The notes below the pieces were generated by a model. It ran no database searches, was not told the DNA's origin, and saw only the letters and a list, made by a program, of their open reading frames with translations. A stretch of DNA of 64,000 bases, from positions 62,001 through 126,000 of the forward strand of contig NZ_AWTC01000002.1 of assembly GCF_000497245.1 (NCBI RefSeq), given 5' to 3'. This document shows, piece by piece, positions 1 to 64,000 of this stretch (the first letter of the stretch is position 1; each line of letters opens with the position of its first letter). The position numbers were made by a program, and so were the translations under genes. The stretch is from Sporolactobacillus laevolacticus DSM 442 (GTDB lineage: Bacteria; Bacillota; Bacilli; Bacillales; Sporolactobacillaceae).

Positions 1-891
1 ACCTGCTCCAACTGAGCCGATCAATGAGTGGCGTGTTGGTTGATAGACGCCAATGACGCCTTCCGCCTTGCCGTTCTCTGCCTTACGTTGACCGGTGATT
101 AGTTCAACTTGCTGTTGACTGCCATTTCGTTCAAAGGTTAACATAACCTTTTCTTTCGGATGCTTACTGACATAGTTGACGATATCCTGCCAACTATTTG
201 TTTGTTTACCGTCAATTTGCACAATGCGGTCACCGGCAACAAGGCCTGATTTTTCCGCAGGATAACCCTTTATTACATTACCAAGCTGCGGCGCATCGGA
301 AGGCACTCCCTGGATGCTAAAATAGATGATAAAGATGATCACAGCCAAGAGTAAATTCATAAACGGACCTGCAAATATCGTCAGAAACCTCGCCAAAAGG
401 GACTGTGACGAAAATTGGCGATCACGCGGCGCAATTTGAAAATCTTGGTTGTCCGCTACGTAAGTCGCATCTCGATTTATTGCATAACGGGTGAGTGGCG
501 CATCTTCATCTTCATATCCTGAAAGGCAGAGTTCATTTTCAAGATCGCATTGTTCAACGGTCAAAAATCGGGCATCCGGGTACTTCTCTAGATGATCGCT
601 CACAATACGGCAAACATTTCCATGCGTATCAAGGTAGATACCGATATTTTGTCCGGGTTTCACTTCGAAAGTTTCCGGATCTTCACCCGCCATGCGCACG
701 TAGCCTCCAATCGGAAGCAGGCGCAATGTATAAACCGTTTCTCCTTTTTTGATTGCAAAAATTTTCGGACCAAATCCGATCGCATACTCCCGACACAGAA
801 TCCCGGAACGTTTAGCGACGATCAAGTGACCAAATTCATGGATAGACACAAGAAGCCCGAAAATGATGACAACGATTATCAAAGTTTCCAC
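1..891 (-). CDS. rseP: RseP/RasP site-2 intramembrane metalloprotease (partial, 3' end outside window)
   Basis: Membrane zinc protease that cuts transmembrane substrates such as anti-sigma factors and remnant signal peptides. A hydrophobic segment (residues 4-17) leads into HEFGH at residues 18-22, the HExxH zinc site. A PVGG-like stretch (LLPIGGYVRMAGEDPE) follows, then a cytoplasmic loop, a second membrane segment after AGPFMN and a PDZ domain beginning near GVPSDAPQLGNV. The frame is still open at base 1, so the C-terminal catalytic half is missing. The start is GTG at 889-891, with GAGGTG 8 bases upstream, 19 bases after dxr. The order dxr-rseP matches B. subtilis dxr-rasP. Confidence 0.95.
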   Translation of the reverse strand, partial: METLIIVVIIFGLLVSIHEFGHLIVAKRSGILCREYAIGFGPKIFAIKKGETVYTLRLLPIGGYVRMAGEDPETFEVKPGQNIGIYLDTHGNVCRIVSDHLEKYPDARFLTVEQCDLENELCLSGYEDEDAPLTRYAINRDATYVADNQDFQIAPRDRQFSSQSLLARFLTIFAGPFMNLLLAVIIFIIYFSIQGVPSDAPQLGNVIKGYPAEKSGLVAGDRIVQIDGKQTNSWQDIVNYVSKHPKEKVMLTFERNGSQQQVELITGQRKAENGKAEGVIGVYQPTRHSLIGSVGAG

Positions 892-910
892 GAGCTTGAC
901 ACCTCTGCCT

Positions 911-2059
911 TTAGTTTATTTTATTCATGACAAAAGCGCGGGTTTCCCGATCTACTGCTTCAATTGTTTCCAAATCAGGCATTTGAACGACTTGATGATG
1001 CTCAAGAGCCGTCTCAACAAACCGTTCAATGTCTAGAAACGCAATTTTTCCTGATAAAAATGCTTGAACCGCTATTTCATTAGCCGCGTTTAATACGGTC
1101 GGCATGGAACCGCCTGCTTTTCCTGCGTGATAAGCTAATGATACGCTTGGATAGCGTTGCGTGTCCACTTTTTGAAAATGAAGTGTTCCTATTTCCCATA
1201 AGTTTAGCTGTTTTGTTAGTTTCAGTTCAAGTCTTGAAGGATAAGTGAGCGCATACTGAATCGGAACAAGCATGCTCGGCAATCCGAGCTGCGCAATGAC
1301 ACTATGATCAGCATATTCAACTAATGAATGAACAATACTCTCTCTGTGTATTACTATATCAATTTTTTCATAAGGCATCCCAAATAGCCAGTGTGCTTCA
1401 ATAACTTCAAGTCCTTTATTCATCATCGTTGCCGTATCGACAGTGATTTTTGCCCCCATCGACCAATTCGGATGATTCAAGGCATCATTAATCGTCACAC
1501 CTTCGAGTTCCTCACGTTTCTTGTCTCTGAAACTGCCGCCTGAAGCGGTCAGAATCAGCCGAGAAATGGCCGAACGGTCCTGACCCTGCATTGATTGAAA
1601 AATAGCGGAATGCTCGCTGTCAACAGGAAGGATTGATACACCGAACTCTTTTGCTTTCTTCATCACTAAGTGTCCTGCAGTGACAAGCGTTTCCTTATTT
1701 GCCAGGCCAATTGTCTTTCCAGCTTCAATCGCAGCTAGTGTTGGTTCAAGACCAATACTGCCGAGAACTGCGTTGACCAATATATCGCTCTCAGGGATAA
1801 CGGCAGCTTCAATCATGCCCTCAACACCGTAAACCAGCCGTATTTCTTTAGTTAACGCCGGTCTTATCTGCTCAGCGACTGTCTTATTCTTTACCGCGAC
1901 CAGTTTTGGATGAAATTCCTGAATGAGTGGCAGAGCAATGTCGATATTTTCTCCAAAAGCAAGAGCAACTGCAGAAAATTGATCAGGATGTTCACGGATC
2001 ACATCGAGTGTCTGAAGTCCGACTGAACCCGTCGCACCAAGTAAACTGATTTTTTTCAA
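911..2059 (-). CDS. dxr: 1-deoxy-D-xylulose 5-phosphate reductoisomerase
   Basis: Second step of the MEP isoprenoid pathway: converts DXP to methylerythritol 4-phosphate using NADPH. The 382-aa protein is full length. The N-terminal Rossmann motif GATGSVG is at residues 8-14. The substrate/metal region has SEHSAIFQ and ASGGSFR, and [10 protein letters not shown] lies in the C-terminal helical domain. The start is TTG at 2057-2059, preceded by AGAGGGGG at good spacing; no ATG fits the conserved N-terminus. It sits between cdsA and rseP, with uppS two genes upstream, linking isoprenoid supply with undecaprenyl and phospholipid synthesis as in Bacillus. Confidence 0.97.
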
Positions 2060-2074
2060 AGCGCGTTCCCCCTC

Positions 2075-2866
2075 TTAACCAATCAATCCAAAAATATAAA
2101 GCAACGGAAGTACAAAGATTAAGCTGTCAAATCGATCTAACAGTCCACCATGACCTGGAAGAATGTTTCCTGAATCTTTGATTCCATAAAACCGTTTTAT
2201 TGCTGATTCTGCCAAATCCCCGATCTGACCGAATACAGAGATCAGCAATGTGACACCGGTGAGCGCAAACCACGAGGTGAAAAGCGGTTCACCAACAATC
2301 AACTGGAACAGAAGTGCTGTGATCAGCGCAAAAAGCACTGCTCCCGCCGAGCCTTCCTTAGTCTTATTCGGACTGATGTTTGGCGCAAGCTTGTTTTTAC
2401 CAAATTTCCTTCCAACAAAATAAGCTCCGCTGTCTGTTGCCCACATGACTATCTGGACAAACAACACCAGTTCAAGACTATCGATCCGCATACGAACAAG
2501 CAAATAAAACGGAATACTTATGTAAAAAACAGACAGGAAAAGATAAGCCGATTGCGCAAAAGAGAACTTATTTTTCGTCATCACACTAACACTGATGAGC
2601 AGCAAGGCTAAAGTAACGAACAATTTAAGCCAAAGGTTTTGAAAAACATTTGGTAAGACTAGGGCACCGGCTACGATAATAGCTACAGCGACCGCACCAA
2701 TAAGGACAGCAGGTGAAGATGCACCAAGTTTATTCAATTCAGCAAGTTCTAAATAACTGATCACAGCGATCGCAGCGATTAAGAGTGCGAAAGGAATTGA
2801 ACCGATCCAAAGTAGTGCGAGATAAACAGCACCGTACAAAAGGCCTGTAATTACTCTTTGTCTCAA
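2075..2866 (-). CDS. cdsA: phosphatidate cytidylyltransferase (CDP-diacylglycerol synthase)
   Basis: Makes CDP-diacylglycerol from phosphatidic acid and CTP for phospholipid synthesis. The 263-aa protein is very hydrophobic with multiple membrane helices. The family signature lies in the last third: GQIGDLAESAIKR followed by the KDSG-LPGHGGLLDR-FDS block. The start is TTG at 2864-2866, overlapping the uppS stop by 4 bases (TTGA), which implies translational coupling. An AGGAAG ribosome site lies inside the end of uppS. Confidence 0.96.
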   Translation of the reverse strand: MRQRVITGLLYGAVYLALLWIGSIPFALLIAAIAVISYLELAELNKLGASSPAVLIGAVAVAIIVAGALVLPNVFQNLWLKLFVTLALLLISVSVMTKNKFSFAQSAYLFLSVFYISIPFYLLVRMRIDSLELVLFVQIVMWATDSGAYFVGRKFGKNKLAPNISPNKTKEGSAGAVLFALITALLFQLIVGEPLFTSWFALTGVTLLISVFGQIGDLAESAIKRFYGIKDSGNILPGHGGLLDRFDSLIFVLPLLYIFGLIG

Positions 2867-3648
2867 TTTTTCTCGCTTCCTTTCTCTAAACCGCCGTATC
2901 TGCGCTGTCTGGCAGCGAATGATTGAATCGCATTCCGTAAACTCTGTTCATCAAAATCAGGCCAATATTCTTCTGAAAAGTAGAGTTCCGTATAAGCAAG
3001 CTGCCATAGCATGAAGTTACTTAACCTTAACTCTCCGCCTGTGCGGATTAAAAGGTCAGGATCTGGAAGAGATGAACACATTAAATGTTGAGAAATAACT
3101 TGTTCCGTCACTTCTTCGACGACCAGCTCTTGTTCTTGAACTTTTCGCACGATCGTTTTCACTGCATCAACAATTTCCGCATGGCTTCCATAGTTCAGGG
3201 CAAAGTTCAACACCAGTCCTGTGTTGTTTTTTGTCCGTTCAATGGCACTTTCCACAGCTTTAAGTGTATATGATGGCAAGCGTGATAAATCACCCATTGC
3301 CTGAACTCGAACATTTTGTTCTATGAGCTCGACCAGATACGTATTTAGAAACTGTTCTGGCAGCTTCATCAAAAAATCAACTTCATTTTTCGGACGTTTC
3401 CAGTTTTCAGTCGAAAAAGTGTAAAGCGTGAGCACCTTAACGCCTAAGCGATCCGCTTCTTTCGTGACTCGTTTAACTGTTTTCATTGCTTCGCGATGAC
3501 CAGCAATTCTCGGTAATCCCCGCTTTTTTGCCCAACGTCCGTTTCCGTCCATGATAATTGCTACATGCTTTGGAATTTTAAGATCGCGTTGTTCATCACG
3601 GTTCGTTTTGTCCTTTTTCCCCATATTAAAGGAAAATTTTTCAAACAT
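2863..3648 (-). CDS. uppS: undecaprenyl diphosphate synthase (cis-prenyltransferase)
   Basis: Condenses isopentenyl diphosphate onto farnesyl diphosphate to give the C55 lipid carrier for peptidoglycan and teichoic acid. The UppS fold begins at IPKHVAIIMDGNGRWAKKRG, with the catalytic Asp in MDGNGRW. The TLYTFSTENWKRP block, RTGGE-LRLSNF and WPDF motifs are also present. The frame is open further upstream, but ATG at 3646-3648 is preceded by GGGGGAAA at ideal spacing and gives 261 aa, the usual length. It is followed with overlap by cdsA. Confidence 0.96.
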   Translation of the reverse strand: MFEKFSFNMGKKDKTNRDEQRDLKIPKHVAIIMDGNGRWAKKRGLPRIAGHREAMKTVKRVTKEADRLGVKVLTLYTFSTENWKRPKNEVDFLMKLPEQFLNTYLVELIEQNVRVQAMGDLSRLPSYTLKAVESAIERTKNNTGLVLNFALNYGSHAEIVDAVKTIVRKVQEQELVVEEVTEQVISQHLMCSSLPDPDLLIRTGGELRLSNFMLWQLAYTELYFSEEYWPDFDEQSLRNAIQSFAARQRRYGGLEKGSEKN

Positions 3649-3757
3649 TGATTTTCCCCCATTACTGATACTGAAACATCCGAACATAGCCAGACGAAAA
3701 GTGTTTCCATTCAGAACTGCATGCGTGGACGTGGTGTCAGCTTGGTTAATTTCCTGT

Positions 3758-4318
3758 TTAAATGTCCATCATTTCTTTTTCTTTTTCGGATGCAATCTGA
3801 TCGATGTTTTTAATTGTGTCATTCGTCAATTTTTGCACATCGTCTTCAGCTTCACGAACATCGTCTTTGGTCAATTCATTGTTTTTCGCCAGTTTCTTCA
3901 CTTGATCGTTTGTATCCCGGCGCACATTGCGTACGGCAATCTTAGCTTCTTCTGCCATTTTTCTAACCAGCTTGACCAATTCTCCACGTCTTTCTTCGGT
4001 AAGCGGAGGAATCGCAATACGAATGACCGTTCCGTCATTCGTAGGCGTAATGCCTAATTCAGATTTCAAGATCCCTTTTTCAATGTTTGCAAGTGCTGTA
4101 CGATCATAGGGCTGTACAAGCAACAGACGAGCTTCTGGAACCGTAATTGATGCCACCTGATTGAGTGGTGTTTCAGCTCCGTAGTATTCAACGGTCACCT
4201 TATTAAGCAAAGATGGATTTGCGCGTCCTGCTCGTATGGTCACCAATTCGCGTTGGAAAGCTTTTACAGCTTTTTCCATACGTTCTTCCGCTCCTTTAAG
4301 GAGTTCTGACTGAGCCAT
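3758..4318 (-). CDS. frr: ribosome recycling factor
   Basis: Splits post-termination ribosomes together with EF-G. The 186-aa protein has the three-helix-bundle RRF sequence: [12 protein letters not shown] near residue 30, VQPYD near 73, and the C-terminal [11 protein letters not shown] segment. The ATG at 4318 follows pyrH by 3 bases; its GGGG ribosome site lies in the pyrH end. The pyrH-frr-uppS order is conserved in Bacilli. The 109 bases between frr and uppS show no clear hairpin or promoter. Confidence 0.98.
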
Positions 4319-4321
4319 AAA

Positions 4322-5047
4322 TTATCGCCCCTTTACTATTGTACCGATGTCTTCTCCCAGAACGGCACGCTTAATATTGCCCTCTTCAGAAAGAGAAAAA
4401 ACAATCAGTGGAATATCGTTATCCATGCTAAGTGATGACGCTGTAGAGTCCATAACTTGCAGGCCTTCATTGAGTACACGTAAATAAGAGATTTCTTTAT
4501 ATTTCTTCGCTGTTTTATCAACTTTAGGGTCTGCTGAATAGACACCATCGACATTATTTTTTGCCATCAGAATAACATCGGCTTCAATTTCAGCGGCACG
4601 CAAAGCAGCTGTTGTATCTGTCGAGAAATAAGGATTACCTGTTCCTGCGGCAAAAATAACAACGCGCCCCTTCTCAAGGTGACGGATTGCCCGCCTGCGA
4701 ATATAAGGCTCGGCGACTTGCCGCATCTCAATTGAAGTCTGCACACGCGTTTCTACACCAATACCCTCAAGACAATCCTGAAGAGCCAATGCATTCAGGA
4801 CCGTTGCCAGCATACCCATATAATCAGCCTGTGCACGATCCATCCCCATTTCGCTTCCTGCTTTGCCTCTCCAGATATTCCCCGCTCCACAGACAATTGC
4901 GACTTCAACACCGAGGTTCACAACGTCCTTGACTTGCTTCGTAATGGAACGAATAATACCAGGCTCAATACCAAAACCGCCCGCGCCAGCAAGTGCTTCT
5001 CCACTCAGCTTTAAAATAACCCGCTTATATTTCGCCTTCTCTGGCAT
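4322..5047 (-). CDS. pyrH: uridylate kinase (UMP kinase)
   Basis: Phosphorylates UMP to UDP with ATP in pyrimidine nucleotide synthesis. The amino-acid-kinase fold shows [12 protein letters not shown] at the N-terminus, GAGNIWRG as the glycine loop, the [20 protein letters not shown] block and [13 protein letters not shown]. The open frame extends 48 codons upstream, but that segment lacks family similarity and runs through the tsf terminator. ATG at 5045-5047 has AGGTG 8 bases upstream and gives 241 aa, the family length. Confidence 0.97.
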
Positions 5048-5077
5048 GTTCAACTGCACCTCACAATGGCATATTTT

Positions 5078-5106
5078 AAAAAATGGGACACGTGACCCGT
5101 GCCCCA
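5078..5106 (-). terminator. Rho-independent terminator after tsf
   Basis: On the minus strand, a stem TGGGgCACG / CGTGtCCCA with a 5-base loop is followed directly by six T. It lies between tsf and pyrH, so rpsB-tsf can be terminated separately, with partial read-through or another promoter feeding pyrH. Confidence 0.85.
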
Positions 5107-5204
5107 TTGTGTTTCCTTGCTCTGTTTCATCGGGTGTTGAAAACCGCAAACGGTTTTGACGGTTACTATCAATATCGTCTTCAACATTCACCTTACAGGC
5201 GCAA

Positions 5205-6086
5205 TTATTGTTTCATTTGAGCTTTGACTTCGTCAGCGAAATTTTCTTCTTTCTTTTCGATACCTTCGCCTACTTCAAAGCGTACAAAAGCGAGAACATC
5301 CGCGTTCTTGCTCTTCAGGAATTCACTAACTGTTACATCGCCGTCTTTAACAAACGGTTGATCAACCAAGCAGATGTCCTTGAAGAACTTCTTAAGTCTT
5401 CCGACAACCATCTTTTCAACAATGTTTGCAGGCTTGCCTTCTCCAAGTGCTTCTTGTGTCAGCACTTCTTTTTCGTGAGCCACGACGTCTGCCGGAATTT
5501 CATCTTCCTTCAAATATTGAGGTCGAATTGCAGCCACATGCATCGCTACATCTTTAGCAACCGCATCGTCATTGCCAGACAATTTAGTCAGAGCAGCAAT
5601 TCTTCCACCCATGTGGAGGTAAGCGCCAAATACTTCAGCATCCGTTTTTTCCACAATTGCAAAACGGCGTAGAGAAATTTTTTCTCCGATTTTAGAAATT
5701 GCAGCTGTAATTGTATCTGCCACAGTTTCTCCATTTTCCGTTGTTTGGGTAAGTGCTTCTTCAACTGTCGCTGGTTCTTTATCAAGAAGATGCTGTGCAA
5801 TTAAATTAATCAACTCTTTAAATTCAGCATTCTTTGCAACGAAGTCTGTTTCAGAGTTTACTTCCAAAGCAACAGCTTTATTGCCGTCAATTTTGATTTC
5901 AGCCAATCCTTCTGCTGCGATGCGTCCGGATTTCTTAGCGGCTTTCGCCATTCCTTTTTCACGAAGAACATCAATTGCTTTCTCAATATCTCCGTCTGCC
6001 TCTGCGAGCGCCCGTTTACAATCCATGATTCCAGCGCCAGTCAGTTCTCGTAATTCTTTTACTTGCTTTGCACTAATTGCAGCCAA
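5205..6086 (-). CDS. tsf: translation elongation factor Ts
   Basis: Guanine nucleotide exchange factor for EF-Tu. The 293-aa protein starts with the UBA-like domain ([19 protein letters not shown]) followed by the core with the EF-Tu contact motif ETDFVAKN near residue 80. The start is TTG at 6084-6086, with GGAGG 7 bases upstream. A nearby ATG is out of frame. It is paired with rpsB upstream as in most bacteria. Confidence 0.98.
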
Positions 6087-6130
6087 TTGGCATCCTCCTT
6101 TTATATCGTTCCTTAGTTTTCGTGAAAAGA

Positions 6131-6156
6131 GTGATAAAGGGCACGCCCCTTATCAC
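6131..6156 (-). terminator. hairpin between rpsB and tsf (attenuator-like)
   Basis: The minus-strand stem GTGATAAgGGG / CCCtTTATCAC around a short loop is followed by TCTTTTC, only a weak U-tract. It may be a partial terminator or an mRNA-stabilising stem that sets the S2:EF-Ts ratio; the role is inference. Confidence 0.5.
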
Positions 6157-6180
6157 CCCTCTTGATGCTTTGTACCAAAA

Positions 6181-6936
6181 TTATTCTGCTTTAACTGGTT
6201 CTTCAACAGCAACTTCAACTTTCTCTGGTTCAACTGCTGCTTCTTCCGTTTCTTCGCCCTGATTTGCTTCCAAAATTGCATCGGCCATTTTACCTGTCAG
6301 CAGTTTCACAGCGCGAATTGCGTCGTCATTTCCTGGAATGATGACATCAATTTCATCTGGGTCACAGTTTGTATCAACGATCGCGATGATCGGAATATTC
6401 AGCTTATGTGCTTCAGCAATCGCAATTCTTTCTTTGCGTGGATCAATGACAAAAAGCGCTTGTGGAATGCTTTCCATATCCTTGATACCGCCAAGAAATT
6501 TTTCAAGACGTGCCCATTCTTTTTTGAGTCCGACAACTTCTTTCTTAGGGAGCACATCAAAAGTGCCGTCTGCTTGCATTTTTTCAATGTCTTTCAGACG
6601 TTTGATTCTTTTTCTGATGGTTTCAAAGTTGGTGAGTGTACCGCCAAGCCAGCGCTGGTTGACAAAGTATTGGCCGGAACGTTCTGCTTCGGATTTCACA
6701 GAATCCTGAGCTTGTTTTTTTGTGCCGACAAACAGAATTTTGCCGCCGTCAACTGCGATATCTCTGACGAATTGATACGCTTCTTCAACTTTCTTAACGG
6801 TTTTCTGCAGATCGATGATGTAGATACCGTTTCTTTCAGTAAAGATATACGGTTTCATCTTTGGATTCCAGCGACGGGTCTGGTGACCGAAATGTACGCC
6901 GGATTCCAGTAATTGCTTCATTGAAATAACTGACAT
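6181..6936 (-). CDS. rpsB: 30S ribosomal protein S2
   Basis: Small-subunit protein needed late in 30S assembly. The 251-aa protein has the S2 N-terminus ([19 protein letters not shown]), the [12 protein letters not shown] block and [19 protein letters not shown]. An acidic Glu/Val-rich tail follows residue 225. The ATG has GGAGG 9 bases upstream. A strong vegetative promoter lies 115 bases upstream, and the intervening leader could host S2 autoregulation. Confidence 0.98.
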
Positions 6937-7050
6937 GAAAAAATTCCTCCTATGGTTTTATTCCTCCGTCTGCGTCATTTTCGTGTGCGGCTGAATGATT
7001 TCAGCACCTGCGCATAAATCAACAGACGTGTGTGATTGACACCAAACGTA

Positions 7051-7079
7051 ACTATATCATAATACAAGCATCATGGCAA
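7051..7079 (-). promoter_or_regulatory. sigma-A promoter of rpsB-tsf
   Basis: Reading leftward: TTGCCA (7079-7074), a 17-base spacer, then TATAGT (7056-7051). Start of transcription is expected near 7044, giving a leader of about 108 nt before the rpsB ATG. The -35 box begins 2 bases after the swrB stop codon, so it borders the fla/che operon with no room for a terminator in front of it. Confidence 0.85.
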
Positions 7080-7081
7080 GA

Positions 7082-7669
7082 TTATGATTGTACTTTCCCC
7101 TGTAACTTAAGTAAAAGTTCAATTTCGCCCTTACCCCGGTTCATTTCTTTTGCGATATCGGTTATTGAGTACCCTTTTTCCTTCAGTCTCGTAGCCTGCA
7201 GATATGGGGATTCCTCAATCATATCTTGAACATCATCAATTGGCGGCACCCATTTATCAGCGGACGTTTCTGATGTTGCATTCTGTTTGCTTGTTGTTGC
7301 CGTTTTATTCAGTTCTTCTTTTTCCTGACTGAGTATCGCCGAGAATTTCTTTTCATTGTCTGATGAATCGATTGCGGAAGCTTCTTCATGATTTTCATTC
7401 TTTACTTTGCTCGTCTTACGCGTCCGCTTTGCTCTTGACGGTTTCACTGATTCGGCGGATGCCCGCTCATTCAATAACACGCGCAAATCTGACAGGAACT
7501 GCTCATTTTCTAATCGAACCGCTTCCATGTGTTCAGCAAGAAGTTGTTGTGTTCCCTGGCTGTCTTGATCTTTATCCTGAAGCAACCGGATTCTCTGATA
7601 GAGATGCAGGATAAGATAAAATGCCAAAAGCAGCAAAACAAAATTCAAAGTCATCCAAAATGCTGTCAT
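7082..7669 (-). CDS. swrB: SwrB-like swarming motility protein
   Basis: Membrane-anchored factor which in B. subtilis activates the flagellar type III export apparatus. An N-terminal hydrophobic anchor (residues 4-24) is followed by a coiled-coil and low-complexity charged middle (residues 25-150). A short conserved C-terminal helix-turn-helix-like end follows (YSITDIAKEMNRGKGEIELL). At 195 aa it is a little longer than the B. subtilis protein. It overlaps the sigD end by 4 bases and closes the fla/che operon, exactly as in B. subtilis. Only the N- and C-terminal ends are family-like. Confidence 0.85.
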   Translation of the reverse strand: MTAFWMTLNFVLLLLAFYLILHLYQRIRLLQDKDQDSQGTQQLLAEHMEAVRLENEQFLSDLRVLLNERASAESVKPSRAKRTRKTSKVKNENHEEASAIDSSDNEKKFSAILSQEKEELNKTATTSKQNATSETSADKWVPPIDDVQDMIEESPYLQATRLKEKGYSITDIAKEMNRGKGEIELLLKLQGKVQS

Positions 7670-8457
7670 TCCTTCACCTGACTTTCAGCTGTAGATTCTA
7701 TTTCACGTGCTTTTAAAAATTGCCGCAGTTTAAAAAGTGCCTTGCTGTGAATCTGCGAAATCCGCGATGTTGAAAGCTTAAGTACTTGACCGATTTCTGT
7801 TAAAGTCAATTCATCAAAATAAAACAGGGAAACGACCATTCGTTCCTTATCGCTTAATTTGTCAATTTCTTCAGCAAGCTGCATTCGGTTTTCTTGATCT
7901 ACAAGCTGTTTTTCGGGTAGCACCGCCCTGATGTCCACAATTGCTGATGGCGGATACTCACTGCTTTTACCAGAAGAACCGTCATCAAGCGAAAGCAGGT
8001 TAGAAAGCAGGCTCTCAGATAATATCTGTGACACCTCTTCAGTAGACATTTCGCAAACTTGCGCGACTTCATCCAGCGTAGCGCTTCGCATTTTTTCCTG
8101 TTCAATTTTTTCCGCAGCCTTTTCGATCTTCTTACTTTTTTCACGAATAGACCGTGGCATCCAATCTTCCTTACGCAGACCATCAAGTATTGCGCCGCGA
8201 ATTCGGAAGGAAGCGTATGTATCAAATTTAAGGTCCCTTTGACGGTCGAACTTTTCTAATGCGTCATATAGTCCGAAAAGGCCGAAACTCTGAAGTTCGC
8301 CCCGATCAATATTCCTAGGCAATCCTGAACCGATTCGCTGCACATGGTACTGAACAAGAGGCATATATATTTCAAGAAGACAATTTGCAGCTTCTACGTC
8401 ATGGGAATGTACCCACCGATCCCAGTACTCTGACTCCATGGTTTCAGATTTTCCCAA
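7666..8457 (-). CDS. sigD: RNA polymerase sigma factor SigD (sigma-28/FliA family)
   Basis: Directs RNA polymerase to late flagellar, chemotaxis and autolysin genes. The 263-aa protein has region 2 (GELQSFGLFGLYDALEKFD, FDTYASFRIRGAILDGLR), region 3 (MPRSIREKSKKIE) and region 4 with a helix-turn-helix (LTEIGQVLKLSTSRISQIHS). The start is TTG at 8455-8457, with GGAGG 8 bases upstream; the next ATG would lose conserved spacing. It is next to last in the operon, so SigD abundance depends on read-through of about 25 kb of message. Confidence 0.97.
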   Translation of the reverse strand: MGKSETMESEYWDRWVHSHDVEAANCLLEIYMPLVQYHVQRIGSGLPRNIDRGELQSFGLFGLYDALEKFDRQRDLKFDTYASFRIRGAILDGLRKEDWMPRSIREKSKKIEKAAEKIEQEKMRSATLDEVAQVCEMSTEEVSQILSESLLSNLLSLDDGSSGKSSEYPPSAIVDIRAVLPEKQLVDQENRMQLAEEIDKLSDKERMVVSLFYFDELTLTEIGQVLKLSTSRISQIHSKALFKLRQFLKAREIESTAESQVKE

Positions 8458-8489
8458 TTGTCTTCCCTCCTTCTTTACTCAAGCCATTC

Positions 8490-8972
8490 TTAAATAACAC
8501 TTTTACCCTTAAATATTGCATGAATCGTTAACTTACAGGATTGTGTAAAAAATTCAACTGTCCTGCCATAATCAGCCCCAGTTTCTTCGGCAACTAGTGG
8601 AATTCGATAATTGTCAAGTTGGGTTCTGACCGCCTCAACGTTTCTTTTTCCAATACTACCCATCGGAAGCGCACGTGTGGCTTTAAACATTTCGGCCCCG
8701 CCAGCAATTTTCGCTTTAAGCTGGAATAGCGGACAGCCATAATACTCGGTCATCTTAGTAACCAGCTCCGGTATAGCCGTATCCGCGTATTTTCCAAGAG
8801 GATACGCATTTGAACGTGCTAATGCAGAGTCCGGAAGCATCACATGAGCCATTCCAGCGATCAAGCTTTGTTCATGGTAAATAACGACACCAACACAAGA
8901 CCCTAGCCCCAGAGTTTTCAACGATTCCGGACATTCGGCAAATTTAATCTCTGAAAGACCGACATGGATCAA
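8490..8972 (-). CDS. cheD: chemoreceptor glutamine deamidase CheD
   Basis: Deamidates receptor glutamines and binds CheC, stimulating its CheY-P phosphatase activity. The 160-aa protein shows the catalytic Cys in LGLGSCVGVVIY and the His in GMAHVMLPDS. KAKIAGGAEMF and NVEAVRTQL are family motifs. The start is TTG (8970-8972) overlapping the cheC stop (TTGA), which indicates translational coupling of the two partners. Confidence 0.96.
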   Translation of the reverse strand: MIHVGLSEIKFAECPESLKTLGLGSCVGVVIYHEQSLIAGMAHVMLPDSALARSNAYPLGKYADTAIPELVTKMTEYYGCPLFQLKAKIAGGAEMFKATRALPMGSIGKRNVEAVRTQLDNYRIPLVAEETGADYGRTVEFFTQSCKLTIHAIFKGKSVI

Positions 8973-9583
8973 ATAGATGACTTCCCTTCGGCAATGTTGA
9001 AAATGACATCTAGTGAATCTGGAAGCGGGAGAAATAAAAATTCTCCATTCAGCTTGTTTCCTTTCTGTCTGTCAAAAAGCACGGCGTCTATGAGAAGCGC
9101 CGACTCATCATAAAGCGAAAGTTCAACGAGCCCTTCACTTAATATCGCTCCTGCCATGTCTACAGCATAGACTGGCGGCGACTGGATTAAGGGTATGGAT
9201 AAAAATGTAGATAGTGCGGCCAAATAGGAGCCACAGAGAATATTGCTGATTTCACAAAAAGCAGATTTTCCCATTCCTTCATCTAGGACATTTCCATTTG
9301 GAACAAGTTCTTGAATTAGTGCATCCGCCTGAGCCACATCAAACATCATGAAGAAAAAACCCTTAAGTCCGCCGTCAACTTGAATATAAGAAGCTGCCAC
9401 ATGATTTTCCGCATCTGCATCAATCAATTCAGCAATTGGCAATACACGTACCGACGGAATCTTCAGATCAATGGGTTTATTAAGGAGCACCGACAAAGAA
9501 GATGCCGCATGAGCTGCGCCTATATTACCCGACTCCATCAATAAATCCAGGTGTGCTGGACCAAGTTCATTTAAATTGTGCAT
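8969..9583 (-). CDS. cheC: CheY-P phosphatase CheC
   Basis: Dephosphorylates CheY-P and takes part in chemotactic adaptation with CheD. The 204-aa protein has two CheC/FliY-type repeats. The first is at HLDLLMESGNIGAAHAASSL, with the E-x-x-N motif (ESGN); the second is at GKSAFCEISNILCGSYLAAL, with EISN. It starts 3 bases after the cheW stop, whose GAGG serves as ribosome site. Confidence 0.96.
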   Translation of the reverse strand: MHNLNELGPAHLDLLMESGNIGAAHAASSLSVLLNKPIDLKIPSVRVLPIAELIDADAENHVAASYIQVDGGLKGFFFMMFDVAQADALIQELVPNGNVLDEGMGKSAFCEISNILCGSYLAALSTFLSIPLIQSPPVYAVDMAGAILSEGLVELSLYDESALLIDAVLFDRQKGNKLNGEFLFLPLPDSLDVIFNIAEGKSSI

Positions 9584-9586
9584 TTG

Positions 9587-10060
9587 TTATGCCTCTATTT
9601 TCTGCAAATCGGCGACGTCATCCTGATTCAGCACACGATCCAGATTCAGTAGAAGCAACAGTTCGTTGTCACCGATCTTCGCCACACTGTTGATGTATTT
9701 CGCCGATGTTCCTCCGATAATATCCGGTGTTTTTTCCACTTTGTTCGTGTCAATATCTAGAACCTCTTTCGATGTATCAACGAGCAATCCTACTTTCATT
9801 TCATCGACAGCCACAACGATAATTCGACTTTCTTTTGTCAGTTCGGTTTTTCCCATATTAAATCGCTCACGAACATCAATAATAGGAACGATCAATCCAC
9901 GGAGATTCATGACGCCTTTGACAAATTCAGCGGCGTGAGGCACACGGGTAATGGCGTCAACCTTTTCTATTGACAGGACCTGTTCAACGGGCACACCGTA
10001 TGTTTCAGTATTCATCTGAAACAAAATAACTTTCAAACTTGACTCTTCTTGATTTGCCAT
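9587..10060 (-). CDS. cheW: chemotaxis coupling protein CheW
   Basis: Adaptor linking receptors to CheA. The CheW fold shows KVILFQMNTETYGVPVEQV, RVPHAAEFVKGVMNLRG-IVPIIDVRERF and the VGLLVDTSKEVLDID block. Two ATGs stand in tandem; the second (10058-10060) has the better 8-base spacing to GGAGG and gives about 157 aa. It lies between cheA and cheC. Confidence 0.96.
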   Translation of the reverse strand: MANQEESSLKVILFQMNTETYGVPVEQVLSIEKVDAITRVPHAAEFVKGVMNLRGLIVPIIDVRERFNMGKTELTKESRIIVVAVDEMKVGLLVDTSKEVLDIDTNKVEKTPDIIGGTSAKYINSVAKIGDNELLLLLNLDRVLNQDDVADLQKIEA

Positions 10061-10073
10061 CATGCTCTCCTCC

Positions 10074-12143
10074 TCAAGCTTTTTCCCTTAAGAATTGTTT
10101 TTGTTGATTCGCTGTAATAGCCTGACAGTCGATAATTAATGCCACTTTGCCGTCACCGAGAATAGTAGCTCCTGAAAAACCAGGAACATGCTTCAGATAA
10201 TTTCCAAGCGGTTTAACGACAATATCTTGATAGCCTAGCAGTTTATCAGCAACGAGGGCAACCACTTTATCGCCATGACGAACAATCACCACGGAACTTC
10301 CCTTGTGAGAATCATTGTTTTCATCTTCTAGTCCTATGCCGATGTCTAAGAACTCTCTTAAATGAACAATGGGCACAACCTGATTCCTAAATTGCATGAC
10401 CTCGCGTTCATGGATCATCATCACATCAATATGCCTTCTAAGCGCAGTCTCGATAATTGATGTAATCGGTATTGCATAAATTTCTTCCTGACATTGAACA
10501 AGCAGGGCATTAATGATTGAAAGCGTCAACGGTAGCTTGACAATAAATTTCGTTCCCTGGCCAGGCGCTGAATCAACTTCGACAGTGCCGCTAAGAGAAT
10601 GAATCTTGCTTTCGACGACGTCGAGACCCACTCCTCTTCCAGATATATCGGAAATTTTATCAGCAGTACTAAAACCAGATTCAAAGAGCAGATGATAGAT
10701 TTCTTTATCCGTAAGCTGATTTGCAGCTTCAGCAGTCACAATATTCTTCTCAATTGCTTTTGAGAGTACTTTTTCCCGGTTGATGCCTGCTCCATCATCT
10801 TTGATTTCTACGAATACATGATTGCCGCTATAATAGGCACTCAAAGAGAGTTTGCCTTCTGGATTTTTACCGTTTGCCGACCTTACTTCCGGTGTCTCAA
10901 TTCCGTGATCCATCGAGTTTCGAATCATATGCATTAACGGATCGCCCATTTCTTCAATAACCGTTCTATCCAACTCGGTCTCTGCCCCGCTGATTACAAA
11001 GTTCACTTTCTTGTTCAATTCTTTTGAAAGGCTGCGTACCATTCTTGGAAAACGGTTAAAGACTTGTTCAATTGGTTCCATGCGCAAGTTAAGAATGGTT
11101 TCTTGCAATTGATTCGTCACACGTTTGATCGTGCCGATCGTATCTTTGAGTTCAGGATTTTCAATAGTTGATGCAATTTTTTCAAGACGGCTGCGATCGA
11201 TAATCATTTCTTCAAAAAGGTTCAGCAAATGATCAATCCGGTCTAGATTCACCCGAATTGTTTTTGCTACAGCTTGATGAGCAGCAGGCGTTTTTTTATC
11301 GCTGGATTTCTTGTCTGGCTCCTTCTTTTGCTCTGGAACTTCTGAATTTGATAAATTGGTAATTGGTGTTACAGCAACCTGTTCAATCTCAGAAATTCCA
11401 TTCACTTTTGTTTGAACCTCTTGATCGCTTGTTTCTGTAGCAATTAAGAATATGAGCTGATGCTCAAAGGCTTCTTTTTCAATCTCTTCTGTAGAAGGCC
11501 TTGTACCAATGACGGCACCAATTTCTTCTAATGCGTTTGAGATCATCAGTGCTCGTGCCGCCTTCAGGACACAATCCTTATTCAAGGTCACAACCGTTTC
11601 GAAAACATGAAGGTTCTGAGATATTGCTTGTGAAGCAATGTCTTTCTCATAATCACTTAATATCATAACCCCCGATTGCAATTTGGACGATTGATTGCTA
11701 GATTCAAGCTTAGCACCAGATGAAGCACTTTCCGCTGGATGTGCATCGGAATCAGCTGAATTTTCACCCTTTGTGATTGATTGAAGCTTATTAACTGTGG
11801 CAGTCACATCTCGCGCGTCAGTTCCATCCTGCTCAATTGAGTCAGCCATTGCTTCGAGATGGTCAAGTCCTTCGAAAAGAACATCAATCATTTGCGAGCT
11901 CACAGTGATGTTTTGATGTCGAAGTGCGTCAAAGACATTTTCCATGATGTGTGTGAGTTCCATCATGTTCTGGAAACCCATTTGTCCGGAGCTTCCTTTT
12001 AATGTGTGTGCAGATCTGAAAATACTGTTAATTAGGTCAGGATCATTCGTGTTTTGCTCAAGAGTCATCAATTTGTCATTCAAGTTCTGCAAATGCTCTC
12101 TTGCTTCGTCAAGGAATACACCCAAATACTGGCTCATGTCCAT
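10074..12143 (-). CDS. cheA: chemotaxis histidine kinase CheA
   Basis: Receptor-coupled kinase phosphorylating CheY and CheB. Domain order: P1 with the phosphorylated His in RSAHTLKGSSGQM, the P2 response-regulator binding region, and P3 dimerisation. P4 ATPase follows (NSMDHGIETPEVR N-box, DDGAGINREKV, ISGRGVGLDVVE, GQGTKF), then the P5 CheW-like C-terminus. The frame is open 24 codons further upstream inside cheB, but ATG at 12141-12143 has GGGAG upstream and matches the family N-terminus MDMSQYL. It begins 1 base after the cheB stop; 689 aa. Confidence 0.97.
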   Translation of the reverse strand: MDMSQYLGVFLDEAREHLQNLNDKLMTLEQNTNDPDLINSIFRSAHTLKGSSGQMGFQNMMELTHIMENVFDALRHQNITVSSQMIDVLFEGLDHLEAMADSIEQDGTDARDVTATVNKLQSITKGENSADSDAHPAESASSGAKLESSNQSSKLQSGVMILSDYEKDIASQAISQNLHVFETVVTLNKDCVLKAARALMISNALEEIGAVIGTRPSTEEIEKEAFEHQLIFLIATETSDQEVQTKVNGISEIEQVAVTPITNLSNSEVPEQKKEPDKKSSDKKTPAAHQAVAKTIRVNLDRIDHLLNLFEEMIIDRSRLEKIASTIENPELKDTIGTIKRVTNQLQETILNLRMEPIEQVFNRFPRMVRSLSKELNKKVNFVISGAETELDRTVIEEMGDPLMHMIRNSMDHGIETPEVRSANGKNPEGKLSLSAYYSGNHVFVEIKDDGAGINREKVLSKAIEKNIVTAEAANQLTDKEIYHLLFESGFSTADKISDISGRGVGLDVVESKIHSLSGTVEVDSAPGQGTKFIVKLPLTLSIINALLVQCQEEIYAIPITSIIETALRRHIDVMMIHEREVMQFRNQVVPIVHLREFLDIGIGLEDENNDSHKGSSVVIVRHGDKVVALVADKLLGYQDIVVKPLGNYLKHVPGFSGATILGDGKVALIIDCQAITANQQKQFLREKA

Positions 12144-12144
12144 T

Positions 12145-13227
12145 TCATTCATCTCCCTGTAATCCGAATTGGCTGCAGATCGCCTCAGCCATATTGTGCA
12201 ACGGCTGAATCTCATTTACTTTTCCAGTCTCTATTGCCGCTTTTGGCATGCCAAACACTGTACAGGTCTCCTCGGACTCAGCGATGGCGTGCACCTTTTT
12301 CCCAGACGTACATAAATCAAGGATTCCTTTTGCCCCATCCTTGCCCATTCCTGTTAAAATTGAAATGACAAAGGAGCATCCTTGAAGTTCCTCTAAAGAT
12401 TCAAGAGTAACATCAACTGAAGGACGGACTCCATTGACCGGGGCCGAATCAGATAAACTAACTTTATATTGCGCGTACCCATTTTCTTCAATCCGCATGT
12501 GCCTCCCACCTGGAGCCACATAGCAATGACCTTGTTGCAGCACTTCCCCGTCTTTCGCCTCGCTCACTTTCAATGATGAGAGCCGGTCAAGTCGATCCGC
12601 AAGCGACTTTGTGAATCGTGGCGGCATATGCTGCACAATCAATACTGGTGCTGGTAATTTACTATTCAGGCAGGGGACTACTGATTGAAGTGCTTTTGGT
12701 CCGCCAGTAGAAGTACCGATGAGTACAATGGAAGAACCGCTAAACGGAACACGTGTCAATGGTTTGCTGCTGACATTGACTTCACGCTTTTTATCGATGA
12801 TCCGACTTGGATCTCCCATTCTAATCCTCGAAACTGCCGCCTGTTTAATTTTCACTTGCAATTCATGCTCGATGCGTTCAACATCCGAAGGCTTTCCGGA
12901 AGGTTTGAAAATAAAGTCAAAGGCACCACTGCTAATCGCTTCAATAACATAGTTAGCATTTTCATATGAAGCACCGCTAACCATAATCGTCGGCGTCGGG
13001 AGCAGCTCCATAATGTCGTGCAGGACACTCAATCCATCTTTATCACCGGGAAGGATGATGTCCAGCGTCACTACATCAGGCTTAAAACGGAACAATTTTT
13101 CTAATGCGTCCTTTCCGTCTCTCGCCGTCGCGACAACTTCCAGCATTGGATCCTCTTCAATCATCGCCTTTATGGTCTGACGCATGAATGCCGAATCATC
13201 AACAACCAATACTTTGACGGTTTTCAT
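12145..13227 (-). CDS. cheB: chemotaxis response regulator protein-glutamate methylesterase CheB
   Basis: Removes methyl groups from receptors when phosphorylated by CheA. The N-terminal receiver has VDDSAFMRQT and the phospho-acceptor Asp in VTLDIILPG. The C-terminal esterase has GTSTGGPKAL (catalytic Ser), QHMPPRFTKSLADRLD (catalytic His), and an Asp near GMGKDGAKG. 360 aa. The ATG overlaps the flhG stop by 4 bases. Confidence 0.97.
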   Translation of the reverse strand: MKTVKVLVVDDSAFMRQTIKAMIEEDPMLEVVATARDGKDALEKLFRFKPDVVTLDIILPGDKDGLSVLHDIMELLPTPTIMVSGASYENANYVIEAISSGAFDFIFKPSGKPSDVERIEHELQVKIKQAAVSRIRMGDPSRIIDKKREVNVSSKPLTRVPFSGSSIVLIGTSTGGPKALQSVVPCLNSKLPAPVLIVQHMPPRFTKSLADRLDRLSSLKVSEAKDGEVLQQGHCYVAPGGRHMRIEENGYAQYKVSLSDSAPVNGVRPSVDVTLESLEELQGCSFVISILTGMGKDGAKGILDLCTSGKKVHAIAESEETCTVFGMPKAAIETGKVNEIQPLHNMAEAICSQFGLQGDE

Positions 13228-14114
13228 GCCCTGTTTCCCCCTATCAATTTCAGATATTTCCTGACTTTGTCAGCGAATGAAGGAACCACCACTTTTGGAT
13301 GGAAGCGTTCTCCGCACTGGATAAGAAACGCGCGAACGAGCAATCTCATTTCCACACAATATCTGGACTGCGGGGCGCTTAACATGCATGGAAACTGCTT
13401 CCGTACAGATTTAAGCAAATCAATATCTCTGTGGATTGCAGAAAGCCATGAAGGCGAGTTTCCTAGAAAACGGTTAGCTACAGAAGACAGGCGCTTCCAT
13501 GTTTCCCATCCTTCGCTTTTCTTCATTATTTGATTGACAACGCAAGAAATATCAATTTCTTTGTTTTGAGCATATGCTATTTTCATCACTGAATAGCTAT
13601 CAGCCATAGCAGTGGGTTCAGGCGTCGTCACAAGAATTAGCCGATTTACCGCAAGCATGAAATGAAGCATGTCATCAGAAGCTCCCGCACCAAAATCAAA
13701 GAGAATAAAATCATAATATTTCCTTATGCATTCAAGCTGGTTCAAAAATTCTTGTAAATATTCTTCGTTAAGATGGAACAACGAAGATATTCCGCTTCCT
13801 CCGGCAATAAAAGCAACATGGGGCGATGTATTGACAAGTATGTCTTTGAATGGCAATTTGTTTTTTAACGCATCGACAATATTAAATTGGGCTGTTTTCC
13901 CCATAAGCTGTTCAATATTCCCCATACCAACATCTAGGTCAATGATCAACACTTTTTTATTCAATTGTCCGAGAGCAATTGAAAAATTGACACAGAAAAC
14001 AGACTTGCCCACACCACCTTTGCCGCTGGCAATACCAACTACTAGAGTTTCATGATCTTCATGCCTCTCACCGGAAATGCGCATTCTCAATTTTTCGGCC
14101 TGATCGTTGCTCAT
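13224..14114 (-). CDS. flhG: FlhG (YlxH), MinD-like ATPase controlling flagellar number and placement
   Basis: P-loop ATPase that stimulates FlhF GTPase and limits flagellar assembly. The N-terminus carries the DQAEKLR activator helix that contacts FlhF. It is followed by the deviant Walker A GIASGKGGVGKSVF and the FDFGAGASDD switch. ATG at 14112-14114 (GGGTG upstream) is preferred over an upstream GTG; about 296 aa. It sits directly after its partner flhF and before cheB, the Bacillus order. Confidence 0.95.
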   Translation of the reverse strand: MSNDQAEKLRMRISGERHEDHETLVVGIASGKGGVGKSVFCVNFSIALGQLNKKVLIIDLDVGMGNIEQLMGKTAQFNIVDALKNKLPFKDILVNTSPHVAFIAGGSGISSLFHLNEEYLQEFLNQLECIRKYYDFILFDFGAGASDDMLHFMLAVNRLILVTTPEPTAMADSYSVMKIAYAQNKEIDISCVVNQIMKKSEGWETWKRLSSVANRFLGNSPSWLSAIHRDIDLLKSVRKQFPCMLSAPQSRYCVEMRLLVRAFLIQCGERFHPKVVVPSFADKVRKYLKLIGGNRA

Positions 14115-14115
14115 C

Positions 14116-15210
14116 TCAATCACCCAGCATCAGATTAATCAATTCACGAACATTCGGATAACGTAAATCATCGGGAACATCTTGTCCATTTGTTATGTAT
14201 GCGATATGCAGTTGTGGATGCCGCAGCAAGGTACTCACAATCGCTCCGTAAGAAGTGGTTTCGTCAATTTTGGATAAGATTATTTTCGAAAGATTCAAGG
14301 ATTGAAACTGATTAATCAATGCATTCATATCCTCATATTTAGTTGTTGCTGAAACGACTAAATAGAGACCGATTTGGGATCCATCGCCAGCCAGCTTAAG
14401 TAATTCGGATATATACGCTCGATTTTGGAAATTGCGGCCGGCTGTATCGATAAACACATGATCAAAATGTGAAAACTTATTAATCAAAGCATGAAAATCC
14501 TGTTCTGTATAGGCAATTTCGATTGGAGCGCCTAGAATATTCGCATACATCTTCAACTGGTCGATTGCGGCTATTCGGTAAGTATCCGCCGTGATAAAGG
14601 CAATCTTTTTTCCTTCATCAAGCACTGCGCGACTTGCCAATTTTGCTAATGTGGTCGTCTTCCCGACACCAGTCGAGCCGACAAGCATTACAAAATGATC
14701 ACTCAAAGCTGCGCTCTGAAACCGTCTCGGATCGAGTCGCTGTATAAGCTGTGCTTTTAACACGTTAGTGAGCTCTTCCTGATTCATTTGTTCATCGCTT
14801 TGATACCATTTCTTAATTAAAATTTGCATCAATGGATCCGTATCCAGCTTCAACATTCCTTGATCAAGTAGTTTGCTTCGCAGCCTTTCGATTGCATCAG
14901 GATCTGAAAAAAGTCGATCCACTTTTGCATCTGTTCGTCGAAATGGTATGCCCAACTCAGGCTCTGGATACTGGTAAGGCAATAACTCCTTACTTTCTTT
15001 TTCGGCTTTTTTTCGCTTTTTATTAATGGCTGATTCAGGCTCTGGATCACTTGCAGCCAGAACCTCAATGTTTTCTTTCTTAAACAGGTTGAAGAACCTT
15101 CCGCTGGTCACTTTCTTTGTATGAAAAATAACCGCATCGCTTCCAAGTTCCTGTTTCACTTTTTCGATTGCCTGAGCCATGGTCGGCGCAATAATTTTTT
15201 TCATTTTCAT
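14116..15210 (-). CDS. flhF: FlhF, SRP-type GTPase of flagellar placement
   Basis: SRP-family GTPase that sets the site of flagellar assembly. The N-terminal 70 residues begin KKIIAPTMAQAIEKVKQELG and are followed by a basic linker. The NG domain has G1 VGSTGVGKTTTLAKLA, AFITADTYRIAAIDQL, DTAGRNFQN and LSKIDETTSYG. 364 aa. It overlaps the flhA stop by 4 bases. It is paralogous to ffh and ftsY elsewhere in this window. Confidence 0.96.
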   Translation of the reverse strand: MKMKKIIAPTMAQAIEKVKQELGSDAVIFHTKKVTSGRFFNLFKKENIEVLAASDPEPESAINKKRKKAEKESKELLPYQYPEPELGIPFRRTDAKVDRLFSDPDAIERLRSKLLDQGMLKLDTDPLMQILIKKWYQSDEQMNQEELTNVLKAQLIQRLDPRRFQSAALSDHFVMLVGSTGVGKTTTLAKLASRAVLDEGKKIAFITADTYRIAAIDQLKMYANILGAPIEIAYTEQDFHALINKFSHFDHVFIDTAGRNFQNRAYISELLKLAGDGSQIGLYLVVSATTKYEDMNALINQFQSLNLSKIILSKIDETTSYGAIVSTLLRHPQLHIAYITNGQDVPDDLRYPNVRELINLMLGD

Positions 15211-17240
15211 GCTGCACTAAGCACCCCAATGCTCTGTACTTCAACATTAGTCTCAAGTTCATTATAAGACAGGACGCGAATATTCGGAAAATAACGTTCT
15301 GTTAATTGGTGAACATACATGCGAACAGCCGGTGAACAGAGAATAACAGGGTCACTCTCCAAATCGACCCATTTCTCCACAGAAGCCGTTAAGTTTTTTA
15401 AAGTTTGTGATGTAGTCGCGCCATCTAAGGCAAGGAAATTGCCATGTTCCGTCTTCTGAACAGAATCGGCGATCTTTCGTTCGAGATCGGGACTGAGTGT
15501 CAGCACCTTAAGTGTCTCTCCTGGTTGCGTAAACTGCTCAGTAATCTGGCGTGACAAGGACTGACGTGCATATTCTGTTAGCAAACCAGTATCCTTAGTC
15601 ATTTGAGCATAATCAGCTAATGTTTCAAAAATGATTGGTAGGTTTCGTATAGAGATATGTTCCTTGAGAAGGTTTACCAATACTTTCTGGACGTCGCCAA
15701 TAGTCAAAGGATCGGGAATCACAGCGTCTACAAGTGCCGGATACTGCTCTTTCAAATGATCGATCAGCTGCTTCGTTTCCTGCCGTCCGACGAGTTCATT
15801 AGCGTGTCGGCGCATCACTTCCGTCAAGTGCGTGGATACCACAGACGGAGGATCGACTACTGTATAACCCGAAAGCTCAGCCTGTTCTTTTGTCTGTTCA
15901 TCGATCCAAAGTGCCTTAAGTCCGAAAGCTGGTTCAACAGTCTCAATCCCTTTTATCGAATCATCTTCAATTCCCGGACTCATAGCAAGATAATGATCGG
16001 GCATCAGTTCACCTTTGGCTACTTCACTGCCATTAATTTTAATCCTGTAGTTGTTCGGCTCAAGCTGAATATTATCGCGAATACGTACAACAGGTAGCAC
16101 AAAGCCAAGTTCGAGAGCGAGCTGACGCCGGATCATTACAATTCTATCCAGTAAATCTCCTCCCTGAGAGCTGTCTGCTAAAGGAACAAGTGCGTAGCCA
16201 AATTCAAATTCAACTGGATCCATATGTAAAAGATTCATCACATTTTCCTGGCTTTTGAATGTTTCTTCCGCTTTTTTGTCCTCCACTTCGGCAGCTTCCT
16301 GTTGCTGATTGCCGCGATTTCTCCGGATCAGAAAACCCGCTACAATTAAGATGAGTGCGATTGGCAGTGTTGCGACCAGCCCAATTGGCGTGAGCCCAAG
16401 GATGAAAATCACAGCACCGGCAATGATCAGCATGATCGGATAAGAAAGCAACTGATCCGAAACTTCTTTACCCATATTATTTTCTGAAGAAGAACGTGTG
16501 ACAATGATTCCGGTTGCAGTGGAAATAAGCAAGGCCGGTATCTGGCTGACGATACCGTCTCCGACAGACAGCAAGCTGAAATTTTGGGCAGCGTCTGATA
16601 GTGACATCCCTTGCTGGAGCACACCTATGATCATACCAACGATTAAGTTGATCGCCACAATAATCATGCTGGCGATCGCATCACCTTTTACAAACTTGCT
16701 GGCACCATCCATCGCTCCATAAAAATCAGCTTCCCGGGTTATTTTTTCCCGGCGCTTTTTAGCTTCTTGATCATTGATCAAGCCAGCATTCATATCGGCA
16801 TCTATACTCATCTGTTTTCCTGGCATCGCGTCCAAAGTAAAACGTGCAGCAACTTCTGCGACACGTTCAGCACCTTTGGTGATAACGATGAACTGAACAA
16901 TAATCAGAATCAGAAAAACTACTAAACCTACAATAATATTTCCTTCAACAACGAATTGCCCAAACGCTTCAATAACTCGTCCTGCGTCCCCTTCGGTAAG
17001 AATCAAACGTGTTGTCGACACGTTTAGTGCGATTCGGAACAAGGTCATGATAAGAAGCAATGAAGGAAATACCGAAAACTCCAGAGATTCCGTAACATTC
17101 AGTGTGACAAGAAGAATGACCAATGCTAGCGAAATATTCATGATAATGAGAAAGCTAAGCAATGAGGCCGGAAGCGGAATAATCAGCATCATGACGATCA
17201 TGACCACACCAACCATCACGATATAATCTCTCGTTTTCAT
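15207..17240 (-). CDS. flhA: flagellar export gate protein FlhA
   Basis: Largest gate component of the flagellar type III export apparatus. Residues 1-310 form about eight membrane helices with the FHIPEP-type signature (FVKGDAIASMIIVAINLIVG, and DADMNAGLINDQEAKKRRE on the loop). Residues from about 340 are the cytoplasmic nonameric ring domain that docks chaperone-substrate complexes. 677 aa, typical. It follows flhB by 18 bases. Confidence 0.98.
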   Translation of the reverse strand: MKTRDYIVMVGVVMIVMMLIIPLPASLLSFLIIMNISLALVILLVTLNVTESLEFSVFPSLLLIMTLFRIALNVSTTRLILTEGDAGRVIEAFGQFVVEGNIIVGLVVFLILIIVQFIVITKGAERVAEVAARFTLDAMPGKQMSIDADMNAGLINDQEAKKRREKITREADFYGAMDGASKFVKGDAIASMIIVAINLIVGMIIGVLQQGMSLSDAAQNFSLLSVGDGIVSQIPALLISTATGIIVTRSSSENNMGKEVSDQLLSYPIMLIIAGAVIFILGLTPIGLVATLPIALILIVAGFLIRRNRGNQQQEAAEVEDKKAEETFKSQENVMNLLHMDPVEFEFGYALVPLADSSQGGDLLDRIVMIRRQLALELGFVLPVVRIRDNIQLEPNNYRIKINGSEVAKGELMPDHYLAMSPGIEDDSIKGIETVEPAFGLKALWIDEQTKEQAELSGYTVVDPPSVVSTHLTEVMRRHANELVGRQETKQLIDHLKEQYPALVDAVIPDPLTIGDVQKVLVNLLKEHISIRNLPIIFETLADYAQMTKDTGLLTEYARQSLSRQITEQFTQPGETLKVLTLSPDLERKIADSVQKTEHGNFLALDGATTSQTLKNLTASVEKWVDLESDPVILCSPAVRMYVHQLTERYFPNIRVLSYNELETNVEVQSIGVLSAA

Positions 17241-17258
17241 TGATTTCCTCCTTCCAAT

Positions 17259-18347
17259 TCAGGCTTTACCCTTTAATCGATATACATAGGCCAAAATTTC
17301 TGCAACGGCTTTGAAAAACTCTTCAGGTATGGCGTCTCCTATCTCAAGCTGGTGATAAAGCGCCCTTGCCAAAGGTTTCTTTTCAACAATGGCAATCTGA
17401 TGTGTTCTGGCTACTTCTTTTATTCTAAGCGCAATGAAATCCGCGCCTTTTGCAATAACTTGAGGTGAACTCATTTTTTTTGCATCATATTTTAGAGCAA
17501 CGGCAAAATGTGTTGGGTTTGTAATGATGACATCAGCATTCGGCACTTCCTGCATCATCCGTCTGAGTGCCATCTGCCTCTGTCTTTCTTTGATTTTTGA
17601 TTTAATTTGCGGATTTCCTTCTATACTTTTAAATTCATCCTTGATGTCTTGCTTAGACATCCGCATGTTCTTCTCATAGTCATACTTTTGGTAAAGATAA
17701 TCAAGCAGCGACAATGCAATCAGTGCAATAGACACAGCTATGCCCATGTTGAGCACGATATTTGAAATTATCCGGACACTTTCGATAATTGGCTGGCTTG
17801 CGGATTGAGCAATAGATTGGCGATTCATCCAAAGGATCGAAAAAGCCACGATCCCAATAAACACAATCTTGAGCATCGATTTTAACAATTCAACGATCCC
17901 TCTGAGGGAATAGGTTCGTTTCAGCCCCTTCAGCGGATCAATGCGCTCTGCTTTGAACATGAGCAGCTCAGGAAGAAACAAAAAACCAACCTGAAACAGC
18001 TGTGTGCCAACACCAACCACTAAAGCAAGAATTAAAATCGGCAACAGCAGCTTAAGTACTTGAAGAGATAAACCCCCAAACATTCGGTGGATATTGTTCT
18101 CGGTGACCGCCATGCCTAGATTCATATTATAAAATTGTCCCATCATCTGGGAAAGTTCCTCAATCAATTTCCCGCCGGCTAATCGAAAATAAAGAAAGAA
18201 AGCGAGCATACTGATAGCCGTGCTAAGATCAACACTTTTAAAGACCTGTCCTTTTTTCCTGCTTTCCTCCCGCTTATGCGGGGTCGCTTTTTCCGTTTTT
18301 TCGCCAGCGAAATATTGTAAGTTGACTGAATAACGCAGATCGGCCAT
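17259..18347 (-). CDS. flhB: flagellar export switch protein FlhB
   Basis: Switches export from rod/hook to filament substrates. It begins with the family N-terminus (EKTEKATPHKREESRKKGQV) and has four membrane helices. The autocleavage motif NPTH is followed by FAVALKYD in the C-terminal domain. 362 aa. Compare the small FlhB-C-like protein at 40561-40854. Confidence 0.98.
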   Translation of the reverse strand: MADLRYSVNLQYFAGEKTEKATPHKREESRKKGQVFKSVDLSTAISMLAFFLYFRLAGGKLIEELSQMMGQFYNMNLGMAVTENNIHRMFGGLSLQVLKLLLPILILALVVGVGTQLFQVGFLFLPELLMFKAERIDPLKGLKRTYSLRGIVELLKSMLKIVFIGIVAFSILWMNRQSIAQSASQPIIESVRIISNIVLNMGIAVSIALIALSLLDYLYQKYDYEKNMRMSKQDIKDEFKSIEGNPQIKSKIKERQRQMALRRMMQEVPNADVIITNPTHFAVALKYDAKKMSSPQVIAKGADFIALRIKEVARTHQIAIVEKKPLARALYHQLEIGDAIPEEFFKAVAEILAYVYRLKGKA

Positions 18348-18352
18348 GTCGC

Positions 18353-19135
18353 TTAACTCCCCAATAAATGCATAAAATTATTGAAAATTGAAGTCATGGA
18401 CTCAAATATAATCCGGAAAAGACCGATAAGCGATGGAAAAACAACTAGCATGACTGCAAAACCTGCCAGTACTTTAAGTGGCAGACCCACAACAAATACA
18501 TTAACTTGAGGTACCGTTCGGGCTACGAGTCCAACCGCAATGTCAACTAGGAATAGGCATCCGACAATTGGCATCGCCAGTTGTGCAGCGATCAAAAACA
18601 TCTGTGCCGTTATTTGTGCAACAAATTCTGCGGTATTTCCAGAATTGAACGCAATACCTAAACTATTTAACGGTATCAGTTGAAAACTGGACAAGATGCC
18701 GTTGATTAGCATATGATGCGCATTGACACCCAAAAAAAAGAGCAACTGCAGAACATAGAGAAACTGGCCGGTCAGCGGAGTTGGGACCCCACTCTCCGGA
18801 CTGATAACATTGGCAATCGCAAAGCCCATTTGCATATCGATGAATGCTCCTGCAAGCTGAACCGCATAGGTAATGATTCCAGCGACGAATCCCATGGTCA
18901 GACCAACCAGGACTTCCTTGAGAATAAGCAGTACAAAACGCCCATCAAGAGGAACTGCCTGATTCTCAAATAGTGTCACATCTACCAATAATGCAAGTAC
19001 CGCCGCCAATCCGATTTTCACCGGCGCAGGTATCGTCCGATAAGAAAAAATGGGCATGGTGACCAAAAAGCTGGTAAGACGGGCAAGAATCAGCAAAAAA
19101 ACAGGAATAGCGTTAATTAATGACAATGAATTCAT
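18353..19135 (-). CDS. fliR: flagellar export gate protein FliR
   Basis: Membrane gate subunit that packs with FliP and FliQ. The 260-aa protein is strongly hydrophobic. Conserved stretches include LARLTSFLVTMPIFSYR near the N-terminus, LVGLTMGFVAGIITYAVQLAG, and FLVDIAVGLVARTVPQVNVF with GLPLKVLAGFA. It is placed in the usual fliP-fliQ-fliR-flhB-flhA block. Confidence 0.97.
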   Translation of the reverse strand: MNSLSLINAIPVFLLILARLTSFLVTMPIFSYRTIPAPVKIGLAAVLALLVDVTLFENQAVPLDGRFVLLILKEVLVGLTMGFVAGIITYAVQLAGAFIDMQMGFAIANVISPESGVPTPLTGQFLYVLQLLFFLGVNAHHMLINGILSSFQLIPLNSLGIAFNSGNTAEFVAQITAQMFLIAAQLAMPIVGCLFLVDIAVGLVARTVPQVNVFVVGLPLKVLAGFAVMLVVFPSLIGLFRIIFESMTSIFNNFMHLLGS

Positions 19136-19144
19136 GTTCCCTTT

Positions 19145-19414
19145 CTATCTGATAAAGTTCGGCAGATTCACAAAAATATTTTCCGTGAATGAGAGCATCT
19201 TTGATAGCATCCAAGGACCAAACAGGATAAGTCCGAAGAGAACCGCCACAATTTTCGGGATGAAAGCTAGAGTCTGTTCCTGAATCTGAGTCGCCGCTTG
19301 AAAAATGCTGACAATTAGACCAATCACAAGCGATAGGATTAAGATCGGTCCGCCAACCATTAATACCGCCATGACACTTTGATCGGCGATTGATAGTATC
19401 ATTTCAGAACTCAT
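19145..19414 (-). CDS. fliQ: flagellar export gate protein FliQ
   Basis: An 89-aa protein with two membrane helices, one of four FliQ copies per gate. Family motifs: GGPILILSLVIGLIVSIFQA and ATQIQEQTLAFIPKI. It starts 16 bases after the fliP stop and ends 9 bases before fliR. Confidence 0.97.
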   Translation of the reverse strand: MSSEMILSIADQSVMAVLMVGGPILILSLVIGLIVSIFQAATQIQEQTLAFIPKIVAVLFGLILFGPWMLSKMLSFTENIFVNLPNFIR

Positions 19415-19430
19415 CCGGACTCATCCTTTC

Positions 19431-20105
19431 TCAAAAACTCTTAAGTAATGATTCAACGATCAAATACCATCCATCTACCATAATAAATAGCAGAATTTTA
19501 AAAGGAAGTGAAATCATGACAGGAGGGAGCATCATCATTCCCATTGCCATTAGAATGCTTGCTACCACCATATCGATCACTAAAAACGGGATAAAAATCA
19601 TGAATCCCATTTGAAACGCTGTTTTTAGTTCACTGATTGTGAATGCCGGTACAAGTGCAGTGAGCGGAATATCGCTCACTTTCTTCGGCTGCTTGTACTT
19701 CCCGTAACTAAGAAACAGCTGCAAATCTTTCTCGCGTGTCTCTTTTGCCATAAATTCTTTAATCGGTGACTGGGCCTTTGACAACGCTTGCTTCTGAGTA
19801 ATTTCATGTTTCATGTAAGGCTGAATGGCTTGAGTATTAATTTGTCCATAGACAGGTGCCATTACAAAAAATGTAAGAAACAGAGCAAGGCCGACTAACA
19901 CTTGATTTGGTGGCATCTGCTGTGTAGAAAGTGACGTTCTCACAAAAGAAAGCACAATGATGATCCGCGTAAAACAGGTCATCAGCACAAGAATCGCCGG
20001 AGCAAGTGACAGCACCGTCAATACAAGCAAAAGCTGTAGCGTAGTCGCGACATCCTGAGGTTGGCTCGTGAAAAAGTCGGCAGGAATACCTGGTATACTA
20101 TTCAT
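19431..20105 (-). CDS. fliP: flagellar export gate protein FliP
   Basis: Core pore subunit of the export gate. The 224-aa protein has an N-terminal helix around LLLVLTVLSLAPAILVLMTC, then FTRIIIVLSFVRTSLSTQQM-PPNQVLVGLALFLT. The C-terminal half has TALVPAFTISELKTAFQMGF and LPFKILLFIMVDGW. No long signal peptide precedes the first helix, as in Bacillus. It overlaps fliO by 8 bases. Confidence 0.98.
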   Translation of the reverse strand: MNSIPGIPADFFTSQPQDVATTLQLLLVLTVLSLAPAILVLMTCFTRIIIVLSFVRTSLSTQQMPPNQVLVGLALFLTFFVMAPVYGQINTQAIQPYMKHEITQKQALSKAQSPIKEFMAKETREKDLQLFLSYGKYKQPKKVSDIPLTALVPAFTISELKTAFQMGFMIFIPFLVIDMVVASILMAMGMMMLPPVMISLPFKILLFIMVDGWYLIVESLLKSF

Positions 20106-20787
20106 TTTTCCTGACCTCCTGAATCAGAGCACTCAATTGATTGGAACGCTCTTTTTTCACTGCATCCAGCTGCTCTTGAAATGCATTCTGAAGTGATGGC
20201 GCGTTTTTCAGCAGATTCCCCTTCGCTTCATTACGACGCAGCGTGTGATCCGTAGTCCACTTTAATGCTTTAAGTACATTTTCTTCAAAATGATCAGATG
20301 GAGCAGCTTGTTGTGTCAGTGATTGAATGGCTTCAGGATCTGTAATTTCTTTAATTAACTGAACCGTCTCACCCACACCGACAACAAGTATTTCATTTCC
20401 TACCCGAACCAATTGAAGTGATCGGTTAGCTCCTAGCGAAACGCCACCCATATTTTTCAGCGCATTCACTTGCGCAAATTTACCCGTGCGTTTCACAACA
20501 AAATGGTAGAGCAAATAAATCAGTGCCAAGACAAGCAACAACGAAAAGAATAATTTCAGAAAGGTCAAGAAGAGATTGCTATTTCCATAAGTTGCTGATC
20601 CGTCTTGTTTCACTTCTCCAGAACTGCCACTATCCGCCGGGGATTTTTGCTTATTCTGCCCGCGATCAATCCAGGCTTTGACTGTACCGTTTCCCGAATC
20701 TGCATAAGAAACAGAACTGTAACTAAAGCCCAAAAGCAGAGCTGCCAAAAGTACAAATAAAATTTTTAACCAATGAGCCTTTTTCAC
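20098..20787 (-). CDS. fliO: flagellar biosynthesis protein FliO (FliZ of Bacillus)
   Basis: Assembly factor for the FliP ring. A signal peptide (residues 1-29, ending VSYADS) is followed by a low-complexity extracytoplasmic stretch and one membrane helix (residues 72-95). A cytoplasmic FliO domain comes next (LKNMGGVSLGANRSLQLVRV, ILVVGVGE-VQLI), then a charged tail. 229 aa. The start is GTG (20785-20787) with GGATGAG upstream. In Bacillus this gene is named fliZ. Confidence 0.93.
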   Translation of the reverse strand: MKKAHWLKILFVLLAALLLGFSYSSVSYADSGNGTVKAWIDRGQNKQKSPADSGSSGEVKQDGSATYGNSNLFLTFLKLFFSLLLVLALIYLLYHFVVKRTGKFAQVNALKNMGGVSLGANRSLQLVRVGNEILVVGVGETVQLIKEITDPEAIQSLTQQAAPSDHFEENVLKALKWTTDHTLRRNEAKGNLLKNAPSLQNAFQEQLDAVKKERSNQLSALIQEVRKNE

Positions 20788-20793
20788 AAATAC

Positions 20794-21156
20794 TCATCCA
20801 ATCGCTTTCTTGATTGCCTCAATGACGCGGTCCGGTTGAAAAGGTTTAACGATAAAGTCTTTTGCACCAGCCTGAATAGCGTCAATTACCATCGACTGCT
20901 GACCCATGGCCGAGCACATAATCACTTTGCAATTCGGATCCAGGCTTTTGATCTTTTTCAGTGCATTAATCCCGTCCATTTCAGGCATGGTGATGTCTAG
21001 TGTCACCAAATCGGGTTTCAACTCTTCATACTTTGCTACGGCTTCATTCCCATTTGCACCTTCAGCACATACCTCAAAACCGTTCTTAGTCAAAATATCC
21101 TTAAGCATCATTCTCATAAAAGCAGCATCATCAACAACAAGTATGCGTCCTGCCAC
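20794..21156 (-). CDS. cheY: chemotaxis response regulator CheY
   Basis: Single-domain receiver of 120 aa that signals to the FliM/FliY switch. Acidic pocket in VVDDAAFMR, phospho-acceptor Asp in LVTLDITMPEMDG, Thr/Ser site in IMCSAMGQQ, Lys in FIVKPFQPDRV. The start is GTG (21154-21156) with GGAGG 6 bases upstream. The 103 bases between fliY and cheY hold no gene. Confidence 0.98.
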   Translation of the reverse strand: MAGRILVVDDAAFMRMMLKDILTKNGFEVCAEGANGNEAVAKYEELKPDLVTLDITMPEMDGINALKKIKSLDPNCKVIMCSAMGQQSMVIDAIQAGAKDFIVKPFQPDRVIEAIKKAIG

Positions 21157-21259
21157 GCAAATCCCTCCAGTTCATTCGTTAGAATAATATTTAGTCCGCC
21201 AGATTCACGGTTTGTGTAACCGGCAGAGAACTCCTTACAGTTAGCTCTTAATTAAGGTC

Positions 21260-22459
21260 TTACAGGTTTTTCAATCGATCACTTTGATCGAGTATTTCTG
21301 TAATTCGAATTCCGAAATTCTCATCAACAACAACCACTTCACCTTTCGCGATATACTTCTGGTTGACTAGAATATCGATCGCTTCCCCAGCAAGCTTATC
21401 CAATTCAATGATTGAACCTGGCCCGAGTTCCAAAACGTCCTTGATCGTTTTTTTTGTGTGTCCAAGTTCAACGCTGACGTCCAATGGAATATCCATCAGC
21501 AAATCTAGGTTTCGCGACGCGGTTTGTTCCCTTGGTTTCGGTTCTTCATCAAAATTGGAGAATTGTACCGGGCGCACATCCTCCTGCGGAATTGATTGCT
21601 CTTTTGCTGCGTAGCTAATCGGCACTTCGGGAGCAAGTGTCGCTGCATCTTCTTTTTGAGCAGGATAATGAACCGGTTCCGATGGTGTTTCTTTTTTTTC
21701 ATCTACTTCTGTTGATGAGGTTGTACCGATCTCGGTACTGCTCGTACCTCCTGTTTCCTGAAGCAACAAATTGACTAGTTGTTTGCCAAAATCAATCGGA
21801 ATCAGTTGCATGATATGGGAATCAACGAGATCACCGATAATCAACTGAAAAGAAATTTCAAACATGATCTCATCTTTTGGGAGATATTCAATCCCTTGTT
21901 TTGCCTTGACATCCATTAGATTTAATTTAGGCGGTGAGATATCAATTCGCCGATTGAACACTGTTGACATTGCAGTGGAAGACGAGCCCATCATTTGGTT
22001 CATTGCTTCTTGCACAGCGCTCATTTCCATATCACTGATTTGTTCGTTCGGGTTCTTCCCATCTCCGCCCATCATCAGATTGGCGATCACACTTGCATCA
22101 TGTGTCTTAATAACAAGCATGCATGAACCTTGAAAACCCTCAGTATAGTTTACAAGAACAGACACATGAGGAACTGGAAACTCGGCGGAAAGATTATTAC
22201 GGTTCACGAGATGAACTTTCGGTGTCGTAATTTCCACTTTTTTATTTAAAATCGTAGATAAAGCAGTAGCAGCACTACCGAATGAAATATTACCGATTTC
22301 GCCAAGCACGTCTTCATCAAGATCCGACATGTCTTGATCTCCAAAATCTTTCACTACATTATTTTGTTCCGGCGGGTGCATTGCGGGTTCTTGATCTCCA
22401 TCCGAGTGGTGACCAAGAAGCGCATCAATCTCTTCTTGCGAAAGTTGTCCGTCACTCAT
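21260..22459 (-). CDS. fliY: flagellar motor switch phosphatase FliY
   Basis: Switch component and CheY-P phosphatase replacing FliN in Bacilli. It starts with a FliM-like CheY-P binding peptide (LSQEEIDALLG). Two CheC-like repeats follow (LGEIGNISFGSAATALS; MSAVQEAMNQMMGSSSTAMS), then a Glu/Ser/Thr-rich linker and a C-terminal SpoA/FliN domain (ELGHTKKTIKDVLELGPGSI). ATG at 22457-22459 has AGGAGG 9 bases upstream and is preferred to the ATG 9 bases earlier, which abuts the ribosome site; 399 aa. Confidence 0.97.
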   Translation of the reverse strand: MSDGQLSQEEIDALLGHHSDGDQEPAMHPPEQNNVVKDFGDQDMSDLDEDVLGEIGNISFGSAATALSTILNKKVEITTPKVHLVNRNNLSAEFPVPHVSVLVNYTEGFQGSCMLVIKTHDASVIANLMMGGDGKNPNEQISDMEMSAVQEAMNQMMGSSSTAMSTVFNRRIDISPPKLNLMDVKAKQGIEYLPKDEIMFEISFQLIIGDLVDSHIMQLIPIDFGKQLVNLLLQETGGTSSTEIGTTSSTEVDEKKETPSEPVHYPAQKEDAATLAPEVPISYAAKEQSIPQEDVRPVQFSNFDEEPKPREQTASRNLDLLMDIPLDVSVELGHTKKTIKDVLELGPGSIIELDKLAGEAIDILVNQKYIAKGEVVVVDENFGIRITEILDQSDRLKNL

Positions 22460-23450
22460 TGACGTCATCCTCCTCTGTTATCGTTTTAATGATTTGGACA
22501 GCGATTCTTTTGTTTCGTTTCCCAGGCTGAGCGATAAACTTTGGGGAACCTCCAACATGAATTACCATTGGCTGATCCAAATGCTGATCTAATTTGATGA
22601 CGTCACCCACACTCAGATGCAATAGCTCATCAACTGTTATCTGTGAATGTCCAAGATTCGCAGTCACATTGACGTATGAATGTTCGACGCGCTTCTTCAG
22701 CGATTGGTACTCTTCTGTCGTTGCGTCATTTTTCTTCTCGCTCATCCAGTAGTGCATGGACAACTTAGGAATAATCGGCTCAAGTACAACATGAGGTAAA
22801 CACAGATTGATCATTCCGCTGGATTTACCGATCATTGCAGAAAGTGAAATAACAATAACCGTTTCATTTGGTGAGACCAACTGCAAGAACTGAGGGTTAG
22901 TCTCTAGTTCAATCATAAAAGGGTCAATGTCATGCTCAACTGACGACCAAGCTTCTTTTAATGCAGGAAGTGTGCCATCAAACAAACCTTTCATCAGGTC
23001 GGTTTCAATTTCAGTCAGGTTCTCAATCTTATTCATGCTCTCGCCGCTTCCGCCAAGCAACCGGTCAAGCATCGCATACGCTATGTTTGGATTCACTTCA
23101 ACGATTAAATGACCTTCAAGCGGCGGTGCTTCAATTATGTTCAGGACTGTTGCTGAAGGAATAGAGCGAATGAACTCCTCATACGGGAGTTGATCAACAG
23201 ACGCCACTGATATCTGAACATATGTCCTTAATTGAGCAGAAAAATAGGAAGTGAGCAACCGCGCATAATTTTCATGAATTCGTGTCAAACTGCGTATCTG
23301 ATCTTTTGAAAAACGAAGCGCTCGCTTAAAATCGTAGACACGGATTCTTGATTTCTTTTCTTCACTTTTTAATTCTTCGGCATTCATTTCTCCTGTTGAA
23401 AGCGCGGAAAGCAGTGCGTCAATCTCAGATTGTGAAAGTATGTCGGCCAT
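22452..23450 (-). CDS. fliM: flagellar motor switch protein FliM
   Basis: C-ring subunit that binds CheY-P. N-terminal binding peptide LSQSEIDALL. The CheC-like middle domain starts near YDFKRALRFSKDQIRSLTRI. A SpoA C-terminal domain has NLGHSQITVDELLHLSVGDV. 332 aa. It overlaps the downstream fliY start by 8 bases. Confidence 0.98.
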   Translation of the reverse strand: MADILSQSEIDALLSALSTGEMNAEELKSEEKKSRIRVYDFKRALRFSKDQIRSLTRIHENYARLLTSYFSAQLRTYVQISVASVDQLPYEEFIRSIPSATVLNIIEAPPLEGHLIVEVNPNIAYAMLDRLLGGSGESMNKIENLTEIETDLMKGLFDGTLPALKEAWSSVEHDIDPFMIELETNPQFLQLVSPNETVIVISLSAMIGKSSGMINLCLPHVVLEPIIPKLSMHYWMSEKKNDATTEEYQSLKKRVEHSYVNVTANLGHSQITVDELLHLSVGDVIKLDQHLDQPMVIHVGGSPKFIAQPGKRNKRIAVQIIKTITEEDDVNE

Positions 23451-23482
23451 TTTTCTTCACCACCCCCCACCTTCTTCCAAGG

Positions 23483-23917
23483 TTATTGCACAATTTTTTC
23501 TGTCGTGTAGACATGAGTCACTGTACCACTTGTTAGGAAGCTATTTATTTTATTCTTGACCATATTTTCTAAATTGGAGAGTCCTGCCTGATCTTGCAGA
23601 TCCTGCGGAGTCATCCCCGACACCGTATAAATGACCGCATTTTTCACTTGAAATGAGCGTTTCTCAAGCTCATCTTTCGCGTCTTTATTTGACACTTGGA
23701 TATTAAAATCCAATTTGATAAAATGATCGCCTTTAATATTGGTGGTAATTTCACCAGTTGCAACGGTAAGATCTTTCACTATCTCATCAATGTTCGGATC
23801 CTTATTCTCTGCACTCCCGTTACCAACGCCTGACATGATGAAAAAGGCGGCGACTGTTCCAATGATCATCAGAACCATGAAAATAAACAGTATATTCATT
23901 CCTCGGCTTTTGAACAT
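23483..23917 (-). CDS. fliL: flagellar basal body-associated protein FliL
   Basis: Single-pass membrane protein next to the stator. The N-terminal helix (residues 8-30) is followed by an extracytoplasmic domain with FIKLDFNIQVSNKDAKDEL and a C-terminal KNKINSFL-TSGTVTHVYTTEKIVQ-like end, typical of FliL. 144 aa. The ATG overlaps the swrD end by 22 bases and has AGGTG upstream. Confidence 0.94.
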   Translation of the reverse strand: MFKSRGMNILFIFMVLMIIGTVAAFFIMSGVGNGSAENKDPNIDEIVKDLTVATGEITTNIKGDHFIKLDFNIQVSNKDAKDELEKRSFQVKNAVIYTVSGMTPQDLQDQAGLSNLENMVKNKINSFLTSGTVTHVYTTEKIVQ

Positions 23918-24132
23918 CTCAACACACCTTCTTCCGCAGACAAGCCCGACAATAATGAGATCTTTTTGAGAAACTGAATCATCTTCCGGTTAACTTCATC
24001 CGGTGATTCTTTGACAATAAGCTTTTTTCCATTTGTCAGAGTGATCGTCGTATCAGGCAACGACTCCACCTGTTCAATTAAAAATGCATTAAGTATGAAG
24101 GATTGATTATTAAAATGTGTTAACTGGATCAT
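23896..24132 (-). CDS. swrD: SwrD/FlbD-like small flagellar protein (YlzI)
   Basis: Small cytoplasmic FlbD-family protein; in B. subtilis SwrD raises motor torque for swarming. The conserved core is IQLTHFNNQSFILNAFLIEQ, then PDTTITLTNGKKLIVKES. The frame is open upstream, but family proteins begin Met-Ile just before the core, giving ATG 24130-24132 and 78 aa. A GAGG abuts this ATG, so the ribosome site is poor and the start is less certain. It lies between flgE and fliL. Confidence 0.88.
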   Translation of the reverse strand: MIQLTHFNNQSFILNAFLIEQVESLPDTTITLTNGKKLIVKESPDEVNRKMIQFLKKISLLSGLSAEEGVLRCSKAEE

Positions 24133-24191
24133 CCTCGCCACAAAATGTGCCGGGCAGGAAAAAGCCCAGCTCATTCTTCTCCCCTATCTAT

Positions 24192-24971
24192 TTATCGTTT
24201 CAATTGCACTAATTCTTGAAGGATCTGATCGGCGGTCGTAACTGTTCGAGCATTCGCTTGATAAGCGCGTTGCGCTTCAATCAGCGCCGTCATTTCATCC
24301 GTCAAATCGACGTTTGAACCTTCAAGGGAGTTCTGAACAACTTTTCCTTGTCCATTTGCCGCTGGATTATTACTCATCGTACCTGATCCCTGGGTCGCTT
24401 GGTATAAAGAGTTTCCCACTTTCTCTAATCCCGCAGGATTTGAAAATGTGGTCAGCTGCACCGTACCTAAATTGACATTGGCGCCCGCAGTAGTTACTCC
24501 GTTAATCACCCCGTTTGAGTCAACAGTAAAAGAGGCAAGGTCCTGGAACGTATTATGGTCCCGATTTGTCGTATCAAGAACTAATGTCAATCCTTGAGAA
24601 TTAACAAGCCCTGTTCCAGCGCTATTAAGTTTGAAATCGCCGGCTCTGGTATAATAAGTGTTGGTTCCATCAGAAACAGCAAAATAACCTTCGCCGTTAA
24701 TTGCGAGATCATATGGATTTCCTGTCGGATTGACAACACCATCTGTCAGAATATTGTCAATTGAACTTGCTTGAGAACCAAGACCTATTTGAATAGCATT
24801 TTTGTTTGTTGTAGATCCCTGCAAATCCGAACTGAAAATATCTTCAAAGTTAACGCGCCCTTTTTTAAATCCTGTCGTGCTGACGTTTGAAATGTTGTTC
24901 CCAATGACGTCCAAATAGGTTTGGAAGTTCTTTAGTCCTGATACGCCTGTTCCCAATGATCTTAATAGCAT
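24192..24971 (-). CDS. flgE: flagellar hook protein FlgE (FlgE/F/G family)
   Basis: Main hook or distal-rod-type axial protein. The N-terminus has LGTGVSGLKNFQTYLDVIGN and NISNVSTTGFKKGRVNFED. The middle holds GLGSQASSIDNILTDGV. The C-terminus has NSLEGSNVDLTDEMTALIEA and QRAYQANARTVTTADQILQ. At 259 aa it matches the short B. subtilis hook protein (formerly called FlgG) rather than long proteobacterial FlgE. It is preceded by flgD and the flagellar operon protein. Confidence 0.94.
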   Translation of the reverse strand: MLLRSLGTGVSGLKNFQTYLDVIGNNISNVSTTGFKKGRVNFEDIFSSDLQGSTTNKNAIQIGLGSQASSIDNILTDGVVNPTGNPYDLAINGEGYFAVSDGTNTYYTRAGDFKLNSAGTGLVNSQGLTLVLDTTNRDHNTFQDLASFTVDSNGVINGVTTAGANVNLGTVQLTTFSNPAGLEKVGNSLYQATQGSGTMSNNPAANGQGKVVQNSLEGSNVDLTDEMTALIEAQRAYQANARTVTTADQILQELVQLKR

Positions 24972-25042
24972 AATTGATCCTCCTTTATAATAACTGCCTC
25001 TGTCATTCAGCAGTTTCAGCTCTCCTATGAAGGTCCAGCTGA

Positions 25043-25438
25043 TCAGTGATTAATAACGATTGTGCCATTGATATTCGAAAAGATCCGTGTGTTGGCTTCT
25101 TCAAGCCCCATTGCCGTAATTACCGTTTGATTCGGCATGTTGACAACGAGTGCCGCGTCCTTAGTTAATACAAGTGAGTCGTTAATACCCATTTTCTTTG
25201 CTTCTTGCATTTTCGAGTGAATCAAATTCCATTCAGTTTGCGAGATGTGAATGTCGCGTTCATCGATTCGCTCACGTGCGTGTTTTGATAGTTTCAAAGG
25301 CAATTTCTCATATTCTTCCTCCAAACTTTCCGAGAAAGAACTCTTTTGAGCGTTTGGTTTCTGATTCTGTTTCGAAACTGATTCTGTATGGCTTGGGATC
25401 GTTAACGGCTGATAGGTAAAAGCATTAATCTTAGTCAC
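25043..25438 (-). CDS. flagellar operon protein, TIGR02530 family (function unknown)
   Basis: A 131-aa cytoplasmic protein with a Ser/Gln-rich N-terminus. The conserved core is LSKHARERIDERDIHIS, then MGINDSLVLTKDAALVVN, ending TRIFSNINGTIVINH. This looks like the small family found between flgD and flgE in many Bacilli but missing from that place in B. subtilis 168; the family call is from memory. The start is GTG (25436-25438), overlapping the flgD stop by 8 bases. It may act as a hook chaperone or regulator, which is a guess from position. Confidence 0.8.
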   Translation of the reverse strand: MTKINAFTYQPLTIPSHTESVSKQNQKPNAQKSSFSESLEEEYEKLPLKLSKHARERIDERDIHISQTEWNLIHSKMQEAKKMGINDSLVLTKDAALVVNMPNQTVITAMGLEEANTRIFSNINGTIVINH

Positions 25439-25904
25439 CCGTTCCCGCTCCTGTCGTATTGCTGACTTCAGTAATGGACGAAGGATCTACTTTGTCACCA
25501 TCTTCTGTAATATAAGCAACCGTTCCATCCTTAAGAGTGACTGACTTTACAATACCGCTAAACGTATTCGTAACAGTATTTCCACTGTCATCAGTATCCG
25601 ACTCCGTCCAACTGATCTGCTTTCCAATCATCGATGCTTGTTGTGATAGTGACTGATTTGACTGTGTCGTCACTAACTTGTCAATGGCATTACTCATATT
25701 CTGGGTTTGTTCCAAAGTGGTAAATTCAGCCATCTGTGACACAAACTGCTCACTATCCATCGGTGAAGTTGGATCTTGGTTTGTCAGCTGCGCAACAAGC
25801 AGTTTTAGAAACGAGTCCTTGTCTAAAGCGCTGTTCGAGCTAGAAGTCGATGTTGTCGAATTATTTGTTGTTGCTGTTGTTCCTGTTGTTCCAGGAATAC
25901 TCAT
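25431..25904 (-). CDS. flgD: hook assembly scaffold protein FlgD
   Basis: Hook-cap protein. The family block DKDSFLKLLVAQLTNQDPTS (residues 28-47) with QFVSQMAEFTTLEQTQNM follows a Thr/Ser/Asn-rich N-terminus. The rest (residues 85-157) includes ASMIGKQISWTESD and GIVKSVTLKDG. At 157 aa it lacks the larger Ig-like part of proteobacterial FlgD, like other Bacilli. Confidence 0.95.
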   Translation of the reverse strand: MSIPGTTGTTATTNNSTTSTSSSNSALDKDSFLKLLVAQLTNQDPTSPMDSEQFVSQMAEFTTLEQTQNMSNAIDKLVTTQSNQSLSQQASMIGKQISWTESDTDDSGNTVTNTFSGIVKSVTLKDGTVAYITEDGDKVDPSSITEVSNTTGAGTGD

Positions 25905-25905
25905 A

Positions 25906-27216
25906 TCAAATCATGCCTCCTGTCATCCATTCAGAGAATGAATGGTTACTCAGTTGTTCGTCGTTGCTTATCATCTGAACATTTCGATGTTTTTCCTGTT
26001 CTTGCTGCTGTTCATCTTTTCTCTCATGATGTTGCTGGTAATCACCCTGTTGCTGACCTTGATTTTGTGCATGTTCAGGCGTAACAGTCTGCAATTGTCG
26101 GTTGACATCAATTTGGGCAAATGATATGCCTTTGCCAGCACAGTCATGTTTCAATTGATTCAATCCACTTTCGAGTAGATCTTTTGCCGCTTTCGTCTCA
26201 GCCGTGAATTGAGCGATCAATCCCTGATCGCCCCTACTTATAGAAATAGTCAGTTTTCCTAAATTTTCCGGGCTTAAGGAGATGGTAAAATTCTCTGAAC
26301 TGCCTTTTTCCAGTTTCACAGAAGACTTGCCTAACCATTCACTAATTTGATCAGCGACCTGTTGATGGACAGGTGTTTGTTTCTCTTGCGATTTACCAGA
26401 CTGATAACTCGACCACAATTCAAGCTTGTTCATCACCCCGGATACAGCTCGAAGATGATCACTTTTATTGCGTGACTCCATACTTACAGAGTTCCATGTT
26501 TTTACATGATTGCCATCATTCTTCTGTTTGTCTGTTTCTGGAGATGATAACAAATCTTTATTAATGCTAAAGTTTGATTGCGTATCACTTTTCCGCACTT
26601 TTTGAACAGTCTCAAGCTCACCAAATTTGTCACTATTGTTCAAGGCTTGTTGCAGCAGGGGATCCGATTTTGTCTTCGTCTTACCTGATTGCAGGATGAT
26701 GTTGTTATGAACTTCACTCTCTTGAGTCACTGATTTATCGGGTAAGCTTGGACTCTGGTGCAATTGATTCGCTAATAGCTTAACTTGTGATTGCACATTA
26801 TTTGAAATAGGAAGTGTTGTCATTTGCCCATCATTATTTTTATCAATCAGCCCATTTAATGGATATTCAGTTGTTTGCAGACGTGATGCTGTATTACTCT
26901 TCGAATGACTAAATGATACATTTTTTTGATCTAATACATGATTACTCGTCTCAGATCCTGCGCCATTGAATCGTTTTTCAATTGAATGCTTATTGACCTG
27001 GTTAACCGTTTGTTGAACTGATTTTTGTTCCGATGGCTTTGCCAACGATTCCGATTTCTCTTTCCAACGACTAGAACTCAATTGGTGCTGAACAAGTTGT
27101 ATAGCCGATAAAAACGTATTTTGTTCTTCGTTCTTGGTGTTTTTCTTTTTCTTTGTTGCTTTTCCAGCAACTTCCTGAATCTTGGAATCTTTGAGTTCAA
27201 CTACGGTCATGTTCAT
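25906..27216 (-). CDS. fliK: flagellar hook-length control protein FliK
   Basis: Molecular ruler secreted during hook growth, triggering the FlhB switch. 436 aa, with a poorly conserved polar N-terminal 300 residues. The C-terminal Flg_hook domain has FTISLSPENLGKLTISISRG, LIAQFTAETKAAKDLLESGL and LKHDCAGKGISFAQIDVNRQ. A Gln/His-rich tail follows. ATG 27214-27216 sits after AGGAGGTGAGAAA. Position after ylxF and before flgD matches B. subtilis. Confidence 0.92.
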   Translation of the reverse strand: MNMTVVELKDSKIQEVAGKATKKKKNTKNEEQNTFLSAIQLVQHQLSSSRWKEKSESLAKPSEQKSVQQTVNQVNKHSIEKRFNGAGSETSNHVLDQKNVSFSHSKSNTASRLQTTEYPLNGLIDKNNDGQMTTLPISNNVQSQVKLLANQLHQSPSLPDKSVTQESEVHNNIILQSGKTKTKSDPLLQQALNNSDKFGELETVQKVRKSDTQSNFSINKDLLSSPETDKQKNDGNHVKTWNSVSMESRNKSDHLRAVSGVMNKLELWSSYQSGKSQEKQTPVHQQVADQISEWLGKSSVKLEKGSSENFTISLSPENLGKLTISISRGDQGLIAQFTAETKAAKDLLESGLNQLKHDCAGKGISFAQIDVNRQLQTVTPEHAQNQGQQQGDYQQHHERKDEQQQEQEKHRNVQMISNDEQLSNHSFSEWMTGGMI

Positions 27217-27246
27217 TTTCTCACCTCCTTTCAAAGGTTACCTGAC

Positions 27247-27873
27247 TCAAGGCGATGTCGTTGTCGTTGTTGTCGACGTACCTGATGCTGTACTTGAACT
27301 TGTTGTATTTGCCTTCAATAGGGGCGTTAAGGCAGCTGCTTTATTTACATCCATATTTTCGAGTATTGCAGCCTTCGTTTTATCATCCAACAAATTTATG
27401 TATTCTGCTGCCTGCTGTACAGATAGCTTGCTAAAAATTGCTCCTGCTTTTGCCGGATCCATCGTTTTATAGGTCTGGGCATAAACCGCCTGACGAGCGG
27501 TGGCAGCTTGACTCTTTGCCTGTGTGTTTTTTGCATTGGCATCATTTTGTGCTTGTTTCAATTGATTTTTCAGCTGAGCAACTTGATCCGCCAATTTGCC
27601 GTTTTCACTTTGCAATTGTTTAATTGTGGCATTCTGATTTGCATTTTCCGCTTTTAATTGTGCTGTCTGTGATGAGCCTCCAGACGCGGCATGCTGACCC
27701 TGAGAAGTTGTTTCGTTTCTAAAAATAAGGCTTTTTGCCTCAGTAACCGGGTCGAGACCTGCAAGTTTTAAAAACAATGCCGCGAGAAGTAGAAAAAACA
27801 GAATGGGAACCAAAATTGCCAAGAAAATCTTTAACAATTTTAGGCCAAAACCGGTATGTTTTGTCTCTTCCAT
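27247..27873 (-). CDS. ylxF: YlxF/MotE-like membrane protein with MgtE-N domain
   Basis: A 208-aa protein of the fla/che operon. A membrane helix (residues 13-40) is followed by a long coiled coil (about 70-118, AQLKAENANQNATIKQLQSE and on). A C-terminal MgtE-N-type helical domain has MDPAKAGAIFSKLSVQQAAE and KTKAAILENMDVNKAA. It ends in a Thr/Ser-rich tail. Similar proteins (MotE) chaperone the stator protein MotB in some bacteria; its role here is inferred. Confidence 0.85.
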   Translation of the reverse strand: MEETKHTGFGLKLLKIFLAILVPILFFLLLAALFLKLAGLDPVTEAKSLIFRNETTSQGQHAASGGSSQTAQLKAENANQNATIKQLQSENGKLADQVAQLKNQLKQAQNDANAKNTQAKSQAATARQAVYAQTYKTMDPAKAGAIFSKLSVQQAAEYINLLDDKTKAAILENMDVNKAAALTPLLKANTTSSSTASGTSTTTTTTSP

Positions 27874-27890
27874 TTGGCTCCACCTTCCTT

Positions 27891-28328
27891 TTATTGGTTT
27901 GCTGTACGTTGTCCAGCAATATCATCCATTTGTTTCATTTCTGCCTTAGCCACTATCTTGTGATAAATTCTTTGCTGCTTTTCTCTCATTTTTTCATACT
28001 TTTTAACTTCAATCGCTTTATCTTGCAGCCTGGTTTGGAAGGTTTCCAGTTGTAATTTGGCTCTATGATATTGCTTGCTTGTTTCTTCTATTAAAAAATC
28101 AATTTTTTCAACATCCGAAATACCCATCTTCATTTTATCTATCGTAATTGCTTGACTCATTTGCTGTTGGAGACCTGTCTGTACAACTTTCTTCTGTTCC
28201 ACCAGTTCAATTAGGTTATGCGCTAATTTTTCAAAAGCATCAAACAGTTTCTTGTACTGTACTTCGAGATTCTGCTTCTCACTTTCCGCAAGCTTCATCA
28301 CTCGTTCAAAGCGATACTCAAATGCCAT
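27891..28328 (-). CDS. fliJ: flagellar export protein FliJ
   Basis: Central stalk-like coiled coil of the export ATPase. The 145-aa protein is almost entirely helical and charged, with FEYRFERVMKLAESEKQNLE at the N-terminus, the family pattern. It overlaps the 3' end of fliI by 11 bases. Confidence 0.92.
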   Translation of the reverse strand: MAFEYRFERVMKLAESEKQNLEVQYKKLFDAFEKLAHNLIELVEQKKVVQTGLQQQMSQAITIDKMKMGISDVEKIDFLIEETSKQYHRAKLQLETFQTRLQDKAIEVKKYEKMREKQQRIYHKIVAKAEMKQMDDIAGQRTANQ

Positions 28329-29646
28329 TTGAAGTCATCTCCTGCCCAAAATCATGAATCAATTGATTGACTGCATCCTGAAGATTTACATTTAGTTTCT
28401 CGGATTGGCGCAAATAGGCGAGTACCTTTGGCTGAAAATGGATAGCTTCATCAATGGCAGCTGAACTCCCCTGCTTGTACGCGCCAATATTGATTAGATC
28501 CTCGGACTCTGAGTACTGTGAAAGCACAGAACGAAATTTTAATGCCGCCTTCAAATGATCAGGTGAACAAATTTCGTTCATGACACGACTGACGCTTTTT
28601 AATAGATTAACAGCCGGGTACTGACCTTTTTGGGCGAGCGCCCGATCAAGAACGATATGCCCGTCAAGAATACCGCGCGCTGTGTCAGAAATCGGTTCAT
28701 CTAAATCGTCTCCATCAACCAAAACGGTATAAAATGCGGTAATGGTTCCAAAAGCATTCGTGCCCGTCCGCTCTAAGAGCTTAGGCAATAGCGCAAAAAC
28801 AGAGGGTGGATAGCCTTTGGTCGTCGGCGGTTCGCCAACTGCGAGCCCTATTTCGCGCTGACTCATCGCAACACGCGTTAGAGAATCCATCATCAGGAGC
28901 ACATTTTTTCCTTTTGCACGAAAGTACTCAGCAATCGAAGTCGCAACAAGTGCGCCTTTAATTCTCATCAACGCCGGCTGATCACTAGTCGCCACGATGA
29001 CAATTGAACGTTTCACGCCCTCTTGGCCAAGATCCTTTTCTAAAAATTCCTTGACTTCTCTGCCCCGTTCACCAATTAACGCGATGACATTCAAGTCAGC
29101 CGACGTATTCCTGGCAATCATACCCATTAATGTGCTTTTTCCAACACCGCTTCCGGCAAATATTCCAATTCGCTGTCCTTTGCCAACAGTAAGCAAGCCA
29201 TTAATTGAGCGAATGCCAAGTTCGATGGGTTCACTTATCCGCGGCCTTTTCATCGGATCTGGAGGCTCTTGATTGGTAGCCACACTATCAACGGGTTTTG
29301 TAAAAGTCATACCGGAAACCGGGCGGCCCAGACTATCACAAACTTGCCCGATCAACTCTTCATTCACTTTCACTTCCAGCGGTTTATCCGTGGCCTCGAC
29401 TAGGCATCCTGGTGAAATCTGTGCAACTGATGTATAAGGCATTAATAGAATATTCTCATCTTTGAATCCCACAACCTCAGCCATGATTTTCTTTCTTCCG
29501 CTTTTGATATGTATGAGACAAACATCACCGACAGAGGCTGATGGTCCTTTTGATTCGATCAGAAGACCAACGACTCGGTTGATTTTTCCATATCGACGGT
29601 AACTATCGACTGATGGGAGTTCGTCAATCAACTGATTCACATTCAT
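28318..29646 (-). CDS. fliI: flagellum-specific export ATPase FliI
   Basis: F1-beta-like hexameric ATPase energising substrate unloading. Walker A GIFAGSGVGKSTLMGMIARN near residue 165, ALIGERGREVKEFLEKDLG, Walker B LLMMDSLTRVAMSQREIGLA, and GYPPSVFALLPKLLERTG with YTVLVDGDD. 442 aa. It overlaps fliH by 4 bases. Confidence 0.98.
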   Translation of the reverse strand: MNVNQLIDELPSVDSYRRYGKINRVVGLLIESKGPSASVGDVCLIHIKSGRKKIMAEVVGFKDENILLMPYTSVAQISPGCLVEATDKPLEVKVNEELIGQVCDSLGRPVSGMTFTKPVDSVATNQEPPDPMKRPRISEPIELGIRSINGLLTVGKGQRIGIFAGSGVGKSTLMGMIARNTSADLNVIALIGERGREVKEFLEKDLGQEGVKRSIVIVATSDQPALMRIKGALVATSIAEYFRAKGKNVLLMMDSLTRVAMSQREIGLAVGEPPTTKGYPPSVFALLPKLLERTGTNAFGTITAFYTVLVDGDDLDEPISDTARGILDGHIVLDRALAQKGQYPAVNLLKSVSRVMNEICSPDHLKAALKFRSVLSQYSESEDLINIGAYKQGSSAAIDEAIHFQPKVLAYLRQSEKLNVNLQDAVNQLIHDFGQEMTSNGI

Positions 29647-30404
29647 GAGCCCATTTCCTCCATCAGTTCAGTAAGTTTCTCTTTGATCACCTGGAGTTGA
29701 CTATCTACCCCTGCATCAATCTTTCCAAATGAGGTTTCAATCGTGCAGTCGTTATCTGAAAAGTCACTATCTGCATAAATGAAGATTTTCGCATCTTGAA
29801 CAAGATTGCTGAATTCAGCCTGATGCTGATTGAGATGATCAAAATGAATAGGAGCAACAGTTATTTTGATCGTCTCTTGATCTCTGACTTCACGAACAGC
29901 TTTTGCGACGAGCGCAAACCATTTATCTTCATCCAAGGACACCGACGTGCCTATTATTTTCTCGGCAACCGCAACCGCAAGTTTCAAAATTTCGGGTTCA
30001 GCTTTTTTTATGTATTCATTAAAATAGTCTTGCGCTTGTTCAACAAAGCGGTTTCCCTGGTTGATCAACGCAGCATAATGCTCTTTTGCTTCTTGAGACG
30101 CTTTACTGAATCCGTCAGCATACCCTTCCTGTACGCTTTTCTGATAAGCTTCTTCCCGTTTGTATTTCGCATCCTCATCCTCTTTTGCAATCCGTTGTTC
30201 AATTTCAAAACGCTTTGCGTCCGCCTCTTTAAGGATACGCTCTGCTTCCATCTTCACTTGACTGATTTTCTCGTTGAGCGTTTTTTCAATCGATGCTTGA
30301 TCCATTTCCGTATTCAAAGCATCGAGCTGAGGATCAATAATCGCGGAAATTTGCACGACTCTGGCTTTTCCGTCAGGCTGCGCGCGCTTAATCAGATTAG
30401 ACAA
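29643..30404 (-). CDS. fliH: flagellar assembly protein FliH
   Basis: Regulator dimer that binds FliI. Helical, with a long coiled coil (residues about 45-130). The C-terminal domain has LKLAVAVAEKIIGTSVSLDE and ALVAKAVREVRDQETIKITV, the V-ATPase subunit-E-like FliH fold. Start choice: an in-frame ATG at 30411-30413 abuts its GGAG. TTG at 30402-30404 has GGAG 9 bases upstream, overlaps the fliG stop by 8 bases and gives 253 aa. Confidence 0.9.
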   Translation of the reverse strand: MSNLIKRAQPDGKARVVQISAIIDPQLDALNTEMDQASIEKTLNEKISQVKMEAERILKEADAKRFEIEQRIAKEDEDAKYKREEAYQKSVQEGYADGFSKASQEAKEHYAALINQGNRFVEQAQDYFNEYIKKAEPEILKLAVAVAEKIIGTSVSLDEDKWFALVAKAVREVRDQETIKITVAPIHFDHLNQHQAEFSNLVQDAKIFIYADSDFSDNDCTIETSFGKIDAGVDSQLQVIKEKLTELMEEMGS

Positions 30405-31413
30405 TAACGTCATCTCCTTTGCCGCGCGCAATCACAATCTCTCCGGCGTCTTCTAGTTTCCGTATGGTATTGACAATTCTCGTTTGTGCTTCTTCAACAT
30501 CATGCAAGCGGACAGGACCCATATATTCCATTTCTTCTTTAAAGCTTGCAGCCATGCGTTCGGACATATTGTGAAACAGCAAGTCTTTCACTTCATCACT
30601 GGCAGTACGCATCGCAAGGATAAGATCTTCATTCTCACTCTCACGAATGACGCGTTGAATCGCGCGATCATCCAAGACAATGATGTCTTCAAAGACAAAC
30701 ATCCTCTTCTTGATTTCCTCAGCAAGATCAGGATCATGCTTTTCCAACTTTTCTAGGATGTTACGTTCTGTCGTCCGGTCAACACCGTTCAGAACACTAA
30801 CAATTGAAGTGATGCCTCCTGTTTGGGTGTAATCCTCATTTACAGAAGAACTCGAAATCTTCTTTTCTAATATTCGTTCAACTTGCGAAATCGTTTCAGG
30901 AGATGTCCGATCCATTTGTGCAATCCGTTGTGCGACATTCGCTTGCAATTCAACCGGCAGGGCAGATAAAACGGCTCCCGCTTGATCTGGATCCAAATAC
31001 GACAAAACGAGCGCGATCGTCTGCGGGTGCTCGTTCTGGATAAAGTTTAGGATTTGCTGAGGGTCGCTTTTCCTCATAAAATCAAAGGGTTTAACTTGAA
31101 GTGTTGAGGTCAGCCTTTGAATCACTTTGTTAGCTTCATCGGACCCCAAGGCTTTTTCTAGAATTTGTTTTGCATAGCTGATCCCGCCCTGAGATATGTA
31201 TTCCTGAGCTAACGCGGTCTGGAAAAATTCATCAACTACTTGAGTTTTCGTTTCTGCATCTATTTTTCGTGCATTGGAAATTTCCAGCGTCATGTCTTCA
31301 ATTTCTTGTTCTGTGAATTGCTTGAAGATGTTTGCGGAGACATCGGTCCCAAGCGCGATCATCAAAATAGCTGCCTTCTGTTTTCCGGTCAATTTTGTTT
31401 TTCGTTCAGGCAT
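30397..31413 (-). CDS. fliG: flagellar motor switch protein FliG
   Basis: Torque-generating rotor protein. N-terminal domain LTGKQKAAILMIALGTDVSA; middle domain with EHPQTIALVLSYLDPDQAGA. The C-terminal domain has the charged torque helix FVFEDIIVLDDRAIQRVIRE and EEMEYMGPVRLHDVEEAQTR. 338 aa. It lies between fliF and fliH. Confidence 0.98.
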   Translation of the reverse strand: MPERKTKLTGKQKAAILMIALGTDVSANIFKQFTEQEIEDMTLEISNARKIDAETKTQVVDEFFQTALAQEYISQGGISYAKQILEKALGSDEANKVIQRLTSTLQVKPFDFMRKSDPQQILNFIQNEHPQTIALVLSYLDPDQAGAVLSALPVELQANVAQRIAQMDRTSPETISQVERILEKKISSSSVNEDYTQTGGITSIVSVLNGVDRTTERNILEKLEKHDPDLAEEIKKRMFVFEDIIVLDDRAIQRVIRESENEDLILAMRTASDEVKDLLFHNMSERMAASFKEEMEYMGPVRLHDVEEAQTRIVNTIRKLEDAGEIVIARGKGDDVIV

Positions 31414-31426
31414 ATCCTCCGCCTCC

Positions 31427-33019
31427 TCACTTATCTTCAGCCATCCAGCTTCTTAGAAGCTTGACGAATTGATCAGGTTTTTGTCTTGCCATTTTTTCAA
31501 GTTCATTGTATTTTTTCTGCTCCGGATTTTCTTGATTAAGCATTGCTTCGTAATCTTCCGGCTGTGGAATATCTTGAACAATGGTTTGTTCATCTTCATT
31601 TTCTTCAGCGTTTCTTCTTCTGCGAATTGCCATCCACAGAATAAGACCAATAACTAAAGCCAGAAGAACGCCTCCAACAATATATAACCAATTAAAGCCG
31701 TTGGATTGTGGTTGAGTGATCGCTTTCCCGTTGAATCTGCCTACAGTCACCGATGTCTTTTGATTAATGGCAGCGTTTGTCAACTCCTGGCCTTGCGGAT
31801 CTGAGATTGATGTTTTAATAATTGAATTCAGAATCTGTCGAACATCATTCACTCTCTGAGCAGAAAGTGAATTATTGTTATTCGCGTTAGGCGGCTCAAT
31901 CATGACTTGAATACCGAGATCCGTCACTTTGTATGGGCTGTTCACCACTTCGCGATGAATCCGATTAAATTCATTATTCACTCGATCTTCGACTTTCTGA
32001 TAGGTTCCATTGCCACTCGCGCCATTTTGATAGGTTGGAACATCGGTTGTTCCTGTCCCTGCCTGTCCTTGGGCACCTTGACCTGTATACGTTTCGGCAA
32101 TGTGCTCGGTGCTTGTCTGAAGGCCTTCCATTGTTTGTTGATTTACAGGTTCCACAAGATCTTGTTTTTCTTTGGACTGAGTGAAGTCAACAGCAGCAGA
32201 AACATTAACCATGACCTTGCCCTCGCCCATCATCATCGTCAGCATCTGTGTGACCCGACGCTGCACATTGCTTTCGATATCGCGAATGATGGACTGCTGC
32301 TGGTTATAAGCAGATAAAGTCGATCCGTTTGATTCATTATTCTTCAGATCATAGTAATTGAAATATTGATCCATAATGACGATATTATTAACAGGCAGAT
32401 TCGGTACACTCTTAGATACCAAGTGGTATAACCCATTAACTTGTTCGGAGCTAAGTTGGCTGCCAGGTGCAACATTCAGCACAATTGATGCGGAAGCTTC
32501 ACTGTTTTTGTCTTGGCCACTGACCCATACATCATTCTGCGGCAAGGTAATCATCACTTTTGCCGATTTTACACCTTTTGTATTAGAGATAAGATTAGCC
32601 AGCTCAGTCTGCATCGCAGCACGTTGAAGTACATCAAATTGTTTGTCGGTTATTCCGAATCCTGCATTTTGACCAAAGAAAGAATAGTCAATCTGACCTG
32701 TTTTCGGGATGCCTTGTGAGGCCAGTTCTACTTTAAGCTGATCAACCTGCTCCTTGGGAACGCTAATAGTCGTCCCACCATCTGACAGTTTGTAAGGAAC
32801 TTTCTTGCTATCCAGTGTATCTTTGATTTGACCTGCTTCACTTTCGGACAAACCACTATACAATGGGGAGTAGTGTTTAATATTCGTTAGAAGTAAAATA
32901 AGAATTATCGCTACGAGAATTACCGCAGAACCACCGATAATCAATCCCTTATTTTTCTTCGATAATTGTGTCCAAAACGTTTTTATTCGATTAAACCATG
33001 TTGATAGCCTTTCTTTCAT
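31427..33019 (-). CDS. fliF: flagellar MS-ring protein FliF
   Basis: Forms the membrane ring on which the rotor is built. Two membrane helices: residues about 26-47 and 440-462. Ring-building motifs lie between them (YSPLYSGLSESEAGQIKDTL; KSAKVMITLPQ), as does a Gly/Thr-rich loop. The C-terminal cytoplasmic tail (MARQKPDQFVKLLRSWMAED) binds FliG. 530 aa. GGGGGA precedes the ATG. Confidence 0.98.
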   Translation of the reverse strand: MKERLSTWFNRIKTFWTQLSKKNKGLIIGGSAVILVAIILILLLTNIKHYSPLYSGLSESEAGQIKDTLDSKKVPYKLSDGGTTISVPKEQVDQLKVELASQGIPKTGQIDYSFFGQNAGFGITDKQFDVLQRAAMQTELANLISNTKGVKSAKVMITLPQNDVWVSGQDKNSEASASIVLNVAPGSQLSSEQVNGLYHLVSKSVPNLPVNNIVIMDQYFNYYDLKNNESNGSTLSAYNQQQSIIRDIESNVQRRVTQMLTMMMGEGKVMVNVSAAVDFTQSKEKQDLVEPVNQQTMEGLQTSTEHIAETYTGQGAQGQAGTGTTDVPTYQNGASGNGTYQKVEDRVNNEFNRIHREVVNSPYKVTDLGIQVMIEPPNANNNNSLSAQRVNDVRQILNSIIKTSISDPQGQELTNAAINQKTSVTVGRFNGKAITQPQSNGFNWLYIVGGVLLALVIGLILWMAIRRRRNAEENEDEQTIVQDIPQPEDYEAMLNQENPEQKKYNELEKMARQKPDQFVKLLRSWMAEDK

Positions 33020-33055
33020 AACTGCTTCCCCCGTTCATTGTTCGCCGGATACCGA

Positions 33056-33352
33056 TCAAACCTGCATTCTCATAATTTCCTGGTAGGCTTCGATCACTCG
33101 GTCGCGAACCTGAACAGTTGTTTTTAAAAGTACATCCGCCTTTTGCATGGCAATCATTACATTATGTAAGTCAACATTGCTGTTCCCACTGGCTAGCTCT
33201 GTAACCATTTGATTAGCCGTCTGCTGAGATGTGTTAACTGTCCCTAAAGCATTTTCCAACGCGCCGGCAAACCCGCTTTGAGCTTGGGCTGTTGTCTGTT
33301 TACTCGATGAGACCGCCTCTGCTGACGAACTAAAATTGATAGGATTTATCAA
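33056..33352 (-). CDS. fliE: flagellar hook-basal body complex protein FliE
   Basis: Links the MS ring to the rod. 98 aa with the family C-terminus (NVDLHNVMIAMQKADVLLKT, VRDRVIEAYQEIMRMQV). The start is TTG (33350-33352) with AGGTAGGG upstream inside the end of flgC. It is third in the operon after flgB and flgC. Confidence 0.97.
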   Translation of the reverse strand: MINPINFSSSAEAVSSSKQTTAQAQSGFAGALENALGTVNTSQQTANQMVTELASGNSNVDLHNVMIAMQKADVLLKTTVQVRDRVIEAYQEIMRMQV

Positions 33353-33362
33353 CGATTAATCC

Positions 33363-33809
33363 CTACCTTCCTATGTCTAACGCATGCGTAAGCATGTTTT
33401 TGTTAGCGTTCATTACCGTGACCCCAGCCTCATATGAGCGATTGGCATCCATCATGTCAACCATTTCCTTAAGTGGATCAACGTTAGGTTCTTGAACATA
33501 GCCATTTTGATCAGCGTCTGGATTTTGAGGATCATACTTCATAGGAAAAGCTGTAGGATCTTCAGTAACTGAAGAAACTTCAACACCACCCGATGAAGAA
33601 CCTAATGAATGTTGTAAAATCGAGTCGAATGAATCAGGTCCAATTGACTTTAAATTGACCACTTTACGAGTATAAGGTACCCATTTCCCGTTCACCATGC
33701 GTCCATGTGTTGTGTCTTGGTTCGCAATATTCGCCGAAACAACATCCATCCGGAAACGTTGTGCGGTCAGACCGGAGGCAGATATATCAAGTCCGCTGAA
33801 CATACCCAT
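33363..33809 (-). CDS. flgC: flagellar basal-body rod protein FlgC
   Basis: Proximal rod protein. N-terminal GLDISASGLTAQRFRMDVVS and ANIANQDTT; C-terminal NVDPLKEMVDMMDANRSYEA with VMNANKNMLTHALDIGR. 148 aa. It starts just after the flgB stop with AGGAGG upstream. Confidence 0.98.
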   Translation of the reverse strand: MGMFSGLDISASGLTAQRFRMDVVSANIANQDTTHGRMVNGKWVPYTRKVVNLKSIGPDSFDSILQHSLGSSSGGVEVSSVTEDPTAFPMKYDPQNPDADQNGYVQEPNVDPLKEMVDMMDANRSYEAGVTVMNANKNMLTHALDIGR

Positions 33810-33810
33810 T

Positions 33811-34191
33811 TTATCTTGAACCTCCTAGTACAGTGTTGAATTTTTGAAATTGATCGCTTGCCGCTTGGCTAAGTGCCTGGTAGAGCAACTGGTTTTGTGC
33901 TAGCGATGACATTTCATGATCAATATCAACGTTATTTCCGTTATTTTGTACTGTGCCAAAAGTATCTGTCACAGTACTGAACCCAGAGTCATCAGAAGTC
34001 GAAAAATTAAAGTGGCGTACATTCGTTCGATTCGCTTTCAACTCACTCTGCAGAACATCATTAAAGACTACTTTTTTCGCTTTGTAATTAGGCGTATCGA
34101 CATTTGCTATATTCTGAGCAATAGCATTTTGTTCTGCCATCGCTCCATTCAGCGCGTGTTCAATAGCTGTTAGTGGAGTTATTGAAAACAT
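33811..34191 (-). CDS. flgB: flagellar basal-body rod protein FlgB
   Basis: Proximal rod protein and first gene of the fla/che operon. N-terminal LTAIEHALNGAMAEQNAIAQ followed by NIANVDTPNYKAKKV; C-terminal NNVDIDHEMSSLAQNQLLYQ. 126 aa. Upstream lies 385 bases to codY, with a candidate promoter and the codY terminator. Confidence 0.98.
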   Translation of the reverse strand: MFSITPLTAIEHALNGAMAEQNAIAQNIANVDTPNYKAKKVVFNDVLQSELKANRTNVRHFNFSTSDDSGFSTVTDTFGTVQNNGNNVDIDHEMSSLAQNQLLYQALSQAASDQFQKFNTVLGGSR

Positions 34192-34499
34192 TGGCCGACA
34201 TCCTTTCTTTACCTGTTATTCCCACAAACTATCATTGGTACCTACGTCTATTTTATCAACTTTTTGACTAATGTCTACGATAACGTACAGCATTCGACTT
34301 CTTTCAACTTTTCTCGCCCTCACAATATAGTTATTTAGTCCCTAGAAATTCAAGTAAATGACATGAAAATATTAGAAAAATATCTTGTTACCGTTTTCAT
34401 GATGAACCACAATTAAAAAAAACAGTTCATGAGCACTATATGACCATTGCAAAAGTTGCATATATTTACTCTTTGTATGCAAATTGAAGATACAAATAA
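34192..34499 (-). promoter_or_regulatory. regulatory region of the fla/che operon (candidate promoter inside)
   Basis: Non-coding AT-rich stretch upstream of flgB. The best vegetative promoter reads leftward as TTGAAT (34353-34348), an 18-base spacer, then TATATT (34329-34324). A loose CodY-box-like palindrome (about 4 mismatches to AATTTTCWGAAAATT) lies at 34368-34382, just upstream. A sigma-D-like element (GTTGATAA near 34255-34262) is only weakly matched. Positions are seen; functions are inference. Confidence 0.5.
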
Positions 34500-34538
34500 G
34501 GACTTTTGGTTACAAAATAAAATTTGTACCAAAAGTCC
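34500..34538 (-). terminator. terminator after codY
   Basis: Long minus-strand stem GGACTTTTGGTaCAAA / TTTGtAACCAAAAGTCC with an AT loop, followed by TTATTTGT. It separates codY from the fla/che operon. It lies 38 bases past the codY stop. Confidence 0.75.
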
Positions 34539-34576
34539 CTCTCAAATTCTTACTAATTTAATTAATGGTGATGCTC

Positions 34577-35353
34577 TTATTCACCCTTAATTCGATTCAG
34601 CTCATAGAGAAATTTATCATTTAACACTTTAATATACGTACCCTTCATACCAAGCGACCGTGATTCGATAACTCCTGCACTTTCCAGTTTTCTAAGCGCA
34701 TTGACGATTACTGAACGTGTGATTCCGACACGGTCGGCAATTTTGCTTGCAACAAGCAATCCTTCTTTTCCGTCCAGTTCTTCAAAAATATGCTCAATTG
34801 CTTCTAATTCACTATAGGAAAGCGAGCCGATAGCCATTTGCACGATCGCTTTTTCGCGCGCCTCTTCCTCAACCTCATCTGTTTTTTCACGCAGAATTTC
34901 CATACCAACAACTGTCGCACCATATTCTGCTAAAATCAGATCTTCATCTGTAAATGTTTCGTTCAATCTCGAAAGAATAAGTGTCCCCAGTCGTTCTCCA
35001 CCACCGACGATCGGGACAACGGTTGTCAAACCGTTTTCAAACAGATCCTTATTTTCATCGGGAAAAACACTGAATTCACTATTTACATCAAGATTTGGCG
35101 ATGTCTGCGCAACCATAAATAAATTTTGTGTGTACGTATCAGGGAATTGCCTGCTCTCAAACATCTTTTGCATGCGTTCATTCTCAAACTCAAGCTTCAG
35201 AGATAAGCCCAGGATCTTGCCACGGCGGCTTACAACGAACGTATTCGTTTGAATGACATCACGGAGCGTTTGAGCCATTTCATTAAAGTCGACTTGTGTT
35301 TTTGTTCCTTGAAGCAATTGATTAATCTTCCTCGTTTTTTCTAATAATGTCAT
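34577..35353 (-). CDS. codY: GTP- and branched-chain-amino-acid-sensing transcriptional repressor CodY
   Basis: Global regulator of nutrient-limitation, motility and competence genes. 258 aa. The N-terminal GAF domain has [14 protein letters not shown] and [10 protein letters not shown]. The C-terminal winged helix has [20 protein letters not shown] and [23 protein letters not shown] at 35353 with CAGGAGG upstream. In B. subtilis codY is last in xerC-hslV-hslU-codY; here only an hslU fragment precedes it, and its promoter must lie in or beyond that fragment. Confidence 0.98.
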
Positions 35354-35387
35354 CTTTATTCCTCCTGAGTAACCTAATAGTCTTTTT

Positions 35388-35700
35388 TAAAATAAACTGG
35401 TTGAGATTATGGTTCTTACAATGATCGACAGCTTTTTTTGCCAGCGAATCCAAGGGACCACCTCGTGTCCTGAAACTAAAATCAGGTATCGCAAAAGAGT
35501 AAGCTTTAAGCAATTTTCCCAAAATTGTATGTAACCCTCTCGCACCAATGTTATCTGATGCCAATAGGTAGATTAAACTGCCAATCTTGCCTGTCCATAT
35601 TTTCGTCAGAATATTGAATCTTTAAACATCTCCAAAAATCAGAGCTTCGGCATGACCGGCATTTGTCACACTGAACCTCTTCTCTCTTGATATTTCGGCT
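35388..35700 (-). pseudogene. hslU: decayed 3' fragment of hslU (clpY), ATPase subunit of HslUV
   Basis: The frame at 35564-35388 reads SDNIGARGLHTILGKLLK and ends DHCKNHNLNQFIL. This matches the C-terminus of HslU (TDNIGARRLHTIMEKLLE ... QFIL). The middle (residues 30-48) is diverged. The native stop after QFIL is lost, so the frame runs on 21 codons into codY. Further upstream, pieces of HslU appear in alternating frames: KIQYSDENMD resembles the xIxFSDEAID segment, and VTNAGHAEAL resembles PTNALxxxYEAL; in-frame stops lie between. No Walker A or B part remains. It sits exactly where hslU sits in B. subtilis. Confidence 0.85.
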
Positions 35701-35811
35701 AAGATTCACGTTATTTTAATAGTTTACCGTTTTCATTCGGAAAAACAGCGCTTTGATTTGGCAAATGATAAACTATTCTAAATAAACAGTAAAAAAGGGG
35801 ACAGACAAATC

Positions 35812-35850
35812 TTGCTAGTTCATGTTAGCACATGTTTTCCTAATTAGCAA
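35812..35850 (-). terminator. possible trmFO terminator (weak inverted repeat)
   Basis: Nested inverted repeats TTGCTA/TAGCAA and CATGT/ACATG begin 7 bases after the trmFO stop, followed 15 bases later by CCCCTTTTTT on the minus strand. Low GC stem, so only tentative. Confidence 0.4.
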
Positions 35851-35856
35851 TAAAAT

Positions 35857-37164
35857 TTACAGTTTAATAACAACATTCTGAATTGTATTCAAGGCGCGTT
35901 CAGCATAACGAGCAGCCCGTTCACTCTTATCCCTAATTCGTTCTTGCAGGGGCGGCAACAAACCAAAGTTTGCATTCATCGGTTGAAAATTCTTAGGATT
36001 TGCTGTTGTGATGTAGTGAACCATACTGCCAATTACCGTTTCTTGTGGGAAAACCACAGGATCAGATCCTGTCACCAATCTAGCAGCATTGATCCCTGCG
36101 ATCAGCCCTGAGGCAGCAGATTCAACGTATCCTTCAACACCTGTCATCTGCCCTGCAAAAAATAAATCTTGCCGCCTTTTCGTTTGATACGTCGGCTCAA
36201 GCAGAAGCGGTGAATTCAAAAAGGTATTGCGATGCATCACACCATAACGAACAATCTCAGCATTTTCAAGTCCTGGGATCATTTGGAACACTTTTTTCTG
36301 TTCACCCCATTTTAAGTGCGTCTGAAATCCGACAATATTAAATAGGGTGCCGGCTGTGTTATCCTGGCGTAGCTGTACAACGGCATATGGCCGTTTGCCG
36401 GTTTTAGGATCTTCCAATCCGACAGGCTTTAGTGGTCCGAACAGCAATGTTTTCGCTCCCTGTCTTGCCATGATTTCAACAGGCATGCAGCCGCTGAAAT
36501 ATTTCTCTTGTTCAAATTCCTTTAATGGCGCTGTTTCAGCAGTGATCAGTGCTTGGAAAAAAGCTTCAAATTCCTCCTTATTCATTGGGCAATTTAGATA
36601 GGCTGCATCTCCTTTATCATATCGGGATTTTAAATACACTTTATCGTGATCAATGGTTTCTCCAGATATAATTGGCGCCGCTGCATCATAAAAATAGAAA
36701 TATTCCTCTCCGGTCAATTGTTGCAGGTTTGCTGAGAGCGATTCCGATGTCAGAGGTCCTGTTGCAATAACCGTCGGGCCTTCCGGGATTTCCAACATCT
36801 CTTCATCAACAACTGTCACATTTGGCATTTCTCTGAGCTTTGACGTCACAATCCCCGAAAAATCATGACGGTCGACTGCTAATGCCCCGCCTGCGGGCAC
36901 AGACGCTGTGTCTGCCGCCGCCATGATTAAGGAATCGAGCCGACGCATCTCTTCCTTTAAAATGCCAACTGCATTCGTCATACTGTTCGATCGTAACGAA
37001 TTGGTGCAGACTAATTCTGCAAATTGACCCGTGTGGTGGGCCGGTGTCTGCTTTCTCGGTCGCATTTCAAACAGAGTCACCGGTATGCCTCGTTTCGCGA
37101 TCTGCCAGGCTGCCTCGCTTCCTGCCAGCCCTGCACCAACCACATTTACCGACTGTCTTGCCAT
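35857..37164 (-). CDS. trmFO: methylenetetrahydrofolate-tRNA (uracil-5-)-methyltransferase TrmFO
   Basis: Folate- and FAD-dependent enzyme making m5U54 in tRNA. The N-terminal FAD site [20 protein letters not shown] leads into [30 protein letters not shown] is in the C-terminal FAD region. 435 aa. The ATG has GAGGAG upstream. The order topA-trmFO is conserved in Bacilli. Confidence 0.98.
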
Positions 37165-37186
37165 TCTTACTCCTCATTTCTTAGCA

Positions 37187-37222
37187 GATCATGTGCGGGA
37201 TGCATGTAATCGGTACATGATC
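37187..37222. repeat. inverted repeat between topA and trmFO
   Basis: GATCATGT and ACATGATC flank a 20-base centre, between the topA stop (37226) and the trmFO ATG (37164). No U-tract follows, so it is probably not a terminator; it would form a stem in the joint message. Confidence 0.45.
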
Positions 37223-37225
37223 CGC

Positions 37226-39310
37226 TTATTGCGTTTCCTCTTTATAATCACATTTCGGACATTCAACTGTTTTTCCATTCTTTGTTTTCTTCTCTACGAG
37301 ATAGGAACCGCATTTTGGACATTGTCTTTGAATCGGTTTATCCCAAGACACAAAATCACATTCAGGGTAACGGTCGCAACCATAAAAAATACGATGTTTT
37401 TTGCTGCGCCGTTCTACTACTTCTCCTTTGCCACATTTCGGGCAAGACACGCCTGTCTTTTTCAAAATCGGTTTTGTGTTTCTGCATTCCGGAAAGTTTG
37501 AGCACGCCAAAAACTTTCCAAATCTACCCATTTTATAGACCATTTCATGGCCGCATTTTTCACAAGTAATGCCTGCAGGCTCGTCTTTTATAGATACAGA
37601 CTGCATTTCTTTTTCTGCTGTGGATAGACGTTTGGAAAAGTCCTGGTAAAAAGCATCAATGAGCCCAATCCAGTTTTTCTTTCCTTCTTCTACCTCGTCC
37701 AAGTTCGTCTCCATTTGTGCCGTAAAATCAATATTAATGATTTCCGGAAAAAAATCAACGATTAGATTTAAAACGACCTCTCCTAATTCAGTAGGCACAA
37801 AACGTTTCGCGTCCATTGTTACATAATTACGCCTTTGAATCGTATCAATAGTCGGTGCATAGGTAGAAGGACGTCCGATGCCGATTTCCTCCATGGACTT
37901 AACGAGCGTTGCTTCTGTGTATCTTGGCGGCGGCTGAGTGAAGTGCTGCTTCGGATCCGTCTGATCCTTAACCGCAATCATTCCATCCACAAGCTCCGGC
38001 AAATAGTTTTCATGCGACACCGAATCTGATTTCTTTTGATCATCGCTGCCTTCAATATAAACCTTCATAAAGCCTTGAAACTTAACCTTTGATCCTGCTG
38101 CTCTGAATATCACACTATTCTGTACGAGATCAGCGCGCACCGTATCAAGGACAGCCGGGGCCATCTGACTCGCTACAAATCGTTCCCATATGAGCTTGTA
38201 AAGCTTATACTGATCGCGGCTTAAATAATCTTTAATATCTTTTGGCTGCCTGAGAACAGATGTCGGACGTATGCCTTCATGTGCATCTTGAGCATTTTCA
38301 GACTTCTTTTGTTTCTGCGGTCTATTGTTAAAGTAATTATCACCGTAATTTTCCAAAATAAATGATTTTGCTTCAACTTTAGCAACATCGGAAATTCGCG
38401 TTGAATCCGTTCTCATATACGTGATTAAACCTGTACTCCCCAGTTTGCCAAGCGCGATTCCTTCATAGAGCTGCTGAGCGATCATCATCGTTTTTCGTGC
38501 TCGGAAATTCAGTTTTCGCGCTGCTTCTTGTTGAAGAGAGGAAGTGATGAACGGAACAACCGGATATCTTAAGCGCTCCTTTTTTTGCACATTCTGGACA
38601 GCAAAATTCGGGCTCTTGATCTTTTCCAAGACATCCTTCACATCTTGCTCGTTCTTGAGCGCTTTCTTTTTTCCATCAACACCATAAAATGCAGCTTCAA
38701 ACGTTTCATTATCAACATGAAAAATTCCGTTGATCGACCAGTATTCTTCAGGAATGAATGCCTTGATTTCCTTCTCGCGCTCAATGATCATGCGCAACGC
38801 AACAGACTGCACTCGTCCTGCGCTCAAACCCTTTTTCACTTTTTTCCAAAGTAACGGACTTATATTATAACCGACAAGACGGTCAAGAACACGTCTTGCC
38901 TGCTGTGCATCAACTAAATCCATATTTATTTTCCTAGGTGTTTTAAAGGCTTCCTTTATTGCTGGTTTGGTTATTTCATTAAAAACGACCCTGCAAGCCG
39001 AATGATCGTCAATATCAAGACTATGTGCTAAGTGCCAGGCAATCGCTTCTCCTTCACGGTCGGGGTCAGCTGCGAGATAGACTTTCTTCGCTTTCTTTGC
39101 AGCACTTTTTAAATCCTTGAGAACAGGACCTTTGCCGCGAATGGTAATGTAGCGCGGCTTAAAATGATCGTCGACATCGATGCCCATCTGGCTTTTAGGG
39201 AGATCACGTACATGTCCCATCGATGCTTTAACCTCGTATTTTGGACCGAGATAACGTTTTATTGTTTTTGCTTTAGCGGGAGATTCCACAATGACTAAAT
39301 AATCATTCAT
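37226..39310 (-). CDS. topA: DNA topoisomerase I (type IA)
   Basis: Relaxes negative supercoils. 694 aa. The Toprim domain starts [20 protein letters not shown], with [13 protein letters not shown]. The active-site region is [14 protein letters not shown] (catalytic Tyr). Three C-terminal zinc ribbons begin [17 protein letters not shown] and CPKCGSYL. A promoter lies just upstream. Confidence 0.98.
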
Positions 39311-39351
39311 GATGTTTCTCCCCCTTTCTGTGAATATTCAAATCTTCACTA

Positions 39352-39380
39352 ATCTTAATGATTGATGAAAGCTTTGTCAA
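39352..39380 (-). promoter_or_regulatory. sigma-A promoter of topA
   Basis: Leftward TTGACA (39380-39375), a 17-base spacer and TAAGAT (39357-39352). The expected start near 39345 leaves a leader of about 35 nt with GGGGGAG before the topA ATG. Confidence 0.85.
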
Positions 39381-39472
39381 ACCTTAACAAATAGAAAATA
39401 CAATAACAAATTAAATTTCATAGTAATCAACCAGAATAAAACAAATTTTCAATCATCAAAAGCAAAATAAAA

Positions 39473-40372
39473 TCATTCATCTTGTGTCCATGACAGTTCA
39501 TCAATAATATCATGCCAATCACAAACAAGTTTCGCTCCTTGCTGAATTAAGCGGTTTGTTCCACCACTATTTTCTCTGAGAATTGAACCCGGTATGGCGA
39601 AGACATCACGCCCTTGATCTAGTGCCTGATCAGCGGTAATCAATGAACCGCTTTTTTCTTTTGCTTCTATTACAAGAGTGCCTAATGCCATTCCACTAAT
39701 AATTCGATTTCGTTCTGGGAAACGCCAACGCTCGGGTCTTGCTGATGGGGGATATTCGCTGATGACAAGCTGTGCATCGCATAATCGCTGATATAACTGG
39801 CGATGCTGTAAAGGGTAAGGATGGTATAAGCCTGAGCCTAGAACAGCAATCGTTCGGCCCGCAAGCGAGAGCTGATGTGCCATGCCATCGACACCCATCG
39901 CCATTCCACTAATGATGGTCCATCCCTGTTCAATAATCGGATCAAGTACATTTTTCATGATTTTACCTGATTCAGCGCTTGGATGCCTTGTACCCACAAC
40001 ACTGAGCGTTTTTTTATCTTTTAAAAGTTCAGTTCTGCCTTTTGCATACAAAATATAAGGAGGATCATAAATCGTTTTCAAAAGTTGAGGATAATGAGGA
40101 TGATGAAATGGAATAGGTGTGATTCTTTCTTTCTGAAACTGTTGACACAGTTCAAAAGGCTTAATAGATTGGAAATCCTGCAAAAAGCATAGTGCTTGTG
40201 AGGAAGACATTCCGAAACTCTTGATTAAATCATTGGGTGTATACCTGTCCAACTGTTGGAGCGATGGATCTGAATGAATCATCCTCCAGACCTTCCGCCT
40301 GCCTATACCTTGACAATGATTAAGCACTATTAATTTAACCGTCAAAGTATCTATAAGACGCACCTTCTTCAA
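39473..40372 (-). CDS. dprA: DNA processing protein DprA (Smf)
   Basis: Loads RecA on incoming single-stranded DNA in transformation. The Rossmann-like core has SVVGTRHPSAESG, GWTIISGMAMGVDGMAHQL, GSGLYHPYP, SEYPPSARPERWRFPERNRI and GSLITADQALDQGRDVFAIP; the GTNRLIQQGA block closes it. About 299 aa from TTG 40370-40372, but no ribosome site precedes this codon; AAGAAGG lies inside the first codons, so the real start may be further in. The 188 bases upstream are AT-rich and hold no gene or sucD remnant that I can see. Confidence 0.9.
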   Translation of the reverse strand: MKKVRLIDTLTVKLIVLNHCQGIGRRKVWRMIHSDPSLQQLDRYTPNDLIKSFGMSSSQALCFLQDFQSIKPFELCQQFQKERITPIPFHHPHYPQLLKTIYDPPYILYAKGRTELLKDKKTLSVVGTRHPSAESGKIMKNVLDPIIEQGWTIISGMAMGVDGMAHQLSLAGRTIAVLGSGLYHPYPLQHRQLYQRLCDAQLVISEYPPSARPERWRFPERNRIISGMALGTLVIEAKEKSGSLITADQALDQGRDVFAIPGSILRENSGGTNRLIQQGAKLVCDWHDIIDELSWTQDE

Positions 40373-40560
40373 CTATGATATGGTTTTTTAAGAAAAATAA
40401 AATAAAATGAATAAATAATAGAAAGAATCGGGAAGGCAATGGTACCTTTCCGAAATGGAAGGGTTATGAGAAGTTTCTGCTGGTTTTTCGTTCAAGTTGT
40501 CATAAAAAATGAAATACCGAGGACCAGCCTTGTCATCATCAGATGAAAAAGACTGATTAC

Positions 40561-40854
40561 TCAGTTCTGCTTACTTTTGTCCTGGGATGCCTGGTCATCA
40601 ATGTTGTAAATAAATGTGAAGATTTCGGCAACAATTTGGTAGAGTTCCGGAGGAATCATTTGGTTGAGGTCAAGTTTTCCAAGCATTGAAACGAGCGCAG
40701 GATCCTCTTGGATCGGAATACCATGGGCTTTTGCTGTATCAATAATTTGTTGTGCGACCGCACCTTCTCCTTTTGCAGAAATGTGAGGTGCCTGATCCAC
40801 ATATCGGGCATAATTTAACGCGATTGCTTTTTTCTTTTTATCTGCATGCGTCAT
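40561..40854 (-). CDS. ylqH: FlhB C-terminal-domain-like protein (YlqH/FlhX type)
   Basis: A 97-aa protein homologous to the cytoplasmic tail of FlhB. AIALNYARY aligns with FlhB AVALKYD, and PHISAKGEGAVAQQIIDTAK with PQVIAKGADFIALRIKEVAR. IPPELYQIVAEIFTFIYNI aligns with IPEEFFKAVAEILAYVYRL. It has no membrane helices and no NPTH cleavage site, so it looks like the post-cleavage half alone. It overlaps ylqG by 4 bases. Such spare FlhB tails exist in several flagellates; function here is unproven. Confidence 0.88.
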   Translation of the reverse strand: MTHADKKKKAIALNYARYVDQAPHISAKGEGAVAQQIIDTAKAHGIPIQEDPALVSMLGKLDLNQMIPPELYQIVAEIFTFIYNIDDQASQDKSKQN

Positions 40855-42377
40855 ACTTTCACATCCAAGCGGTAGTTTGACTCTGTGAGAGGACCTGATG
40901 CCTTCTTAACAAGATTTTGGTCAATCTTATCTGTTTGTGTCAGTGAAACAAGCTGATAACCATTCTCCTTTAATCGTTCCTTCAACAAAGGTTCCCCGGA
41001 TTTCAGCCATGAACGTAAATCCTTTTCATTATTCTGAATGGTTAATGCCACGTTATGATTTTGAACGCGAACGCTGATTAAAGTTTCTTTCAGATGATCG
41101 AGTTCAAGCCACAACAAAATCGTACAGGAATCTGGATCAAGTGTCCCCTTCCGATCTCTTTTTCCTTCCCAATAGATCGATACATTGGTCAACTCTTTTT
41201 GAAAAGGGATGGGAATCTGAAAAGCGAATTGAGCAACGAAAGGATCTGCAGAAACCATCTGAATTTGTTCTCCGGTTATCTTTTGTACCATTTCATGTGC
41301 CATTTTTCGCAACGAAAAAGGCGCCTGCTGATCTTGAACGACTGCGAGCAAATTCTCCTTCAGTGAATTGCTTTTTCCTGGTGCCGGTCCATTATTGAAC
41401 CACTCTGCTATTTGATGCTCATAATCAAAACCGATCAGTTTCAATGTTTGAAGCAAAAGATCACGATGATCGGCAGTGCCAAGCTGAGACACACTTTCCT
41501 GGATATGCCCTGTGACAAAACGTTGAAACGATTCAATAAAGGACTGCGGCGAACGATTTATATTCAGATCTTTCAGCAAAGCTGTGGTTTCTTTCAAAGA
41601 AAATGAACCCGACAGAAAACTGTCAATTTTGATTTGGATCGACTGAGTGAACTGCGACTCAGGAATTTGCCCCTTAATAAAAGACTTCAACAATGCATCG
41701 CCTTTGTCCTGCCCAATTCGGGTAAAAATTGCAGCCAGACCATCAGCCTTATTTGATTCAGAAAATGCGGTCAATGATGCCTTCAGCTTCTCGATTGTCG
41801 CTGTTTGCGCCGTTGTGTTCTTAATTTCTCGCAAAATAGTGTCCAGCTTCGCACTTAACGGCTCAGAACTCACTAATTCTTTGGCCGTCTGAAAAAAAGT
41901 ATCGGTCAAAGGAAGCTGTCGATTAATCAGCCAGCGGATTGTCTGCATGTCCTTTGAAAAATCACCACTTGTTTTTAAAAGTGCCCGAGCCTGGAGAATG
42001 GCGTCACGAGATATGGGATCTCCATGGTCGAGAAACGATTGAATTATTCTCCTATTAAGAGGCTCATTTTTCAAATTTAGTGCAGTTAGGACATCTTCTG
42101 CCATGGTTAATGCAGATACGCCAACAGTTGGTTTGCGGTTGACCACTTTGGCAAGAAGCGGGTTGCTGCTGCCCTGCTGGATCTGGAACAAATAGTCCTG
42201 TCCAACCTTCAATGGAGGTTCGATGGAAGCGACTTTTGCCACAACCTGTTTTGCTCCGAGTTGAACAAGCGCTGTCCTGTCTGGTAAAATATCGAGAACT
42301 TTTCCCCTAAGTATCTGCTCAGGAGCGTAGGTACCGATCATCTGACTTTGGCTGATCGCGTAAGGCTGAAAATTCAC
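40851..42377 (-). CDS. ylqG: YlqG-like protein with FliK-type C-terminal domain
   Basis: A 508-aa protein without signal peptide or membrane helices. The N-terminal 80 residues include VLDILPDRTALVQLGAKQVV, a small beta-rich unit. The middle is helical. The last ~110 residues (NVSIYWEGKRDRKGTLDPDS, LLWLELDHLKETLISVRVQN, LRSWLKSGEPLLKERLKENG) look like the FliK Flg_hook fold. With ylqH it forms a FliK-like plus FlhB-tail-like pair, away from the main flagellar operon. Function unknown; the FliK resemblance is from pattern only. Confidence 0.75.
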   Translation of the reverse strand: MNFQPYAISQSQMIGTYAPEQILRGKVLDILPDRTALVQLGAKQVVAKVASIEPPLKVGQDYLFQIQQGSSNPLLAKVVNRKPTVGVSALTMAEDVLTALNLKNEPLNRRIIQSFLDHGDPISRDAILQARALLKTSGDFSKDMQTIRWLINRQLPLTDTFFQTAKELVSSEPLSAKLDTILREIKNTTAQTATIEKLKASLTAFSESNKADGLAAIFTRIGQDKGDALLKSFIKGQIPESQFTQSIQIKIDSFLSGSFSLKETTALLKDLNINRSPQSFIESFQRFVTGHIQESVSQLGTADHRDLLLQTLKLIGFDYEHQIAEWFNNGPAPGKSNSLKENLLAVVQDQQAPFSLRKMAHEMVQKITGEQIQMVSADPFVAQFAFQIPIPFQKELTNVSIYWEGKRDRKGTLDPDSCTILLWLELDHLKETLISVRVQNHNVALTIQNNEKDLRSWLKSGEPLLKERLKENGYQLVSLTQTDKIDQNLVKKASGPLTESNYRLDVKV

Positions 42378-42400
42378 AGGATCACCTTCTTATGAGGTTT

Positions 42401-43162
42401 TCAGGGCTTTAGCGGTGCAAAGGTCATGCGGTGTTCTGGGCATGTCCCAAGCCTTTCAATCGCTTCCAGATGCGCTTTTGTTCCATAGCCTTTATGTGAT
42501 GCAAAATCATAACCGGGATAAATCTGATCGAAATCACTCATCATTCTATCTCGCGTCACCTTTGCCAAGATTGAAGCTGCGGCAATCGAGTTGCTCCGGG
42601 CATCCCCTTTTATTAAAGATGTCTGTGGAATGGCGAGCGGTAATTCCATCGCATCAATGAGCAAATAATCCGGTTGAACATCTAACTTGGCGACAGCCCT
42701 AACCATTGCTTTTTTTGCCGCTTGATAGATATTAATCTCATCAATTTCTTTTGCTGAGGCAATCCCTATTCCGAAAGATTCTGCTGATTCACGAATTCGA
42801 TCAAATAAATAATCCCTTTTTCCAGACGACAGCTGCTTGGAATCATTAATACCAGGAATAACCGCATCTTGCTTTAAAATAACACATGCTGCGACCACCG
42901 GTCCGGCAAGCGGTCCCCTACCGGCTTCATCAATCCCGGCAATATGCTTTGCTCCATCAATTCTCAGCTCGTGCTCAATACGATTCATTTGGTGATATTT
43001 CTCAACAAGCGCTTGGAGTTGCACTTGCCGTTCATCCCATTTTCGCAGCACCTGACGAACGCCGACGCGCGGATCATTCTCCAGTTGTACTCGTTCTTCC
43101 TCGGATAGATGAACGATTTCTGAAAGTTTCATTTTTATTTCGGCAATGGTCTGTTGTTGCAT
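42401..43162 (-). CDS. rnhB: ribonuclease HII
   Basis: Removes RNA from RNA-DNA hybrids and misincorporated ribonucleotides. The RNase H fold starts with HIAGIDEAGRGPLAGPVVAA (catalytic Asp and Glu), with NDSKQLS and LLIDAMELPLAIPQTSLIKG. SIAAASILAKVTRDRMM and GYGTKAHLEAIERLGTCPEH follow. An N-terminal extension of about 70 residues precedes the core, as in Bacillus RNase HII. 253 aa. Confidence 0.97.
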   Translation of the reverse strand: MQQQTIAEIKMKLSEIVHLSEEERVQLENDPRVGVRQVLRKWDERQVQLQALVEKYHQMNRIEHELRIDGAKHIAGIDEAGRGPLAGPVVAACVILKQDAVIPGINDSKQLSSGKRDYLFDRIRESAESFGIGIASAKEIDEINIYQAAKKAMVRAVAKLDVQPDYLLIDAMELPLAIPQTSLIKGDARSNSIAAASILAKVTRDRMMSDFDQIYPGYDFASHKGYGTKAHLEAIERLGTCPEHRMTFAPLKP

Positions 43163-43227
43163 CTTTCTCTTCCCCTATAAATTCTATATCGGTGAATCTG
43201 TATCATTTGTTAATGATTTTCCTAAGG

Positions 43228-44097
43228 TTAAGGCCACTCCAAAGTAAGCGGACCAAGTTTTTGGCTACGGTAATCACGGACAATAATTTCAGATACGCGG
43301 TCATAGTCGATATATCCGCCACTCATCAGGCATCCTCTTTTTCTGCCAATATCATCAAACAACCTGATGAGCACATCCTGATCTTCCTCCGTTCCGGCCA
43401 ATTCGGGCAGATCCTCTAATGTATAGCGTTCAGCCAGAGGTTCGCGATAATGCGTCAGCATTGTCTTTAATAAAAACAGAGCGATTTCCTGAAAATCCAG
43501 GAGTTCCTCCTTAATCGCGCCCGTCGCCGCAAGACAGAGACCGACACGCGGATCTTCAAACTTCGGCCACAAAATACCGGGAGTGTCCAAAAGTTCCATT
43601 GTTGAACCAACCTTAATCCATTGTTGGGCCTTTGTGACACCGGGACGGTCACCGATCTTCGCAATCTTTTTCCCAGCCAGTCTATTGATCAGCGTTGATT
43701 TTCCAACATTGGGGATGCCAAGAATCAACGCACGGTCTGCGTGCGGACGAAAACCACGTTTCTCCAGTTTTTTCCGCCTGGCGGCTGTAAGCTTATGCAC
43801 CGCGTCCGGAATGGTGGCTACGCCCTGTCCGGTTTGGCTGTTAACGAGATGAACCGTCAAGCCTTGATCCTCAAAGTCTTCTTTCCATTGTTTCGTGGCC
43901 TGACGATCTGCCATATCGATTTTATTCATCAGAAGAAGCCTTGGTTTACCCGAAGAAATTTCTTCGACAAGCGGGTTTCTAGAAGACGAAGGGATTCTGC
44001 TGTCCACAAGTTCAATGACGACATCAATTTGCTTGATTTTTTCAATCATTTGCCTTTTTGCTTTAGCCATATGGCCGGGATACCATTGAATTGTCAT
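43228..44097 (-). CDS. rbgA: ribosome biogenesis GTPase RbgA (YlqF)
   Basis: Needed for late 50S subunit assembly. Circularly permuted GTPase: G4 LLMNKIDMAD comes first, then G1 GIPNVGKSTLINRLAG and G3 LLDTPGILWPKFED, with the N-terminal IQWYPGHMAKAKRQM family motif. Two ATGs in tandem; 44095-44097 has GGAGG 7 bases upstream; 289 aa. Confidence 0.97.
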   Translation of the reverse strand: MTIQWYPGHMAKAKRQMIEKIKQIDVVIELVDSRIPSSSRNPLVEEISSGKPRLLLMNKIDMADRQATKQWKEDFEDQGLTVHLVNSQTGQGVATIPDAVHKLTAARRKKLEKRGFRPHADRALILGIPNVGKSTLINRLAGKKIAKIGDRPGVTKAQQWIKVGSTMELLDTPGILWPKFEDPRVGLCLAATGAIKEELLDFQEIALFLLKTMLTHYREPLAERYTLEDLPELAGTEEDQDVLIRLFDDIGRKRGCLMSGGYIDYDRVSEIIVRDYRSQKLGPLTLEWP

Positions 44098-44135
44098 CAT
44101 GTTTCCTCCTTTCAAAACCATGTAACATATTTGCG

Positions 44136-44175
44136 AAAAAAAAAATGGAAGGGCCTGGTCATCCCAAGCCCCTCC
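44136..44175 (-). terminator. terminator after rplS
   Basis: Minus-strand stem GGAgGGGCtTGG / CCAgGCCCtTCC with a 5-base loop, followed by A then nine T. It ends the rplS unit ahead of rbgA. Confidence 0.9.
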
Positions 44176-44211
44176 TTTTCTTTACTGTGACCATTTAATT
44201 TCCAATCATGC

Positions 44212-44553
44212 TTATCTGCTCTTAATACGTGCTTTCTTACCACGCAGGGCACGCAGATAATAAAGTTTCGCACGACGCACTTTACCGTAACGTACCACTT
44301 CGATCTTGTCGATCTTCGGGGAATTTACAGGGAATGCACGTTCTACACCGACACCATAAGAAATCTTTCGTACCGTAAAGGTTGCACTGATGCCGCCGCC
44401 ATGACGCTTGATCACAACGCCTTCAAAAACCTGAATACGTTCATGTGTACCTTCAGTGATCTTCACGTGCACTTTCAGCGTATCCCCAGGTCTGAAAGCA
44501 GGGATATCCGTACGCAACTGTTCTTTGGTAATTTCATCAATAATATTAGACAT
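44212..44553 (-). CDS. rplS: 50S ribosomal protein L19
   Basis: Large-subunit protein at the 30S-50S interface. 113 aa with [60 protein letters not shown] and the basic C-terminus [18 protein letters not shown]. It is preceded by its own promoter and a structured leader. Confidence 0.98.
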
Positions 44554-44634
44554 AATAATGGCCTCCTTCCGTACAAATGCTCTTACATTCCCAAAGAATG
44601 CAGCGGAACATCGTATTCACTGGCAATCGCCACA
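44554..44634 (-). ncRNA. L19 leader (5' regulatory RNA of rplS)
   Basis: The transcript from the promoter at 44641-44670 begins with about 80 nt before the rplS ATG. It contains a GCATTCtttgGGAATGT-like hairpin, then TAAGAGCATTTGTACGGAAGGAGG ahead of the start. That end closely resembles the Firmicutes L19 leader known upstream of rplS, thought to mediate L19 autoregulation. Called from memory of the motif. Confidence 0.7.
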
Positions 44635-44640
44635 AAAAAC

Positions 44641-44670
44641 ATCTTACCACATTCAAATCTATGCATGCAA
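44641..44670 (-). promoter_or_regulatory. sigma-A promoter of rplS
   Basis: Leftward TTGCAT (44670-44665), 18-base spacer, TAAGAT (44646-44641). It lies between the trmD stop and rplS, so L19 can be made apart from the ffh-rpsP-rimM-trmD message. Confidence 0.75.
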
Positions 44671-44692
44671 GTCTTTTCAGCAGATGTAAAGG

Positions 44693-45442
44693 TTACTCCG
44701 GTTTTTTTTCTGTTTCTTTTCTAAATTGAGTAAGCCATTTCTTTTCTTGAACCGCTAGATCTCGCCCCTCCAGCAAATCAGGCCGACGCTCAAAAGTGCG
44801 TCTTAGTGATTCCTTCCAGCGCCACTCGGCGATCCGTTCATGATTTCCGGAGAGCAAGATGTCTGGAACCTTCATACCGCGAAAATCCGCCGGCCGTGTG
44901 TAATGCGGGTGCTCCAGAAGACCATCGGAAAAAGAGTCCGTTACTGCGGATGTGTCGTTGCCCAGCACGCCAGGGAGCAGCCTAACGATACTGTCGATCA
45001 TTGCCATTGCTGCGAGTTCACCGCCGGTCATAACAAAATCACCGATTGAATATTCATCTGTGACTAAATGCTCCGGTATACGCTCGTCAAATCCCTCGTA
45101 GTGACCACATATAAATATAAGTTTATCTTCTTTTGACAGCATCTCCGCATCTTGTTGTTTAAACGGCTTTCCTTGAGGCGAGGTAAGAATGATACGTGGC
45201 TTTGAATACTCACCAGCACGCAGAGCATCGACTGCGTCGAACAATGGCTGCGGCATCAATACCATGCCCGCTCCGCCTCCGAATGGATAATCATCGACCT
45301 TATTATGCTTATTTGTAGTAAAGTCACGAAAATTTGTAACAGCGTACGAAACCGCACCTTTTTCGGCAGCTTTTCCTAAAATGGATACGTTCAGTACACC
45401 TTCAAACATCTCAGGAAAAAGAGAGAGAATATCAATCTTCAT
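44693..45442 (-). CDS. trmD: tRNA (guanine-N1)-methyltransferase TrmD
   Basis: Makes m1G37 in tRNA, preventing frameshifts. SPOUT-fold knot motifs: [48 protein letters not shown] and [15 protein letters not shown]. Tandem ATGs overlap the rimM stop; 45440-45442 matches the family N-terminus MKIDIL and gives 249 aa. Confidence 0.97.
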
Positions 45443-45959
45443 CATCAATCAGCCCCGGAATCAGGTGGACCGTCACCTTTTTTTGCGCCACATCAACGTT
45501 CTTAACAACATCGGAGATATAGGGAATAAGCACATCTTTCGCACCTGTATCAATCACCCAGACATCATTAGCTCCTGGAGACAATATTTCTTTGACACGT
45601 CCCAACTCACGACCTGTATCGGTCACCACTTCTGAGCCGATGATTTCATGGTAGTAAAATTCGCCTTGCTCAAGTTCTGATAGTTGTTCCTTTGCGACAT
45701 AAAGAGAAAACCCTTTATATTTTTCTACATCGTTGATCGAAGGATGATTTTCAAAAGTAAGACAATCAAACTGTTTATGGCGACGATAACTCTTAACCTT
45801 GAGCGTTTGCTCACCGCTATTTTTCTGATCACGGATGTGCAGAATTGCTCCTTTAGCATAACGCTCTTCCGGAAAATCCGTAGCACTAACGACCCGCACT
45901 TCACCTTTAATGCCTTGCGTATTTACAATTTTCCCGACGTAAAGCCATTGTTCGGTCAT
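45432..45959 (-). CDS. rimM: ribosome maturation factor RimM
   Basis: 16S rRNA/30S maturation factor. N-terminal RimM domain ([20 protein letters not shown]). The C-terminal PRC-barrel has [39 protein letters not shown] and [11 protein letters not shown] 45957-45959 has GGAGG 8 bases upstream and is better than the TTG one codon earlier. 175 aa. Confidence 0.96.
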
Positions 45960-46028
45960 CAAACAAACCTCCTTATTCAGAAATAAACCAAGTGCTGTCT
46001 TATTTGGCAGACTTGCCTATGTATGGTG

Positions 46029-46062
46029 AAAAAGAGAAGGGCACCTTTCCCCTTCTCTTTTT
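46029..46062 (-). terminator. hairpin with U-tract between khpA and rimM
   Basis: Minus-strand stem AAAGAGAAGGG / CCCTTCTCTTT with an 8-base loop, ending in TTTTT. It looks like a real terminator inside the ffh-to-trmD cluster, so expression of rimM-trmD is expected to be lower or separately started; no clear promoter is seen for rimM. Confidence 0.7.
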
Positions 46063-46067
46063 CTATA

Positions 46068-46298
46068 TTATTCACGAATCAAGAAGCGCACATCCAGTCC
46101 TTTGGCACTGCCCACGGCAGAAACAACAGTTCTGACAGCTTCAGCGACCGAACCATGTCGTCCAATCACTTTACCCATGTCTTGCTTGGCAACCGTGAGG
46201 ACATACGTGACATGATCCGGCTCTTCCTGCTTCTCAATCTGAACATGTTCATGATCATCTATGAGCGGGAATACAATGGCTTTGATTAATTCTTCCAT
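46068..46298 (-). CDS. khpA: KH-domain RNA-binding protein KhpA (YlqC)
   Basis: Small RNA chaperone, partner of KhpB. 76 aa, essentially one KH domain with the GxxG-type loop GKVIGRHGSVAEAVRTVVSA. It lies between rpsP and rimM as in all Bacilli. Confidence 0.95.
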   Translation of the reverse strand: MEELIKAIVFPLIDDHEHVQIEKQEEPDHVTYVLTVAKQDMGKVIGRHGSVAEAVRTVVSAVGSAKGLDVRFLIRE

Positions 46299-46318
46299 TT
46301 ATCTGCCGCCCCTTGTAC

Positions 46319-46591
46319 TTATTTTTGCAGCTTAGAAAGATGAAACTTCTCCATGATGCCTTGCTTTGAGAAAAGGTTGCGAACCGTGTCCGATGGCTGA
46401 GCACCTTTCTGCAGCCAGTCAAGTGCCTTTTCTTCATCAACAGTGAACGTTTTTGGTGTTACAACTGGATTGTAAGTGCCGATTTCTTCAATGAAACGGC
46501 CATCGCGAGGCGCACGTGAATCTGCAACAACAACTCTATAAAATGGGCGTTTTTTTGCTCCCATACGTTTTAGACGAATTTTAACTGACAT
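46319..46591 (-). CDS. rpsP: 30S ribosomal protein S16
   Basis: 90 aa with the family sequence [40 protein letters not shown] and [22 protein letters not shown] 46589-46591 is preceded by GGGAG; the upstream in-frame ATG has no ribosome site. Confidence 0.98.
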
Positions 46592-46635
46592 ACTAAACAA
46601 CTCCCTGATTCTAATAGTTTTTTAATGGTTTTCAT

Positions 46636-47979
46636 TTACATAAACGGTAAATTAAAAGGATTGCGTTTCTTGCCTTTTGCCTTGCCCATAAACTGTTTCA
46701 TCATTTTCTTCATGTCTTTGAACTGCTTGAGCAACCGATTGACATCTGCGACCGATGTGCCGCTTCCAAGCGCAATACGTTTTTTGCGGCTCGCATTAAT
46801 CATATCCGGATCCGTTTTTTCCTGAGAAGTCATTGATCGGATGATCGCCTCAGTCTGGCCAATTTTCTTCTCATCAATCTGCATGTTCTTCATGCCTTTG
46901 AATTTATTGGCACCAGGCATCATTGCAAGCAAATCTTCCAACGGACCCATATTACGGATCTGGCCAATTTGATCAAGAAAATCATCCAGAGTGAAGCTGA
47001 CCGAAAGCAGTTTCTGCTGCATGTCACGCGCTTTCTCCTCGTCGATGTTTGCCTGTGCTTTCTCTATCAGGGAGAGTACATCTCCCATTCCGAGAATGCG
47101 CGACGCCATGCGGTCAGGATGAAAGGGTTCAAGTGCATCCATCTTCTCGCCCATACCGACGAATTTAATTGGCGTGCCAGTCACCGATCGAATAGACAAG
47201 GCGGCACCACCACGCGTGTCACCATCCAACTTGGTCATAATGACACCGGTTAAATCCAGCCGCTCATTGAAAGAGGTCGCGACATTTACTGCATCTTGTC
47301 CAGTCATCGCATCAACAACCAGAAAAATTTCATCTGGATGGCTGACCGACTTAATCTGATCAAGTTCATCCATAAGAGCTTCATCAATATGGAGACGGCC
47401 CGCGGTATCAATCAGGATCAAATCATGATGATCCGCCTTTGCCTGTTCCATTCCCTGACGGACAATTTCAACCGGGCTAATTTGATCGCCTAATGAAAAT
47501 ACAGGTATATTAAGCTGTCCGCCTAGAGTTTGCAGCTGTTTGATCGCCGCCGGACGGTAAATGTCCGCGGCAATCATCATCGGCTTCTTATTGTGAGTTT
47601 TTCGGATATAATTAGCCAGTTTCGCAGCAGATGTCGTTTTACCGGCGCCTTGCAGACCGACAAACAACAGAACAGTCGGAGGCTTCAGGGCGAGGTTAAG
47701 TTTGGTTTGTTCGCCGCCCATCAAGTCGGTCAGTTCTTCCTGAACGACCTTGATCACCTGTTGTCCAGGTGTAAGGCTTTTCAGCACTTCCTGTCCAACC
47801 GCACGTTCCTGAACACGTTTGACAAAAGACTTTACCACTTTAAAATTGACATCCGCTTCAAGTAGTGCCAAACGGATCTCACGCGTCATTTCCTTAACAT
47901 CCGCTTCGGATACTTTGCCTCTGCCGCGGATTTTCTTCATCGTTGCCTGCAGCCTGTCTGACAGACTCTCAAATGCCAT
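46636..47979 (-). CDS. ffh: signal recognition particle protein Ffh (SRP54)
   Basis: Binds signal peptides and 4.5S/scRNA. NG domain: LFVGLQGAGKTTSAAKLANY, ADIYRPAAIKQLQTLG, DTAGRLHIDEALMDEL, MTKLDGDTRGGAALSI and GMGEKMDALEPFHPDRMASR. The C-terminal Met-rich M domain runs from about 300, with MPGANKFKGMKNMQ and a basic end. ATG 47977-47979 (AGGAAGTG upstream) is preferred to a GTG inside the ribosome site. 447 aa. Confidence 0.98.
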   Translation of the reverse strand: MAFESLSDRLQATMKKIRGRGKVSEADVKEMTREIRLALLEADVNFKVVKSFVKRVQERAVGQEVLKSLTPGQQVIKVVQEELTDLMGGEQTKLNLALKPPTVLLFVGLQGAGKTTSAAKLANYIRKTHNKKPMMIAADIYRPAAIKQLQTLGGQLNIPVFSLGDQISPVEIVRQGMEQAKADHHDLILIDTAGRLHIDEALMDELDQIKSVSHPDEIFLVVDAMTGQDAVNVATSFNERLDLTGVIMTKLDGDTRGGAALSIRSVTGTPIKFVGMGEKMDALEPFHPDRMASRILGMGDVLSLIEKAQANIDEEKARDMQQKLLSVSFTLDDFLDQIGQIRNMGPLEDLLAMMPGANKFKGMKNMQIDEKKIGQTEAIIRSMTSQEKTDPDMINASRKKRIALGSGTSVADVNRLLKQFKDMKKMMKQFMGKAKGKKRNPFNLPFM

Positions 47980-47991
47980 ACTTCTCACTTC

Positions 47992-48327
47992 CTAATCTAA
48001 ATTCTCCAGTTCATCAATAAAAGAATCTAGTTGCTTGCTTTCTTCACTATTCAAATGATCAGCCAGATCCCTCATTTTCGAAATCAAAGAAAGCCGGACC
48101 TTGTATTTACGAAACAACCCCAATTTTTCCTCAAATGCTTCGAGAGCACTTTCAGCCCTTTTCAGGTTATCATAAACAGCTTGTCTCGTGACTTGGTTTC
48201 TTTCCGCAATTTCACCAAGAGAAAAATCATTAAGATAGTAAAGATTCAAATACTCTTGTTGTTTTGGGGTGAGAAGTGGCTGATAAAAATCGTATAGGGC
48301 GTTAACTCTCAAAACCTTCTCAAGCAT
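47992..48327 (-). CDS. ylxM: YlxM, helix-turn-helix SRP-associated protein
   Basis: 111-aa DNA/RNA-binding protein of the UPF0122 family, always beside ffh. The sigma-70 region 4-like HTH is FSLGEIAERNQVTRQAVYDN. ATG 48325-48327 with AGGGG upstream; the frame extends 9 codons further without family similarity. First gene of the ylxM-ffh-rpsP unit. Confidence 0.93.
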   Translation of the reverse strand: MLEKVLRVNALYDFYQPLLTPKQQEYLNLYYLNDFSLGEIAERNQVTRQAVYDNLKRAESALEAFEEKLGLFRKYKVRLSLISKMRDLADHLNSEESKQLDSFIDELENLD

Positions 48328-48370
48328 GGCAAATCCCCTTGGATGTAAAGGCATTTTACTTTACGGGAAT

Positions 48371-48399
48371 ATATTACAGGATTTTAGAGAACGTGTCAA
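48371..48399 (-). promoter_or_regulatory. sigma-A promoter of ylxM-ffh-rpsP
   Basis: Leftward consensus TTGACA (48399-48394), 17-base spacer, TAATAT (48376-48371); start expected near 48364, leaving a leader of about 37 nt. It lies just past the ftsY terminator. Confidence 0.88.
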
Positions 48400-48431
48400 G
48401 TTTTCTCCTTATACCCGTAGTGCAAGACATC

Positions 48432-48460
48432 AAAAAGAACCGAGCACCAGCCCGGTTCTT
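48432..48460 (-). terminator. terminator after ftsY
   Basis: Minus-strand stem AAGAACCG / CGGTTCTT around a 10-base GC-rich loop, followed by TTT. It separates smc-ftsY from ylxM-ffh. Confidence 0.85.
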
Positions 48461-48489
48461 TCCGTCCCTCGATAAGGCAACTGCCCAGC

Positions 48490-49491
48490 TTATTCAGCAG
48501 ATGATTCTTCATCCTCGGCCTGAAACAGTTCGGCAAACAACCCGTAAATAAATGCATCGGCATCAAAGGTTTGCAAGTCATTCAGTTTTTCACCTAAACC
48601 GACCAGCTTGACCGGGATATCCAGTTCATTCCGGATTGCGAGTACGATTCCGCCTTTGGCAGTTCCGTCAAGTTTGGTCAGCACGATGCCTGTAACTTCA
48701 GATGCCTGACGAAAAAGTTTCGCCTGGCTCAGTGCGTTCTGTCCGGTTGTCGCATCAAGAACCAGCAGAACTTCATGCGGCGCGCTGGGGCATTCGCGTG
48801 CAATTACACGCTTGATTTTTTCCAATTCCTTCATTAAATTAACTTTATTCTGAAGTCGCCCGGCTGTATCGCAAAGCAACACATCCACCTTTCGTGACTT
48901 TGCTGCCTGCATCGCATCAAATACTACAGATGCCGGATCCGAACCTTCTTGATGCTTAATCACATCGACACCAGTCCGGTCCCCCCACACCTGAAGCTGA
49001 TCGATCGCACCAGCCCGGAATGTGTCTGCCGCTGCCAGCAGAACGCTTTTCCCTTCATTCTTCAGCCGGCCTGCAAGTTTTCCAATCGTCGTTGTTTTTC
49101 CTGCACCATTGACACCGACCATTAAAATGACGGTCAACCCAGAAGGATTCAACTTCAATTCGGTTTCTTCACTGTTTTTGGTGAGAAATTCAGATAGGAC
49201 TTCGACAATGACATCCTTAAGTTGGGCAGTATCTTTGATGTTGCGTGTCCGTGACTCGTCCTTAAGACGGTCTACCAGATCCATTACAGTCGTTATCCCC
49301 ACGTCAGACTCAATAAGTATTTCCTCGAGTTCTTCAAAAAAATCCTCATCGACTTTTCGGTACCGCTTAACTAGGTTGTTCATGCGATCCGAGAATGATT
49401 TTCTTGTCTTGGACAGACCATCCTTAAATTTATCTGTAACAACGTTAGTACTCCCAGTAATCCGGTCTTTCAGCTTATTAAAAAAATTCAT
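48490..49491 (-). CDS. ftsY: signal recognition particle receptor FtsY
   Basis: Membrane-associated SRP receptor GTPase. 333 aa with a short amphipathic N-terminus (NFFNKLKDRI), then the NG domain: VGVNGAGKTTTIGKLAGRL, AADTFRAGAIDQLQVW, DTAGRLQNKVNLMKEL, LTKLDGTAKGGIVLAI and GLGEKLNDLQTFDADAFIYG. The short form without a long acidic A domain is usual in Bacilli. It lies 49 bases after smc with no terminator between. Confidence 0.98.
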   Translation of the reverse strand: MNFFNKLKDRITGSTNVVTDKFKDGLSKTRKSFSDRMNNLVKRYRKVDEDFFEELEEILIESDVGITTVMDLVDRLKDESRTRNIKDTAQLKDVIVEVLSEFLTKNSEETELKLNPSGLTVILMVGVNGAGKTTTIGKLAGRLKNEGKSVLLAAADTFRAGAIDQLQVWGDRTGVDVIKHQEGSDPASVVFDAMQAAKSRKVDVLLCDTAGRLQNKVNLMKELEKIKRVIARECPSAPHEVLLVLDATTGQNALSQAKLFRQASEVTGIVLTKLDGTAKGGIVLAIRNELDIPVKLVGLGEKLNDLQTFDADAFIYGLFAELFQAEDEESSAE

Positions 49492-49540
49492 CTGCTGGAT
49501 CCCCCAATCTGTGAATATATTTTGTCACCACTTACGTGCT

Positions 49541-52500
49541 TTATCCATTGCCTGCAGTGAGCAGTTCATCTGTCTCTTCAAGCCGCACGGATACAAGCCG
49601 TGAAACACCTGATTCCTGCATCGTCACGCCGTAAAGCACATCAGAACGTTCCATCGTTCCGTGTCTATGCGTGACGACAATAAATTGTGTATCCATACTA
49701 AACTTTTTCAGGAATGCGGCATAACGATCTACGTTCGCATCATCCAAGGCAGCCTCTACTTCGTCCAGCACACAAAACGGAACCGGCCGGACCTTCAGAA
49801 TCGCAAACAGAAGTGCGATCGCTGTCAGTGCACGCTCCCCACCAGAAAGCAGGGAAAGCCTCTGCAGTTTTTTGCCGGGCGGTTCTGCGAGAATATCAAC
49901 GCCGCTTGTCAACATGTCCGCCGGTTCGATCAGCTGAAGATCGGCTCGTCCGCCACCAAAAAGTTCTCGAAAAACAATTTGGAACTGCTGCCTGATTTTA
50001 TTGAACGTTTCGGTAAAGCGTTGCTCAACGACCTGATCCATCTCGGACATGACATGATTAAGCGTCTCACGCGCTTTCATAAGATCTGCTCTCTGGGCTG
50101 AGAGAAATTGCTCGCGTTCCAGAACGGTATCAAATTCTTCGATCGCTCCAAGATTTACCGAGCCCAATTCTTCAATCGCCAGCTTGATCAGCTTAACTTT
50201 TTTGCGTGCTTCAGGAACTTCAATAGTTAATTGATAGTTTTCTCTTGCCGCTTCAATCGTTAGTTCATAATCTTCTCTTAAAGTATCTAACAGATGATCA
50301 AGTTGGACGTCCATTCGTCCAAGAACAACATTTTTCTCCTGGAAGACAGAGCTAACCTCGTTCAGTTCCGTACGTCGCTTCGATAAATTGGATTCATTAG
50401 AAGCGAGCGCTGAGTGCCGCTCTCGTCGTGTCTCCCGCTTGTTCATGAGCGCATTCATGAGTGCATCTTTCTTGCTCTGCGCTTCTTCAATTTGCTGATC
50501 AATTTTCTGAGTATGCTCATGCTGGCTCTCAATCTCAGAATCAATGCCGCTTGCCGATGAACGGAGCGCTTCAATCGAAGCGTTCAGTTCACCAACCCTT
50601 GTCTTTGATTGCGATTCCTTCTCTTCCAGATGCGTTACAATTTGACTTTGCTCAGCCATACGGACCTTAAGTGACGTAATCTCTGACTGGAGTGCCTGTT
50701 TTGATGAATCAATATCTTGCCTGTTTTTGGTTAATTTGCCGATCTGCGCGGTCAATTCCTCGCCTTTTTTGGCATTAGCAGACACACTTGCATCAATATC
50801 ACGCAATCGTTCGGCGATTTTTGTTTGCTCTGCTTCAAAATCACCGTTTTCCCTAGATAATAGGTGATATTTTTCAAGACCTGCCTTTTCCTCGGTTTCA
50901 GCATCCCGTTTTTCGGATTCAACTTGACGAAATTGCTCCAGAGCTGCCTGCAACGCTTTTCGAACGCTCTCGGTCTCTAACTCATCTGCAGCAATTTGAT
51001 TTTTTAATTTTGAAAAGTCAGCTTGAAGCTGTTCCCTTTTTGCTTGCATTTCCTTGATCTGTGCCGTCAGCTCATCAATCTCAGCACCCCTGCCAATCAA
51101 GCTTGCTTGATGTTGCTTGACACTCCCCCCGGTCATGGCACCTCCGGGAGCAACAACATCCCCGTCTAAAGTAACAACTCGATAACGATAATGAACCTGC
51201 TTGGCAAGCTGATTTGCTCCTTCCAAATCTCGAGCGATAATCACAGCACCAAGTAAAAATTCAACAATTTGCTGATAACGGGGATCGTAGGAAACTAGAT
51301 CGGCTCCTGTACCAACAAAAGCAGGTTGGCCCTGAATTCTGCTTCGTTCCGCCGGCTGAATGACTTTAGACTTAATTACGGATATTGGCAAAAAAGTTGC
51401 GCGACCTGCTTGATGCTGGCGGAGAAATTGGATAGCTTTTCTTCCGGCAGACTCATCGGAAACAACAAGATGCTGGGATGATCCTCCTAAAGCCGTCTCA
51501 ACTGCTGTTCCATACTTTTTGTCGACATGAATTAATTCAGCCACGGCGCCGTGAATACCAGGAAGATGCTTCCTGTTTTTCAGAATGACTTTAACTCCTT
51601 GATAGTAACCTGCGTAATCTTCTTTAAGAGCCTCAAGCATCTCTTTCCTTGATCGCGCCTGCTCGATATAGTTGCTGATTTTGTCGACAGCTTCTTTTTC
51701 CTTTGTATACCGAGTCCGCTCTTCTTCCAAACGCGACCTGAACATATCATGCTGCGTTTGCAATTTCTTTCCTTCAGCACCAATTTTGTTCAACTGTTTC
51801 TCAAGAGCCTCTTTACGTTTCCCTGCTTCTTCAGCCAGCGTCTTAATTTCTTCAGTATTTGCCTGAATACGGTTCTTTTTGGCACTAAGGGATTTGTCCT
51901 GATCGGAGAGATAACGGCGTTCATTACGCATCGCCGCTTGCTGATTCAAAACTTCAATATATTCCGCTTTCAATCGTTCAATCCGATCATCAAGATTCTG
52001 TTCAAAACTGCTAAACTCTGTTTGTTTTTTTGCTAGCTTCCGTTGAAAATCGGCTAAAGTTTCTTTTTCTGATCGATATCCACTGCTTGTTTGCTCCAGT
52101 AACTGACGTTCCTTCTGCAGCTGTTCTTCCAAACGGCTGATTCTGTCTTTAAGTTCTTCTGCATTATTATGTGCATGCTTATTTCTTTCGGTCAAAACCT
52201 GCTTTCTACCAAGCAATTTCTCGAGATTTTCAGTTGATTCCGCCCACTCGGTTTGCATCGTTTCGATTGTATGATCCAATTCTTCAAGGAGAGACCTGTT
52301 CGATCGATAGTTCCCATCAAGCTTTTCAATCGCCTCTGCCAACGCCACTTTTTTTGTACTAAGTGATTCGACAGACTTTTTCGTTTCTTCCCACTGAGAA
52401 TGAAGCTCATCGATATCGTGAGCGAGAAGTGCAATATCCACTTCCTCCAACTCACCTTTTTTTTGTAAATAGTCTTTGGCAATTGACGCCTGTTGTTCCA

Positions 52501-53113
52501 AAGGACCAAGCCGAGCATCAAGTTCATGCAAAATATCTTCAACACGGTTTAGGCTGTCTTCCGATTCATTCAATTGCTTCTCAGCAGCCTGCTTTCGCAG
52601 TTTATATTTAAGCACACCAGATGCTTCTTCAAAAATTCTGCGCTTGTCCTCCGCTTTGCTGTTCAGAATTTCATCGATCTTTCCTTGACCAATAACTGAA
52701 TATGCCTCTTTACCAAGACCGGAATCCATAAATAAATCCACAATATCTTTCAACCTGCAGCTTTGCTTGTTAAGCTGAAATTCGCTTTCACCTGAGCGGA
52801 AAACTCTCCGTGTAACACTAATCTCGCTAAAATCCATTGGAATATAACGGTCACTATTATCCAATATAAGTGTCACTTCAGCCATATTTACCGCTTTTTT
52901 TGCATCACTGCCTGAAAAAATAATATCTTCCATCTTCGAACCACGTAATGACTTTGCCGACTGCTCACCGAGCACCCAGCGTATTGATTCTGTTATATTG
53001 CTTTTTCCGCTTCCATTCGGCCCAACCACCGCAGTTACGCCAGGGACGAATTCAACAGATGTTTTATTGGCAAACGATTTAAAACCCGAAACATCCAGTC
53101 GTTTGAGGAACAT
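49541..53113 (-). CDS. smc: chromosome partition protein Smc (condensin)
   Basis: Chromosome-organising ATPase. Head half with FLKRLDVSGFKSFANKTSVE and Walker A VVGPNGSGKSNITESI; first coiled coil (about 170-500). Hinge has ADLVSYDPRYQQIVEFLLGA and VAPGGAMTGGSV. Second coiled coil (about 670-1000). C-terminal head has signature LLSGGERALTAIALLFAIL and Walker B VLDEVEAALDDANV. The frame is open 24 codons upstream, but ATG 53111-53113 follows GGAGG and starts at the conserved N-terminus. 1190 aa. Confidence 0.98.
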   Translation of the reverse strand: MFLKRLDVSGFKSFANKTSVEFVPGVTAVVGPNGSGKSNITESIRWVLGEQSAKSLRGSKMEDIIFSGSDAKKAVNMAEVTLILDNSDRYIPMDFSEISVTRRVFRSGESEFQLNKQSCRLKDIVDLFMDSGLGKEAYSVIGQGKIDEILNSKAEDKRRIFEEASGVLKYKLRKQAAEKQLNESEDSLNRVEDILHELDARLGPLEQQASIAKDYLQKKGELEEVDIALLAHDIDELHSQWEETKKSVESLSTKKVALAEAIEKLDGNYRSNRSLLEELDHTIETMQTEWAESTENLEKLLGRKQVLTERNKHAHNNAEELKDRISRLEEQLQKERQLLEQTSSGYRSEKETLADFQRKLAKKQTEFSSFEQNLDDRIERLKAEYIEVLNQQAAMRNERRYLSDQDKSLSAKKNRIQANTEEIKTLAEEAGKRKEALEKQLNKIGAEGKKLQTQHDMFRSRLEEERTRYTKEKEAVDKISNYIEQARSRKEMLEALKEDYAGYYQGVKVILKNRKHLPGIHGAVAELIHVDKKYGTAVETALGGSSQHLVVSDESAGRKAIQFLRQHQAGRATFLPISVIKSKVIQPAERSRIQGQPAFVGTGADLVSYDPRYQQIVEFLLGAVIIARDLEGANQLAKQVHYRYRVVTLDGDVVAPGGAMTGGSVKQHQASLIGRGAEIDELTAQIKEMQAKREQLQADFSKLKNQIAADELETESVRKALQAALEQFRQVESEKRDAETEEKAGLEKYHLLSRENGDFEAEQTKIAERLRDIDASVSANAKKGEELTAQIGKLTKNRQDIDSSKQALQSEITSLKVRMAEQSQIVTHLEEKESQSKTRVGELNASIEALRSSASGIDSEIESQHEHTQKIDQQIEEAQSKKDALMNALMNKRETRRERHSALASNESNLSKRRTELNEVSSVFQEKNVVLGRMDVQLDHLLDTLREDYELTIEAARENYQLTIEVPEARKKVKLIKLAIEELGSVNLGAIEEFDTVLEREQFLSAQRADLMKARETLNHVMSEMDQVVEQRFTETFNKIRQQFQIVFRELFGGGRADLQLIEPADMLTSGVDILAEPPGKKLQRLSLLSGGERALTAIALLFAILKVRPVPFCVLDEVEAALDDANVDRYAAFLKKFSMDTQFIVVTHRHGTMERSDVLYGVTMQESGVSRLVSVRLEETDELLTAGNG

Positions 53114-53265
53114 CCCGATCCCTCCGTTTCTTACCTTTCTGCCCATAAATGACTTGTTCAAGCCTGCCGCTGCAAACTTAATCATCTATTGACCAGAAAT
53201 GAATTGATAAATAATAATATTTTGGCTACTCACATCTAAGATGGAGTCTATGATTAAATCGAGTA

Positions 53266-53292
53266 ACAAAAACAGCCGAGTGATCCCGGCTG
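53266..53292 (-). terminator. terminator after rnc
   Basis: Minus-strand stem CAGCCGg / tCGGCTG with a short loop, followed by TTTTTGTT. It begins 6 bases past the rnc stop, so smc is not simply co-transcribed with rnc here; an smc promoter should lie in 53114-53265, but I see no convincing one. Confidence 0.88.
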
Positions 53293-53298
53293 CTTTTG

Positions 53299-54027
53299 TT
53301 ACTCGGCGATGTTTCTAAGCGCCTTACATGCAGCGCTTTGTTCCGAGTCTTTCTTTGAATGTCCCTTACCCATTCCAATTACTTCGCCATTCAACAGCAC
53401 TTTTGACGTAAACTCACGCGCATGAGCAGGACCCTTTTCCGTCACAAGCTCATAATCCAGTTCACCTAAACTTTTTCGCTGAATTGTTTCTTGAAGCTGG
53501 CTTTTGTAATCCATCACATGGGAAAAAGAGCCATCGCTAATCCTCGGATAAACCACTGATTGCAGAAACCGTTCGACTTCGGATAAACCCTGATCAAGAT
53601 AAAGAGCACCGATAAATGCCTCGAATACATCCGCAAGAAGCGATGGCCTTTGTCTCCCACCTGTCACTTCTTCTCCGCGCCCCAGGAATATCTTATCCTC
53701 AAAAGATAGGGAAGAAGCGAATTGGAACAATCCGGTTTCGCATACAATCGCTGCACGAAGTTTTGTCATATCTCCTTCAGTAAGATCTGGGAAGTACTTG
53801 AATAAATGTTGGGAAATCAGTAATTCCAGCACTGCGTCTCCGAGAAACTCGAGCCGTTCGTAATCTTCCTGTGACTCACGACGGTGCTCATTCACATAAG
53901 ATGAATGTGTGAACGCTTGTTTCAGCAATTCTTCATCATTGAATGAAAATGAGAAATCATTGAGAAAATGATAAAGTTTTTCTGTAATTTCTTTTTCCTG
54001 ATCTTTCATTTTTTTTGAACCCGGCAA
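53299..54027 (-). CDS. rnc: ribonuclease III
   Basis: Processes rRNA and double-stranded RNA. Catalytic domain: [10 protein letters not shown] and [20 protein letters not shown] (acidic signature), then [17 protein letters not shown]. The C-terminal dsRNA-binding domain has [13 protein letters not shown] and [18 protein letters not shown]. An upstream GTG (54040-54042) lies within the GGAGGTG ribosome site, so TTG 54025-54027, 8 bases after GGAGG, is the likely start; 242 aa. Confidence 0.95.
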
Positions 54028-54096
54028 AACTGTCACCTCCACTCACTAAAAAACCAAAATCCATTTCAGCTATATTCTTTGAATTGAATAAGAAGA

Positions 54097-54134
54097 AGCC
54101 CCGCCCTTATAAACGTATTTATAAAAACGGGACT
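54097..54134 (-). terminator. terminator after acpP
   Basis: Minus-strand long stem AGTCCCG...TTATAAA / TTTATAA...CGGGGCT with loop TACG, followed by TCTTCTTATT. It closes the fapR-fabD-fabG-acpP unit. Confidence 0.75.
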
Positions 54135-54147
54135 CATGGATAGCATG

Positions 54148-54390
54148 TCAGGATTTGTGGTTCTCTATGTAAGATACGACGTCACCGACGGTCTGAATCT
54201 TTTCCGCATCTTCATCGGAGATTTCCAAATTAAATTCATCTTCAAGTTCCATGACAAGTTCTACAATGTCAAGCGAATCTGCGTCTAGATCTTCTTTAAA
54301 TGAAGCTTCAAGCTTTACATCCGCTTCATCTACGCCTAATCGGTCGACAACGATTTTCTTGACACGTACCAAAACATCTTCTTCTGCCAT
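54148..54390 (-). CDS. acpP: acyl carrier protein
   Basis: Carries acyl chains as thioesters on 4'-phosphopantetheine. 80 aa, acidic, with the attachment Ser in [23 protein letters not shown] 54388-54390 follows GGAGGTG; the frame extends 10 codons further without similarity. The 77 bases before it contain a short GC stem but no gene. Confidence 0.98.
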
Positions 54391-54497
54391 GTCTTCACCT
54401 CCTCTCGAGGACTTTTTCAATTTTTAAAACAGGTTCTCCGTCCTCCGCTAGATCGAGGAGGGGCAAAATACCCTTCTTAAAGCGTACCTCAATTATT

Positions 54498-55244
54498 TTA
54501 TTGCATTGCCATACCGCCGTCAACACTTAATGTTTGTCCCGTCATGTATCGGCTCTCATCTGAGGCCAGAAATGAGACAACATCCGCCACGTTTTCTGGT
54601 GTACCTAATTTACCAAGCGGAATCTCACTCAGCATTTTTTCTTTAACATCTTCAGGGAGTTGGTCAGTCATCTCTGTTACGATAAAACCAGGTGCGACGG
54701 CATTCACTGTGATACCGCGAGAAGCCACTTCACGCGCTGTGGCTTTCGTTAAACCAATCAAACCCGCCTTAGCCGCCACATAATTTGCTTGTCCAGGATT
54801 GCCTAAAATACCGACAACAGAGGCAATATTAATAATTCTCCCCTGTTTTTGCCGCATCATCGGACGAAGTGCGGCTTTTGTGACAAGAAATACACCCTTC
54901 AAGTTCGTATTCAGAACGGCATCCCAGTCTGTTTCTTTCATGCGCATAAGCAGCCCATCACGCGTGATGCCTGCATTATTTACAACAATATCCAAATGTC
55001 CAAAATGATCTACGGATTGTTTGACCATGTCCTGAACAGATTGTTCATCAGAAATGTCGCTCTGCCAAACGAGCGCTTCAGCACCCGCAGCACGAATGTC
55101 AGCAGCTGTTTCTTCAGCACGAGCTTTATTGCCTGAATAGTTCACGATGATGGACGCTCCCTGCTTTGCAAGCGCAATCGCAATCGCACGACCGATACCT
55201 CTTGAAGCACCAGTAACAAGCGCCACTTTCCCTTGAAGTCCCAT
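54498..55244 (-). CDS. fabG: 3-oxoacyl-[acyl-carrier-protein] reductase FabG
   Basis: NADPH-dependent reduction of 3-ketoacyl-ACP. Short-chain dehydrogenase: VTGASRGIGRAIAIALAKQG, VNNAGITRDGLLMRM, catalytic Ser/Tyr/Lys in IINIASVVGILGNPGQANYV and AAKAGLIG, end GQTLSVDGGMAMQ. ATG 55242-55244 fits the family; a GTG 12 bases earlier overlaps fabD but abuts GGAG. The GGAG-to-ATG spacing (13) is long. 248 aa. Confidence 0.97.
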   Translation of the reverse strand: MGLQGKVALVTGASRGIGRAIAIALAKQGASIIVNYSGNKARAEETAADIRAAGAEALVWQSDISDEQSVQDMVKQSVDHFGHLDIVVNNAGITRDGLLMRMKETDWDAVLNTNLKGVFLVTKAALRPMMRQKQGRIINIASVVGILGNPGQANYVAAKAGLIGLTKATAREVASRGITVNAVAPGFIVTEMTDQLPEDVKEKMLSEIPLGKLGTPENVADVVSFLASDESRYMTGQTLSVDGGMAMQ

Positions 55245-55248
55245 ATTA

Positions 55249-56193
55249 TTATACACGCTCCTTCAGTTTCTCAGACACCTCATTCAGACTCTGTGTGTCA
55301 TTGACTTGAAAAACCGTAGATTTTCGATTAATTTTTCTGATCAAACCAGAAAGAACTTTGCCTGGCCCGACTTCTACAAACGTATCGACACCAAGCGCGT
55401 TCAAACGTTCCACGGATTCGGTCCAGCGCACCGGAGAGTACAGTTGTTCAATCAAATGATTACGAATATCCTCTGCACTTGATTCTTCTAATGCAGTGCT
55501 GTTTGCGACTACTGGGATCTTAGCATCCGCTACAGGTAAGCCGTCTAGCACCTCTCTCATTTTTTCCGCAGCAGGTTTCATTAACGATGAGTGGAAAGGG
55601 CCGCTTACTGAAAGCGGAACAACTCGGCGTGCACCTGCATCGGCAGCCAATCGTGAGGCTTCATCCACACCGGCAACCGTCCCAGAAATCACAATCTGTC
55701 CCGGACAATTGAGATTAGCAGTTTGCACAGGCTCCCCCTTTTCAGAGACACTCGCACAAATCTGCTTCAGTTGCTCTGCATCCAATCCAAGTACCGCTGC
55801 CATAGTTCCTTTACCAGCAGGTACAGCAGCCTCCATCAGCAGTCCTCTCTTACGCACAGCATAGACTGCATTTTCGAAATCAAGAACACCTGCGGCAAAC
55901 AATGCACTGTATTCACCAAGGCTATGTCCCGCCAGATAGTCCGGTTTAATCCCATTGTTTTCGAGCAGAGCGCAGAGCACCGCACTGACCGTAAGCAAGG
56001 CAGGCTGAGTATTTTCAGTGTTCTTCAGCACATCCTCCGGTCCATTCAAAATCAACTCTGTCAATGGAAAATCTAAACGTCTGTCTGCTGCTTCGAACAT
56101 TTCTTTCGCTTCAGGAAATGTCTCGATCAAATCGGCACCCATTCCCACCGCTTGTGAGCCTTGTCCTGGAAAAACAAATGCGAGTTTACCCAA
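55249..56193 (-). CDS. fabD: malonyl-CoA:ACP transacylase FabD
   Basis: Loads malonyl units on ACP. FVFPGQGSQAVGMGADLIE near the N-terminus, catalytic Ser in GHSLGEYSALFAAG, and VSGPFHSSLMKPAAEKM with the catalytic His. 314 aa. The start is TTG (56191-56193), GGAGG 10 bases upstream; the only nearby ATG runs into a stop after four codons. In B. subtilis plsX lies immediately upstream; here 168 non-coding bases separate fabD from fapR. Confidence 0.97.
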   Translation of the reverse strand: MGKLAFVFPGQGSQAVGMGADLIETFPEAKEMFEAADRRLDFPLTELILNGPEDVLKNTENTQPALLTVSAVLCALLENNGIKPDYLAGHSLGEYSALFAAGVLDFENAVYAVRKRGLLMEAAVPAGKGTMAAVLGLDAEQLKQICASVSEKGEPVQTANLNCPGQIVISGTVAGVDEASRLAADAGARRVVPLSVSGPFHSSLMKPAAEKMREVLDGLPVADAKIPVVANSTALEESSAEDIRNHLIEQLYSPVRWTESVERLNALGVDTFVEVGPGKVLSGLIRKINRKSTVFQVNDTQSLNEVSEKLKERV

Positions 56194-56361
56194 AATTCAT
56201 CAACCTCCGGATCCTATTGAAACAAAATTCATTTTGGCTGCTCATTTAGCAAACCTTGCTGCTTCAGCCTAAGTTAACAGAGCATTTCCGCTAATCTTGA
56301 GTCTTCTATTATCCATCTAAGCAAATCAAGCGTTAGCGAAAATTGCTGCTCACTCTTTTGA

Positions 56362-56925
56362 TTAATCTTTCCCCCCATGGGCACGGTACATCGTAAATAC
56401 GCCTTTAAAAACATGATCATGTCCTGAATAGCTATTGACTTCAACAATTGTCCGCACTCTTTCCTTGCGAGTGACTTTCGCCTTAGCTACCACACGCTCT
56501 CCTGATTTCACAGGACGAATATATTGAATCTCCGCTTTTGAAGTTAGGGCTAAGTCATCATTGATCACAGCCACAGCAAGAGAATTCGCCTGCGCGAATA
56601 GGTGGTGACCACGAGCAATACCTGTTCTGGAAAAAACAAGTTCGGAAGTGATTTCAAGGATAGAAATTGCACTTGTATCAAGCTGCAAATCAAGAATATC
56701 CCCAATCACTTCTTCTTGGTGAAGTGCCTTGACTTCGTCGAATTGCCGTTTTGCCACGTGTTTAATCCGTTCTCTCAACTCAGGAATGGAAAGTTCGAGA
56801 CGATCCAATCGAATCGTTTGCACACTAACCGTAAACTTTTTTGCCAGCTCGTCATCCGTAATAAATGGATTGTCAGCGATCGTCTGCTTTAGGGACTCTT
56901 GACGATCCTTTTTACTTTTTCTCAT
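56362..56925 (-). CDS. fapR: fatty acid/phospholipid synthesis regulator FapR
   Basis: Malonyl-CoA-responsive repressor of lipid synthesis genes. N-terminal HTH ([20 protein letters not shown], then IPELRERIK). C-terminal hot-dog malonyl-CoA-binding domain ([40 protein letters not shown]). ATG 56923-56925 matches the family start (MRKSKKDRQ); the frame is open 11 codons further. 187 aa. A FapR operator stands upstream. Confidence 0.97.
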
Positions 56926-56976
56926 GAAATGAACACCGCCGCCGTTCATGTTCGTCATTCATTGTGAAGTTTCACA

Positions 56977-56996
56977 ATTAAGACTAGGTAATAATA
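56977..56996 (-). promoter_or_regulatory. FapR operator upstream of fapR
   Basis: The minus strand reads ATTATTACCTAGTCTTAATT. This matches the FapR consensus TTAGTACCTAGTCTTAAT except at a couple of positions. It lies about 52 bases before the fapR ATG, and so implies autoregulation of fapR-fabD-fabG-acpP by malonyl-CoA level. Confidence 0.88.
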
Positions 56997-57064
56997 GTTA
57001 GTATATCATAACTTGCTTGCAGCGGGTAGCTAGGCAATGATTACGGAAAAGGACATCTGTGAGA

Positions 57065-57085
57065 AGCACGCATAACATACGTGCT
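57065..57085. repeat. small inverted repeat between recG and fapR
   Basis: AGCACG and CGTGCT flank 9 bases, followed by TTTTG on the plus strand. It has no matching plus-strand gene upstream to terminate, so its role is unclear. Confidence 0.4.
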
Positions 57086-57170
57086 TTTGTATGTAAGGGT
57101 TTCGTTTTATTACTTATTTAAAAAACGTAACAATTTTTGAAATAAAGGCTTGAACACCCTAATAAACAAA

Positions 57171-57225
57171 CGGTCCATGAAACCACAAGGAATAAGCCAA
57201 TTCCCCCCTTAAGGTTCATGAACCG
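57171..57225 (-). terminator. possible recG terminator (imperfect long inverted repeat)
   Basis: CGGTTCATGAACC and its near-copy GGTTTCATGGACCG flank a 28-base centre, with TTTGTTTATT after it on the minus strand. It lies 42 bases past the recG stop. The rest of this 308-base gap holds the fapR control region; no gene seen. Confidence 0.5.
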
Positions 57226-57266
57226 TGCGTAATCATTGAGATAGCTACAAAGGTATTAACACCAGC

Positions 57267-59315
57267 CTAATCCAAATGAAGAGAATCCGTCAAACCCGAT
57301 GCGATTAACGGATCGCGCAGCCTAGCATACACGTCATCGTGCCAAAATTGTGGATCTTGTACCAATCTTGCTGCGTCATCTCTGGCTACGGCCAGTGTCC
57401 GATAATCATGTACCATGTCGGCCAATTTAAAGGAAGGCAGTCCGCTCTGTTTCTTCCCAAAAAAATCACCTGGTCCTCGAAGTTTCAGATCATAAGCAGA
57501 TAGCTTAAATCCATCCGTTGTCTCGGTCATCATCCTCATTTTTTCCCTGCTCGTTTCTGATTTAGCATCTGCGAGAAGTATGCAGTAGGATTGATAATTT
57601 CCACGACCAACACGCCCGCGCAGCTGATGCAGCTGGGATAATCCGAAGCGATCAGCATCATAGATCACCATCAGTGACGCGTTTGGAACATTCACGCCGA
57701 CCTCGATAACCGTTGTTGAAACAAGAACATGAGCCTGCCGCCTCTTAAATGCATCCATGACTTCATCTTTTTCCTCAGAAGACAGCTTGCCATGCATTAG
57801 AGCAACATTGTAGCCGGATAATGCATGAGATAAATATGCGTGAACATCGAGCGCATTCTGAACATCCAGTTGTTCAGATTCCTCGATTAATGGACAAATG
57901 ACATAAGCCTGCCTTCCCTGATTAAGTTCTTTTTTCATAAACTCGATAACACGATCCATGACATTTTCCTGTACCCAATACGTTTTAATTTCTTTTCTTC
58001 CTCCGGGAAGCTCATCAATGGTTGACACATCCATGTCACCAAATACAGAAAGCGCAAGTGTTCGCGGTATCGGTGTCGCCGTCATATATAAGATGTCCGG
58101 TTCTTTGCCCTTAAGTCGCAACTCACCACGTTGCTGAACACCAAAACGATGCTGCTCATCCGTGACGACCAGCCCAAGCTTCAGAAAATGTACCTCAGGC
58201 TGAATTAACGCATGTGTGCCCACCAGAATATGGATCTTCCCTTCTGCCAACTGCTCGAGCAATTCTTTTCTTTTTTTTCCACGGACTGCACCCGTCAGCA
58301 AACCGACGCTTATTGAAAAAGGAGCAAATAACGTCTGAAGATTTTCAGCATGTTGTTCAGCCAGTATTTCCGTAGGTGCCATTAGTGCACCTTGATAACC
58401 ACCGGTGACAGCTCCATATAGTGCAACCGCCGCCACAATGGTTTTTCCTGAACCCACATCGCCTTGAAGCAGACGATTCATCGGAGCAGCATCAGCCATA
58501 TCTTTTAAAATTTCACTGATCACCCGATCTTGCGCCTTGGTCATTGCATAGGGCAACCGGTCAATAAATAGGCCGATCGCTTCTTTGTCCAAAGAAATAC
58601 TAAGACCTTTGGTTGATTGACGTTTCACCCGTTTATAAGCCTGTAATTTCAGTTGATAAATTAAAAATTCTTCATAAACAAGCCGTCTTCTTGCCTGATG
58701 AAGGCTATTTTTCTCACTCGGGAAGTGAATAGTCCGGACTGCTTCTTTTCTTCCGATCAATTTATAGGCTTTAAGTAAGTTCAAGGGCAGATTTTCTTGT
58801 ACGTAATCTGGAAACTGCGTAAATGCCTGCTTTATCAGCATTCTTAATCTTTTTACCGACACCCCTGATTTTACAGGGTAGACAGGCGCCCACTGTGCCT
58901 CCTGATAAGGCGAGCCCACATGAAAATCAGTCGACGTTAGCATTGCACGATTTCGGTCCCACTTTCCTGTTACCGTCACCGTTTCGCCCAGTTTCAGATT
59001 TCGTTTTAAATAAGACTGATTAAAAAAAATGACCGTGATCAGGTAACGGCCGGATAGTACCCGTACGGTCAATCTCGATTTCTTCTTTCCGTAAAAGCTG
59101 AGAACTGGCTCACTTTGAATTTTACCTACAACCGTTACATGTTCTTGATCCTGAACTTCGGCCAGATCGCGGAGTTCATAATCATCATAACGGTATGGAT
59201 AATAGGCGAATAATTCATCTAGTGTCACAATTCCAAGCCGTTCCAATTCCTCTGCTAATCGGACGCCGACCCCTTTGACTTCTGTAATCGGCAGGTGCTT
59301 CACTGTCACTGTCAT
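57267..59315 (-). CDS. recG: ATP-dependent DNA helicase RecG
   Basis: Branch-migrating helicase for stalled forks. N-terminal wedge domain; Walker A LLQGDVGSGKTIVAAVALY; DEQHRFGVQQR box; motif III MTATPIPRTLALSVFGD. Then STTVIEVGVNVPNASLMVIY and QLRGRVGRGNYQSYC. 682 aa. The ATG overlaps the sdaAA stop by 4 bases. Confidence 0.98.
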   Translation of the reverse strand: MTVTVKHLPITEVKGVGVRLAEELERLGIVTLDELFAYYPYRYDDYELRDLAEVQDQEHVTVVGKIQSEPVLSFYGKKKSRLTVRVLSGRYLITVIFFNQSYLKRNLKLGETVTVTGKWDRNRAMLTSTDFHVGSPYQEAQWAPVYPVKSGVSVKRLRMLIKQAFTQFPDYVQENLPLNLLKAYKLIGRKEAVRTIHFPSEKNSLHQARRRLVYEEFLIYQLKLQAYKRVKRQSTKGLSISLDKEAIGLFIDRLPYAMTKAQDRVISEILKDMADAAPMNRLLQGDVGSGKTIVAAVALYGAVTGGYQGALMAPTEILAEQHAENLQTLFAPFSISVGLLTGAVRGKKRKELLEQLAEGKIHILVGTHALIQPEVHFLKLGLVVTDEQHRFGVQQRGELRLKGKEPDILYMTATPIPRTLALSVFGDMDVSTIDELPGGRKEIKTYWVQENVMDRVIEFMKKELNQGRQAYVICPLIEESEQLDVQNALDVHAYLSHALSGYNVALMHGKLSSEEKDEVMDAFKRRQAHVLVSTTVIEVGVNVPNASLMVIYDADRFGLSQLHQLRGRVGRGNYQSYCILLADAKSETSREKMRMMTETTDGFKLSAYDLKLRGPGDFFGKKQSGLPSFKLADMVHDYRTLAVARDDAARLVQDPQFWHDDVYARLRDPLIASGLTDSLHLD

Positions 59316-60214
59316 TGCCCTTCAGTCACAGATGCGTGAGCATCCGATCCAAAAATTTTCTTTTTCAGTGCGCGCCCTGTCTTCGTATCGGCAAGTCCTC
59401 CAAGTGCGGTCTCTCTTAAGGCGACCGGCATCATACGTCCGACGCGATACATGGCTTCAATCACTTCATCGCAAGGAATCAGGCTTTTAATTCCTGCAAG
59501 CGCCATGTCGGCAGCGACAATCGCGCTAGATGCGCCGATCGCGTTCCGTTTTACACAGGGCACTTCTACTAAGCCTGCGACCGGATCACAGATTAGTCCC
59601 AACATATTTCCAAGTGCAATCGCCATCGCGTGTGCAGACTGTTCCGGGGTTCCTCCCGCCAGTTCTACCGCAGCTGCGGCTGCCATCCCGGTCGCCGAGC
59701 CCACTTCTGCTTGGCATCCACCTGCGGCGCCTGAAATAGACGCGTTATTTGCCACAACAAATCCAAAAGCGCCAGCCGTAAAAAGAAAATCAACCATCTG
59801 CTTACGGCTAGGATTCAGCTTTTGTCTAAGCCCAAACAGCACGCCTGGAACAACGCCAGCAGAACCCGCTGTGGGGGTGGCGCAAATTATGCCCATGGCT
59901 GCGTTTACTTCATTCGTAGCCATCGCCTTGCTTACAGCATCAAGCAAAACGGATCCGGAAAGAGAACGTCCGCTATCCAGATAGTGCTGTAAAAGGCGCG
60001 CATCACCACCTGATAAACCTGAACGCGACTTGATGTCCTCATTAATACCACGTTGAACTGCCTGTTCCATAACGTCCAGATTCCCGGCCATTTTAGAAAA
60101 AATTTCTTCACGGCTTCTTCCGGTTGTTTCCATTTCCGTTCGAATCATTACTTCAGAAATAGATATTTGTTGGCGATTAGCGATGTGTACTAATTCCTCT
60201 ATTGTTTGAAACAT
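59312..60214 (-). CDS. sdaAA: L-serine dehydratase, alpha subunit
   Basis: Iron-sulfur enzyme turning L-serine to pyruvate and ammonia, with SdaAB. Cluster cysteines are likely in GIICATPTAGSAG, GGCQAEVGSATGMAAAA, GLICDPVAGLVEVPCVKRNA. 300 aa. AGGAGGGGG precedes the ATG. It lies between sdaAB and recG as in B. subtilis. Confidence 0.97.
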   Translation of the reverse strand: MFQTIEELVHIANRQQISISEVMIRTEMETTGRSREEIFSKMAGNLDVMEQAVQRGINEDIKSRSGLSGGDARLLQHYLDSGRSLSGSVLLDAVSKAMATNEVNAAMGIICATPTAGSAGVVPGVLFGLRQKLNPSRKQMVDFLFTAGAFGFVVANNASISGAAGGCQAEVGSATGMAAAAAVELAGGTPEQSAHAMAIALGNMLGLICDPVAGLVEVPCVKRNAIGASSAIVAADMALAGIKSLIPCDEVIEAMYRVGRMMPVALRETALGGLADTKTGRALKKKIFGSDAHASVTEGQ

Positions 60215-60246
60215 TAAGCCCCCTCCTTTTTCAGTTAATCGATTTA

Positions 60247-60909
60247 TTATGACAACACCGCAACATTTAATATATTCGGCAGACCTGCAATCTCAGCGGC
60301 AAGCCCTTCATTGATCTCTTCATCGGTTTGGATGACCATCAATGCGAGTCTCCCCTTTTCTTGGCGGGAGACTTCCATATAGGAAATGTTCAATTCATAT
60401 TTTGCAATTAATCCGGCAACTTCAGCGACCGCACCGTATTTGTCATAGTGAAGCACGAGAAGAGCGGGGTTACTTCCGGTCAGAGAAATGGAGAAGCCGT
60501 TCACTTCAGTTAACTCAATTTTCCCGCCGCCAATCGATACACCGACCAACTCAAGTTCAGTGTTTTCCGCAGAAAGATGAACACGCGCTGTATTAGGAGC
60601 TTCCACCTGGGTTTCTTTATCTACGATAAATGAAACATCCATTCCTTTTTTTTCAGCGATTTCCAGGGATTGAGGCAATTGCGTATTACTTTCATCGAAA
60701 TCCAGCAATCCAGCTACAATGGCTACATCTGTACCATGCCCTTTGTACGTTTCTGCAAATGAACCATAAAATGTCACAGTTGCATGTTCGGGAATTTTTC
60801 CTAAAAGTTTTCGGGCCATTCGTCCGATTTTCGCGGCGCCGGCTGTATGCGAACTTGAAGGACCAACCATAACCGGTCCGATGATGTCAAATACACTGCG
60901 GTATTTCAT
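60247..60909 (-). CDS. sdaAB: L-serine dehydratase, beta subunit
   Basis: Partner of SdaAA. SVFDIIGPVMVGPSSSHTAG near the N-terminus, FYGSFAETYKGHGTDVAIVA, and a C-terminal ACT domain from about 148 (LLVLHYDKYGAVAEVAGLIA). 220 aa. It follows yloU by 16 bases; the fakA (yloV) gene usual between them is missing. Confidence 0.97.
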   Translation of the reverse strand: MKYRSVFDIIGPVMVGPSSSHTAGAAKIGRMARKLLGKIPEHATVTFYGSFAETYKGHGTDVAIVAGLLDFDESNTQLPQSLEIAEKKGMDVSFIVDKETQVEAPNTARVHLSAENTELELVGVSIGGGKIELTEVNGFSISLTGSNPALLVLHYDKYGAVAEVAGLIAKYELNISYMEVSRQEKGRLALMVIQTDEEINEGLAAEIAGLPNILNVAVLS

Positions 60910-60925
60910 AACTGGAGCACTCTCC

Positions 60926-61324
60926 TCACGCCTGCAAGCTTTGATCTTCAGGCACGTTTTCTTCCTCTGTCAGGCGAACGCCCTGAACAAAAATATTAAT
61001 TGCTGCAGCATTCAAGCCCAGCATATCATTTAAAGTTTCTTTGACTTTGTTCTGTACATTGATCGCCACTTCTGAAATGCGTGTTCCATAACTGACAATA
61101 ATATACATATCAATGAGTAAGTTCTGTTCCTCATCGAAACGAACAATGACTCCGCGGCTGAAGTTATCCTTCTTTAGCAATTCTGCAAAGCCATCCTTCA
61201 ATTGATTTTTGGAAGCCATGCCGACGATTCCGTCACAGTCCGTCGCTGCTCCTCCGACAATTTTTGCTATCACATCAATGGATATATCAATTTGCCCGTA
61301 ATTATTAGTTATTGAAACAGTCAT
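60926..61324 (-). CDS. yloU: Asp23/Gls24 family envelope stress protein YloU
   Basis: 132-aa cytoplasmic Asp23-family protein. Typical: IDISIDVIAKIVGGAATDCD, GIVGMASKN, VDMYIIVSYGTRISEVAI-like stretch (IDMYIIVSYGTRISE) and NVQNKVKETLNDML. ATG 61322-61324 has GGAGG 8 bases upstream; the frame extends 13 codons further. In many Bacilli it is paired with fakA, absent here. Confidence 0.92.
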   Translation of the reverse strand: MTVSITNNYGQIDISIDVIAKIVGGAATDCDGIVGMASKNQLKDGFAELLKKDNFSRGVIVRFDEEQNLLIDMYIIVSYGTRISEVAINVQNKVKETLNDMLGLNAAAINIFVQGVRLTEEENVPEDQSLQA

Positions 61325-61505
61325 CAATGAACCCTCCTGGTCAGGCTGTTTTTTTGTTGTCACAACAAAGATAGCATTTGAAAGCTCCTGCGAACTTCAC
61401 TTTGTCTACTTATTTGACTTATCGTTATTTTACACTAGCCGTCTTGAATTTTAAAGCAGGAGGCGGACCGGGTGTGTGAATATTTCATTTCGGATCTTTC
61501 TCTAG

Positions 61506-61534
61506 TTGCACGCTAACGATGGACGTGTTACTAT
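61506..61534 (+). promoter_or_regulatory. sigma-A promoter of rpmB
   Basis: TTGCAC (61506-61511), 17-base spacer, TACTAT (61529-61534), leading to the only plus-strand gene. The start is expected near 61541. Confidence 0.8.
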
Positions 61535-61579
61535 AAAGCTATTGCGTTAATGAATTGCATGGTCAGGGAGGTCATATAT

Positions 61580-61768
61580 ATGGGACGTCGATGCTTTGTT
61601 ACCGGCAAAACAACGAAGTTCGGTCAGAACCGTTCATTTGCTGAAAATAAATCAAAAAGAACGTTTAAAGCAAATCTGCAAAAAGTTCGTATTCTTGTTG
61701 ACGGTAAACCAAAACGTGTTTATGTATCAACAAAAGCGTTAAAAGCAGGTAAAGTTGAACGCGTTTAA
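61580..61768 (+). CDS. rpmB: 50S ribosomal protein L28
   Basis: 62-aa large-subunit protein: [20 protein letters not shown], then [20 protein letters not shown] and [19 protein letters not shown] 61580 with GGGAGG 8 bases upstream; the 10 codons upstream in frame are not family-like. It is the only gene here on the plus strand and lacks the zinc CxxC pairs of some L28 forms. Confidence 0.98.
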
Positions 61769-61803
61769 TGCGCCTTCACAAATCATTTGTACCCGCCGCG
61801 TAC

Positions 61804-61844
61804 AAAAAAGCCAGATCCCTTTTTATTTGGGATCTGGCTTTTTT
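61804..61844. terminator. bidirectional terminator between rpmB and spoVM
   Basis: Stem AGCCAGATCCC / GGGATCTGGCT with A-run before and T-run after. It ends rpmB on the plus strand and can also end the spoVM message from the other side. Confidence 0.92.
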
Positions 61845-61872
61845 CATTCTCACAAAAATAATTACCTTAACC

Positions 61873-61904
61873 AAAAAAGGTCTCTCTGTGGAGAGACCCT
61901 TTTT
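61873..61904. terminator. terminator after spoVM (bidirectional form)
   Basis: Stem GGTCTCTC / GAGAGACC with a 2-base centre (TGTG), A-run on one side and T-run on the other. It is 15 bases past the spoVM stop and reads as an efficient terminator on the minus strand. Confidence 0.88.
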
Positions 61905-61919
61905 GATGATGCGAGTGTC

Positions 61920-61997
61920 TTACCCCTTCCGAAAACCGAGGAGGGCTCTCACAATACTAGCCAGAAATCTTGGCAACTTAATCGTGTAAAATTTCAT
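61920..61997 (-). CDS. spoVM: stage V sporulation protein M (SpoVM)
   Basis: 25-aa amphipathic peptide: MKFYTIKLPRFLASIVRA then LLGFRKG. B. subtilis SpoVM (26 aa) begins MKFYTIKLPKFLGGIVRAML, so identity is high; Pro9, key for sensing membrane curvature, is kept. It has AAGGAGG 9 bases before the ATG. In B. subtilis it sits between thiN (yloS) and rpmB, as here. It recruits SpoIVA to the forespore membrane to start coat assembly. Too short for usual gene-length filters. Confidence 0.96.
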   Translation of the reverse strand: MKFYTIKLPRFLASIVRALLGFRKG

Positions 61998-62094
61998 TGC
62001 ACTGCTCCTCCTTGTCTCAAGCGCCGTCATCCTTTATCACGTGCTTCTAGAATATATGAGACGTTTGCAAAATCTATGACCGGAAATAGACAAG

Positions 62095-62736
62095 TTAGTC
62101 ACTGCAACGCATCATTAATAGATATCCCTGTGAAAAGGTGACGGCAAGGATATCCTCCTCAGCTTCATTGCTGATGCAGAGACTTGATCCCATCGGCAGA
62201 ACAGCCTCTTGAAGCGGGTACTTCACACCAGACAATGTCAGCCCAGCCACTTTTTCAGTAAAAGCAAGAAATGAAAGATATCGGTAATCTGGATTCTTCT
62301 GTATATGATATGCGCCCGGTGTGAGTAAAGTGATACAGTTTTTCTGATCGACGATCGCAAGTTCCGTCTTCAAATCAACTGCTTTCATCAGCAACTGCAC
62401 ACTGGCCAGAGCATGATCCTGGCGTCCGCCGGTCACTCCAAACAACAGACAGCGTTCAGGATTTTGGCTTAATGCCCAGTCAAGAGCCAGTTCGAGATCT
62501 GTCTTGTCCTTCTCTGCAGGATATTTATAAAGGCGGAGTCCGAGTTTGGCAACGTCTTCTTTTTCGTTGTCAGATAAGGAATCAAAATCACCAAAAGCAC
62601 GAATGGGACGGATCTGATTATTCATCAGCACAATGGTTCCATGATCTGCACCAATCCATTGATAATCGCAATATTCAGGAGATCTGAGATCAGGTAAAAG
62701 GCTTTCCGGACCGCCAGCTACAATTGCCAGCTTCAT
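62095..62736 (-). CDS. thiN: thiamine pyrophosphokinase
   Basis: Transfers pyrophosphate from ATP to thiamine. LAIVAGGPESLLPDL near the start; GADHGTIVLM, AFGDFDSLSD, PAEKDKTDLELALDWAL and LLFGVTGGRQDHALAS are family motifs. 213 aa. ATG with GGAGGG upstream. rpe, usual between rsgA and thiN, is missing: only 51 bases separate them. Confidence 0.95.
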   Translation of the reverse strand: MKLAIVAGGPESLLPDLRSPEYCDYQWIGADHGTIVLMNNQIRPIRAFGDFDSLSDNEKEDVAKLGLRLYKYPAEKDKTDLELALDWALSQNPERCLLFGVTGGRQDHALASVQLLMKAVDLKTELAIVDQKNCITLLTPGAYHIQKNPDYRYLSFLAFTEKVAGLTLSGVKYPLQEAVLPMGSSLCISNEAEEDILAVTFSQGYLLMMRCSD

Positions 62737-62787
62737 ATGAATTCACCCTCCATTCTTAGATCACAGTTAGCAACTTGGTACTGATGA

Positions 62788-63669
62788 CTAATACTTTTTC
62801 CTCTGACTAATCTCTTGAAAGAATAGTTGATAATGCTTGTAACGTCCCTGATCAATTCTGCCTTCCGCCAATGCTTCTTTCACTTTGCAGTCAGGTTCCG
62901 CTAGATGCGTACATCCTCTGAAACGGCAGCTCTCACGATAATCATTGAATTCAGGAAAACATCTCTCCAGGTCAGCCAGAGTCATGTCCGGCAATTCTAA
63001 TGAACTGAATCCTGGTGTATCGGCAACATAACCATTGAGAGCGATTGGAAGCAATTCAACATGACGGGTGGTATGTTTCCCCCGCCCCAATGACTGTGAG
63101 ATGGCTTGGGTATCAATGTTTAATGATTGATCAAGGCTATTTAGAAGTGAAGATTTCCCCACTCCTGATTGTCCGGTAATAACACTGATCCGGTTTTCCA
63201 TGTGTTCCTTGAGCATCGCTATACCTTCTTTTTTCAGGCTGGACGTGACCAAAATCGGATACCCTATTTTTGCGTAGGTAGTGAGCCGATCGTGAAAAGA
63301 TTCTGCTTCCTCATGTGTCAGCAGATCCCATTTTGTCAAACAGATTAATGGCTCAATATGGTACGCTTCCATTTGAACGAGAAAACGATCAAGCAAATGA
63401 CTGTCAAAAGCAGGCTCAGCCACTGAAAAAACAAGGATGGCCTGATCTATATTAGCAATCGGCGGACGCTTCAAGGCATTTTTTCGTTCTTTTATTGATA
63501 AAATGTAGCCGTCCGTCGGTTTCTTTGCCTCATAACTGACATGATCCCCTACCAGCGGACTGACGCCCCGCTTTCGAAAAACACCTCTTGCTCGGCACTG
63601 AATCTGTTTTTCGCCGTCCTTGACATAATAAAATCCACTTAGTGCCTTAACAATCGTTCCTTCCAACAT
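62788..63669 (-). CDS. rsgA: ribosome small-subunit GTPase RsgA (CpgA)
   Basis: 30S assembly checkpoint GTPase. N-terminal OB fold; then circularly permuted G motifs: G4 LTKWDLL, G1 ITGQSGVGKSSLLNSL, G3 VADTPGFSSLEL. The zinc knuckle has Cys in CFPEFNDYRESCRFRGCTH and PDCKVK. 293 aa. It follows prkC by 33 bases, the conserved order. Confidence 0.97.
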   Translation of the reverse strand: MLEGTIVKALSGFYYVKDGEKQIQCRARGVFRKRGVSPLVGDHVSYEAKKPTDGYILSIKERKNALKRPPIANIDQAILVFSVAEPAFDSHLLDRFLVQMEAYHIEPLICLTKWDLLTHEEAESFHDRLTTYAKIGYPILVTSSLKKEGIAMLKEHMENRISVITGQSGVGKSSLLNSLDQSLNIDTQAISQSLGRGKHTTRHVELLPIALNGYVADTPGFSSLELPDMTLADLERCFPEFNDYRESCRFRGCTHLAEPDCKVKEALAEGRIDQGRYKHYQLFFQEISQRKKY

Positions 63670-63702
63670 GTTTGAACTCCTTAATGAAGGCTATGCTCCG
63701 TT

Positions 63703-64000
63703 TCAATCCGGATAGTTGACCGTTCCGGTTTTCTGTTCTACTCCATCAATTAATACCCTGTAGGAACCACTCTCATTCGGGTTGATTGTAAAAGGAATTG
63801 TATATGTTTTCGTTGCTGTTAGTTCTTCGTCAGCAAAAACCGAGTTGTCATGATTTGCATCGGTATAATAAATTTGCACGTGAATCGGTGTATTGCCCTC
63901 ACTGGAGTCGCCTGGCGCGCCGTGGTCACCAGGGTAAACAACCTTTATCGGCTGATCAATCTCTTTAGGTTTAGGGGCGCTGCCTTTGGACAAAGTAACG
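63703..64000 (-). CDS. prkC: Ser/Thr protein kinase PrkC (C-terminal fragment, start outside window)
   Basis: Only the last ~99 residues are present; the frame is open at 64000. It reads VTLSKG, the typical end of the last PASTA repeat, followed by a Pro/Lys linker and an extracellular Ig-like C-terminal domain (PIHVQIYYTDANHDNSVF; YTIPFTINPNESGSYRVLID), as in Bacillus PrkC. PrkC senses muropeptides and phosphorylates many targets. Identity rests on these features plus position before rsgA. Confidence 0.85.
   Translation of the reverse strand, partial: VTLSKGSAPKPKEIDQPIKVVYPGDHGAPGDSSEGNTPIHVQIYYTDANHDNSVFADEELTATKTYTIPFTINPNESGSYRVLIDGVEQKTGTVNYPD

Follow-up and report, generated by a model that had tools for sequence, protein, structure and literature searches.

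Results

The spacer between trmFO and codY holds a remnant of hslU

The window, that is the whole stretch of 64,000 nucleotides analysed here, belongs to a genome of 3.59 Mb in 32 contigs (99.77% complete; G000 below) and carries on its minus strand, in this order, topA, trmFO, a spacer of 503 bp, codY and flgB, in agreement with the place given by the first-pass annotation. The codY gene (34577–35353, minus strand) encodes 258 aa and was assigned from its open reading frame and a CodY profile match (E = 1.3e-120); its ribosome-binding site AGGAGG lies at 35361–35366 (minus strand), GGAGG being kept in 9/9 short spacers and AGGAGG in 8/9. Among the matches listed, the best named CodY relative was Terrilactibacillus laevilacticus (85%), the closest records being possibly absent from that list. 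The upstream neighbour trmFO (35857–37164, minus strand; assigned as an open reading frame) is present in the window and in 13 regions of relatives.

Within the spacer, positions 35388–35561 of the minus strand (C2:97388-97561) match the HslU profile at positions 384 to 441 of 441 (E = 1.9e-6). The first-pass annotation had placed an hslU fossil here, in front of codY, and had suggested a tBLASTn comparison with HslU of Bacilli. Intact HslU proteins of relatives indeed matched the spacer with E = 1.7e-11 and 51.2 bits, compared to 25.8 bits for the best of 300 Markov-shuffled spacers, and we regard the piece as confirmed, by homology and position, as a real fossil of the HslU C-terminus. It comprises 57–58 codons. 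The last 57 align with the HslU of the relative G009 (47% identity) in a single open frame without a stop, so the supposed wiped-out middle with in-frame stops gives way to a piece that is diverged rather than erased. The native stop after QFIL is lost, as had been proposed, and the frame continues beyond the codY start (ORF 35322-35564). One frame switch was noted, since a second conserved piece, island 1 (35602–35627), sits in a frame other than that of the C-terminal piece. Homology is thus combined with truncation, a frameshift and a lost stop at the orthologous place between trmFO and codY, as in a pseudogene, and neither a full-length HslU match over the cut-off nor an HslV partner, as a functional HslU ATPase would have, was found in G000. 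A profile search of this genome gave no hslV match at E 0.001, and nothing exceeded the family cut-off for hslU, the top matches being three pieces of one 430-aa frame that is presumably ClpX; loss of HslUV by decay, with no intact copy found elsewhere, is borne out.

HslUV was lost at least twice in the genus, and long ago in this lineage

Among 15 genomes of the genus, hslV is present in 5 and missing in 10, and hslU exceeds the cut-off in the same 5 genomes. The distance from trmFO to codY is 412–665 bp in 9 genomes without hslV and 2.2–2.4 kb in the 5 that keep it. In one of the keepers, G010, hslU (G010:C1:2121761-2123151) shows a single-base deletion relative to G009, which may reflect a sequencing error or one more loss under way.

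In a tree of four neighbour genes eight of the losers form one clade with support 100/100, and a single clade of all ten losers is rejected (p = 5e-8), which makes the loss in G014, placed apart from the eight, a separate one. On this tree hslUV has been lost at least twice in the genus. G012 falls outside the eight-genome clade in the best tree; joining it to the clade is not rejected (p = 0.349), and G012 was dropped as a proven independent loss. A test grouping the seven spacer genomes with G012 without G003 (p = 0.006) was set aside, because G003 lies within the clade. At the 4-fold sites of the neighbour genes, the seven clade genomes that have the spacer share a mean pairwise identity of 0.35–0.42 (0.392 over 466 sites), which is near saturation. 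Since the loss is common to a well supported clade of such depth, the loss in the window's lineage is, judged from these genes, old, and not recent as first described.

In an order-wide sample of 150 genomes hslV was missing in 4 only, all of this genus, in which HslUV is dispensable. The tenth loser, G003, gave no CodY match; in its trmFO (L054, G003:C12:76000-92000) roughly 90 codons are followed directly by sequence that matches ORF 23486-23989 of the window. This would fit a deletion, some 13 kb long in window coordinates, that took codY and flagellar-looking neighbours.

The first-pass annotation had also listed xerC as gone from the site. It is absent, and it is likewise absent between trmFO and hslV in the genomes that keep hslVU, where the two genes are about 200 bp apart, so this loss is older than, and separate from, that of hslUV. 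No XerC over the curated cut-off was found in any of the 15 genomes (best per genome 203–256 bits vs 335); for these two reasons one Xer recombinase may be enough for the genus.

A candidate promoter is kept beside trmFO in losers and keepers alike

Directly after trmFO lies P1 (35822–35850, minus strand), TTGCTA-17-TAACAT, whose second hexamer is preceded by TG. The pattern TTGC-N14-TRTGYTAMCAT occurs in 14/14 genomes, at spacer position 6–7 and nowhere else in the 14 regions, and its spacing is identical with or without hslVU (5 of the 14 genomes have hslV). P1 is the natural candidate for the ancestral promoter of hslVU-codY and could drive codY today, its conservation being the one argument for it: measured against a sigma-A promoter (two hexamers close to consensus, 16–18 nt apart), it has 8/12 consensus letters and was therefore left unlisted by a consensus scan with a threshold of 9/12. 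That scan found one site in 35300–35900, compared to 2.1 in shuffles, and thus lends no support to promoters there. Because P1 is kept beside trmFO and outside 35388–35700 in all 14 genomes, losers and keepers, codY need not depend on a promoter inside the debris, contrary to what had been concluded for it.

Two islands of the decayed gene are conserved beyond neutral expectation

Seven main-clade genomes (G000, G001, G002, G004, G008, G011, G013) of the nine with short spacers were aligned and compared for identity. Most of the spacer is scrambled outside the conserved pieces. The best 24-column windows fall on island 1 (0.929), island 2 (0.865) and P1 (0.841); the highest value in 5000 column shuffles of the spacer was 0.81, 0/5000 reaching any of the three, and one million random draws of 24 4-fold columns gave a maximum of 0.623. 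With identities so far above the near-saturated 4-fold expectation, the alignment shows these three short pieces to have been kept by selection, which the first-pass annotation had missed in treating the region as debris. Island 1 (35602–35627, minus strand) corresponds to the hslU codons (G)IKIxFSDE, with the core AATATTCTGACGA at 35603–35615, about 250 bp before codY; the exact core AATWTTCTGACGA occurs once in the whole genome, at this place. Island 2 (35511–35555, minus strand) lies within the fossil and corresponds to the codons NIGARRLHTILxKL, in which the DNA sequence itself is conserved.

Two losers fall outside the main clade in the best tree. G012 matched the intact region of G006 at island 1 (25/27 bases, E = 3.5e-6) and at P1, and otherwise only by 12 bases at E = 0.93, which is chance level. 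G014, the separate loss, retains P1 together with some of the leader that precedes hslV, and has no island.

The island 1 codons are constrained at silent sites in intact hslU genes

We then considered 83 intact hslU genes, 4 from the genus and 79 of the 80 named loci (the intact L120 was left out), and scored synonymous conservation against codon shuffles within each gene. The strongest peak, where z reaches 18.8, covers the codons ALLQTEGISLEFSDEAIHKIAE; elsewhere in hslU the maximum was 11.7, near the gene start. In a subset of 51 rows drawn from the 83 (the 4 genomes of the window's genus and one row for each of 47 named genera), the 18 highest-scoring windows out of 459 all lay over the ALLQTEGISLEFSDEAIHKIAE codons, with an excess of up to 0.252, compared to at most 0.085 for hslV as a control (43 rows, taken from 43/47 of the named loci). 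Since the island 1 codons are the strongest peak, codon conservation shows that in many Bacilli the intact hslU has a DNA element embedded in its codons, upstream of codY.

Its usual form is GAA GGT ATA nnn nTT GAA TTT TCT GAC GAT GCT ATT, with the GGT codon 258–432 bp before codY in the 83 genes. GGTATA is exact in 50/83, TTTTCNGAC in 47/83 and both in 40/83. An overlapping reading frame behind the constraint was discarded, as every one of the five other frames, followed over 40 codons, runs into a stop in at least 71/83 genomes; an RNA fold was likewise discarded, since folding 24 intact genes gave no consensus structure where the element lies. Among the literature matches listed, to the extent that their text was available, no paper dealt with an hslU-embedded element or with hslUV loss in this genus.

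The element is weak or missing in several genomes that we take to be of Planococcaceae type. Eight loci (L116, L121, L126, L128, L077, L103, L123 and L127, of Lysinibacillus, Bhargavaea and Planococcus) have an hslU without it and hslU-codY gaps of 81–95 bp, into which the control of codY may have moved. At the element's place the hslU of Lentibacillus (L133, L134, L120) has the inverted repeat TTTACAG-N6-CTGTAAA. One locus, L076, titled Chryseobacterium sp. ISL-80, has a Bacillus-like hslU-codY arrangement and is probably mislabelled.

Island 2 contains a CodY-box-like site

Island 2 includes AATTTTGGGAAAATT (35512–35526, minus strand), with 2 mismatches to the CodY box AATTTTCWGAAAATT. Places with at most 2 mismatches number 37 in the 3.59 Mb genome, compared to 25 for the reversed control, a mild enrichment; at this frequency a spacer of 503 bp should hold about 0.005 such places, a value calculated for a site that was noticed after the fact. 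We took as a predicted operator, by a threshold of our own choice, a conserved site with at most 3 mismatches to AATTTTCWGAAAATT. Island 2 passes in 6/7 genomes (2 mismatches in G000, G004 and G011; 3 in G001, G008 and G013), the site being lost in G002. Island 1 stays beyond the threshold, with more than 4 mismatches in G000, G001, G008, G011 and G013 and 4 in G002, G004 and G012, and was ruled out as a good CodY box in the source genome. Two of the letters in its invariant CTGACGA disagree with the box. In 12 intact regions scanned, the island 1 site had 3–4 mismatches in 8 and was not shown in 4; the count was 3 in L087, L112 and L131.

Discussion

The reading that we favour on balance takes the stretch as what is left of an hslU that died long ago, with cis-regulatory DNA retained for codY: P1 would drive codY and the islands would tune it, perhaps through CodY autoregulation. 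Its broader part, that the conserved pieces have been kept as regulatory DNA for codY, we consider probable with some confidence on the comparative evidence; autoregulation by roadblock is the likeliest single mechanism and is proposed tentatively. The old hslVU-codY promoter P1 would now drive codY alone, and the islands would lie in the transcribed codY leader, about 160–270 bp before codY, as candidate binding sites tuning its transcription. CodY bound to the leader could then stop RNA polymerase, giving negative autoregulation. The factor at island 2 would be CodY, from its CodY-box-like site, and that at island 1 either CodY or something else. In the parts of the literature available to us CodY, whose box is given there, is described as acting by roadblock and at internal sites (PMC10415144; PMC4760761), with HslUV repressed by CodY in Listeria (PMC4760761), and codY as autoregulated in several Firmicutes genera (PMC9318921). 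The main text of a CodY ChIP paper on S. aureus has no mention of hslU or hslV (PMC10470025), and for B. subtilis the available portions of papers on GlnR, on DnaA and on CodY contain nothing at clpY/hslU. A published CodY peak in B. subtilis clpY may exist. Against the favoured reading stand the weak fit of island 1 to the CodY box, the loss of the box from island 2 in G002, the merely mild enrichment of the box in this genome, the silence of the S. aureus ChIP text on hslU and hslV, the low consensus score of P1, the retention of P1 without islands in G014 and the incompleteness of the element in many intact genes, GGTATA and TTTTCNGAC being both exact in fewer than half of them.

That the gene is simply dead, functionless and by chance still recognisable, as the first-pass annotation had it, would account for the real HslU homology, the lost stop, the frame switch and a spacer that is mostly scrambled. 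We nevertheless consider plain decay improbable, because it leaves unexplained both the islands, which lie far above neutral expectation, and the silent-site constraint on the island 1 codons in 83 intact genes; separate and very recent losses in the seven genomes, which could rescue it, are opposed by the shared reduced layout and the clade support. Even less credible, to the point of being scarcely worth retaining, is the idea that the 80-aa ORF 35322-35564 encodes a novel small protein derived from the HslU tail: the source genome does have an open frame with a TTG start, but the relatives do not keep it, HslU tail matches being weaker and partial in G002, G004, G008 and G011 and absent below E 0.1 in G001, G012, G013 and G014. 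An RNA-level element in the codY leader (a structure, a processing site or a small-RNA target) would lie within the transcript in both intact and decayed genomes; it appears unlikely, given that the window from 34500 to 36500 has no Rfam match at gathering score and that folding of the 24 intact genes gave no consensus at the element.

More serious is the alternative that island 1 serves either as a promoter close to codY or as the operator of some factor distinct from CodY, which we hold to be a real possibility. The conservation of island 1 exceeds the CodY box, GAAGGTATA and CTGACGATGCTATTC being about as constant as AATTTTC, and TATAAA stands 5′ of the core in 5/7 genomes. As a promoter it fits less well, since no convincing -35 was seen by eye at a proper spacing and the one site of the consensus scan, which shuffles outnumber, lies elsewhere in the spacer. 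The more specific form of this alternative, in which a cis-acting DNA element of about 50 bp in the hslU codons of many Bacilli (usual form GAAGGTATAnnnnTTGAATTTTCTGACGATGCTATTC) controls codY through a non-CodY factor and has outlived its host gene, is conceivable and somewhat more speculative.

If retained regulatory DNA is indeed what the fossil holds, as we favour, a regulatory element inside a protease gene would explain the silent-site constraint in hslU, and deletion or recoding of hslU in model Bacilli may disturb codY, which stands at the top of the nutrient response in many Firmicutes. The genus would offer a natural experiment, since hslU was lost at least twice and the retained pieces would reveal what codY needs.

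Compared to HslU/ClpY (TIGR00390) of the Bacilli operon xerC-hslV-hslU-codY, the fossil agrees in place, order and C-terminal sequence (NIGARxLHTIL...QFIL), whereas in G000 the profile finds the last 58 positions only, and the stop, the ATPase domain and the hslV partner are missing. Island 2 resembles operators of the CodY-box type (AATTTTCWGAAAATT), as used in roadblock repression and in codY autoregulation, by 13/15 letters and a place before codY, and published CodY systems of other genera use both internal sites and autoregulation; the islands differ in being predicted sites that derive from coding sequence, island 1 with a poor fit. With the intragenic regulatory sites of bacterial coding sequences the locus shares a double role, one stretch coding for protein and holding conserved cis-acting DNA as well. 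Here, however, the element has outlasted its host gene, so that the two constraints separate.
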